Shown here in pieces: positions 1-39,623 of a stretch of DNA of 39,623 bases; within the stretch, counting starts at the first letter, position 1, and every line of letters begins with the position of its first letter. The notes beneath the pieces were generated by a model. It had not been told where the DNA came from, did not search any database, and saw nothing but the letters and a program-made list of their open reading frames with translations. The stretch lies in NCBI GenBank assembly GCA_017853375.1, contig JAFMJP010000004.1, positions 1-39,623 on the forward strand, read 5' to 3'. Origin of the DNA: Actinomycetota bacterium (GTDB lineage Bacteria > Actinomycetota > Acidimicrobiia > Acidimicrobiales > Ilumatobacteraceae). A program made the position numbers and the translations under genes.

Positions 1-272
1 CGTGGATGGCCACGCTCGTCGGAATACGTGGTTGGGCCGCCCCAATACTGCGACAGGAACAACGCCAGTCGACGCTGCGCTGGTCCCAGGTCGTCAGGCT
101 GCGGGTACAACGCCAACAACACGGGATCGGTGCGCACGCTCACGTAGAACTGCTCGGCCAGTCGATCGAAGAATGCGAGACCGCCGGCGCGATCGAATAC
201 GGTGACACCGACCTCGCGCGCGACGCCGTCGTGCGCAGGATCATTCGGCGACGTTGGCGAGGTATCGCTCAC
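1..272 (-). CDS. glbO: Group II truncated haemoglobin (GlbO-like), 3' end cut off by window edge
   Basis: Not in the ORF track because it runs off the window; I translated the minus strand by hand and got 90 codons. The protein reads FFDRLAEQFY...ALYP...FLSQYWGGP.TYSDERGHP, which matches mycobacterial GlbO, a small haem protein that binds oxygen and may support respiration or NO/peroxide handling. The B10 and CD1 tyrosines typical of group II (about Tyr43 and Tyr56) are present; the proximal histidine and Trp G8 lie beyond the edge. The start is a GTG whose first bases overlap the echA stop as GTGA, so translation is probably coupled to echA. Family call is firm; physiological role is inferred. 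Confidence 0.88.
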   Translation of the reverse strand, partial: MSDTSPTSPNDPAHDGVAREVGVTVFDRAGGLAFFDRLAEQFYVSVRTDPVLLALYPQPDDLGPAQRRLALFLSQYWGGPTTYSDERGHP

Positions 273-1132
273 GTGAACTGCGGGTCTTCCCAATCCGGGA
301 AGATGTCGGGGAGTTCACGGGAAACCGAATCCGCGAAGCGCGCTTGGCGCTTTTCCAAGAAGCTCGATACTCCTTCATGTGCATCGGCGCTGCGACCCCG
401 CATTTGAATGCCGCGCGAGTCGACACGATGTGCATCCATCGGATGCGAGGCACCCAGCATCCGCCACAACATCTGACGAGAAAGCGCCACCGATACTCCC
501 GACGTATTGTCTGCGATCTCGCGTGCCAGAGCACGGGCAGCGGGCAACAGGTCCTGCGGTGCGTGCACCGAACGAACGAGGCCGCCGTCGTGGGCTTCGT
601 CAGCGGTGAGAATCCGCCCGGTATACACCCACTCAGCGGCCCGTGAGATTCCCACCGCACGAGGCAAGAACCACGATGAGCACGCCTCCGGCACGATGCC
701 GCGTCGGGTGAACACGAAACCAACGCGGGCAGCACTCGACGCGAGACGAACATCCATCGGCAAGGTCATGGTGGCGCCGATACCCACGGCAGCACCGTTG
801 ATGGCTGCGATGACCGGCTTCTTGCACTCAAAGATCCGCAGCGTCACCTGCCCGCCGCCATCCCTGCGAACACGATCGTCGCTGGGACTCGACCAATCGC
901 CGTCATCGAACGTCTTTGCACCACCCGACAAATCTGCTCCGGCACAAAATGCCTTGCCTTCGCCGGTGACGATCACTGCACGTACCGAATCGTCGGCATC
1001 GATGACGTCGAACACCTCCAACAATTCGCGCATCATCACCCCGGTGAAGGCGTTCATTTTCTCCGGTCGATTCAACGTGATGGTGGCGATTGACTCGCTC
1101 ACCTCGTACCGAATCTGGGTGAAGTCCGACAT
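269..1132 (-). CDS. Crotonase-family enoyl-CoA hydratase/isomerase
   Basis: 287 residues, normal for a crotonase. The ORF track extends it 39 codons upstream, but that reads into ftsX; I chose the ATG of MSDFTQIRYEV, which puts the family start NRPEKMNAF near residue 22. Seen: oxyanion-hole segments GEGKAFCAGADLS and INGAAVGIGATM, and GIVPEACSSWFLPRAVG. The two glutamates of classical enoyl-CoA hydratase appear to be replaced, while the Glu in VPEACSS sits where peroxisomal delta3,delta2-enoyl-CoA isomerases carry theirs (PEGCSS), so isomerase-like chemistry in fatty-acid breakdown is possible. It lies 31 bases after ftsX and overlaps glbO by 4 bases. Substrate unknown. Confidence 0.88.
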   Translation of the reverse strand: MSDFTQIRYEVSESIATITLNRPEKMNAFTGVMMRELLEVFDVIDADDSVRAVIVTGEGKAFCAGADLSGGAKTFDDGDWSSPSDDRVRRDGGGQVTLRIFECKKPVIAAINGAAVGIGATMTLPMDVRLASSAARVGFVFTRRGIVPEACSSWFLPRAVGISRAAEWVYTGRILTADEAHDGGLVRSVHAPQDLLPAARALAREIADNTSGVSVALSRQMLWRMLGASHPMDAHRVDSRGIQMRGRSADAHEGVSSFLEKRQARFADSVSRELPDIFPDWEDPQFT

Positions 1133-1163
1133 CACCACGTGTCTACCAGCCGCAACCGTGCAA

Positions 1164-2069
1164 CTACACGTCGAGGAATCGCGAGGCGGCGATGGCCGAA
1201 CCGATCGCGCCGATTGCCGCGCCGAGCAAGAGCAACACCACCATGACACCCGACAGATAACCAGCCGGCACCACGAGGCTGGAGATTCCGGTGCCCGGCT
1301 TGAACGCCGCCACGCCGCCAGACCATGCGCTGTTCAGCGCCCACACCCCGGCACACGACACCACGCCACCGATCAAACCCTGCAACAAACCTTCCAACAT
1401 GAACGGGATTCGAATGAACCAATTGGTGGCGCCCACCAACTTCATCACCTCGATTTCACGTCGACGAGCGAACATTGCCGTGCGGATGGTGTTCCAAATC
1501 AAACCGATGGCAACCGCCAGCAGCACGAGCGACATGATCAGCGTGACGTTGCGAACGAAACCCGACAACGTAGAAATGACTTCGAACTCGTCTTCGGCGA
1601 GTGCCACGGCCTCTACTCCGGGCAACGTGCGATACTGGTCGGCCAAACTGCGCACCAAATCGGTGTCCTCGGTGAGCGGCACCACCTTGAACTGCGTCGG
1701 GATGGTTTCCGGCGTGAGCAAACTGAGCGTCACTGGATCCCCCACGAAGATGCGCTGGGCCTCGGCATAGCTCTCGGCTTTGTCGAGGTAGCGAAGCTTG
1801 TCCACGTCGATCACGCTCGGCGCAGCACGCAAGGTGCCGTCGATCAGCGCCACCTGCTCTGGCGATGCATCACTGCGTACGAACACGATCATGGCCACGT
1901 CACCGCGCCACTGCACCAACAAATTCTCGAACGCACGCTGAATGAGGAAGGTTGCACCAACCAGCAACAGCGCGATTGCCGAGGTGAGCACGGCAGCCAT
2001 GGTGAGCGTGAGATTGCGGCGGAAACTTGCCCAGGTTTCGCGAAGGGCGTACTCGATACGGGCCAGCAT
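1164..2069 (-). CDS. ftsX: Cell division protein FtsX
   Basis: 301 residues with the FtsX plan: a first membrane segment at about residues 20-45, a large extracytoplasmic domain, then three C-terminal membrane segments with the cytoplasmic loop EIEVMKLVGATNWFIRIPF. With FtsE it forms an ABC-type membrane complex that transmits a cytoplasmic ATPase signal to peptidoglycan hydrolases outside the membrane at the division site. Its ATG overlaps the ftsE stop by one base (TAATG), as expected for a coupled pair. In many actinobacteria smpB follows ftsX; here echA and glbO follow instead. Confidence 0.95.
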   Translation of the reverse strand: MLARIEYALRETWASFRRNLTLTMAAVLTSAIALLLVGATFLIQRAFENLLVQWRGDVAMIVFVRSDASPEQVALIDGTLRAAPSVIDVDKLRYLDKAESYAEAQRIFVGDPVTLSLLTPETIPTQFKVVPLTEDTDLVRSLADQYRTLPGVEAVALAEDEFEVISTLSGFVRNVTLIMSLVLLAVAIGLIWNTIRTAMFARRREIEVMKLVGATNWFIRIPFMLEGLLQGLIGGVVSCAGVWALNSAWSGGVAAFKPGTGISSLVVPAGYLSGVMVVLLLLGAAIGAIGSAIAASRFLDV

Positions 2070-2746
2070 TATTCGTACACTCCGCGCTCTTGGTCGCGAA
2101 CCACGAGTCCGCGATCCAACTGAATGACACGACGTCGCATCGCATTGACCACGCGATGGTCGTGGGTTGCCATCACCACGGTGGTACCCGTTTCGTTGAT
2201 GGCTTGCAGCAACGCCATGATGCCCTCGCTCGTTGCCGGATCGAGGTTGCCCGTCGGCTCGTCGGCAAGCATGATGAGCGGACGATTCACGAATGCGCGG
2301 GCAATCGACACGCGCTGTTGCTCACCGCCCGAAAGTTGGTTGGGAAATCGCTCGCTCTTGTCCGCCAAACCGACCAGTTCGAGCACGAACGGCACTTGTT
2401 CGCGAATCACGTGACGAGGTTTGCCGATGACCTCGAGCGCGAATGCAACGTTCTCGAAGACGGTCTTGTTGAGGAGCAACTTGTAGTCCTGGAAGATGTT
2501 GCCGAGCGAGCGGCGCAGGAACGGGACTCTCGACGGTGGAAGTTCGCACACATTGCGCCCAGCCACCCACACATCGCCTTCGGTGGCCACTTCTTCCCTG
2601 CTCATCAAGCGAAGCAACGTGGACTTGCCCGACCCCGACGGACCCACCAAGAACACGAAGTCGCCTTTGGCCACGTCGAACGAGACGTCGTCGACGGCGA
2701 GCGTGTCGTGACCGTAGATCTTGGTGACTCCGTCGAGTTTGATCAT
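2069..2746 (-). CDS. ftsE: Cell division ATP-binding protein FtsE
   Basis: 225 residues, full length for FtsE. ABC ATPase motifs are intact: Walker [10 protein letters not shown] at about residues 36-44, signature [15 protein letters not shown], Walker [11 protein letters not shown] and the switch histidine in MATHDH. It is the cytoplasmic ATPase partner of FtsX. The start overlaps the prfB stop by one base (TAATG), and its own stop overlaps ftsX the same way, so prfB-ftsE-ftsX is one translationally coupled unit, a common actinobacterial order. Confidence 0.96.
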
Positions 2747-3849
2747 TATTGACCCGCCTCGGTGCGGCGCCAGCGGAGGTAGCCCTCCATGAACTCATCC
2801 AAATCGCCGTCGAGCACCGCCGTGACATTACCCGACTCCACGTCAGTGCGAAGGTCCTTCACCATCTGGTACGGCTGCAACACGTACGAGCGAATCTGCG
2901 TGCCCCAACCAACCGTGGCTTGCTTGCCGGCGATACGCGCCAACTCTGCTTCGCGTTCTTCGATGATGCGCGCCGCCACCATGGTCTTCAACTTCTTGAG
3001 TGCGTTCTCGCGGTTTTGCAGCTGGCTGCGCTCTTGCTGTGACGCCGACACCAAACCTGTCGGCTTGTGGATGAGGCGCACCGCCGACGACGTCTTGTTG
3101 ACGTGCTGACCGCCGGCTCCCGACGCACGGTACACCTCCATGTCGATGTCGGCGTCGTTGATTTCCACGTCGACTTCCTCCAAGACGGGCCACACCTGCA
3201 CGGTGGCGAAACTGGTCTGGCGGCGACCCTGATTGTCGAACGGACTGATACGCACCAGACGATGCGTGCCGCGCTCGCTGGTGAGCAGGCCGTAGGCGAA
3301 GCGTCCGCGCACGGTGAAGTCGGCGGACAAGATGCCCGCTTCGGTGCCATCGGAGATGTCACCCATCTCCACGGAAAAGTTCCGGCGTTCGGCCCAGCGC
3401 GTATACATACGGAGCAACATCGCACTCCAGTCCTGGGCGTCGATGCCGCCGTCCTTGGCATTGATCTGCACGATGGCATCGGTTTCGTCGTGTTCGCCGA
3501 TGAAAAGACTGCGCAATTCCACCTCGTCGAGTGCCGCACGCGCACGAACGAGGCTGTCGTTGATCTCGGGCTCCTGCGATGCATCGTCCGCCTCGCGCGC
3601 CATCTCGTGCAGCACCTGCACGTCCTCCAGCGTCTGGTTGATGCGGTCGAACTCGGTGAGATCACCCTTCACCGCCGCGTACTCGCTGTTCACACGTTTG
3701 GCATGTTCCTGGTCGTTCCACAAATCGGGCTTGGCAACCTCGGTCTCGAGTTCGAGCAAACGTTCGCGCAACTGGTCGATCTTCAGGTACGCCCTTGCCT
3801 CCGCAACGCGACGGGCAACATCGGAGATGTCTGTCGTGAAATCACGCAT
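2746..3849 (-). CDS. prfB: Peptide chain release factor 2
   Basis: 367 residues from the ATG of [11 protein letters not shown]; the 35 extra upstream codons in the ORF track run into the secA 3' end and do not look like RF2. It ends translation at UGA and UAA codons. Seen: the stop-codon recognition tripeptide SPF in [12 protein letters not shown] and the catalytic GGQ in [16 protein letters not shown]. The frame is continuous from start to stop, so this gene lacks the programmed +1 frameshift found in many bacterial prfB genes. It sits 19 bases downstream of secA and overlaps ftsE by one base. Confidence 0.96.
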
Positions 3850-3868
3850 GGGTTGCCGCCGTAACGGC

Positions 3869-6628
3869 CTACGCCACCTTGCCGTGACACTGTTTGTACT
3901 TCTTGCCGGAACCGCACGGGCACGGTGCATTGCGCGGAGTCTTCGACCAGTCACTCGCCGAGTTCACGACCGTGCCCTGCTTCGCCGGCACACCCTCGGC
4001 TCCGGACGTCGGTTTGGCGTCTTCGGGCCCCGAGGTTTGCACGTTCTGCACCGTCTGTACCTGTCCGACAGCAGCGTCGTTGCGCACCACCTGTACGTGC
4101 ATGACGTACTTGACGAAGTCCTGGGCCACGCCCTTCATGAGTGCGCCGAACATTTCGAAACCTTCACGCTGCCACTCCGTGAGCGGATCCTTTTGTCCCA
4201 TCGCGCGCAAGTTGATGCCCTCCTGGAGGTAATCCATCTCCTCGAGGTGCTCGCGCCAACGCTGGTCGATGATGCGCAACATGACCTGCCGTTCGATTTC
4301 GCGCATGGTGTCGGCGCCGAGTTCGGCTTCGCGTTGGGCATAGTACGCCGATGCGTCGGCCATCACCGCGTCGTACATGTCGTCGGTCGATGCACATGCC
4401 GACAACTGCTCCACGCTCAAGCCGTGCGGCCAGAACGAACGGAGCTCGGTGACCAATCCCGAAACGTCCCACTCATCGTCGGCTTCCGATACACAGTGCG
4501 TCTCGATGAGGGAATCCACCGCGTCGGCCAGGTACTCCATGGCGGCAACCTTGAGATCGCTGCCGGAGAGAATCTGGTCGCGACGTTGGTAGATGATCTT
4601 GCGTTGCTCGTTCATCACCTCGTCGTACTTGAGAACGTTCTTGCGAATCTCGGCATTGCGTTGTTCCACCGTGTTCTGTGCACGTTCGATGGCTTTGGTG
4701 ACCATCTTTGCCTCGATTGCTTCATCGTCCGGCAGCGCACGACCCATGACCCACGACAACGCGCCGGTTGCAAAGAGTCTCATCAATTCGTCGTCCAAGC
4801 TCAGGTAGAAGCGGCTCGCACCAGGATCGCCCTGGCGACCTGCGCGACCGCGCAACTGGTTGTCGATTCGACGACTCTCGTGTCGTTCGGTACCCAGCAC
4901 GTACAACCCACCGAGTTGGCGAACCTTTGCCCCGTCGGATTCGCACGTGACCGTGTATTCGCGCACCAACTCTGCAAGACGCTCGTGCGCCTTGCGCCGC
5001 GCGGTGATGTAGTCGATCGGCATCTCTTCCAACGCGACGGGTAGCGCAAACTCATCCAACAACGTGTCGGGGTGGTGGCCTTCCTTCAGCACCTGCGCGC
5101 GCGCCATGCCCTCCGGGTTGCCACCCAACAAGATGTCGACACCGCGACCCGCCATGTTGGTGGCCACGGTGACCGATCCGATGCGTCCTGCCTGGGCGAC
5201 GATGGATGCTTCGCGCGTGTGTTGCTTGGCGTTCAGCACCTCGTGTTTCACGCCGCGCTGCTGCAATTTGCGGGACAACAATTCGCTCTTTTCCACGCTC
5301 ACCGTGCCGACCAGTACGGGTTGGCCGGTCTCGTGGCGTACCACGATGTCGTCGACCACCGCCTTGAACTTGGCTTCCTCCGACTTGTAGATCAGGTCGG
5401 CTTCATCCACTCGCACCATTTGGCGATTGGTGGGAATCGGCACCACATTGAGGCCGTAAGTGTTCATCAGTTCTGCCGCCTCGGTTTGCGCAGTTCCCGT
5501 CATGCCGGACAACTTGTCGTACATGCGGAAGTAGTTCTGCAGCGTGATGGTGGCAAGCGTCTGATTCTCTTCCTTGATCTTCACGCCTTCTTTTGCCTCG
5601 ACTGCCTGGTGAATGCCTTCGCTCCACCGACGACCTTCGAGGATGCGGCCCGTGAATTCGTCCACGATCTTCACTTCGCCGTCCTGCACGATGTAGTCCT
5701 TGTCGCGGTGATACAGCACCGCCGCACGCAACGCCACCTGCAGTTGGTGCACCAAGTTGCGCTGCACTTCGTCGTACAGGTTTTCGATGCCGAGTTGGTG
5801 CTCCACCTTTTCGATGCCTGCCTCGGTGGGCACGACGATTCGCTTGTCCTCCTCGACGTCGAAGTCGGTACCGCGAACGAGCGTGCGAACGATGGATGCA
5901 AACTTGTAGTACAGGGTGGCTGCGTCAGCGATACGACCCGAGATGATCAGCGGTGTTCGGGCCTCGTCGATGAGGATCGAATCCACTTCGTCGACGATGG
6001 CGTAAAAATGGCCCCGCTGCACCTTGTCGGCGACGGTGGCGGCCATGTTGTCGCGCAGGTAATCGAAACCAAACTCGTTGTTGGTGCCGTACGTGATGTC
6101 GGCGGCATAGTCGACACGCTTTTCCGCGGGCGAGGTTCGCACACCCGGCACGACGAGTCCGACGCTGAGACCAAGCCAGCGATGGATTTGCCCCATCCAC
6201 ACCGCGTCACGTCGAGCGAGATAGTCGTTCACCGTGATGAGGTGCACTCCCTTGCCCGCGAGCGCGTTCAAGTAGACGGGCAAGGTGGAAACCAGCGTCT
6301 TTCCCTCGCCCGTTCGCATTTCGGCGACCCAACCCGCATGCAGTGCTGCACCGCCCATGAGCTGTACGTCGTAATGGCGCTGCCCAATGACACGCTTGGA
6401 CGCCTCCCGCACCACGGCAAAGGCCTCCACCATGAGGTCATCGAGGCTTTCGCCTCGCGCCAAGCGCGACTTGAATTCTGCGGTCTTGCCCCGCAGTACG
6501 TCGTCGCTGAGGGCAACGATGGCTGGTTCGAGGGCGTTGATTTCGGGCACGACTGCCGCGAGCGCCTTGACCTTTTTGCCCTCGCCGGCGCGCAGGATCC
6601 GATCGAGCACCGCCATGAGAGACGTCAT
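3869..6628 (-). CDS. secA: Preprotein translocase ATPase SecA
   Basis: 919 residues, full length. SecA drives secretory proteins through SecYEG by ATP hydrolysis. Motifs in order: Walker A MRTGEGKTL (about 100), DEVDSILIDEARTPLIISG (about 210), LSGMTGTA, VATNMAGRGVDILLGGNP, and IDNQLRGRAGRQGDPG in motor domain 2. The C-terminus ends in the zinc-binding SEC-C motif CPCGSGKKYKQCHG, which binds SecB or ribosomes in other bacteria. The ATG overlaps the comF stop by 4 bases (ATGA), which supports this start over a second ATG four codons in. Confidence 0.97.
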   Translation of the reverse strand: MTSLMAVLDRILRAGEGKKVKALAAVVPEINALEPAIVALSDDVLRGKTAEFKSRLARGESLDDLMVEAFAVVREASKRVIGQRHYDVQLMGGAALHAGWVAEMRTGEGKTLVSTLPVYLNALAGKGVHLITVNDYLARRDAVWMGQIHRWLGLSVGLVVPGVRTSPAEKRVDYAADITYGTNNEFGFDYLRDNMAATVADKVQRGHFYAIVDEVDSILIDEARTPLIISGRIADAATLYYKFASIVRTLVRGTDFDVEEDKRIVVPTEAGIEKVEHQLGIENLYDEVQRNLVHQLQVALRAAVLYHRDKDYIVQDGEVKIVDEFTGRILEGRRWSEGIHQAVEAKEGVKIKEENQTLATITLQNYFRMYDKLSGMTGTAQTEAAELMNTYGLNVVPIPTNRQMVRVDEADLIYKSEEAKFKAVVDDIVVRHETGQPVLVGTVSVEKSELLSRKLQQRGVKHEVLNAKQHTREASIVAQAGRIGSVTVATNMAGRGVDILLGGNPEGMARAQVLKEGHHPDTLLDEFALPVALEEMPIDYITARRKAHERLAELVREYTVTCESDGAKVRQLGGLYVLGTERHESRRIDNQLRGRAGRQGDPGASRFYLSLDDELMRLFATGALSWVMGRALPDDEAIEAKMVTKAIERAQNTVEQRNAEIRKNVLKYDEVMNEQRKIIYQRRDQILSGSDLKVAAMEYLADAVDSLIETHCVSEADDEWDVSGLVTELRSFWPHGLSVEQLSACASTDDMYDAVMADASAYYAQREAELGADTMREIERQVMLRIIDQRWREHLEEMDYLQEGINLRAMGQKDPLTEWQREGFEMFGALMKGVAQDFVKYVMHVQVVRNDAAVGQVQTVQNVQTSGPEDAKPTSGAEGVPAKQGTVVNSASDWSKTPRNAPCPCGSGKKYKQCHGKVA

Positions 6629-7149
6629 TCTACCCGCGACAAAGGTGGTGCTTTTACGTATGCAACCACCGCACAGTGCACCTCTCGAGCCCCTGCCCGC
6701 AACAGTGCCTCTCGCGCATGTCGCAACGTGGAACCCGTCGTCAACACATCATCCACCAGCAACACCGTGCGACCACACACGGCGCGACCGTGCACGACGA
6801 ATCGTGGCCCGCGCAGACGCTCGGCACGAGAGGAGCCCGTTTGTACGCGTTCGTCCAACCGTCGAAGCGTGCGCACATACGGAACCCGAAGTGTGCGCGC
6901 CACCGACGCCGCAATGAGTGCCGACTGGTCGTGGCCACGTCGGCGAGTTCGGCTGTTCGTGGTGGGGGCAAACGTCGCGACATCGATTTCACGCTCCTGC
7001 ACTGCCCTTGCCAAGTGCCGACCGAAGCGCGCCGCAATCCAGCGGGCGTTGCGGAACTTCATTGCATGAATTGCTCGACGCAATTCCCCGCGATACTCGC
7101 CGAGAGCCACGATGAGCGACGCACGAACGACGTGTGGTGCGCGCACCAC
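6625..7149 (-). CDS. ComF-family phosphoribosyltransferase-like protein, short N-terminus
   Basis: A ComF/GntX-type PRTase-fold protein. Seen: VALGEYRGELRRAIHAMKF near the N-terminus and the PRPP-binding loop VLLVDDVLTTGSTL near the C-terminus. Homologues help DNA uptake or have unknown roles. The usual N-terminal four-cysteine zinc ribbon is absent, and the longer ORF upstream does not encode one. The start is uncertain: I chose GTG at 7149 because GGAG lies 11 bases upstream; GTG at 7170 or 7110 are alternatives. It overlaps secA by 4 bases and heads that transcription unit, divergent from the YczE-like gene. Confidence 0.75.
   Translation of the reverse strand: MVRAPHVVRASLIVALGEYRGELRRAIHAMKFRNARWIAARFGRHLARAVQEREIDVATFAPTTNSRTRRRGHDQSALIAASVARTLRVPYVRTLRRLDERVQTGSSRAERLRGPRFVVHGRAVCGRTVLLVDDVLTTGSTLRHAREALLRAGAREVHCAVVAYVKAPPLSRVE
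7134..7149. promoter_or_regulatory. 16-base perfect palindrome between divergent comF and yczE-like genes
   Basis: GTGGTGCGCGCACCAC is its own reverse complement and covers the likely comF start codons. It could be an operator for the divergent pair, but the same bases also encode a repeated VVRAPHVVRA peptide in the comF frame, so it may just reflect coding. Confidence 0.3.
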
Positions 7150-7174
7150 GTGCGGCACCGCTCCGAGCACATCG

Positions 7175-9355
<2,181 letters not shown>

Positions 9356-9393
9356 GTCATGAGTCTATGCGATGTCGAAGCGCAGGAAGCGCG

Positions 9394-9633
9394 TTACGCG
9401 TCGAAGGTCGGCGTGATTCCCTGCGATGACACCTTGGCCATGATGCGTGCGTGCTCCTCGTCGCTCACCGTGGTTGCCTCGTCCACCAACATCACTGGAA
9501 TCCCATCGCGAACGTCGTAGCGGCGCTGCAATCGGGGGTTGTACAACGCGTCTTCGTCGGCAACGAAATACAGCGGACCCTTGTCTTGCGGACACGCGAG
9601 GATTGCCAGGAGGCGGGCATCGATGGTGCTCAT
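9394..9633 (-). CDS. Trm112-like / UPF0434 small protein
   Basis: 79 residues: LLAILACPQDKGPLYF followed by LYNPRLQRRYDVRDGIPVMLVDEA, the Trm112/YcaR pattern. Family members bind and activate methyltransferases or act as small zinc-ribbon-like proteins; here only one cysteine of the knuckle (ACPQDKG) remains, so metal binding is doubtful. It lies between manB (46 bases upstream) and ahcY (123 bases downstream), and its closeness to ahcY fits a methylation theme, though that is inference. A TAGCCT element 8 bases before the ATG may be its own promoter. Confidence 0.85.
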   Translation of the reverse strand: MSTIDARLLAILACPQDKGPLYFVADEDALYNPRLQRRYDVRDGIPVMLVDEATTVSDEEHARIMAKVSSQGITPTFDA

Positions 9634-9679
9634 GGTCCTGAAGGCTATGCGAACCGCACGCGGCTACGTGTCGTATTCG

Positions 9680-11023
9680 TCAGGCCGTAATCAACTGCAG
9701 CAACTCGGCCACTTGCGTGTCGCACTGTTCCCGTGTCGCAGCCTCGAGGTTGAGACGCAGTAGCGGCTCGGTGTTGGAAGGTCGAACATTGAACCACCAG
9801 TCGCCACAATCCACGGTGAGACCATCCAGACGATCTTGCGGAAAAGCCGCGTACCTTTCTGCAACGCGGGCAATGACCGCGGAGATGTCCTTTACTTGCG
9901 TATTGATCTCGCCACTGTTTGCATACCGCTCGACGGACTCACGCAACTTGGAAAGCGGCAAGCCGGTGCGACTCATCTCTTCCAACACCACCAGCGCAGC
10001 GATGAGACCACTGTCGGCGCGATAGTTGTCGGCAAAGTAGTAGTGGCCACTGTGCTCGCCGGCGAACACCGCCCCGGTGTCGGCCATCACGCCCTTCATG
10101 TAGCTGTGACCGTTCTTGGTGCGCATTCCCGTGCCACCGTTCTCGGCGATGACCTCGCGGACGGCGCGGGACGAGATGAGGTTGTAGAGGATCGTCGCAC
10201 CGGGATGACGACGCAGGAACACCTTGGCCAAGATCGCCGTCGTGGTGCTGCCCGACATGGTGCGACCAAGCTCGTCCACCAAGAACACGCGATCGGCATC
10301 GCCGTCGAACGCCAAACCGACGTCGAAACCACCTGCGACCACGCGCGCCTGCAGATCGCGCTGGTTGGCGGGCTGGATCGGGTCGGCCGGATGGTTTGGA
10401 AACGTCCCGTCGAGTTCGCCGTACATGATTTCCATGTCGATCATGTCGAGTCGGTCGAACACCGCAGGCACGACCAATCCGCCCATGCCGTTGGCGGTAT
10501 CGGCCACGACCTTCATTGGTCGCAACGATGACACCTCGATGAACGACAACACGTGGTCGGCGAAGTCGGACAACATGTTCCGCTTGGTCACCTTGGTTGC
10601 ATCCCCCACCACGGCGGTGGCGAGTGCGGCTCGAGCCAATTCGCGGATGTCTGCAAGACCGTTGTCGATTCCGATCGAACGGGCACCGGCAGAGCACATC
10701 TTGATGCCGTTGTACTGGGCAGGATTGTGCGAGGCGGTGAACATTGCACCCGGCAAATTCATGATGCCGCTTGCGTAATACAACAAGTCGGTGCTCGCAA
10801 GACCGAGATTCACCACGGAAGCGCCGCACGACGTGACTCCGTCCTGGAACGCCGCCACCAACCCGGGCCCCGACGGACGCATGTCATGGGCCACCACCAC
10901 GGAGGACGCCTTGGTGAACTGCACGAACGCCACACCAAAGGCGCGAGCCAGCGATTCATCGAACTGGTCGGGTACCGTGCCGCGCACGTCGTACGCCTTG
11001 ACGATCGCGTCGAGATTCGGCAT
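9680..11023 (-). CDS. manB: Phosphomannomutase/phosphoglucomutase
   Basis: 447 residues. Interconverts mannose-6-phosphate and mannose-1-phosphate (possibly also glucose phosphates) to feed GDP-mannose. Seen: MPNLDAIVKAYDVRG start, phosphoserine loop TASHNPAQYNGIKM with Ser98, metal-binding DGDADRVF at about 240, sugar-binding GEHSGHYYF at about 320 and phosphate-binding RPSNTEPLLRLN near the C-terminus. The extra 22 residues in the ORF track run into the upstream gene and were dropped. It follows the PTPS-related membrane gene by 10 bases. With the guanylyltransferase, gmd and fcl in this window it supplies the GDP-fucose pathway. Sugar preference cannot be decided from sequence alone. Confidence 0.93.
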   Translation of the reverse strand: MPNLDAIVKAYDVRGTVPDQFDESLARAFGVAFVQFTKASSVVVAHDMRPSGPGLVAAFQDGVTSCGASVVNLGLASTDLLYYASGIMNLPGAMFTASHNPAQYNGIKMCSAGARSIGIDNGLADIRELARAALATAVVGDATKVTKRNMLSDFADHVLSFIEVSSLRPMKVVADTANGMGGLVVPAVFDRLDMIDMEIMYGELDGTFPNHPADPIQPANQRDLQARVVAGGFDVGLAFDGDADRVFLVDELGRTMSGSTTTAILAKVFLRRHPGATILYNLISSRAVREVIAENGGTGMRTKNGHSYMKGVMADTGAVFAGEHSGHYYFADNYRADSGLIAALVVLEEMSRTGLPLSKLRESVERYANSGEINTQVKDISAVIARVAERYAAFPQDRLDGLTVDCGDWWFNVRPSNTEPLLRLNLEAATREQCDTQVAELLQLITA

Positions 11024-11033
11024 CGGAGAAAGG

Positions 11034-13523
11034 CTAGGTCGTCGTTCGTCGGGACGTGCGGCGCCAGCGCACCAGCACTGCGATGCCACCGATGGAAAGC
11101 ACGTACGCCAACACGTCGAGGAAGGACCACCCGAAACTCAGCTTCACTTCGTTGTCGGTGGGCACCACCACCATCATGTTCGGTGCGATCCGGTACGGAC
11201 CCTTCGCGCCGGACACGCTCCAATTCGGGAAGTAGCTCGTTCGAACCAGAATTGGTGTACCAACTTTGTCCACGCGGAACGACACGCTGCTTCGTCCTTG
11301 CACCACGTCAGTGACCGTTGCCAATTCGGTGTTCACCACGGAGATCGGCTCGCTCGGGACCACTACATCAACACGACGCGCCGAATCGTCGGGCTCCCCG
11401 ATTCGGCGGTTGAAATCGATGCCCACCGAGATGCGTTGCCATTCATCCGGACCGTCGGCAGCCGGCATCGCCACCCAATCGTTGGGATTTTGGAACCAGC
11501 TCGTTCCGACTTCCAGCCAACGCTCCTTTGCGTCGTCCTGGTGGGCCATCGAAGATTCGGCGTCGCTACGCGACCCGACCACCACCGGCTGCACTGCAAG
11601 CGGCACCACCAAGTCACTGGCCTCCACCTGATAAATCACCCACGGTCCACTGCGCGCGATCTCGCGCAATGCAGGTTGTGCCGAAGCTTCACGAATTGCC
11701 TCGGGCGTGAAGCCCATGTAGTAACGCACCCCGAGCTCCTGCAGATAGCGCACACCGAGTGCCGCATTGTTGTCGTCGTATCGCAACTCTCGCACGGGGT
11801 TGCTGCTCTGCTTCGACATCGCGGCAGCAGCAATGAAGTGGTACGGCGTGGTACCCGACGCTTCGAAGAAGAGTCCTTCCATGCTGCCGATGCAGCCGTC
11901 CGTCCAGTGGGGCAACAGCATGAGTCCCATCGTGGTGCCGTACTTGTTGAGCTCGCCGTTGTTCTCCCACAACGCGCGACCACAGCCATAACGAGGGTCT
12001 TTGCCGATCTGCGCCATGGTTTCCACGAGCGTTCGATATTCGCCGTACGCGTTCTTGCCTTCGTATCCCGTGAAGTTCCAGCGTGCCCAGCCGTCGACGA
12101 AACCGTCGTTGGAAGCAGGAACACTGAACGGACCGACGCCGTACCGCTGACCACCGTCCTGCGCGGTGCGTATCGAACCGAATGGCAACTCTTGGAAACG
12201 GAACCCGATGATGCCGATACAGATCAACGACACTGCACATGCGGTGGCGATGTTGAAGTTCAGCCGTCCACGTGGAGACGGCGCCAGCACGTGTTCTTCA
12301 CCGGTTTTGGCCACACGAGCAGCGGTGAATTCCAAATTGGCGAATCGCGCCACCGCCACCACGACTTCGTAGATGCCCACCATCATCAGCATGTAACGCA
12401 GGAGATAGAAGAACGGGAGGATTCGCGGATTCCACAACAACCCGATGATCGGCAAACTCTCCCGCGCGACGAACACCCCGATGGCAAGTACCACTCCGTA
12501 GATTCCCAACCACGACCCGACGTTGTTGCGCCGCCACAGCGCCGACAAGAACCCGATCACCGCGAATCCGGTGATGAGCACGTCGAACACGGAGTGCAAA
12601 GGGAAGAACATGTCGATGAACGACTCGCTGTAGCCGGTCGGCTGCGGTTCGTACTTCATGTCGGTCATGAAGGAGTGGTTGAGCACGAACGGCACCACCC
12701 AAAATGCCGAGAGCAAGATCGCAGTTCCGATGACGGGAACACCGAACTTCCACTTGGCGGACTCACGATGCATCGCCAAGATCAGGAGATACCCGAGGAA
12801 CACGAACAACAAGACGATGCCATGGCTCAACGCAGCCAACGCCAGCAACACCGTGGATGCGATTCGGTACCGGCCGGTCTCCAATCCGCGAATGAACACC
12901 CCGAATCCGAGTACCGAGAACGCAAGCGATATGGAAAAGGAGAACTCCCCTGCCATGGTGGAGGCGATGTTGCCGCCGTAGATGGTGAAACTTTCATCGA
13001 ACAAAAACACCGTGCTCGCAACCACGAAGAGTTCGGGAATCGGAAATGCCAAGCGCGCCAACTTGGCGAACAGCCACGTGCACAGTGGCAGTGCAACGAG
13101 TCCGGCAATGGCCACCAACTTCAATGCAATGCCGTACGGCAACAGCACATCGAGAGCCAGGATGAAGAGCGCCGGCACCACCATGTAGAAGCGATAGATC
13201 GGCAGGCCGGCATACCAATCGTTGCTCCAACCAGACAAACGAAACGACGTGAGCAGATGGTCGCGTAGATACGCGGGTCCGTACACGTGGGCACCCATGT
13301 CACCGCCCGTCGGCGTGTTGTTGCGGAAAATCAACGACGGCTGCAGCGTGAGAAACACCATCAAGGTGGTGACGAAGACGATGACGGCGGCGAAGATCAG
13401 CTTCGTGCGACGTTCGAAGTAGATCGCCTCACGAGGTGACACCACTCGGCGCTGATCGAGTACGTCGTCGGCGAGATCAACCGAGCTGTCGTCAGTGATG
13501 GTGCCGTCGGTGGGGTTCGTCAT
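11034..13523 (-). CDS. Large polytopic membrane protein, 6-pyruvoyl-tetrahydropterin synthase-related (GT-C-like) family
   Basis: 829 residues: a cytoplasmic N-terminus of about 45 residues, roughly 11 membrane segments over residues 45-430, a soluble extracytoplasmic domain at about 450-790, and a final membrane segment near the C-terminus ending in basic residues. The early loop GGDMGAHVYGPAYLRDHLL then WYAGLPIYRFYM resembles the PTPS-related/YfhO group of GT-C-fold membrane proteins, which use lipid-linked sugars. Despite the family name there is no pterin enzyme here. Lying directly before manB, it may transfer mannose-derived sugars to a surface polymer; this is inference from fold and context. 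Confidence 0.75.
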   Translation of the reverse strand: MTNPTDGTITDDSSVDLADDVLDQRRVVSPREAIYFERRTKLIFAAVIVFVTTLMVFLTLQPSLIFRNNTPTGGDMGAHVYGPAYLRDHLLTSFRLSGWSNDWYAGLPIYRFYMVVPALFILALDVLLPYGIALKLVAIAGLVALPLCTWLFAKLARLAFPIPELFVVASTVFLFDESFTIYGGNIASTMAGEFSFSISLAFSVLGFGVFIRGLETGRYRIASTVLLALAALSHGIVLLFVFLGYLLILAMHRESAKWKFGVPVIGTAILLSAFWVVPFVLNHSFMTDMKYEPQPTGYSESFIDMFFPLHSVFDVLITGFAVIGFLSALWRRNNVGSWLGIYGVVLAIGVFVARESLPIIGLLWNPRILPFFYLLRYMLMMVGIYEVVVAVARFANLEFTAARVAKTGEEHVLAPSPRGRLNFNIATACAVSLICIGIIGFRFQELPFGSIRTAQDGGQRYGVGPFSVPASNDGFVDGWARWNFTGYEGKNAYGEYRTLVETMAQIGKDPRYGCGRALWENNGELNKYGTTMGLMLLPHWTDGCIGSMEGLFFEASGTTPYHFIAAAAMSKQSSNPVRELRYDDNNAALGVRYLQELGVRYYMGFTPEAIREASAQPALREIARSGPWVIYQVEASDLVVPLAVQPVVVGSRSDAESSMAHQDDAKERWLEVGTSWFQNPNDWVAMPAADGPDEWQRISVGIDFNRRIGEPDDSARRVDVVVPSEPISVVNTELATVTDVVQGRSSVSFRVDKVGTPILVRTSYFPNWSVSGAKGPYRIAPNMMVVVPTDNEVKLSFGWSFLDVLAYVLSIGGIAVLVRWRRTSRRTTT

Positions 13524-13541
13524 GCGGGTAGCGAATGCTGC

Positions 13542-14324
13542 TCAGGTCAGGGCAAGGAATGCCAGCCCCGTGGCATTGAACGCTAGGTGGGCGATCACCG
13601 GCATGCCAAGGCGTCGCGTCATGTGGAATGCAATTCCCAATACCAGCGCAAACGCAAACAGCCCCGGTAGTTCCGCCACCCGCCCATGGATACCCGCAAA
13701 CCACGCCGCCGTGATGAGGATGGCGACGACATCGTTGATTCGGCTCCGCAGTCCGGCCTGCAAAAAGCCGCGGTACACCAGCTCTTCCACGAGAGGAGCG
13801 CCGATCACCACGATGAGCCCGAGTACCACCAGCCAAGGCCCGCGCGCAGAGTCATAGAGCGTGCGTGCTCGGTCCTCCACGTTTTCCGTATTGAACGTGT
13901 CGGGAAACCAGGTACGAAACGGCCATGTCACCAACCCGACCAGCAACACCTGCGACAGTACGCCGATGGGCACTCCCCACAGATCCACCACGCGAAACCG
14001 GAACGAGAAGTCGTCGAGAAACGAACCCGTGCCTGCGCGACGCGAAAATACGACGAGCAGCACTACTTGTGGTATCCACAGCGAGAGAGCGCCCGCCAAC
14101 AAGAACCAGTCGGGTTGCCGACTGACGTCCTCGGAGATGTCGAATGCCGCAACGAGAAACACCTGGAGTGCCGTTGCCGCGACATAGGCAGCGATCCATC
14201 CACCAATGAGCCACGCGAAGGTGTAACGCACCCGCGAAGTTGCCGCGTGCGGCACCTCGTGAGCAAACACCCGTTGACCATACGGTCGTTCCCCGAACGG
14301 AGGGTCCCACGGGGGGCGAGACAT
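13542..14324 (-). CDS. CPBP-family intramembrane metalloprotease (Abi/Rce1-like)
   Basis: 260 residues with about eight hydrophobic segments. The three CPBP motifs are present: EE..R in APLVEELVYRGFLQ (about 180), the FAGIHGR histidine, and a final histidine in VIAHLAFNATG. Members cleave within membranes or process prenylated or secreted peptides; bacterial substrates are mostly unknown. A proline/arginine-rich cytoplasmic N-terminus of about 30 residues precedes the first helix. It starts 5 bases after the DUF3499 stop and ends 18 bases before the PTPS-related gene, so it belongs to that operon. Confidence 0.88.
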   Translation of the reverse strand: MSRPPWDPPFGERPYGQRVFAHEVPHAATSRVRYTFAWLIGGWIAAYVAATALQVFLVAAFDISEDVSRQPDWFLLAGALSLWIPQVVLLVVFSRRAGTGSFLDDFSFRFRVVDLWGVPIGVLSQVLLVGLVTWPFRTWFPDTFNTENVEDRARTLYDSARGPWLVVLGLIVVIGAPLVEELVYRGFLQAGLRSRINDVVAILITAAWFAGIHGRVAELPGLFAFALVLGIAFHMTRRLGMPVIAHLAFNATGLAFLALT

Positions 14325-14329
14325 GCCGT

Positions 14330-14560
14330 TCAGCCGGCGAGTTGACTGGGCAACACCACCCGGAAACGGTTGCGACGATCCTCCAGGCGCCAGCCACTCG
14401 GCGCCGCGAAACGTTGACCGTGCTTCTCACAGAGGTCATAGGCATGCGGGTCGGCACTCTCACTCATGTCGTCGATCCAGACCGTGGCAGTCGCGTATTG
14501 ATAGGTCAGCGTCATGGTGGCGGTGTCGTTGCAACAGGCTCGCGAACAATGACGACGCAT
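14330..14560 (-). CDS. DUF3499 family small protein
   Basis: 76 residues: MRRHCSRACCNDTATMTLTY...DPHAYDLCEKHGQRFAAPSGW, matching the actinobacterial DUF3499 family, with paired cysteines at the N-terminus and a CEKH pair that could hold a metal ion. Function unknown. In other actinobacteria it lies in the manB/whiB2/F420 neighbourhood, as it does here without whiB2. It heads the minus-strand unit running to ahcY and diverges from ftsH. The start is supported by a TACTTT -10 element exactly 6 bases before the ATG. Confidence 0.88.
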   Translation of the reverse strand: MRRHCSRACCNDTATMTLTYQYATATVWIDDMSESADPHAYDLCEKHGQRFAAPSGWRLEDRRNRFRVVLPSQLAG

Positions 14561-14566
14561 GTGACC

Positions 14567-14572
14567 AAAGTA
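14567..14572 (-). promoter_or_regulatory. -10 element for leaderless DUF3499 operon promoter
   Basis: TACTTT on the minus strand ends 6 bases before the DUF3499 ATG, so the transcript would begin at or next to the start codon. No convincing -35 hexamer was seen. Confidence 0.5.
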
Positions 14573-14619
14573 CCGATTTTGCGCGGGTTATCGGTGGATA
14601 CCTCGTGCACCACACGCCT

Positions 14620-14625
14620 TAGCAT
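14620..14625 (+). promoter_or_regulatory. -10 element for leaderless ftsH promoter
   Basis: TAGCAT ends 6 bases before the ftsH ATG at 14632, predicting a leaderless mRNA. No Shine-Dalgarno sequence is present; the -35 region is weak. Confidence 0.5.
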
Positions 14626-14631
14626 GACCCC

Positions 14632-16587
14632 ATGGCGAACCTTCCCCCACCGCCCCCACCACCACCTTCGCGTCGCCCCAAGTTCTCGCGCGACAAGTTC
14701 CGTCCGTCAGGCGACGGCGAGAAACCAGGTATGCCCCGTTGGGCCGTATGGGCACTCATCGCCGTGGCGGTTGCCCTGTTCATCGGGCCGCGACTCATGC
14801 CCTCGGTCGAACGCACGCGATTGTCGTACACCGAATTCCTGGAGTTGGTCGAACGTGGCGACGTTCGCAAGGTGACCATCAACAACCTCAACAATGAGAT
14901 CACGGGAACGTTGGACGATGCCCGCGAATTCGTCACCACCGGAGCCAACAACCTGTCCGATGCAGACGAACAATTGCTGAAGAGCAAGGGAGTCGATTAC
15001 GACTTCTCCACGCCGCAAGGCAACTTCTTCACCAATCTGATCCCCATCCTGTTGCCGTTCTTCCTCATCATGGCGTTCTTCATCTGGATGCAACGTCGCG
15101 CAATGGGCCAAGCCGGCAACATCATGTCGATCGGCCGGAGTCGCGCCAAGCCGTACCAAGCCGACAAACCCTCCACCACGTTCGCCGACGTTGCGGGCTA
15201 CGAAGGTGTCAAGCAAGAGATCCGAGAAGTCGTCGACTTCCTCAAGATGCCCGAACGCTTCAAGGAAATCGGAGCCCGCGTTCCCAAAGGCGTGTTGCTG
15301 GTCGGACCTCCAGGCACCGGAAAGACGCTGTTTGCACGTGCCGTAGCAGGCGAAGCTGGCGTTGGATTCCTTTCCGTCACCGGCTCGGACTTCATGGAAA
15401 TGTTCGTCGGCGTTGGTGCATCCCGCGTCCGAGACCTGTTCCAGCAAGCCCGCAAGATGGGACGAGCAATCATCTTCATCGACGAAATCGACTCGATCGG
15501 ACGCAAGCGCGGTGCCGGTTTGGGCGGCGGTCACGATGAACGCGAACAGACACTCAACCAGATGTTGTCGGAGATGGACGGATTCGAAACGTCAGAAGGC
15601 ATCGTGGTCATGGCCGCAACGAACCGACCCGACATTCTCGATGCCGCGCTCCTGCGCCCCGGTCGGTTCGACCGACAGATCATCGTTCCACTCCCCGAGG
15701 CCGAAGAGCGCTTGGCAATCCTCAAGGTGCACTCGACCGGCAAGAAGATGGGCGCCGATGTCGACCTCGAAACCACCGCCAAAGCCACACCCGGAATGAG
15801 CGGTGCCGACCTCAGCAACCTGGTGAACGAAGCAGCTCTCATCGCAGTGCGCCGCGGCTCCACCCACATCGAACGAATCGATTTCGAGAATGCCCGCGAT
15901 CGCGTGGTCATGGGTGCACGCCGTGAAAGTTTGGCGCTCAACGCCGAAGAAAAGCGCGCCGTCGCCTACCACGAGGGTGGTCATGCGGTGCTCTCCACCG
16001 TGCTCCCCAACAGCGATCCGCTGCACAAAGTGACCATCCTGCCTCGCGGCATGGCCCTTGGTATCACGTGGAGCCTGCCCGAAGAGCGGCACACCTATTC
16101 ACGCGAGTACTTCCAAGACATGATTTGCAAGGCGATGGGTGGTCGTGTTGCGGAGTCCATCGTGTTCGACAGTCTCAACAGCGGTGCTGCCAACGATCTC
16201 GAGCAGGCCACCTCCATCGCCCGCCGAATGGTGCGCGAATGGGGCATGAGTGACGCCGTTGGTCCCATGGCATGGTCCGGTCAACAACAGGTGTTCCTCG
16301 GCGAAGACCTCATGACCTCGGGTCGTGAATACAGCGACGAAACCGCCAAGAAAATCGACGACGAAACGGCACGCATCCTGCGCGAGCAAGAAGAGCGGGC
16401 ACGCGTCACGCTGACGAAGCATCGCCGTGGACTCGATCTCGTGGCTGCTGCATTGCTCGAACACGAAACCATCGACGGCGCCACCGTGGCACGGCTCATT
16501 CAAGAGGGTTTGGGTGCGCCCAACATCCACGAAAAGACGCCGGAAACATCACCGGACGCCGCCGATCGCAAACACGAGCGCGACTAG
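14632..16587 (+). CDS. ftsH: ATP-dependent zinc metalloprotease FtsH
   Basis: 651 residues, full length. A hexameric membrane AAA+ protease that degrades misfolded membrane and regulatory proteins. Order: short cytoplasmic N-terminus with eight consecutive prolines at residues 5-12, membrane segment (about 38-55), small outer domain, second membrane segment (about 140-160), Walker A GPPGTGKT (about 225), Walker B IIFIDEID, second region of homology with arginine finger in [10 protein letters not shown], then the zinc-binding HEGGH (about 445) of the M41 domain. The stop overlaps the convergent thioredoxin-like stop by 4 bases (CTAG). The transcript appears leaderless. Confidence 0.97.
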
Positions 16588-17072
16588 GGCTCGTGTCGTT
16601 CGCACTGCGCTGCGGGTAACTGCGGATCGCGGCATCGCGCCATTGCCGCCCACAGATCGGTCGCACTCACCGGGCCAAGATGTCCGTAGAGCACGACCCC
16701 TTCCGAATTGGCGATCACCAGCGTGGGCACTGCGTCGATTCGATAGCGGTCATGCAGTAGCCGATCTCGTACGTACTCCACTTCTTGTACCGCCACTTCC
16801 CTGCTGGCAAGCACCGAGGCCTTGCGTGACACGTCTGCACACGCCGAACAGGTCGCGGAAGTAAACACCACCACGATCCACGGCATCCGGGGCGAGTCGA
16901 AGTCGGCACGATCGAGCTGGGCCGGAACTTCGCCGCGAGGTTGCGTTGGTGCGGCCGTGGTCTTTCGTCGGCGCCACGTCACCATGACTGCCGTGATGAC
17001 CACCGCAACGATTGCGCCGATGCGCAGCAGCAACTCCGAGCCGTCACCGAGCGCCACCACCGCATTCGTCAC
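16584..17072 (-). CDS. Membrane-anchored thioredoxin-fold protein
   Basis: 162 residues from a GTG that overlaps the DUF5719 stop as GTGA; the longer track ORF is the DUF5719 gene read in another frame. A single membrane segment (about residues 17-34, IGAIVAVVITAVMVTW) is followed by a thioredoxin fold with the CXXC pair CSAC in FTSATCSACADV and the cis-proline loop IDAVPTLVI. A redox role on thiols of exported proteins, or delivery of reducing power, is likely. Topology (basic WRRRK after the helix) leaves open which side the domain faces. It ends the GT2-DUF5719 operon. Confidence 0.83.
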   Translation of the reverse strand: MTNAVVALGDGSELLLRIGAIVAVVITAVMVTWRRRKTTAAPTQPRGEVPAQLDRADFDSPRMPWIVVVFTSATCSACADVSRKASVLASREVAVQEVEYVRDRLLHDRYRIDAVPTLVIANSEGVVLYGHLGPVSATDLWAAMARCRDPQLPAAQCERHEP

Positions 17073-18553
17073 GGTGTGCTCGATTCCACCACGGCGATGA
17101 GAGGCGCCACGCCATTCACCGGCTGCTTGGGACCGCGAGGCACCCGACGCTGCACCACCACCGGCTCGTTGGCAATCACCGATACCGCCGACGTGGCGGT
17201 TTCGGCACCAAGTTGCACGCTCGTGCTGGCACCGGGTGCGAGCGACACTTCTTCGTAGCCGGTGACCGCAACGTTGCCGGCTGGCCCCAAGTACGTCACC
17301 CGAAACGTTGCAGGCTGTGATCCCGGGTTGAACACCCGAATCGAATCGCCCACATCGACGGCCACTCCCGCAGGCGCAATCCACGATGTGGCCGCACGCG
17401 GTGCACCAAGCAACACGGCACTGGCCACGTTCTTGCCCTGTTCGCGAGTGGTCACACGCTCGATCACCACACCATCGGCAGCACCGGCACCTGCAAGTGC
17501 GGCAACTGCCGAAACGATCACGGAATACCTGCCCTCCGGCAACGCGGTCAAACCCGCCGGCGCAAACTTGGTGACACGCTTTGCCGACGCCGTGACCACG
17601 ATGGGATCGATTGCCACACCGTCATCACCCGCGATGATGAAGGTGAGTTGCTGATCGCTCGTGGAGGGGTTGTAGATGACGTACTCTTCGGCAACTCCGG
17701 CTGCTTTTTCTCCGTCGGCAAAAAACCAACGACTACCCGTCAGCGACGACGCCAACGACATGGTGTACCCCAACCGGCCGCGTCCCAGATAGTGCTGCGA
17801 GCGCCCGACCACCACTCGACCGACCGAAGCACGAACCGAGACTGCGGCAATCGCCTCGTTGCGGGCATCGAGCGATGCGAGGTCGAACACGCGCACGGAC
17901 TCGGGCGGAATCACCACCCCCTTCAACGACTGCGGGCTACGTTCGCCAATCGAAGTCACGAAGGAAATGTCGAGGATCGCAGAATCCAACGAGGGATTCG
18001 TGACCACCACGTTGTCGATGCTGTCGGCTCCGGTGAATCCATCCGCAAGATGCCAAGAACCCGCCGGCGCCGAAGCACATGATGCAACTGCATTGCCGGC
18101 GCGATGCGTCGTGCGCTGCTCCACCGCCACGGCCGCACCCTGCGACTCCACGAGTGCCGACACGAACGGCGATGACACCCCGGCGAGTGCATCAACTTCC
18201 AGACTGGAGCGAGCCGGCACCGCGAATCGTTGTTGGCGTGCAGCTCCATCGACGAAGAAGCGCGTGATGGTTCCGCCCACGGGTGTCTCGCCAGCGTTGG
18301 CGATGATCAGCGAACCACCGATGGAATCGTCGTTTCCTACCACGCCAGGACAAAACCACGTGGATGCCTTCGCGTCGCGACGAAACTCCGGCACCGACGA
18401 CGGCCCAGCATCGACGTTCTCGGCGTCACCGATGGGACGACGATCCACGAACACCAGCGCTACGGCAATCATCACTGCCAGCCCCACCACCACGATCTGT
18501 CGCGTCCGTCCAATGGCGCGACTCGCGAGGGATGTCGAACGGCGTTGAGCCAT
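17069..18553 (-). CDS. DUF5719 family membrane-anchored extracytoplasmic protein
   Basis: 494 residues from the ATG that overlaps the GT2 stop by one base (TGATG). A basic N-terminus and one membrane helix (about residues 19-38) act as an uncleaved signal-anchor. The exterior part opens with ASTWFCPGVVG and holds repeated beta-sandwich-like units of about 100 residues built on phrases such as VVTNPSLDSAILD, VIYNPSTSDQQLTF and RVFNPGSQPATFRV. This fits the actinobacterial DUF5719 family, function unknown, usually next to the same large glycosyltransferase. I infer a surface or scaffold role for the polymer made by that enzyme. Confidence 0.82.
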   Translation of the reverse strand: MAQRRSTSLASRAIGRTRQIVVVGLAVMIAVALVFVDRRPIGDAENVDAGPSSVPEFRRDAKASTWFCPGVVGNDDSIGGSLIIANAGETPVGGTITRFFVDGAARQQRFAVPARSSLEVDALAGVSSPFVSALVESQGAAVAVEQRTTHRAGNAVASCASAPAGSWHLADGFTGADSIDNVVVTNPSLDSAILDISFVTSIGERSPQSLKGVVIPPESVRVFDLASLDARNEAIAAVSVRASVGRVVVGRSQHYLGRGRLGYTMSLASSLTGSRWFFADGEKAAGVAEEYVIYNPSTSDQQLTFIIAGDDGVAIDPIVVTASAKRVTKFAPAGLTALPEGRYSVIVSAVAALAGAGAADGVVIERVTTREQGKNVASAVLLGAPRAATSWIAPAGVAVDVGDSIRVFNPGSQPATFRVTYLGPAGNVAVTGYEEVSLAPGASTSVQLGAETATSAVSVIANEPVVVQRRVPRGPKQPVNGVAPLIAVVESSTP

Positions 18554-21500
18554 CACAACACGACCTTTCGATCGTCGTCTCCACGCAACGAGACCTCCAC
18601 CACCTCCCGAGCCGCACGAACACGGCCACGGAATCGACTCGGATTGAACGTAACTCCCAGCACCACCAACCACAGCGCCAGCTGCAGCACGATGAGCGCA
18701 CGGTGGGCAACGGAGGACCGTAGACGAATTTCTGCACCGCCGGTGAGCGGCGCATCGAACGCGGTGGTTGCACCGAAGGCCACTCGAGGCGCGATTCGCG
18801 CCCCCTCAACCGACATTTCCCAGCGTTGGGAGAACGGCACTGCGAGGTGCAGCGTGCCCGACAGGGAATCACCCTCCACCACGCGATCGGCACTGAATCC
18901 GGAAGCGAACGTCGCACGATTCACCAACGGACCTGCCAACAAGTTGGCCTCCAATGCCTGACGGCTGGCAACCGCGGATTGCTCATCGAGCACGCTCGCG
19001 GTGGGTAGTGCAGCCATGTTCTCGAATATCACCAAGTCCGTTGCGGTGTACACGCGCCGCAAGTCGAGCTGGTCGGCCAGATGCGCGACCACCCCGTCAC
19101 CGATGGCGCCACTCGCCGGGACATCGCGCGAATACCACGTCGAGTCGCGCAAAGGAACCACCACGAAGCGAACGGACAACGGCGCCAACAATCGGCCGGC
19201 GCGCAACGATTCGCCGGTCAGCAACACGTCGACGGCACGCGCCAATGCATCGGACATCGCCGTGGGGCTGGAGGCCAAGAGATCGACTCCCGTTGGACCA
19301 CCGTCACGCAACACGCCGTACGCGACATCGCCCCCGCGTGCCGACACTGCGGCGACCGGCAGTAGGCGCGGGTCCCCGACGTACATCACGTAGTAGTCGC
19401 CGTCGGTGTCGGCAGGCAGTTGCGTTACCAGCTGACTGAGGGTTGCATTCGGTTGCGACCAGCGACCATTTGCAGCAACGACCATGGTCGGCACGATGAC
19501 CACACCGATCATCGCAATGGACAGACCCGCAAGAAGTTGGCGCCACGTGAATACGCCCGCACGACCATCGACGAACGCCGCAAAAGCTGCAGTTGCAGAG
19601 ATACACACGCCCAACGACACCAACGTTGCCAACATCAGTGGCTCCGGCAACGCAATGCCGAGCAGCCCGTGTTCCACCAACAGACTCATCAACAAGGGCA
19701 GCGCAACGAGCAGCATGGCACGCGTCGCCCAGCCGGAACGCGCTCCGCGCACCACCAGCAGCATCAACACGACGGGAACGTACGCAGCCAACAACACATA
19801 GCGCCACACCACGTTGTCGACGCCGAGTGTCATGACATCCAGCAGCGTTCGACCAGTAACCGGCTCACCCACCCCGACGAGCGCCACCCACCAATCACCG
19901 TCGACGAACCGAGTCGACCATGGCAAGTGCAGCACCATCGCCCCAACGATCGCCGCACACATCGAGCCGACCAACCAGCCAGAGGCCCTTGCCGGTGTCG
20001 GCGTCAACGACGCCGCCACTGCAAGCGACACTGCAAGGACTGCAACGATCACCAACATCGCCGGGGCAAACGTGCTGGCAATTGCCACCACCAGCAGCAG
20101 CGAGGCCACGAGCTGTGATCGACGTCCCCCGGTCGGGCGAACCGATGTCTCACGACTCAGGCCAGATTCATCACGACCAAGCCCGGCAATTCGTCGTGAA
20201 AAGTCCAACACCCACGGAGCAAGTGCCCACACGATCAATGCGTCACGACGACCGTCACGCACGGCGAGTACTCCCACGGGGAACGCTGCGTACACCACCG
20301 CAGCACACATCCGTGCATTCGCCCCACCGATGACTCCGCCCAACCTCCATGCGCCGATCGGACCAACGATCAACGAGCCCACCACCACCAGTGTGAGCAG
20401 TCCCGCCCACGAACCCAGCCATGCAATCCCGAGCACCGAGAGTGCTCCAACGAATGACGGCGCAGCACTCGGTGCGCCGAACCAACCGGGCGCCCAACCC
20501 GCCGAATACGCACGCAGCAATTCGAACGCAGTTGCATCAGCCGAAGCGAGCGGAACGAATTGCCCGATGTTGGCCACGCCGTTGAAGATGAAACTGCGGC
20601 TTCCGAACAACACGACGAGAAGTACTGCAATGCCCACCAACGAAACGCCTCGTGACGTCGGGGCAAGCGCCTGCCCAACTGCGGGTGCTTCGGACGTGGT
20701 GAGTTCGCGAAGAGCCCGACGGTGACGTGCGAACGACGCCAATCTGGCGCTGGATCGCAATTGCAAACCAATCACTTCGCTGCCCGGAACGCGGCGCAGC
20801 GGCTTCAGCGTTCTGCGCCGAGCGGCCACGGCGGGAACGTCCACCACCAATGCGCCGATTGCACGCAATGCAGCGAGCCCGCGCCGATACCGACCGTTGA
20901 ACAGCCCCAAGACGGTGTCGGCGAGGGCCTGCACGAGCAGACGCAACAACACCACGGGTAGCCGCGAGAGCGACGCGCATGACACCACCGTCCGGACACG
21001 ATGACGTTCGGCGCGAGCCTCGCCGCCAATCACGTTCGCGCGCACCGAGAAACCCCCGCGATGGCGCACCACCGCCGCCGGATTCACCATCACACGCGCA
21101 CCAAGCAGGTGAACGCGCCAGCAGATATCGAGCTCTTCACCGAGGAACGGAATCTGTGCCGCAAATCCGCCGATGTCACGAAATACGTCGTTTCGAACGA
21201 GCAAACACGCCGATGGCAGGGCAAAGGTGTCGCGTACGGCGTCGTGCTGTTCCTGATCGCGTTCACCCGGATCCACCACATCCACGAGGTAACCGGCACG
21301 ATCGGCATCGAGGCCCACGTGTTGCAGCACATCCGGCGAATCCCACTCCACCAACTTCGGCCCGATCACGGCTGCATTCGATCGAAATGCCTCCTCCACC
21401 AGCTGCGACACGGCGTCACTGCGCAGTGCGACATCGTCATGGAGGAACAAAAAGAAGCCGTCGCTCCCCTCCACCACACTGGTGACCTGATTGGCCACTG

Positions 21501-21744
21501 GGCCAAAGCCGGGGTTGCCCTCCACCTGACGCACCAATGCGTGAGGGAACTGCCCGTGGATGTGCTGGATGACCGCGGCATCAGTGGTGCTGGTAAGAAA
21601 GGCCACGAGCCGCACATCCGGGTAGTCCTGGGCGGCCAGACTGGCCAGCACCTCGGCGAACCACTCTCCAGGCTCATGGACGACCATGACCGCCACAACG
21701 GGTGGGGCGGCGTCGGTCGGGCGCTCCTCAACAGGGGTCGTCAC
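18553..21744 (-). CDS. Family 2 glycosyltransferase fused to a large polytopic membrane module
   Basis: 1063 residues from a GTG start. The first 250 residues are a GT-A family 2 domain: VVAVMVVHEPGEWF, the nucleotide-sugar/metal motif HDD at 102-104, and the acceptor-site GEELDICWRVHLLG (ED-like). From about residue 375 to 760 there are some 12 membrane segments, then an extracytoplasmic domain and a last helix near 1030. This architecture is known in actinobacteria next to DUF5719. It probably extends or caps a surface polysaccharide at the membrane, using a GDP- or dTDP-sugar; donor and acceptor are unknown. A TAGGAT element lies 9 bases before the start. Confidence 0.87.
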   Translation of the reverse strand: MTTPVEERPTDAAPPVVAVMVVHEPGEWFAEVLASLAAQDYPDVRLVAFLTSTTDAAVIQHIHGQFPHALVRQVEGNPGFGPVANQVTSVVEGSDGFFLFLHDDVALRSDAVSQLVEEAFRSNAAVIGPKLVEWDSPDVLQHVGLDADRAGYLVDVVDPGERDQEQHDAVRDTFALPSACLLVRNDVFRDIGGFAAQIPFLGEELDICWRVHLLGARVMVNPAAVVRHRGGFSVRANVIGGEARAERHRVRTVVSCASLSRLPVVLLRLLVQALADTVLGLFNGRYRRGLAALRAIGALVVDVPAVAARRRTLKPLRRVPGSEVIGLQLRSSARLASFARHRRALRELTTSEAPAVGQALAPTSRGVSLVGIAVLLVVLFGSRSFIFNGVANIGQFVPLASADATAFELLRAYSAGWAPGWFGAPSAAPSFVGALSVLGIAWLGSWAGLLTLVVVGSLIVGPIGAWRLGGVIGGANARMCAAVVYAAFPVGVLAVRDGRRDALIVWALAPWVLDFSRRIAGLGRDESGLSRETSVRPTGGRRSQLVASLLLVVAIASTFAPAMLVIVAVLAVSLAVAASLTPTPARASGWLVGSMCAAIVGAMVLHLPWSTRFVDGDWWVALVGVGEPVTGRTLLDVMTLGVDNVVWRYVLLAAYVPVVLMLLVVRGARSGWATRAMLLVALPLLMSLLVEHGLLGIALPEPLMLATLVSLGVCISATAAFAAFVDGRAGVFTWRQLLAGLSIAMIGVVIVPTMVVAANGRWSQPNATLSQLVTQLPADTDGDYYVMYVGDPRLLPVAAVSARGGDVAYGVLRDGGPTGVDLLASSPTAMSDALARAVDVLLTGESLRAGRLLAPLSVRFVVVPLRDSTWYSRDVPASGAIGDGVVAHLADQLDLRRVYTATDLVIFENMAALPTASVLDEQSAVASRQALEANLLAGPLVNRATFASGFSADRVVEGDSLSGTLHLAVPFSQRWEMSVEGARIAPRVAFGATTAFDAPLTGGAEIRLRSSVAHRALIVLQLALWLVVLGVTFNPSRFRGRVRAAREVVEVSLRGDDDRKVVL

Positions 21745-21797
21745 GACGTCCCCATCCTACTGATGACGCATGCCACACACCGTCGCACGCACTGTGC

Positions 21798-21826
21798 TTG
21801 CAAAAGTTAGCACTCGTTGTTACGGT
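21798..21826 (+). promoter_or_regulatory. Promoter of small amphipathic protein gene (leaderless)
   Basis: TTGCAA, a 17-base spacer, then TACGGT, which ends 6 bases before the ATG at 21833. This is the best -35/-10 pair noticed in the window and predicts transcription starting at the start codon. Confidence 0.6.
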
Positions 21827-21832
21827 AACCAC

Positions 21833-22171
21833 ATGCCAAAACTTCAGCTCAACAACCCCCTCACATCGCTCGATCTCACCAGCGTCGACCTTCGCAAGAA
21901 CCTTGCTCCTGTCGCCAAAGTTGCTCGCGACGCCGCCTACGTCGCAGTCGGTGTCGGCGTGATCGCCGCACAACGTGTGAGCGCGCGTCGCTACGACGTG
22001 CAACAGCGAGTGAACAAACTCCAGGAGCGCGTGAACGACATGGTGCCCCGCGTGCGTGACGAAGCACAAGCAACGGCACAGCGCGTGATCGACGAAGCCA
22101 CCAGCAAGGTGCGCAGTGTCGTGGAGCGTCGCAAGAACGTCGCCGCTGCCAGCGACACCACCGTCGCCTAA
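21833..22171 (+). CDS. Small helical protein with one hydrophobic segment and a coiled coil; function unknown
   Basis: 112 residues. N-terminal region LNNPLTSLDLTSVDLRKNL, a mildly hydrophobic stretch at about 34-48 (AAYVAVGVGVIAAQRV), then a long charged helix rich in R, Q, E and V (VQQRVNKLQERVNDMVPRV) and a threonine/alanine tail. The style recalls the N-terminal part of mycobacterial HbhA and other actinobacterial envelope- or lipid-associated helical proteins, but I cannot claim homology. The ATG at 21833 is supported by a strong leaderless promoter. It is followed after 71 bases by a flippase gene and diverges from the GT2 operon. Confidence 0.72.
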   Translation: MPKLQLNNPLTSLDLTSVDLRKNLAPVAKVARDAAYVAVGVGVIAAQRVSARRYDVQQRVNKLQERVNDMVPRVRDEAQATAQRVIDEATSKVRSVVERRKNVAAASDTTVA

Positions 22172-22193
22172 CGCTCGACACGCATCATTCGTT

Positions 22194-22210
22194 ACGGCGC
22201 CAGGCGCCGT
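22194..22210 (+). terminator. GC-rich hairpin after the small helical protein gene
   Basis: ACGGCG-CCAGG-CGCCGT can form a 6-base-pair stem with a 5-base loop 23 bases after the stop. It has no U-tract, so termination is only possible, not shown; it could also influence the flippase gene downstream. Confidence 0.3.
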
Positions 22211-22242
22211 CGCATTCTGCCAGGCAAGTAGCCTCGGCTCGC

Positions 22243-23529
22243 TTGGACGCTGCTGCCCCATCATCATCCGACCGCAGTATTGCGCTGCCCAAAGGCAGCC
22301 TCACCATTGGTACCGGGCTGCTGATTGGCGGCATCTCCATCTACGTGTTCTTTCGTCTCGGGCAAGAAGCCCTCGGCCAGGACGGCTTCAAGCCCATCGT
22401 GTCGCTGTGGTTCGTCATGTTCGCGTTGGTTCCCGGATTTTTCCTGCCGCTCGAACAGGAAGTCAGTCGTGCAGTGGCCCATCGACGAGCGCTTGGTGAC
22501 GGTGTCCGCCCGGTCGTACGCAAGGTGGCACCAGTCGCAGCCACGATCACCGTCGCACTCGCACTGGCCGTTGCAATCGGGCGAAATCGACTCACCAACG
22601 ATCTGTTCGAAGGCTCCGCCGTGGTCACGCTGGCGCTGGTGATCGCCCTGGTCGGCTACGCGCCATTCCACATCGCGCGCGGCATCTGTTCGGGTCTCGG
22701 GCACTTCCGTGTGTACAGCACGATGATTGCACTCGACGGATTGCTCCGTGTCGTTGCATGCGCTGCGTTCTTGTTGATTGGCATGGACCGGGTCGGACCA
22801 TATGCACTCATGGTTGCGGTAGTTCCACTCGTCATCGCCGCAGGTGCGTTCGGTTCGGGTCGATTACGCACCGAGCCCGGAACGCCGGCTTCGTGGAGCG
22901 AACTCGCACCGAACCTCGGATGGTTGCTCCTGGGAACGCTGTGTTCGGGAGCACTCATCAACGCCGGTCCCCTCACGGTCGACCTGCTCGGCAACGGCAC
23001 GCCACCCGAAGTCGTCACGCGATTCGCCAACGCGGTGCTGCTGGCGCGTGTGCCGCTGTTCTTGTTCCAAGCGGTGAGTGCAGCGATGTTGCCCCGCTTG
23101 ACGCAGTTGGCGGCACTCGGCGATGCACGCGAGTTTCGAGACGTATTGCGACGCCTCTTTGCCCTCGTTGGTGCAGTTGGCGTCGTCGGAGTGGTTGGCG
23201 CATTCATCGCCGGACCCTGGGTGTTGGAATTGGTGTATGAAGGCGGCATCGATCGGCGCACCATCACCTTGCTGGCATTCGCCAGCGCGGTGTACATGCT
23301 GGCCCAAGCCTGCGCACAATCCGTGTTGTCGATGTCGGGTCACGTGTTGGTGGCCGGTGGTTGGGTCGCGAGTTTCGTTTCGTTCGTGCTGGTAGCCGTC
23401 TGGTCGAGCGACGACTTGTTCCTGCGAGTGGAGTTGGCGTTGATCGCCAGTTCGATCGTGGCGTTGGGAATCTTCGGGTTGGCGCTGCGCGCTTACTTTG
23501 CGCGCTTGGCTTCGAGATCGATGTCGTGA
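22243..23529 (+). CDS. Wzx/MATE-like polysaccharide or lipid-linked sugar flippase
   Basis: 428 residues with about 12 hydrophobic segments, resembling the polysaccharide-transporter (MVF/Wzx) superfamily: an early [19 protein letters not shown] and a central [21 protein letters not shown], a phrase typical of this family. It likely moves a lipid-linked glycan across the membrane for the glycosyltransferases around it. The start is a TTG with no Shine-Dalgarno; TAGCCT lies 8 bases upstream and may be a leaderless -10. Its last 37 bases overlap the 3' end of the convergent gmd gene. Confidence 0.8.
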
Positions 23530-24494
23530 CGCACCATCATCTCCACGAGTGACGGGAAGTCCACTTCGCGCTTCCAACCGAGTTTCTTCTCGGCTTTCGA
23601 CGCGTTCCCGACGAGCAAATCCACTTCTGCCGGGCGGAAGTACTGCTTGTCGATACCCACGTACTTCTTCCAGTCGCCGAGACCCGCACACTCGAACGCG
23701 AGTTGCAAGAACTCCGTGATCTCGTGGGTTTCGCCGGTGGCAATGACGTAGTCGTCGGGTTGATCCTGCTGCAGCATCAGCCACATGGCCTTGACGTAGT
23801 CGCCGGCATAACCCCAGTCGCGTTTGGCGGCCAGATTGCCGAGGAGCAACTTGTCCTCCAGCCCCAATTTGATGCGGGCGACGGAGTGACTGATCTTGCG
23901 GGTGACGAATTCATAACCGCGGCGCGGACCCTCGTGATTGAAGAGAATCCCCGATGAGGCATGCAACCCGTACGACTCGCGATAGTTCACCGTCATGTGA
24001 TGACCGAACACCTTGGCCACACCGTACGGCGAACGCGGGTGGAATGCCGTGAGCTCCGTTTGTGGAATCTCGCGTACCTGGCCGTACATCTCCGACGACG
24101 ACGCTTGGTAGAAACGAATCGGGTTGTTGTCCGATCCGCCGACGAGACGAATTGCCTCGAGCATGCGCAACACGCCCAATCCGGTCACGTTCGACGTGAG
24201 TTCGGCTTGATTGAAGGACATGGCCACGAAAGAAATGGCACCGAGGTTGTACACCTCGTTGGGTTCCACTGCGCGCAGGGCGGCAACCAAGCTGGAGAAG
24301 TCGGTGAGGTCGCCGCTCACCAAACGAATGAAGGGAAACTCGGCAAGCAACGTCTCGGCCTTGGGATTGTTCTGACCCTTCATCAAGCCGAACACCTCGT
24401 AGCCCTTTGCGTGCAGAAACTCGGCGAGGTGCTGACCATCCTGACCGGTGATACCGGTGATCAAGGCGCGTGGCACCCGATGAAGGCTACTCAT
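23493..24494 (-). CDS. gmd: GDP-mannose 4,6-dehydratase
   Basis: 333 residues from the ATG of [14 protein letters not shown]; the 85 extra residues in the track are cofD antisense. Converts GDP-mannose to GDP-4-keto-6-deoxy-mannose. Seen: Rossmann motif GITGQDG (14-20), catalytic Ser/Glu in QASSSEMYG, and YxxxK in [12 protein letters not shown], plus [16 protein letters not shown], diagnostic of this subfamily. The usual RRSS coenzyme-phosphate loop after strand two is replaced by MKGQNNPK. It is divergent from cofD with 12 bases between starts and feeds fcl, 7 kb away. Confidence 0.92.
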
Positions 24495-24499
24495 ACGCT
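24494..24499 (+). promoter_or_regulatory. -10 element for cofD
   Basis: TACGCT ends 7 bases before the cofD GTG at 24507; a GTGGCA at 24470-24475 matches four of six -35 positions with an 18-base spacer. It overlaps the gmd start codon, so the two divergent genes share this region. Confidence 0.4.
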
Positions 24500-24506
24500 C
24501 AATGAG

Positions 24507-25529
24507 GTGACGGCCACGCCCGACATCGTCGTTCTTGCTGGTGGAGTCGGTGCGGCCCGCTTCTTGCGCGCACTCCATAGCGCACGACCGCACTCGGATG
24601 TCGTTGCAATCGTCAACACCGGGGACGACACCGTCGCCAACGGGCTGCACGTCTCCCCCGACATCGACACGGTGATCTACACGCTTGCTGCCGCAATCGA
24701 CCCCGATCGCGGCTGGGGATTGCGAGACGAGACGTGGACCGCGATGCAATCGCTTGCTCGATACGCCTCCGTGCGGCCGGATGACTCACGCGCACCAAAC
24801 GACTGGTTCAACCTCGGCGACCGCGATCTGGCCACGCATCTGTACCGAACTGCACGACTACGCGAGGGCGCCTCGCTGGAGCAGGTCACCGGAGAAATCG
24901 CTCGTGCATGGAACGTGCCGTACCGGGTGGTACCGATGAGCAACCAACCGGTGGAAACTCGCGTCACGCTTGCTGCGACATCCACCGCTTCCGATGGCCA
25001 TCGGTACGCGAATGGCGAAACCGTCTCGTTCCAGGAGTACTTCGTGCGTCTGCGACACGCCGTGCCGGTGGCGAGTGTGGCGTTCGTCGGCGCCGACACG
25101 GCCGCTCCACTCGGACTATCCGAACTTTCGTCCACTGCCTGCGTGGTGATCGCACCATCCAACCCCGTCGTGTCCATCGGTCCACTACGCGCACTGAGTG
25201 GCATCGATTCGACCCTGCGTCAACGACGCGAATCGGTGGTGGCGATTTCCCCCATCATCGGCGGCGCGGCATTGAAAGGACCTGCGGATCGAATGTTGCG
25301 CGAACTCGGACATGAGTCCAGTGCCCTCGGCGTTGCACGCATGTATGCACCGATATGCGGGACCTTGGTGATCGACTCTGTGGATGCCGCATTGCGCCCG
25401 GATATCGAGAAGCTCGGGATGCGTTGTATCGTCACCGACACGATCATGAAGTCCCCCGACGTTGCACGCACCCTGGCCGACACCGTCGTTTCCGCTGCGA
25501 CCACACCGGAAAACGTGGCGCCAAAGTGA
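24507..25529 (+). CDS. cofD: 2-phospho-L-lactate transferase (F420 biosynthesis, CofD/FbiA)
   Basis: 340 residues from GTG. Joins the phospho-donor guanylyl intermediate to the deazaflavin Fo to make F420-0 (or its dehydro form, depending on the donor). Seen: [16 protein letters not shown] at the N-terminus, [43 protein letters not shown], and [15 protein letters not shown]. The ATG at 24480 is possible but would overlap the gmd start; the GTG fits the -10 element. cofE follows directly. Confidence 0.94.
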
Positions 25530-25531
25530 CC

Positions 25532-26242
25532 ATGCGACTCACCGCCTGGGGGGTTACGGGCATTCCGGAAATCCATCCCGACGACCAATTGGGCGACATC
25601 ATTGCCGAAGCGTGCCGCGTCGAACCGAACGGTCCACTGCACAACGGTGACGTTCTGGTGGTGACGCAAAAAGTGGTGAGCAAGGCAGAAGGTCGCCTCG
25701 TGCCGGTGGACGCCAACGACCCGCTCAGTCACAAGAAGCTGGTGGAGGACGAAGCCGTTCGCATCGTGCGTCGCCGCGGCGACTTGATCATCACCGAAAC
25801 TTCGCACGGATTCGTCTGCGCAAACAGTGGTGTGGACTTGTCCAACGTGGAGCGCGGACAAGCCGCACTGCTCCCCAAGGATTCCGACCGCTCGGCACGA
25901 CGCATTCGAGACATCATCCGCGCGCGACTGGGAGTGGAGGTTGGCGTCATCGTGAGTGACACGTTCGGTCGCGCATGGCGCAAAGGTCTCACCGACGTGG
26001 CGATTGGTGTTGCAGGTATCGCCGGCGTGGTCGACCTACGGGGCACGCCCGATGCGCTGGGGCGGGTGATGCAGGTCACCGAGGTTGCCGTTGCCGACGA
26101 ACTTGCGAGTGCCGCAGAACTCGTGATGGGAAAGTCGTCGGGCATTCCGGTCGCGGTCATCCGTGGTGTGGATGCGTCGTGGTTGCGCGATGCATCCGTG
26201 AACGAGTTGATTCGCCCGCCACAAGAGGACTTGTTCCGCTAG
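25532..26242 (+). CDS. cofE: Coenzyme F420:L-glutamate ligase (CofE)
   Basis: 236 residues. Adds the gamma-linked glutamate tail to F420-0 with GTP. Seen: GDVLVVTQKVVSKAEGRLV, KKLVEDEAVRIVRRRGD, SNVERGQAALLPKDSD, VSDTFGRAWRKGLTDVAIGVAG and VTEVAVADELASAAELVMGK. It corresponds only to the N-terminal ligase half of mycobacterial FbiB; the C-terminal FMN-dependent reductase half is absent and must be encoded elsewhere if present. A GTG at 25526 overlapping the cofD stop as GTGA is an alternative start, in line with other couplings in the window. The gene ends 13 bases from the convergent guanylyltransferase. Confidence 0.94.
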   Translation: MRLTAWGVTGIPEIHPDDQLGDIIAEACRVEPNGPLHNGDVLVVTQKVVSKAEGRLVPVDANDPLSHKKLVEDEAVRIVRRRGDLIITETSHGFVCANSGVDLSNVERGQAALLPKDSDRSARRIRDIIRARLGVEVGVIVSDTFGRAWRKGLTDVAIGVAGIAGVVDLRGTPDALGRVMQVTEVAVADELASAAELVMGKSSGIPVAVIRGVDASWLRDASVNELIRPPQEDLFR

Positions 26243-26255
26243 CGACGCCGGAGCC

Positions 26256-27236
26256 TTACTGGTGACCCCCAGCACCAACGAGCGCATCACGGACCTCGGC
26301 ATCAGCCGCAACGGTGCCCAATACTGCGGACGACCGGACCCGAGCACGCGCACCAATCGTGGCGTTCGGAAAGATCACGGAATCCACCACCTGTGCACCC
26401 GCGGCAATGCTGGCTCCGGCACCAACCACACTGTTGCTCACCTCTGCCGTGGCATCGATGCGGGCCGTGGCGTGAATGGCAACGTCGCGTTCGCTCCGCA
26501 CACCGTTGATCAGATCCACATTGCCGCGCACGTACGTGTCCGGGCGACCTGCATCGAGCCAATAGTCATCGGTGGGATAGGCAAACAATTCACCGGCAGT
26601 CGCCAGAGCCGGAAACGTGACGCGCTCCACCGACAGTGGAGCATCGCCAGGCAGTCGTCGTAGCACCGCTGATTCGAAGACATACGTACCGGCGTTGACG
26701 TGTCGGCTCGACACGGTGCCGGGAGCCGGCTTCTCGACGAAACCACTCACCTTGCCACCCGTCGGCAATAGCGAGTCGAATTGCACCACGCCGTACTGCG
26801 ACGGATCATCAACCGGCGTGAGATGGATGGTGGCGAGCGCACCGAGACGAAGGTTGGCGCGATGCTGTGCAATCAATGCCGCGATGGAGAGGTCGGTAAC
26901 GATGTCACCGTTGGCCACCACGAACGTTTCCGTCTTCTCGTGCAGACCCACACTTCGTGCAGCAAATCCGATTGCGCCGGCGGTGTCGAGCGGCGACGAT
27001 TCGATTGCATAATGCAACCGCACACCGGCACATCGAGCATCGGGGAACGCCGCAAGAAATGGTTCGGGTTTGAATCCGAGTGCAAGTACCGCGTCAGTGA
27101 CTCCGCCGCGGGACAGCTGCGACATCAGACATTCAAGGATGGTGCGCTGCCCGAGTGGCAGCAACGGCTTGGGTATGTCGTTGGTGAGCGGCCGCAGTCG
27201 CGTACCGAAACCGCCGACGAGAACGACGGCAAACAT
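26256..27236 (-). CDS. Sugar-1-phosphate nucleotidyltransferase, probably mannose-1-phosphate guanylyltransferase
   Basis: 326 residues. Seen: the pyrophosphorylase motif VVLVGGFGTRLRPLTNDIPKPL at the N-terminus, metal-binding VVANGDIVTD (about 110), GFVEKP, NAGTYVF and SVERVTFPAL as in the actinobacterial GDP-mannose enzyme (Rv3264c type, from memory), then a C-terminal left-handed beta-helix of hexapeptide-like repeats (about 245-326). Makes GDP-mannose from mannose-1-phosphate and GTP; nucleotide choice is inferred from resemblance and from gmd/fcl nearby. It ends a five-gene minus-strand unit led by GT4 enzymes. Confidence 0.87.
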   Translation of the reverse strand: MFAVVLVGGFGTRLRPLTNDIPKPLLPLGQRTILECLMSQLSRGGVTDAVLALGFKPEPFLAAFPDARCAGVRLHYAIESSPLDTAGAIGFAARSVGLHEKTETFVVANGDIVTDLSIAALIAQHRANLRLGALATIHLTPVDDPSQYGVVQFDSLLPTGGKVSGFVEKPAPGTVSSRHVNAGTYVFESAVLRRLPGDAPLSVERVTFPALATAGELFAYPTDDYWLDAGRPDTYVRGNVDLINGVRSERDVAIHATARIDATAEVSNSVVGAGASIAAGAQVVDSVIFPNATIGARARVRSSAVLGTVAADAEVRDALVGAGGHQ

Positions 27237-27248
27237 GCCGCGCGGTAC

Positions 27249-27926
27249 TTACTGACCCGACTCGATGAGCACGTCGACGTCGTTGGACGCCGCTGGCTGT
27301 TCGACTTCGGTGCCATCCGGCGCAAACACGAGGGCGACGGCCAGGCCGTTGTTGGCCAGACGTACGGAGTCGAGTTCGGCGATGGAGGTTTTCTGCGAGG
27401 GATCCGTTCCGTAGTTGTCCCAGGTTGCAACGAAGAGCGAACCGCCCTTGCCGTCACATGCATCACTGCCCTCGGTGAGGGTTGCTCCGCCATTGATTGC
27501 ATCCGGGAATTCAAGTTCGGTATTGGACACCTTGATGGAGTACAGGTCCAGCACCGCCGACAACTTGGCACGACGCTGACCACTCAGCACCTGCGGCTGC
27601 CACTCGACGACACCCGGTGTCGCAGGAACGAGTTTGGCGCCTTCGCGAAGCTCGGCAAGGTCGGTGATGACCGGGGTGTCGGGCAAGGCAACCCACTGGT
27701 CGCACACGTACACGCCAAAGGAGAGGTAATACGTTGCGTTGGTGATGTCGGCCGCGGTGCGGTCCTCGAGAGTCTGACGGGAATACGCGATGAGCGCGGC
27801 ACCAAGGGCCAGCACCACGATGATGACCGTCGGAAACAACGAACCGCCTCGCAGGCGAATGCCGCGAGGCGAACGGGTCTTGCTCTTCTCGGCGAGCCGG
27901 GCGATTTTCTTTGCAGACGACGTCAC
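27249..27926 (-). CDS. Membrane-anchored protein of unknown function
   Basis: 225 residues from a GTG overlapping the upstream glycosyltransferase stop as GTGA. A basic cytoplasmic tail of about 30 residues precedes one membrane helix (about 32-48, TVIIVVLALGAALIAYS); the rest is extracytoplasmic. It contains YYLSFGVYVCDQWVALPD and a second cysteine in GSDACDGKGG, which might form a disulfide. The GVYVCD..L.LPD phrase recurs in uncharacterised actinobacterial surface proteins as I recall. Its place between a glycosyltransferase and the GDP-mannose enzyme hints at cell-surface glycan work; function not assignable. Confidence 0.75.
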   Translation of the reverse strand: MTSSAKKIARLAEKSKTRSPRGIRLRGGSLFPTVIIVVLALGAALIAYSRQTLEDRTAADITNATYYLSFGVYVCDQWVALPDTPVITDLAELREGAKLVPATPGVVEWQPQVLSGQRRAKLSAVLDLYSIKVSNTELEFPDAINGGATLTEGSDACDGKGGSLFVATWDNYGTDPSQKTSIAELDSVRLANNGLAVALVFAPDGTEVEQPAASNDVDVLIESGQ

Positions 27927-29212
27927 GAGTTGCTCAGGCTATCGGGAAGCAGTCGCACGTACGCCTCCGCAACGTCACGCGCCGTCACGTGGCGTTCCAC
28001 ATAGTTGCGCCCATTGGCGCCCATCTGGTCACGGCGTGGCGCATCGACGGCCAGTGACGACAACGCCTTACAGAGCGACTCCACATCATCGGGGGCGACG
28101 CTGAGCCCGGCGCCAGCCCGCTCGAGCAGACGGTCGATCTCCGTTCCGGCGTCGACCGCGGCCACCACCGGCCGTCCCGCAGCCAAGATGGAATAGGTCT
28201 TGGATGGCACGCTCACGGCCGCCAAGCCGGCACGCAACGGCACCACGTGAATGTCGCCGGTGGCGAGCACCTCGGCAAGACGTGCTTCGGGTTGATAGCC
28301 GCCGAAGTACACGTTTGCGAGATCGCAAGCCAGTGCTCGAAGCGACTGCAACGCCACCCCGTCGCCGTTGATGACCACCGCCACCGACGGTGTACGTCGC
28401 GCGAACTCCACGAGATTCTCCAGTGACTGCGAAAATCCGACGTTGCCTGCGTACATCACCACCACTTCGCTGCCGATGCCGAGCTCCGCGCGATAGTCGG
28501 TCATGCGAGGACCGGGAGCAATTCCCTGCGTGTCCACGAAGTTCTCGATCACATGCACGCGCGAGGCATATCGGGCCGGCAACTTGGCTCGAACGTTGCG
28601 TTGCAAGTCGTCGGACAACACCACCACGGCATGCGAGCGGCGATACGTGAAGCGCTCCAACCACGATGCCACTGCGATCACGGCCGTGTTGGTGACGGCA
28701 CCGGTTGCAACGACGGCATCGGGAAAGACATCCTGCACGTTGAATATCAACCGCGTGCGCCTCACTCGCGCGGCAATCCAACCGACGGTACCCAACGTGA
28801 GCGGCGGCGACATGGCCACCACTGCATCGATTCGTCGTGGTGCCGTTCTTTGTGATGCAGAGCGGCGACCCACCAAGATTGCACACACCCCGGCGATCAC
28901 ACTGAAGGCAACGAACGACATCGCACGGCCGATCAAGTTGGATTTCGACTTCGCCGGAAACGGGTTGATTCGGGTAATCGAACCCCATGGCGTCACCTCT
29001 TTGCGCACGAGCTTTCCGCCCCAGCCGTCCTCGATGCGATGCTCCCGGTACCACGGCAACGAGGTCACCACATGGACCTCGTGACCAAGCGCAATCCACT
29101 GCTCCACGATGTGCGTCATCACCTTGCCGGTTGGGGCGATGTCGGGTGCAAAGTGCGGACACAGCACGACGAGACGACGCCGACGCTCGCTCATTTCGGA
29201 TGCCCCGGTCAT
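27923..29212 (-). CDS. GT4 glycosyltransferase, WcaI/WbuB-like
   Basis: 429 residues; start chosen at MTGASEMSE because AAGG lies about 10 bases upstream, with a second ATG six codons in. GT-B fold: N-terminal LCPHFAPDIAPTGKVMTHIVEQW..LGHEVHVVTS, middle LIFNVQDVFPDAVVATG, and C-terminal VPLRAGLAAVSVPSKTYSILAAGRPVVA with E..R. This subgroup moves fucose or amino-sugars onto lipid-linked glycans. It lies 25 bases after the preceding GT4 gene. The donor could be the GDP-fucose made by gmd/fcl; not shown by sequence. Confidence 0.88.
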   Translation of the reverse strand: MTGASEMSERRRRLVVLCPHFAPDIAPTGKVMTHIVEQWIALGHEVHVVTSLPWYREHRIEDGWGGKLVRKEVTPWGSITRINPFPAKSKSNLIGRAMSFVAFSVIAGVCAILVGRRSASQRTAPRRIDAVVAMSPPLTLGTVGWIAARVRRTRLIFNVQDVFPDAVVATGAVTNTAVIAVASWLERFTYRRSHAVVVLSDDLQRNVRAKLPARYASRVHVIENFVDTQGIAPGPRMTDYRAELGIGSEVVVMYAGNVGFSQSLENLVEFARRTPSVAVVINGDGVALQSLRALACDLANVYFGGYQPEARLAEVLATGDIHVVPLRAGLAAVSVPSKTYSILAAGRPVVAAVDAGTEIDRLLERAGAGLSVAPDDVESLCKALSSLAVDAPRRDQMGANGRNYVERHVTARDVAEAYVRLLPDSLSNS

Positions 29213-29237
29213 GCCCGACGCACCTTGGACGTGGTCA

Positions 29238-30347
29238 TCACTCGCCCACCTTGCGATACACCGCCGCCAAGTCGCGTCCCGAGTCGACGGCCCGGAATTG
29301 CATCGCGCGCGTACGGCCACGTTGTTGCCACGTTTCACGCCGTGCGATCACGTCGGTGATTGCGTCGGCCCACGCCTGCAAATCGAGATCGATTGCATAA
29401 CCGGCATCTCCAACCACATCGGGTAGCGCGGTGAGATTGCTGGCAACGACCGGTGCACCCAACGACATTGCTTCGATCACCGGCGCACCGAAACCTTCGT
29501 ACGAACTCGGAAACACGAGTGCAGCAGCCATCGCCAACAGGCCGTCGCGATCACGATCACCGAGACGTCCCACCAATTTGACGCGATCCGCCAACCCCAA
29601 TGCTTCGATCGACCGTTGCACGGTATGTTGCGCCCGCCCAGCCCCACCCGCACACACGAGTTGCACGTCCGCGTCACGCAACGGACCGTCGAGCAGCTCG
29701 AGCAAAAACCGATGATTCTTGTGTGGATGCGTCACTGCCGGATACACCAATACATGGGTGGCTGTGAGGCCGAATCGATCGCGCAACTCGCGCTCCGACG
29801 TCAGGTTCGCGCCGAGCGATGGTTCGATCCCGTGGCGTACCACACTCACCTTGTCGAGTGGCACTCCGAGACGCTCCACCACGGTGCGCTGCACGTACGC
29901 ACTGGGCACCACGATGTGTCGCGCGCGACGCACCGAGGTCGGCATTCGCATGGTGAGGTAACGCAACTTGGTGCGCGAGAAGTACTGGGGATACACGAGG
30001 TACTGCAGGTCGTGAATGGTGAGCAACACCGGTTGCGGACTCCGAGGTGGCACCGTGCCACCACCGTGATGGACGACCGCCGCGCCACGCGCGCGAGATG
30101 CAAACCACGTTGCTTCGCGCCACACACGCAGTGCACGGACTCGTTCATCCGATTGCGACTCGTGAATCGTGGCGACTCGGGCCAATTCCGGATGCGCGAT
30201 CGAGAGTCCGCGTGGTGCAAAGACGTCGAGGGCAAACTCGTCGTGGCCGACTTCACACAAACCCAACAGTTGGCGCACGAGGTACTGCTCGGAGCCACCG
30301 ACTGCGCCCGGGACGCACCACAACATATTGACGGCAATGCGCGTCAT
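29238..30347 (-). CDS. GT4 family glycosyltransferase
   Basis: 369 residues from MTRIAVNMLWCVPGAVGGSEQY; the track's 72 extra residues overlap the upstream gene and are not protein-like. GT-B fold with GGSEQYLVRQLL acceptor loop, TIHDLQYLVYPQYFS, VYPAVTHPHKNHRFLLE and the EX7E motif in SYEGFGAPVIEAMSLGAPVV. Similar to mannosyl-/rhamnosyl-transferases that add sugars from nucleotide donors to a growing glycan on the cytoplasmic face of the membrane. AGGTG precedes the ATG. It is the second of three adjacent GT4 genes and resembles its upstream neighbour in layout, so they may be old duplicates. Confidence 0.88.
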   Translation of the reverse strand: MTRIAVNMLWCVPGAVGGSEQYLVRQLLGLCEVGHDEFALDVFAPRGLSIAHPELARVATIHESQSDERVRALRVWREATWFASRARGAAVVHHGGGTVPPRSPQPVLLTIHDLQYLVYPQYFSRTKLRYLTMRMPTSVRRARHIVVPSAYVQRTVVERLGVPLDKVSVVRHGIEPSLGANLTSERELRDRFGLTATHVLVYPAVTHPHKNHRFLLELLDGPLRDADVQLVCAGGAGRAQHTVQRSIEALGLADRVKLVGRLGDRDRDGLLAMAAALVFPSSYEGFGAPVIEAMSLGAPVVASNLTALPDVVGDAGYAIDLDLQAWADAITDVIARRETWQQRGRTRAMQFRAVDSGRDLAAVYRKVGE

Positions 30348-30375
30348 CGCGACACCTGTGCCGCTCGAGCGTGGG

Positions 30376-31494
30376 TCATCGCGCACCCATGTTGACGGCG
30401 TCCCGATACGCACGCACCACCAAACTTGCAGTCGCATCCCATGTTGCACCCTTGGCGCGTTCGATTCCAAGCTGCGACAACTCGTACCGACGAGCAAGTG
30501 CGTCGCGAATACCTTCGGCGATGGAGCCCGCGTCGCGCGGTTCCACCAACACCGCTGCACCACCGGCCACCTCCTCGGTGGAGGTGCCGAAACTCGTCAC
30601 CACGGGGGTGCCATGCGACATTGCCTCGAGAATCGGCAGACCAAAGCCCTCCATCAACGACGGATAACACATCACGCTCGCGCCCGCATAGAACGCAGGC
30701 AGATCCGAATCCGCGACATGACCGGCAAACACCACGTTTGGAGCACTCACCAAACGTGTGGTGACGTCATCATTGCCCCAACCTGCGGCGCCCGCCACCA
30801 CGAGTGGCGGAGCCGACGGTCCGAGCTGCTCATGTGCATCGAGCAAGCGTGGCAGATTCTTGCGCGGCTCCAACGTTCCGACGAACAAGAGGTACTCACT
30901 CGGTAGTGAATACTTGGCGCGCACCTGCGCAATGTCGCCGGGTGTCGTCGATCGAATTCGAACACCGAGCGGCACCAGTCGTAGTCGCTCCATGTCGAAA
31001 CCGTTGGCGGCACAATCATCCAGGGTTGCGCCGGACGAACACAGCACCAACGTTGCACGGCGTCGCACGATGTCGAGCGAGCGCGCAAACACGTCCCGCC
31101 CTCGTGCCGTGAAGTACTGCGGATGGTGCAGAAACGCCAAGTCGTGCACGGTTACCACCAACGGCACGTGTGCAGAGGAAGAGAACGGAATGATGCTCGT
31201 TGCATGCAGGACGTCGATTGCGCCCGTGGCGCGCTGCACACGTGGCCAACCACACCGCAACGATGATTCGATCAGTACGGGTCCACTCAACGGCAGGTAC
31301 GCCATCTCGATGGTGGGTTCGTATCCGGCAGTGGCCGGGCGACGATGACGACCGGCAACGCCGACGACGTCCACATCGTCGCGGGCAGCGAGAGCGCGAC
31401 CCAACTCCACCGCGGCGATTCCCGTTCCGCCGGGAGACTCGCGCCAGCACTGCTCCAAGGTGAGCGCCACGCGCACTCGACTCATTGCATCCAT
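30376..31494 (-). CDS. GT4 family glycosyltransferase
   Basis: 372 residues; a second ATG three codons in (MSRVRVALTL) is also possible. GT-B fold with GGTGIAAVELGRALA, VTVHDLAFLHHPQYFT, LLFVGTLEPRKNLPRLLDA and EX7E in SLMEGFGLPILEAMSHGTPVV. It heads the minus-strand unit of three GT4 genes, the unknown anchored protein and the guanylyltransferase. A TACGCC element lies 6 bases before the ATG, consistent with a leaderless mRNA, and an inverted repeat sits just upstream, shared with divergent fcl. Sugar specificity unknown. Confidence 0.88.
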   Translation of the reverse strand: MDAMSRVRVALTLEQCWRESPGGTGIAAVELGRALAARDDVDVVGVAGRHRRPATAGYEPTIEMAYLPLSGPVLIESSLRCGWPRVQRATGAIDVLHATSIIPFSSSAHVPLVVTVHDLAFLHHPQYFTARGRDVFARSLDIVRRRATLVLCSSGATLDDCAANGFDMERLRLVPLGVRIRSTTPGDIAQVRAKYSLPSEYLLFVGTLEPRKNLPRLLDAHEQLGPSAPPLVVAGAAGWGNDDVTTRLVSAPNVVFAGHVADSDLPAFYAGASVMCYPSLMEGFGLPILEAMSHGTPVVTSFGTSTEEVAGGAAVLVEPRDAGSIAEGIRDALARRYELSQLGIERAKGATWDATASLVVRAYRDAVNMGAR

Positions 31495-31502
31495 TCTGTC
31501 GG

Positions 31503-31533
31503 CGTACGGGCGTCATCCGTACCAACCCGTACG
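31503..31533. promoter_or_regulatory. Inverted repeat operator candidate between divergent GT4 and fcl
   Basis: CGTACGGG (31503-31510) and CCCGTACG (31526-31533) form a perfect 8-base inverted repeat with 15 bases between, and a third CCGTAC lies inside. It fills most of the 56-base gap between two divergent start codons; one arm abuts the TAGCCT -10 of fcl (31536-31541) and the other overlaps the TACGCC of the GT4 gene. A shared regulator is a reasonable guess. Confidence 0.45.
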
Positions 31534-31535
31534 AA

Positions 31536-31541
31536 TAGCCT
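31536..31541 (+). promoter_or_regulatory. -10 element for fcl
   Basis: TAGCCT, 9 bases before the GTG of fcl. The same hexamer is found 8 bases before the TTG of the flippase gene and 8 bases before the Trm112-like ATG, supporting a real promoter motif with short or no leaders. Confidence 0.4.
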
Positions 31542-31550
31542 GAAAGCACC

Positions 31551-32546
31551 GTGACCGTGCCACAGTCCAACATCGTGTCGCCGACCAACCCGGCGTTCTG
31601 GCGCGATCGTCGAGTCGTGGTCACCGGTGGCGCCGGCTTTCTCGGCAGCCACGTGGTGCGTCGACTCCACGAGTCAGGCGCAACGGTGGTGGTGCCTCGC
31701 CACGCCGAGCACGACCTCACTCGGCCCGGCGTTGCAGAAGCACTGTTTGCAGAACACCGCCCCAGCCACGTCATCCACCTCGCTGCTCGCGTCGGAGGCA
31801 TCGGCTACAACCAAGTCGAGCCGGCGCCACTGTTCCTCGACAACCTGCAGATGGGTGTGAACGTGATCGAAGCAGCGCGATCCGTCGGTGTGGAGAAAAC
31901 CGTGGTGCTGGGCACCGTGTGCAGCTATCCCAAGTTCACGCCCGTACCGTTTCGCGAAGAGTCCATTTGGGATGGCTATCCCGAAGAAACCAATGCTCCC
32001 TACGGCATCGCGAAGAAGGCCCTGCTCGTGCTTGCACAGGTGAATCGCCGGCAATACGGACAGCGATTCGCGTTCGTCATCCCCACCAACCTGTACGGTC
32101 CGGGCGACAAGTTCCACGAGTCGATCTCGCACGTGATTCCCGCACTCATCAAGAAGTGTGTCGATGCACGAGATCGCGGCCTCGACAAGGTGCACGTATG
32201 GGGCACCGGTTCGGCGAGCCGCGACTACCTCTACGTTGGTGACGCAGCGGACGCCATCGTGCTGGCCGCCGAACTTCACGACGCCACCGAGCCGCTGAAC
32301 CTCGGCAACAACCGCGAGATCACCATTCGTGAAACCGCCGAGACGATTGCCCGAGTGGTCGGCTTCACCGGAGACTTGGTATGGGATTCCACCAAGCCCG
32401 ACGGCCAACCACGACGACGCGTCGATGCGTCCCGCGCCGAAGCAGCGCTTGGCTGGCACGCCCACACGTCCTTCGAACAAGGATTACGCGAGACGGTGGA
32501 GTGGTATCTCGCACATCGTGCCGTCGCCGAGGCCGAACCCCGTTGA
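31551..32546 (+). CDS. fcl: GDP-L-fucose synthase
   Basis: 331 residues from GTG. Epimerises and reduces GDP-4-keto-6-deoxy-mannose to GDP-L-fucose with NADPH. Seen: VVVTGGAGFLGSHVVRRL (about 22-40), VIHLAARVGGIGYN, catalytic serine in GTVCSYPKFT, and YxxxK in NAPYGIAKKALLVL, then VIPTNLYGPGDKFH and SRDYLYVGDAADA. The VGGI segment and the PYGIAKK helix separate it from other epimerases. The rhomboid gene begins at its stop codon (TTGA overlap). Product identity is firm given gmd nearby, although GDP-colitose-type relatives exist. Confidence 0.92.
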   Translation: MTVPQSNIVSPTNPAFWRDRRVVVTGGAGFLGSHVVRRLHESGATVVVPRHAEHDLTRPGVAEALFAEHRPSHVIHLAARVGGIGYNQVEPAPLFLDNLQMGVNVIEAARSVGVEKTVVLGTVCSYPKFTPVPFREESIWDGYPEETNAPYGIAKKALLVLAQVNRRQYGQRFAFVIPTNLYGPGDKFHESISHVIPALIKKCVDARDRGLDKVHVWGTGSASRDYLYVGDAADAIVLAAELHDATEPLNLGNNREITIRETAETIARVVGFTGDLVWDSTKPDGQPRRRVDASRAEAALGWHAHTSFEQGLRETVEWYLAHRAVAEAEPR

Positions 32547-33301
32547 ACTTTCCACCGCCACAACTGCCTCCGCCACTTCCTCCCGAGCCACGCCGCGAGG
32601 TGCGGGTGCCCTTCGAGTTTCGTCGCCCCAACCGCAGGTTCACGTCGACTCCACCGTTCGTGGTGAGCAATTCGCTGATCGCCATCAACGTGGGACTCTT
32701 CATCTGGATGACGCTCGGTGCGGTTGGCTCGGACATCTTCGGCACAACCTCCACCGATCGAACGATGGATTTCGTCATCTCACGGATTTTTCTCGAACAA
32801 GGTGAGTGGTACCGCTTGGTTTCGTGTGGATTCGTGCACTTTGGTGTCATCCACGTCGGCTTCAACATGTTGTTGTTGTACCAACTCGGACGATTGATCG
32901 AACCAGTCATCGGCTCGCTCCGTTTTGGGTTGTTGTACTTTGCCGCATTGTTCGGTGGGTCGCTCGGCGCACTTCTGCTCTCCCCCGACGCCGCAACGGG
33001 TGGCGCATCGGGCGCGGTGTTCGGACTGATGGCTGCCAGCGTGGTCGGTGTCGGACAGCGTGGAGTCAATCCGCTGCGCACGGGCCTGGGTGTTACGTTC
33101 GCCATCAACGTGTTGTTCACGCTCGCCGTGCCCGGAGTGTCGGTGGGTGGACACTTCGGCGGCGCGGCAATTGGTGCAGCCGTCGGCGCATTGTCGTTGG
33201 CGCCGCGTTCGTGGCGTGTTCCCGGTTGGGCCAGTGTCGCCGTACCGATCGCGGCAAGTGTCGCGTGCGTCGCAGTAGCAGTCGTGTTCGTGGTGGGATG
33301 A
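32543..33301 (+). CDS. Rhomboid family intramembrane serine protease
   Basis: 252 residues from a TTG that overlaps the fcl stop as TTGA; the longer track ORF is out of frame with fcl coding. A proline-rich cytoplasmic N-terminus (about 40 residues) precedes six membrane segments. Catalytic dyad seen: serine in GGASGAVFGLMAA and histidine in VSVGGHFGGAAIG; the HxxxN motif of helix 2 appears as HVGFNML. It cuts membrane proteins within the bilayer; substrate unknown. DUF3039 follows with a one-base overlap. Confidence 0.9.
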   Translation: MNFPPPQLPPPLPPEPRREVRVPFEFRRPNRRFTSTPPFVVSNSLIAINVGLFIWMTLGAVGSDIFGTTSTDRTMDFVISRIFLEQGEWYRLVSCGFVHFGVIHVGFNMLLLYQLGRLIEPVIGSLRFGLLYFAALFGGSLGALLLSPDAATGGASGAVFGLMAASVVGVGQRGVNPLRTGLGVTFAINVLFTLAVPGVSVGGHFGGAAIGAAVGALSLAPRSWRVPGWASVAVPIAASVACVAVAVVFVVG

Positions 33302-33582
33302 TGTCTACGCAGACCAGTACCACCACCGAAACGCTGCTGGATCGCACACCACAAACCGGTGAACCGGAGTGCGCGCACATCGTCAAGACCGATGGCGACG
33401 AGTCGGCCGCAGCGAAGGTGTTGCAAGCACGCATCGATGGCACACCGCTCGAGGCCCTCTGTGGTCACCGATGGGTTCCGTCGCGTGACCCCAAACAGTT
33501 GCCACTGTGCGCCAAGTGCAAGGACATCTACGAGACCTACCGCATGTTCAACGACGGACTGAACGAAACCCCGAGCGAGTAA
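33301..33582 (+). CDS. DUF3039 family small zinc-ribbon-like protein
   Basis: 93 residues, from the ATG overlapping the rhomboid stop (TGATG; an ATG one codon earlier overlaps as ATGA). Seen: CAHIVKTDG, CGHRWVPSRDPKQLPLCAKCKDIYE, the conserved C-H and CxxC pairs of actinobacterial DUF3039, likely binding one zinc. Function unknown. Its stop lies 27 bases from the convergent dnaE2 stop; those bases show no terminator. Confidence 0.88.
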   Translation: MSTQTSTTTETLLDRTPQTGEPECAHIVKTDGDESAAAKVLQARIDGTPLEALCGHRWVPSRDPKQLPLCAKCKDIYETYRMFNDGLNETPSE

Positions 33583-33609
33583 TCGCGAAGATTGGTGGCG
33601 CCCGGCGGA

Positions 33610-36600
33610 CTAGCGAAAGTCGCGGGCCGCCATACGAATCGGCACACGCAGTTCGGTGAACTGCTCCCCGATCACGTTCACCACACCGTCGGCGTATTGC
33701 ACGCGTCCGCGCACCAGCAAGGCACTCGCCCGACGCAATACCTCGGCATGGCGAACCCAACACCCACGCGAACACAACACGTTGATGAGTCCGGTTTCAT
33801 CCTCGAGGCTGAAGAAGGTGGTTCCTTTGGCGGTCATGGGACGTTGACGATGCGTCACCACGCCGGCCACCAATATTCGTGCTTCTGGTTGACGTGCCAC
33901 CAACTCATCGAGTTCGGTAGCGGTGACCACGCCCAGTTCACGCAGCGAATCACGGAGAAACACCGTCGGATGTCCGTCGGGCGAAACACCCGTCGCCCAC
34001 AAATCCGCAACTGCTTCCTCGACCGGCTCCATGCCGGGCAGGTGCGGGGTGGACAACGTGGCGGTCCCCACGAGGCGATCCGCCGACGACTCCGCGAGTG
34101 CGCCGGCATTCCACAACGCCGTTCGTCGCGACACATCGAATGCTTCACCGAACACGCCGGCAGTGGCAAGTGCCTCGAGTTGCTTCACCGAGAGGCCGGG
34201 CACGCGACGCACGAGATCCTCCGTGTCGGCGAACGGCCGTGCCGCCTCGATACGGGCGGCGAGCTCGGCTCCGATACCGCGCACCGAACCGATGCCGAGG
34301 CGGACGGCGAGCCCACCCGTGGAGCGTGAGTCGGTTTCCAACCATGCACCCGCGCGCGATGCATTGATGTCGGGGGTGCGCACCACCACCCCGTGTCGAC
34401 GTGCATCCTGCACCAACGTGTGGGGAGACCAAAACCCCATCGGCTGCGAATTGAGCAACGCCGCACAAAATATCGCCGGCTCGTGCAGTTTGATCCACGC
34501 CGAGGAGTACACGAGATAGGCAAAGCTCACCGAGTGACTCTCCGGAAAGCCGTAGTTGGCGAATGCCGACATCTTGTCGTAGATCTCGTCGGCAATTGCA
34601 CCGACGATGCCGCGTTGCGCCATTCCTTCGTACAAACGGTCGCGCAGACGGGCCATGCGTGCACGCGAACGTTTCGACCCCATTGCTTGACGCAACTCGT
34701 CGGCCTGCGTGGGGGTGAAACCCGCGACATCGATCGCCATTTGCATCAGTTGTTCCTGGAACAACGGAACACCCAGCGTTTTTCCGAGACTGTTCTCCAG
34801 CAACGGGTGCAGGTACGTCACCGGCTCGAGTCCGTTGCGACGACGAATGTACGGATGCACCGAACCACCCTGAATCGGTCCCGGGCGAATGAGCGCAACC
34901 TCCACCACGAGGTCATAGAAACGTCGTGGCTTCAGTCGCGGCAACGTGGACATTTGCGCGCGGGATTCCACCTGAAACACTCCGACGCTGTCGGCCCGAC
35001 ACAACATGGCATACACGTCGTCTTCTTGCGGGATTTCCGCGAGGTCGATTCGTTTGCCGCGAAACTCCGCGATGTAGTCGGTGGCACGGTGCAACGCCGA
35101 CAACATGCCGAGCCCGAGGAGGTCGAACTTCACGAGATTGATTGCGGCACAGTCGTCCTTGTCCCACTGCAACACGCTGCGCCCCGGCATGGTGGCCCAC
35201 TCCACCGGGCACACCTCGCTGACGGGACGATCGCAAATCACCATGCCACCGGAGTGGATACCCAAATGCCGCGGAGCATCCTGCACGCGCCCGGCCAACT
35301 CCACCACCAGGTCGGGAACGGTGACCTCACGCTGGCCCTTGATGGAACTCCACGAATCGAACCGACGACTGAACGCATCTTGTTCGGCCCCCGAGTAGCC
35401 GAGCGCCCGCGCCATGTCACGCACGGCAGAACGAGCACGATACGTAATCACATTCGCCACCTGTGCCGCATGCAGTCGCCCGTAGCGCTCGTACACGTAC
35501 TGAATGACCTCCTCGCGTCGATCGCTTTCGATGTCGAGATCGATGTCGGGTGGACCATCACGCTCGGTGGACAAGAAACGCTCGAACAACAAGCCGAGCG
35601 ACACCGCATCGGCCTTGGTGATGCCGAGCGAAAAACACACCGCGCTGTTGGCTGCGCTTCCGCGACCCTGGCACAAAATGTCGCTACGTTCGCAAAACTG
35701 CACGATGTCCCACACCACGAGGAAATAGCCGGCGAATCCCAACCGTTCGATCACCGACAACTCATGATCGATGGTGCGCCATGCGCGCGAACGCAACGAC
35801 AGGTCTTCATGCACACCCAACGGGCGCTCGCCGTAGCGACGCCTGCCTCCCGCTTCGGCAAGTTGTCGGAGAAACTGGATTTCATTCAGCCCACCAGGAC
35901 ACGGATACGGCGGCAACTTCGGTGCGATGAGCGACAGATCGAACGCTGCGTGCCGTGCAACCTCGGCAGCACGAGCGACCACACCCGGGTATCGCGCAAA
36001 GCGCCGTACTTGTTCCGTCGCGCTACGCAAACATGCGGTGGCAGCCGGTGGAAGCTGCGGATCGAGATCGTCCAAACTGCGACCATGACGCACTGCGGCA
36101 AGTGCGCACGCCACCACGTGGTCGCCCGGCACGGCATAGGACACGTCGTTGGTGGCCACCGACTCCACCCCGCACACTGCGGCAACGTCGACCAGCGCAT
36201 CGTTGCGCCACACATCCAATGGGTCGCCGTGATCCCACACCTCCACCAATACGCGATCACGACCGAATGCGTCGATCAACGACTCGAGTGATCGCCGTGC
36301 AGCGCGCGGCCCATCGGCGTGCAACGCACGCGTCAGCGGACCTTCGATGGTGCCGGTGAGCACGAAGCAACGATCACCCACACGCTCGGCCAGGGACGCG
36401 ACATCGAACACCGGTTTCGACTTTGCGCCACGCATTTGCCCATCGGTGAGCGCCTGCGACAATGCCACGTATCCCGCCGGACCGTCAGCGATGAGCACCA
36501 GGTCGCCATGCGGCCGAGCGGCCGTGTCACACGCACCATTGCGGTCGTTTGCATCCGCACGACCGCACGACACCTCGGCGCCGAACACGGTGCGCACCCC

Positions 36601-36783
36601 CACTTCGCGTGCAGCTTGGGCGAATCGCACCACGCCGTACAGACCGTGACGGTCCGTGAGTGCCAGCGCACTCAACCCAAGTTCGTGTGCCACCTCGACG
36701 AGACGTTCGGGCGACGACGCTCCATGCAGGAACGAAAACTGCGAACGACAGTGCAATTCGGCGTATTCACCGCGCAACGACAC
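33610..36783 (-). CDS. dnaE2: Error-prone DNA polymerase III alpha subunit DnaE2 (ImuC)
   Basis: 1057 residues from a GTG directly abutting the NUDIX stop. Translesion polymerase of the SOS mutasome. Order: PHP domain with AELHCRSQFSFLHGASSPERL and ALTDRHGLYG, polymerase palm with acidic catalytic motif PDIDLDIESDRREEV (about 410), GRGSAANSAVCF, finger and clamp-binding regions, and an OB-fold C-terminus (ILVAGVVTHRQRPMTAKGTTFFSLEDETG). The SOS box and -10 element end 6 bases before the GTG, so the mRNA is probably leaderless and LexA-controlled. Slightly shorter than the mycobacterial enzyme as recalled. Confidence 0.95.
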   Translation of the reverse strand: MSLRGEYAELHCRSQFSFLHGASSPERLVEVAHELGLSALALTDRHGLYGVVRFAQAAREVGVRTVFGAEVSCGRADANDRNGACDTAARPHGDLVLIADGPAGYVALSQALTDGQMRGAKSKPVFDVASLAERVGDRCFVLTGTIEGPLTRALHADGPRAARRSLESLIDAFGRDRVLVEVWDHGDPLDVWRNDALVDVAAVCGVESVATNDVSYAVPGDHVVACALAAVRHGRSLDDLDPQLPPAATACLRSATEQVRRFARYPGVVARAAEVARHAAFDLSLIAPKLPPYPCPGGLNEIQFLRQLAEAGGRRRYGERPLGVHEDLSLRSRAWRTIDHELSVIERLGFAGYFLVVWDIVQFCERSDILCQGRGSAANSAVCFSLGITKADAVSLGLLFERFLSTERDGPPDIDLDIESDRREEVIQYVYERYGRLHAAQVANVITYRARSAVRDMARALGYSGAEQDAFSRRFDSWSSIKGQREVTVPDLVVELAGRVQDAPRHLGIHSGGMVICDRPVSEVCPVEWATMPGRSVLQWDKDDCAAINLVKFDLLGLGMLSALHRATDYIAEFRGKRIDLAEIPQEDDVYAMLCRADSVGVFQVESRAQMSTLPRLKPRRFYDLVVEVALIRPGPIQGGSVHPYIRRRNGLEPVTYLHPLLENSLGKTLGVPLFQEQLMQMAIDVAGFTPTQADELRQAMGSKRSRARMARLRDRLYEGMAQRGIVGAIADEIYDKMSAFANYGFPESHSVSFAYLVYSSAWIKLHEPAIFCAALLNSQPMGFWSPHTLVQDARRHGVVVRTPDINASRAGAWLETDSRSTGGLAVRLGIGSVRGIGAELAARIEAARPFADTEDLVRRVPGLSVKQLEALATAGVFGEAFDVSRRTALWNAGALAESSADRLVGTATLSTPHLPGMEPVEEAVADLWATGVSPDGHPTVFLRDSLRELGVVTATELDELVARQPEARILVAGVVTHRQRPMTAKGTTFFSLEDETGLINVLCSRGCWVRHAEVLRRASALLVRGRVQYADGVVNVIGEQFTELRVPIRMAARDFR

Positions 36784-37347
36784 TCACTCACGATAGCGAA
36801 CATATGTTCGTAGGGCGATGGTGAGGCCGCCGCGCAGTCCCGGATCGGCAACGGCATACGCCTCCTCGGGAGTAAACCAGCGTGCATGCGGGCTTTCGCC
36901 CTCGCCAGGCTGCGGATCTTCGTCACCGGCCAGCAACATGTACCGCACGTCGAAGTGCCGGTGTCCCCGCGGACCTGGATGCACATCCAGATGGATGAGG
37001 AGCGGACCATCGGGCGGATGGGTCACGGACATTCCCAACTCTTCCTCCGATTCGCGCACTGCAGCGTGGGCAGGATGCTCACCGTCATTGATGTGTCCGC
37101 CTGGCTGCAACCACAGCCCGAGGCGCTTGTGCAAGTGCAACACCACACCACGTCGACCCACCACCAGCGCCGATGCGGTGACATGACGTACGTCTGCATG
37201 TTCGTCGAACGGCGCGTCGAGCCCTGGCACCACCGTCAAGAACTCATCGATGGACTCTCGTTCACGTTCGTCGACCGGTGTCGCAGCGGCAAAGTGTGCA
37301 CGCAGCGCACCGAGCACTTCGGCGTCATGCGGCGAAGTAGCGGGCAT
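36784..37347 (-). CDS. NUDIX hydrolase
   Basis: 187 residues from MPATSPHDAEV; the earlier part of the track ORF has no support. The complete Nudix box GHINDGEHPAHAAVRESEEE-LG (about 105-127) indicates a metal-dependent hydrolase of nucleoside-diphosphate-linked substrates, but specificity cannot be read. It lies 52 bases after imuB and its stop codon touches the dnaE2 GTG. Its last codons (RTYVRYRE) are also the LexA box and -10 of dnaE2. TACCGT 7 bases before its ATG may be a promoter of its own. A pool-cleaning role with the mutasome is an attractive inference only. Confidence 0.9.
   Translation of the reverse strand: MPATSPHDAEVLGALRAHFAAATPVDERERESIDEFLTVVPGLDAPFDEHADVRHVTASALVVGRRGVVLHLHKRLGLWLQPGGHINDGEHPAHAAVRESEEELGMSVTHPPDGPLLIHLDVHPGPRGHRHFDVRYMLLAGDEDPQPGEGESPHARWFTPEEAYAVADPGLRGGLTIALRTYVRYRE
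36790..36811 (-). promoter_or_regulatory. SOS (LexA) box and -10 of dnaE2
   Basis: GCGAACATATGTTCGT (36796-36811) contains the perfect palindrome CGAACATATGTTCG, matching the actinobacterial LexA pattern GAAC-N4-GTTC. TATCGT (36795-36790, minus strand) directly abuts it and ends 6 bases before the dnaE2 GTG. The whole element lies in the coding end of the NUDIX gene. Confidence 0.85.
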
Positions 37348-37399
37348 CGCACCCACGGTAGTGCTCGCACTCCCTACCGGTATCGGTGGCACTCGCGTC

Positions 37400-38956
37400 T
37401 CACGCGTACCATGCCGCAAGTCGCCACACACGTCGTTCGAGCACGGCAATCATCGCGCGTGTCTGCTCGGCGCCGCCTTCACGCAACAACAGTTGCAAGC
37501 GCACGGCGCGACGCGCACGGCGCGCATCCCACCAGCACTCCTCGATCGGCCACGGACCCGCCCATGCCAACACGTCGTAGGTGCTCGTGCGCATTCGCAC
37601 GACGGTCGGTTCGTCGCTCATCACATGACGCGAGGTAACGCGCACGGGTTGTCCGTCGGCGCCACACACGGCAATTTCCCACCCGGTGTCGTGAGCGTCC
37701 GACACGGCATCAAACACCAACGACGGCGCAGGCGACGGCAACGAGCCGCGCCACACCACCGGCATGGTCGTCTCGCGTGCGATGCGACGTTCGAGATCCA
37801 CCGCATCGCTCCGCACGAACTCGAACCACCGCGCCGGATCGCGGCCACCGCGCCACGTTGGAATGGTGACTGATTCCGCCCCGTGCATGTCGGCCACACG
37901 GCGAATTGCGCGTTGTGCGTGGCGATCGCCGTCACGCTCCCCGCCCCACAGCGCGGCTTGACGCCCGACATTGGCCACCACCTGCTCGGGCGACAATCGC
38001 ACACCCACCACTCCACTGGTGGGTGCATCGTGTTGGATCCAGGCATCGAGTTGCCAGCGGACACTTTCGACGATTGCACTCGCGCTCCAACCATCGGCGC
38101 GATACCACATGCGTTCGCTGCGCTCGCCGTGGTCGGACTCGATCAACACATGCAGTCGTACTACGGCCAAACCGTGCGCCACCACATGCTCCACCACACT
38201 GGTGGCAAGTTCATCGACCATCACCAACACCGCGTCGCGCGATTCAACCGGCGCATCGAACTGTCGTGCACACACCCGATCGGGTGGTGGCGCAACCGTC
38301 AGCGGCGGATGGCGGTCCATGCCGTGTGCCAACCGAAACAGATCTCGACCAAACGCACCGAGTCGAGCAATGAGGTCGGGCTCGCTCAGCGTTGCCACGT
38401 CACCAAACCGATACAACCCGAGACGTTGCAGAAGCGACACCACCTCGCGATACGACGCAACATCGTCGGCACCCGGAACCCCCGCCCCCACGGCACCGAC
38501 GACCTCCACGCACTCCACCAAGGCCTGCACCGGCGTATCGGCCAGAACGTTGCGTGACGCACCGGGAGCAACGACGTACGGAGTACCCGTATGCAAGGAA
38601 TGTCGTGCAGCGATTGCAGCAGCAAGGCGGCCATCAGCGATACCGACGCCGTAGAGCGGCCGCGCTGCGCCCGTACCTTGTGCTGCATCCAGGCTGCCAT
38701 GCATCGTGCCGAGCTGCTGCTCGATTGCTGCTCGCACCAACGACGCCAACGCATCGTCGCCGCCGACGTAACGCGACGGGCCTCGCGTGGCAAACACGAT
38801 GATGCCCGGCGCAGTGACTTCCACCAACGGCACGTGGGCCGTCACCGCACGAACGATGGGCTCGAATGCGCTACGCGCGCTACGACCAATCGCGTCGGCA
38901 TACGACGACCAGTGCGGAAACTGGACGACTACGACGCGTGTTGGTTGGTCACGCAT
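37400..38956 (-). CDS. imuB: ImuB, inactive Y-family polymerase-like mutasome subunit
   Basis: 518 residues from MRDQPTRVVVVQFPHW; it overlaps the imuA end by 28 bases. Y-family fold but the first metal aspartate region reads VQFPHW and the usual SxDEAF motif reads APGIIVFA, so it should not polymerise; ImuB instead links DnaE2 to the sliding clamp. A helix-hairpin-helix-like VVSLLQRLGLYRFGDVATL is present, and RQAALWGG at about residue 350 fits the QxxLW clamp-binding motif. Confidence is high because of the imuA/dnaE2 setting. Confidence 0.92.
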   Translation of the reverse strand: MRDQPTRVVVVQFPHWSSYADAIGRSARSAFEPIVRAVTAHVPLVEVTAPGIIVFATRGPSRYVGGDDALASLVRAAIEQQLGTMHGSLDAAQGTGAARPLYGVGIADGRLAAAIAARHSLHTGTPYVVAPGASRNVLADTPVQALVECVEVVGAVGAGVPGADDVASYREVVSLLQRLGLYRFGDVATLSEPDLIARLGAFGRDLFRLAHGMDRHPPLTVAPPPDRVCARQFDAPVESRDAVLVMVDELATSVVEHVVAHGLAVVRLHVLIESDHGERSERMWYRADGWSASAIVESVRWQLDAWIQHDAPTSGVVGVRLSPEQVVANVGRQAALWGGERDGDRHAQRAIRRVADMHGAESVTIPTWRGGRDPARWFEFVRSDAVDLERRIARETTMPVVWRGSLPSPAPSLVFDAVSDAHDTGWEIAVCGADGQPVRVTSRHVMSDEPTVVRMRTSTYDVLAWAGPWPIEECWWDARRARRAVRLQLLLREGGAEQTRAMIAVLERRVWRLAAWYA

Positions 38957-39582
38957 GACAAATCGAGCGTTGCCTCGCGCGGCACCGGACACCGTCGACC
39001 ACCCACACGCACATGCACGAGTCGCTGCGTGATGTGCGAGCCGCCGCGCTCGATACCCGACCACGAGACGGTGTCGGCATGCACGTCGAGATCGGCAGCG
39101 AAGACACGCGACGCGGTACGGCTCGCAGGAGACGACAACGCGCCGGGAACGTTCACCACCAACAACACCGACTGACGCGCGACGATGCGCGACTGCAACC
39201 GGCGAGCGTCGTGCTCGGTGAGCGACGCAGGCGGAGCAACGATGAGCACGTCAAAGCCTTCGACGAGTGCCGCCACCGTGGTCACCCACTCACGACTCGC
39301 CATCGGAGGTTGCGCGAGCACGAGACGCTCGATCGCCACACCTGCTTCGACTGCTGCACCCACACCAAGGTGCGGTACGCCGACCACCGCCAACCACGAT
39401 CCGGCCCGAGTGGTTGCCGCCGAGACGGCGAGTGCCACGCTCAGCGCAGCGTCGCCGGTGCAGGCCACCGTGCGACCACGCACCACTCCACCGTCGGCAA
39501 ACAACGGCAACAGCGACGGAGCAACAGGCAATGGGGCACGCGCAGTTGGCACGCCGAGACGAGAACGCAGGTCAGTAGCCAC
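38929..39582 (-). CDS. imuA: ImuA-like RecA-fold mutasome protein
   Basis: 217 residues from GTG (VATDLRSRLGVP); the 11 further codons in the track lie inside the promoter. It looks like the actinobacterial ImuA (ImuA') with a RecA-like core: VVRGRTVACTGDAALSVALAVSAA in place of a strict Walker A, GSWLAVVG, and FDVLIVAPPASLTEHDARRLQSRI. Walker residues are eroded, so ATP use is doubtful. It starts the SOS cassette imuA-imuB, followed by NUDIX and dnaE2. Called from weak motifs plus neighbours and a LexA box. Confidence 0.87.
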   Translation of the reverse strand: MATDLRSRLGVPTARAPLPVAPSLLPLFADGGVVRGRTVACTGDAALSVALAVSAATTRAGSWLAVVGVPHLGVGAAVEAGVAIERLVLAQPPMASREWVTTVAALVEGFDVLIVAPPASLTEHDARRLQSRIVARQSVLLVVNVPGALSSPASRTASRVFAADLDVHADTVSWSGIERGGSHITQRLVHVRVGGRRCPVPREATLDLSCVTNQHAS

Positions 39583-39588
39583 CCCCAC

Positions 39589-39610
39589 ACCATAGCGAAC
39601 AGGTGTTCGC
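39589..39610 (-). promoter_or_regulatory. SOS (LexA) box and -10 of imuA-imuB
   Basis: GCGAACAGGTGTTCGC (39595-39610) has perfect 6-base arms around a 4-base centre. TATGGT (39594-39589, minus strand) abuts it and ends 6 bases before the imuA GTG at 39582, the same layout as at dnaE2. Confidence 0.87.
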
Positions 39611-39623
39611 CCCACTACGGTGA

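Follow-up and report, generated by a model that had tools for sequence, protein, structure and literature searches.

Predicted LexA operators paired with leaderless-type -10 elements at imuA and dnaE2 are conserved among Acidimicrobiia

In Mycobacterium tuberculosis, a TANNNT hexamer lies 7-12 bp upstream of 73% of primary transcription start sites, with no -35 consensus (PMC3898074), and lexA is leaderless, its translation start being its transcription start (PMC2897130). The mycobacterial mutasome is split into two transcription units, imuA'-imuB and dnaE2, under the control of LexA and PafBC (PMC10421592), and in Streptomyces venezuelae dnaE2 is bound by LexA and induced by damage (PMC9380542). 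The LexA operator and the leaderless -10 are thus each known elements; a literature search for leaderless LexA-controlled mutasome genes returned no earlier description of the two combined at both of these genes across Acidimicrobiia.

Here, we analysed a stretch of 39,623 nucleotides (the window), which is contig C113 of a small, most likely freshwater Ilumatobacteraceae (Acidimicrobiia) MAG of 1.58 Mb in 144 contigs. The window encodes a split mutasome on its minus strand (Table 1). DnaE2 and ImuA' are each recognized above the curated cut-offs of their models. The imuB gene had no Pfam match and is matched weakly by DNA polymerase IV models (28 bits), and its position after imuA fits the assignment. 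A NUDIX hydrolase gene lies between imuB and dnaE2. Its product ends in ..RTYVRYRE and its TGA stop abuts the dnaE2 GTG, an arrangement that could allow translational coupling. TANNNT-N6/7-RTG without a LexA box is present at the corresponding NUDIX start in each of the 10 genus members examined, and because of this conserved start of its own the NUDIX gene may be expressed constitutively inside the SOS cluster. We found no convincing terminator between imuA/NUDIX and dnaE2, and read-through from imuA or NUDIX could add leadered dnaE2 transcripts. The last 234 bases of the window (39390-39623), imuA promoter included, overlap the end of contig C9 (L275, G000) at 98% identity; the window therefore ends at an assembly break, perhaps reflecting strain variation.

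Table 1. Genes and predicted promoter elements of the mutasome region, in window coordinates.
Feature	Position	Strand	Remarks
LexA operator of imuA (predicted), GAACACCTGTTC	39597..39608	-	exact palindromic consensus
Predicted -10 of imuA, TATGGT (-12 to -7)	39589..39594	-	TANNNT class, offset 2 from box
imuA start codon GTG, inferred transcription start (+1 at 39582)	39580..39582	-	6 nt past -10
imuA (imuA', mutasome accessory factor)	38929..39582	-	NF058630 repair_Rv3395c, 95.9 bits, cut-off 65
imuB (inactive Y-family polymerase-like), overlapping imuA end	37400..38956	-	weak DNA polymerase IV model matches; directly after imuA
Predicted -10 of NUDIX gene, TACCGT-N7-ATG	37355..37360	-	leaderless type without LexA box
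NUDIX hydrolase gene, last codons hold dnaE2 operator and -10	36784..37347	-	PF00293, E=3.2e-15
LexA operator of dnaE2 (predicted), GAACATATGTTC, within NUDIX frame	36798..36809	-	exact palindrome
Predicted -10 of dnaE2, TATCGT	36790..36795	-	offset 2 from box, invariant in genus
dnaE2 start codon GTG, inferred transcription start (+1 at 36783)	36781..36783	-	first possible in-frame start after TGA
dnaE2 (error-prone DNA polymerase)	33610..36783	-	NF004225, 1373.6 bits, cut-off 939

The actinobacterial SOS consensus GAAC-N4-GTTC occurs in exact form only twice in the whole window, at the two operators of Table 1. Read on the minus strand, the imuA promoter is GAACACCTGTTC-GC-TATGGT-GTGGGG-GTG and the dnaE2 promoter is GAACATATGTTC-GC-TATCGT-GAGTGA-GTG, so that each gene has a TANNNT hexamer six bases before a GTG start. 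If GTG is counted from +1, the imuA operator spans -26 to -15. A preliminary description of this DNA had reported the same architecture at both genes, and the box, hexamer, six-base gap and GTG start are indeed as it claimed. Its statement that the hexamer directly abuts the palindrome was incorrect, as GC intervenes between GTTC and the hexamer at both promoters, one of these two bases lengthening the dyad. The reported lack of a Shine-Dalgarno sequence was borne out: there is no AGGAGG-like stretch in the 14 nt from box to start at imuA or dnaE2, and none fits because these 14 nt are occupied by the hexamer. We likewise found no sigma-70 type -35/-10 pair in the region. For imuA, an alternative in-frame GTG lies 6 bases upstream (39588), and the codon at 39582 is supported as the start because it is kept among relatives and is ATG in G003, while the upstream GTG is GAG in G001, G011 and G012. 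For dnaE2, a start further upstream is impossible, as the codon just before the GTG in this frame is the NUDIX stop. Across the 26 predicted genes of the window, the distance of TANNNT ahead of start candidates also peaks at 6-7 nt (6/13 cases).

The layout is strictly maintained within the genus. Wherever genus members have the regions, the sequence is GAACACCTGTTCGCTATGGT at imuA and, at dnaE2, GAACATATGTTCGCTATCGT; the letters of the imuA operator are identical in every member having that region and its -10, at offset 2, is invariant, while the dnaE2 operator is invariant, and the start 6 nt after the -10, in 10/10 members. The dnaE2 promoter is also under selection as DNA. Third codon positions of the NUDIX gene in ten genus members vary at 37/41 sites upstream and at only 1/9 in the promoter block (p = 8e-6), and their near fixation inside a coding frame means that the block is conserved as a promoter.

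Relatives across the order follow the same rules. At imuA, a box lies within 40 nt of an in-frame start at 50/58 loci, and when the candidate hexamer closest to N6-7 was taken as the -10, a TANNNT or GATNNT hexamer could be assigned at all 50; its distance from the start is 6 nt at 39 loci and 7 nt at 9 (48/50 at 6-7 nt). The dnaE2 layout is less uniform: 47/56 loci have a box no more than 40 nt from an in-frame start and 9/56 do not, and among the 47 boxed loci the same assignment gives 6 nt in 27, 7 nt in 5 and 8 nt in 5, hence 32/47 at 6-7 nt, with 10/47 lacking an assignable hexamer or having a spacing outside 6-8 nt. The spacing proposed earlier for the window is thus conserved in relatives at both genes. 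We then compared a fixed pattern (offset 0-3, N6-7, RTG) with shuffled sequences, using one genome per genus and only those with an assignable hexamer; the matching step of this null is independent of how the -10 was chosen. The pattern was found at imuA in 35/40 genera (shuffled mean 0.18) and at dnaE2 in 22/33 (shuffled mean 0.23). For the exact form, offset 2 and N6, the counts were 20/40 at imuA and 11/33 at dnaE2 against shuffled means of 0.02 and 0.01, far too many for the layout to be due to chance. A further sample of 78 named dnaE2 loci had the same dominant layout; no such box was found at the dnaE2 loci of Actinokineospora, Micromonospora and Winogradskya in that sample.

In relatives with larger genomes (L030-L045, L104-L131), DnaE2 has an N-terminal extension of ~60 residues, beginning MGFNNP or MGW.NP, upstream of YAELHC, which is missing from the genus of the window. 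We had considered that these relatives transcribe dnaE2 solely from the imuA operon, a reading dropped once the extension (MGFNNP...) was taken into account, with boxes lying ~200 bp upstream of YAELHC. In four loci, L058 (G015), L093 (G051), L074 (G052) and L032 (G020), the LexA palindrome continues on both sides so as to take in the -10, with symmetrical arms reaching up to 12 nt beyond the box and perfect dyads of 36 bp or longer. Such extended dyads number 4 at imuA (0.32 in shuffled sequences) and 2 at dnaE2 (0.13 in shuffled sequences). They create mirrored -10 elements, which makes divergent transcription possible.

Set against the described systems, the layout combines two known parts. 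As for lexA of M. tuberculosis (PMC2897130), the translation and transcription starts of a LexA-controlled SOS gene would coincide, and lexA of this genus is itself similar, with TACGCT-N6/7-ATG and a near-box over the -10; here, unlike in that example, the layout is found at mutasome genes, has an exact box just upstream of the -10 and recurs across the order. With the leaderless promoters of actinobacteria (PMC3898074, PMC4633059) it shares a TANNNT ~6-7 nt before RTG and no -35 consensus, but differs from them in having a LexA operator in the promoter spacer. S. venezuelae (PMC9380542) resembles the case predicted here in having dnaE2 as a LexA target, although the boxes there are imperfect and at position -68, unlike the exact promoter-adjacent box here. 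The mycobacterial analogy on which the preliminary description drew stands in part: the genes, the LexA-type boxes and the two transcription units are those of the split mutasome (PMC10421592), but imuA' of family f53 (Mycobacterium-like) has leaders with a Shine-Dalgarno sequence in most sampled genomes. The layout is therefore not a general actinobacterial mutasome trait; families f43 and f61 of the phylum likewise include leaderless-like imuA starts. Control by PafBC as in mycobacteria was considered and rejected, as the PafBC-like TGTCGGTG element seen at some f53 imuA' genes is absent, with no TGTCRGTG upstream of any of the 58 imuA loci.

What separates a leaderless from a leadered reading is which element the start codon follows. 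A start fixed by the box should lie at a constant distance from it; of the box-to-start and -10-to-start distances, however, the second varies less. In G016, G027 and G050 the -10 lies 10 nt past the box, yet the start remains 6 nt beyond the -10, hexamers at offsets 1 and 3 keep 6-7 nt to the start, and with GATACT-type hexamers that abut the box the starts are mostly at 12-13 nt. The start thus moves with the -10 rather than with the box, so the promoter appears to set it, as expected of a leaderless mRNA. We therefore favor, with a probability of roughly 0.86, the reading in which LexA represses two separate leaderless promoters, one for imuA(-imuB) and one for dnaE2, the layout being kept by selection rather than copied as a cassette. 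In this model, LexA would bind GAAC-N4-GTTC (-26 to -15), thereby occupying the spacer immediately ahead of the TANNNT -10 (-12 to -7), and keep RNA polymerase off. After damage, RecA would trigger LexA cleavage, and polymerase would use the -10 without a recognisable -35, initiating at the first base of the start codon. Most likely, the imuA and dnaE2 mRNAs begin at the start codon itself and would be translated without a leader or Shine-Dalgarno sequence. Purifying selection across the order would keep the box adjacent to the -10 and a gap of six to seven bases between -10 and start. The two promoters would then be alike because both obey the same two distance rules, box to -10 and -10 to start. 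Overall, the architecture is real and conserved, and is well explained by a LexA operator joined to a leaderless -10, which agrees with the leaderless, LexA-covered promoters first proposed for both genes.

Other SOS genes of this genome place the pairing in a wider setting. Contig C109 carries a lexA gene whose product has a DNA-binding domain (PF01726, 6e-23) and an S24 autocleavage domain (PF00717, 5e-32), and there is also a RecA-like match on this contig with a box in the promoter of its gene. The lexA promoter, TTGACC-17-TACGCT-N7-ATG (N6 in several relatives), has a near-box that overlaps its -10 and looks leaderless-like. Divergent from lexA is a gene whose small product is weakly matched by LysM (L132, 1612-1995, minus strand), located behind a conserved double LexA box; it has GAACACCCGTTCGCTATGGT, then a leader with the second box and a GAAAGGA Shine-Dalgarno sequence. 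Its position resembles that of the SOS cell-division inhibitors adjoining lexA in other Gram-positive bacteria. In the gene taken as recA, the box is within a TTGACC-17-TAAGGT promoter, followed by a long leader with AAAGGA. Given these layouts, the use of the box and -10 pair as an SOS module extends beyond the mutasome genes here; leaderlessness looks to be a feature of imuA, dnaE2 and lexA, with leaders apparent at recA and the LysM gene. We rejected the idea that all 40 genomic boxes form an SOS regulon: many are chance occurrences, because most are inside genes and a reversed control pattern gave 22.

The similarity of the imuA and dnaE2 promoters had earlier been suggested to reflect selection for equal timing of the two transcripts or duplication of a promoter cassette. 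Equal timing would suit products that act together in mycobacteria (PMC10421592), and both genes do hold a LexA box beside the -10 in most relatives. However, a comparable leaderless arrangement is seen at lexA, and at the LysM gene the same box and -10 precede a leader, so the likeness of imuA and dnaE2 seems to reflect generic constraints on a LexA site and a leaderless -10. The box centres also differ between the promoters (ACCT vs ATAT) and may confer different LexA affinities. Moreover, among 28 genera with both promoters, same-genome pairs were no more alike in layout than shuffled pairs (8 vs 6.75, p = 0.32). Selection for equal timing is not needed to account for the data, and we regard it as improbable. 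Another reading holds that transcription really starts upstream, the hexamers being incidental and the mRNAs leadered, as the imuA' leaders of most sampled Mycobacterium-like genomes could suggest; it is contradicted by the missing Shine-Dalgarno sequence before either GTG, the 6-7 nt spacing at imuA and the joint movement of -10 and start, and we judge it very improbable. Duplication of one cassette to the second gene is the least credible, since the 20/26 bases shared by the box-to-start modules in G000, the same GAACATATGTTCGCTA at both genes of sister genera and a slight same-genome excess in the 25 nt upstream (0.34 vs 0.30, p = 0.02) and in the dinucleotide that follows the box (p = 0.03), which shared base composition may explain, are outweighed by a dnaE2 copy embedded in NUDIX codons, only 35% identity in the 40 nt upstream of the two boxes in G000, and no excess of same-genome likeness in layout, -10 (p = 0.45), N4 (p = 0.14) or spacer (p = 0.21).

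The reading of two separately maintained leaderless LexA promoters raises the question of whether Acidimicrobiia are under selection for leaderless mutasome expression as such, which would then not be a mere by-product of leaderless promoters being common. We consider this unlikely; if true, it could mean, for example, that imuA and dnaE2 mRNAs can still be translated under damage or stress that hampers normal initiation. With leaderless-looking lexA, imuA and dnaE2 and leadered-looking recA and LysM genes under one repressor, the effect of leader type on SOS output becomes a question that can be asked. More broadly, the layout provides a base-level rule for the promoters of SOS mutagenesis in Acidimicrobiia: box, 0-3 nt, -10, 6-7 nt, start codon. 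In this largely uncultured group, the rule also helps to fix start codons.
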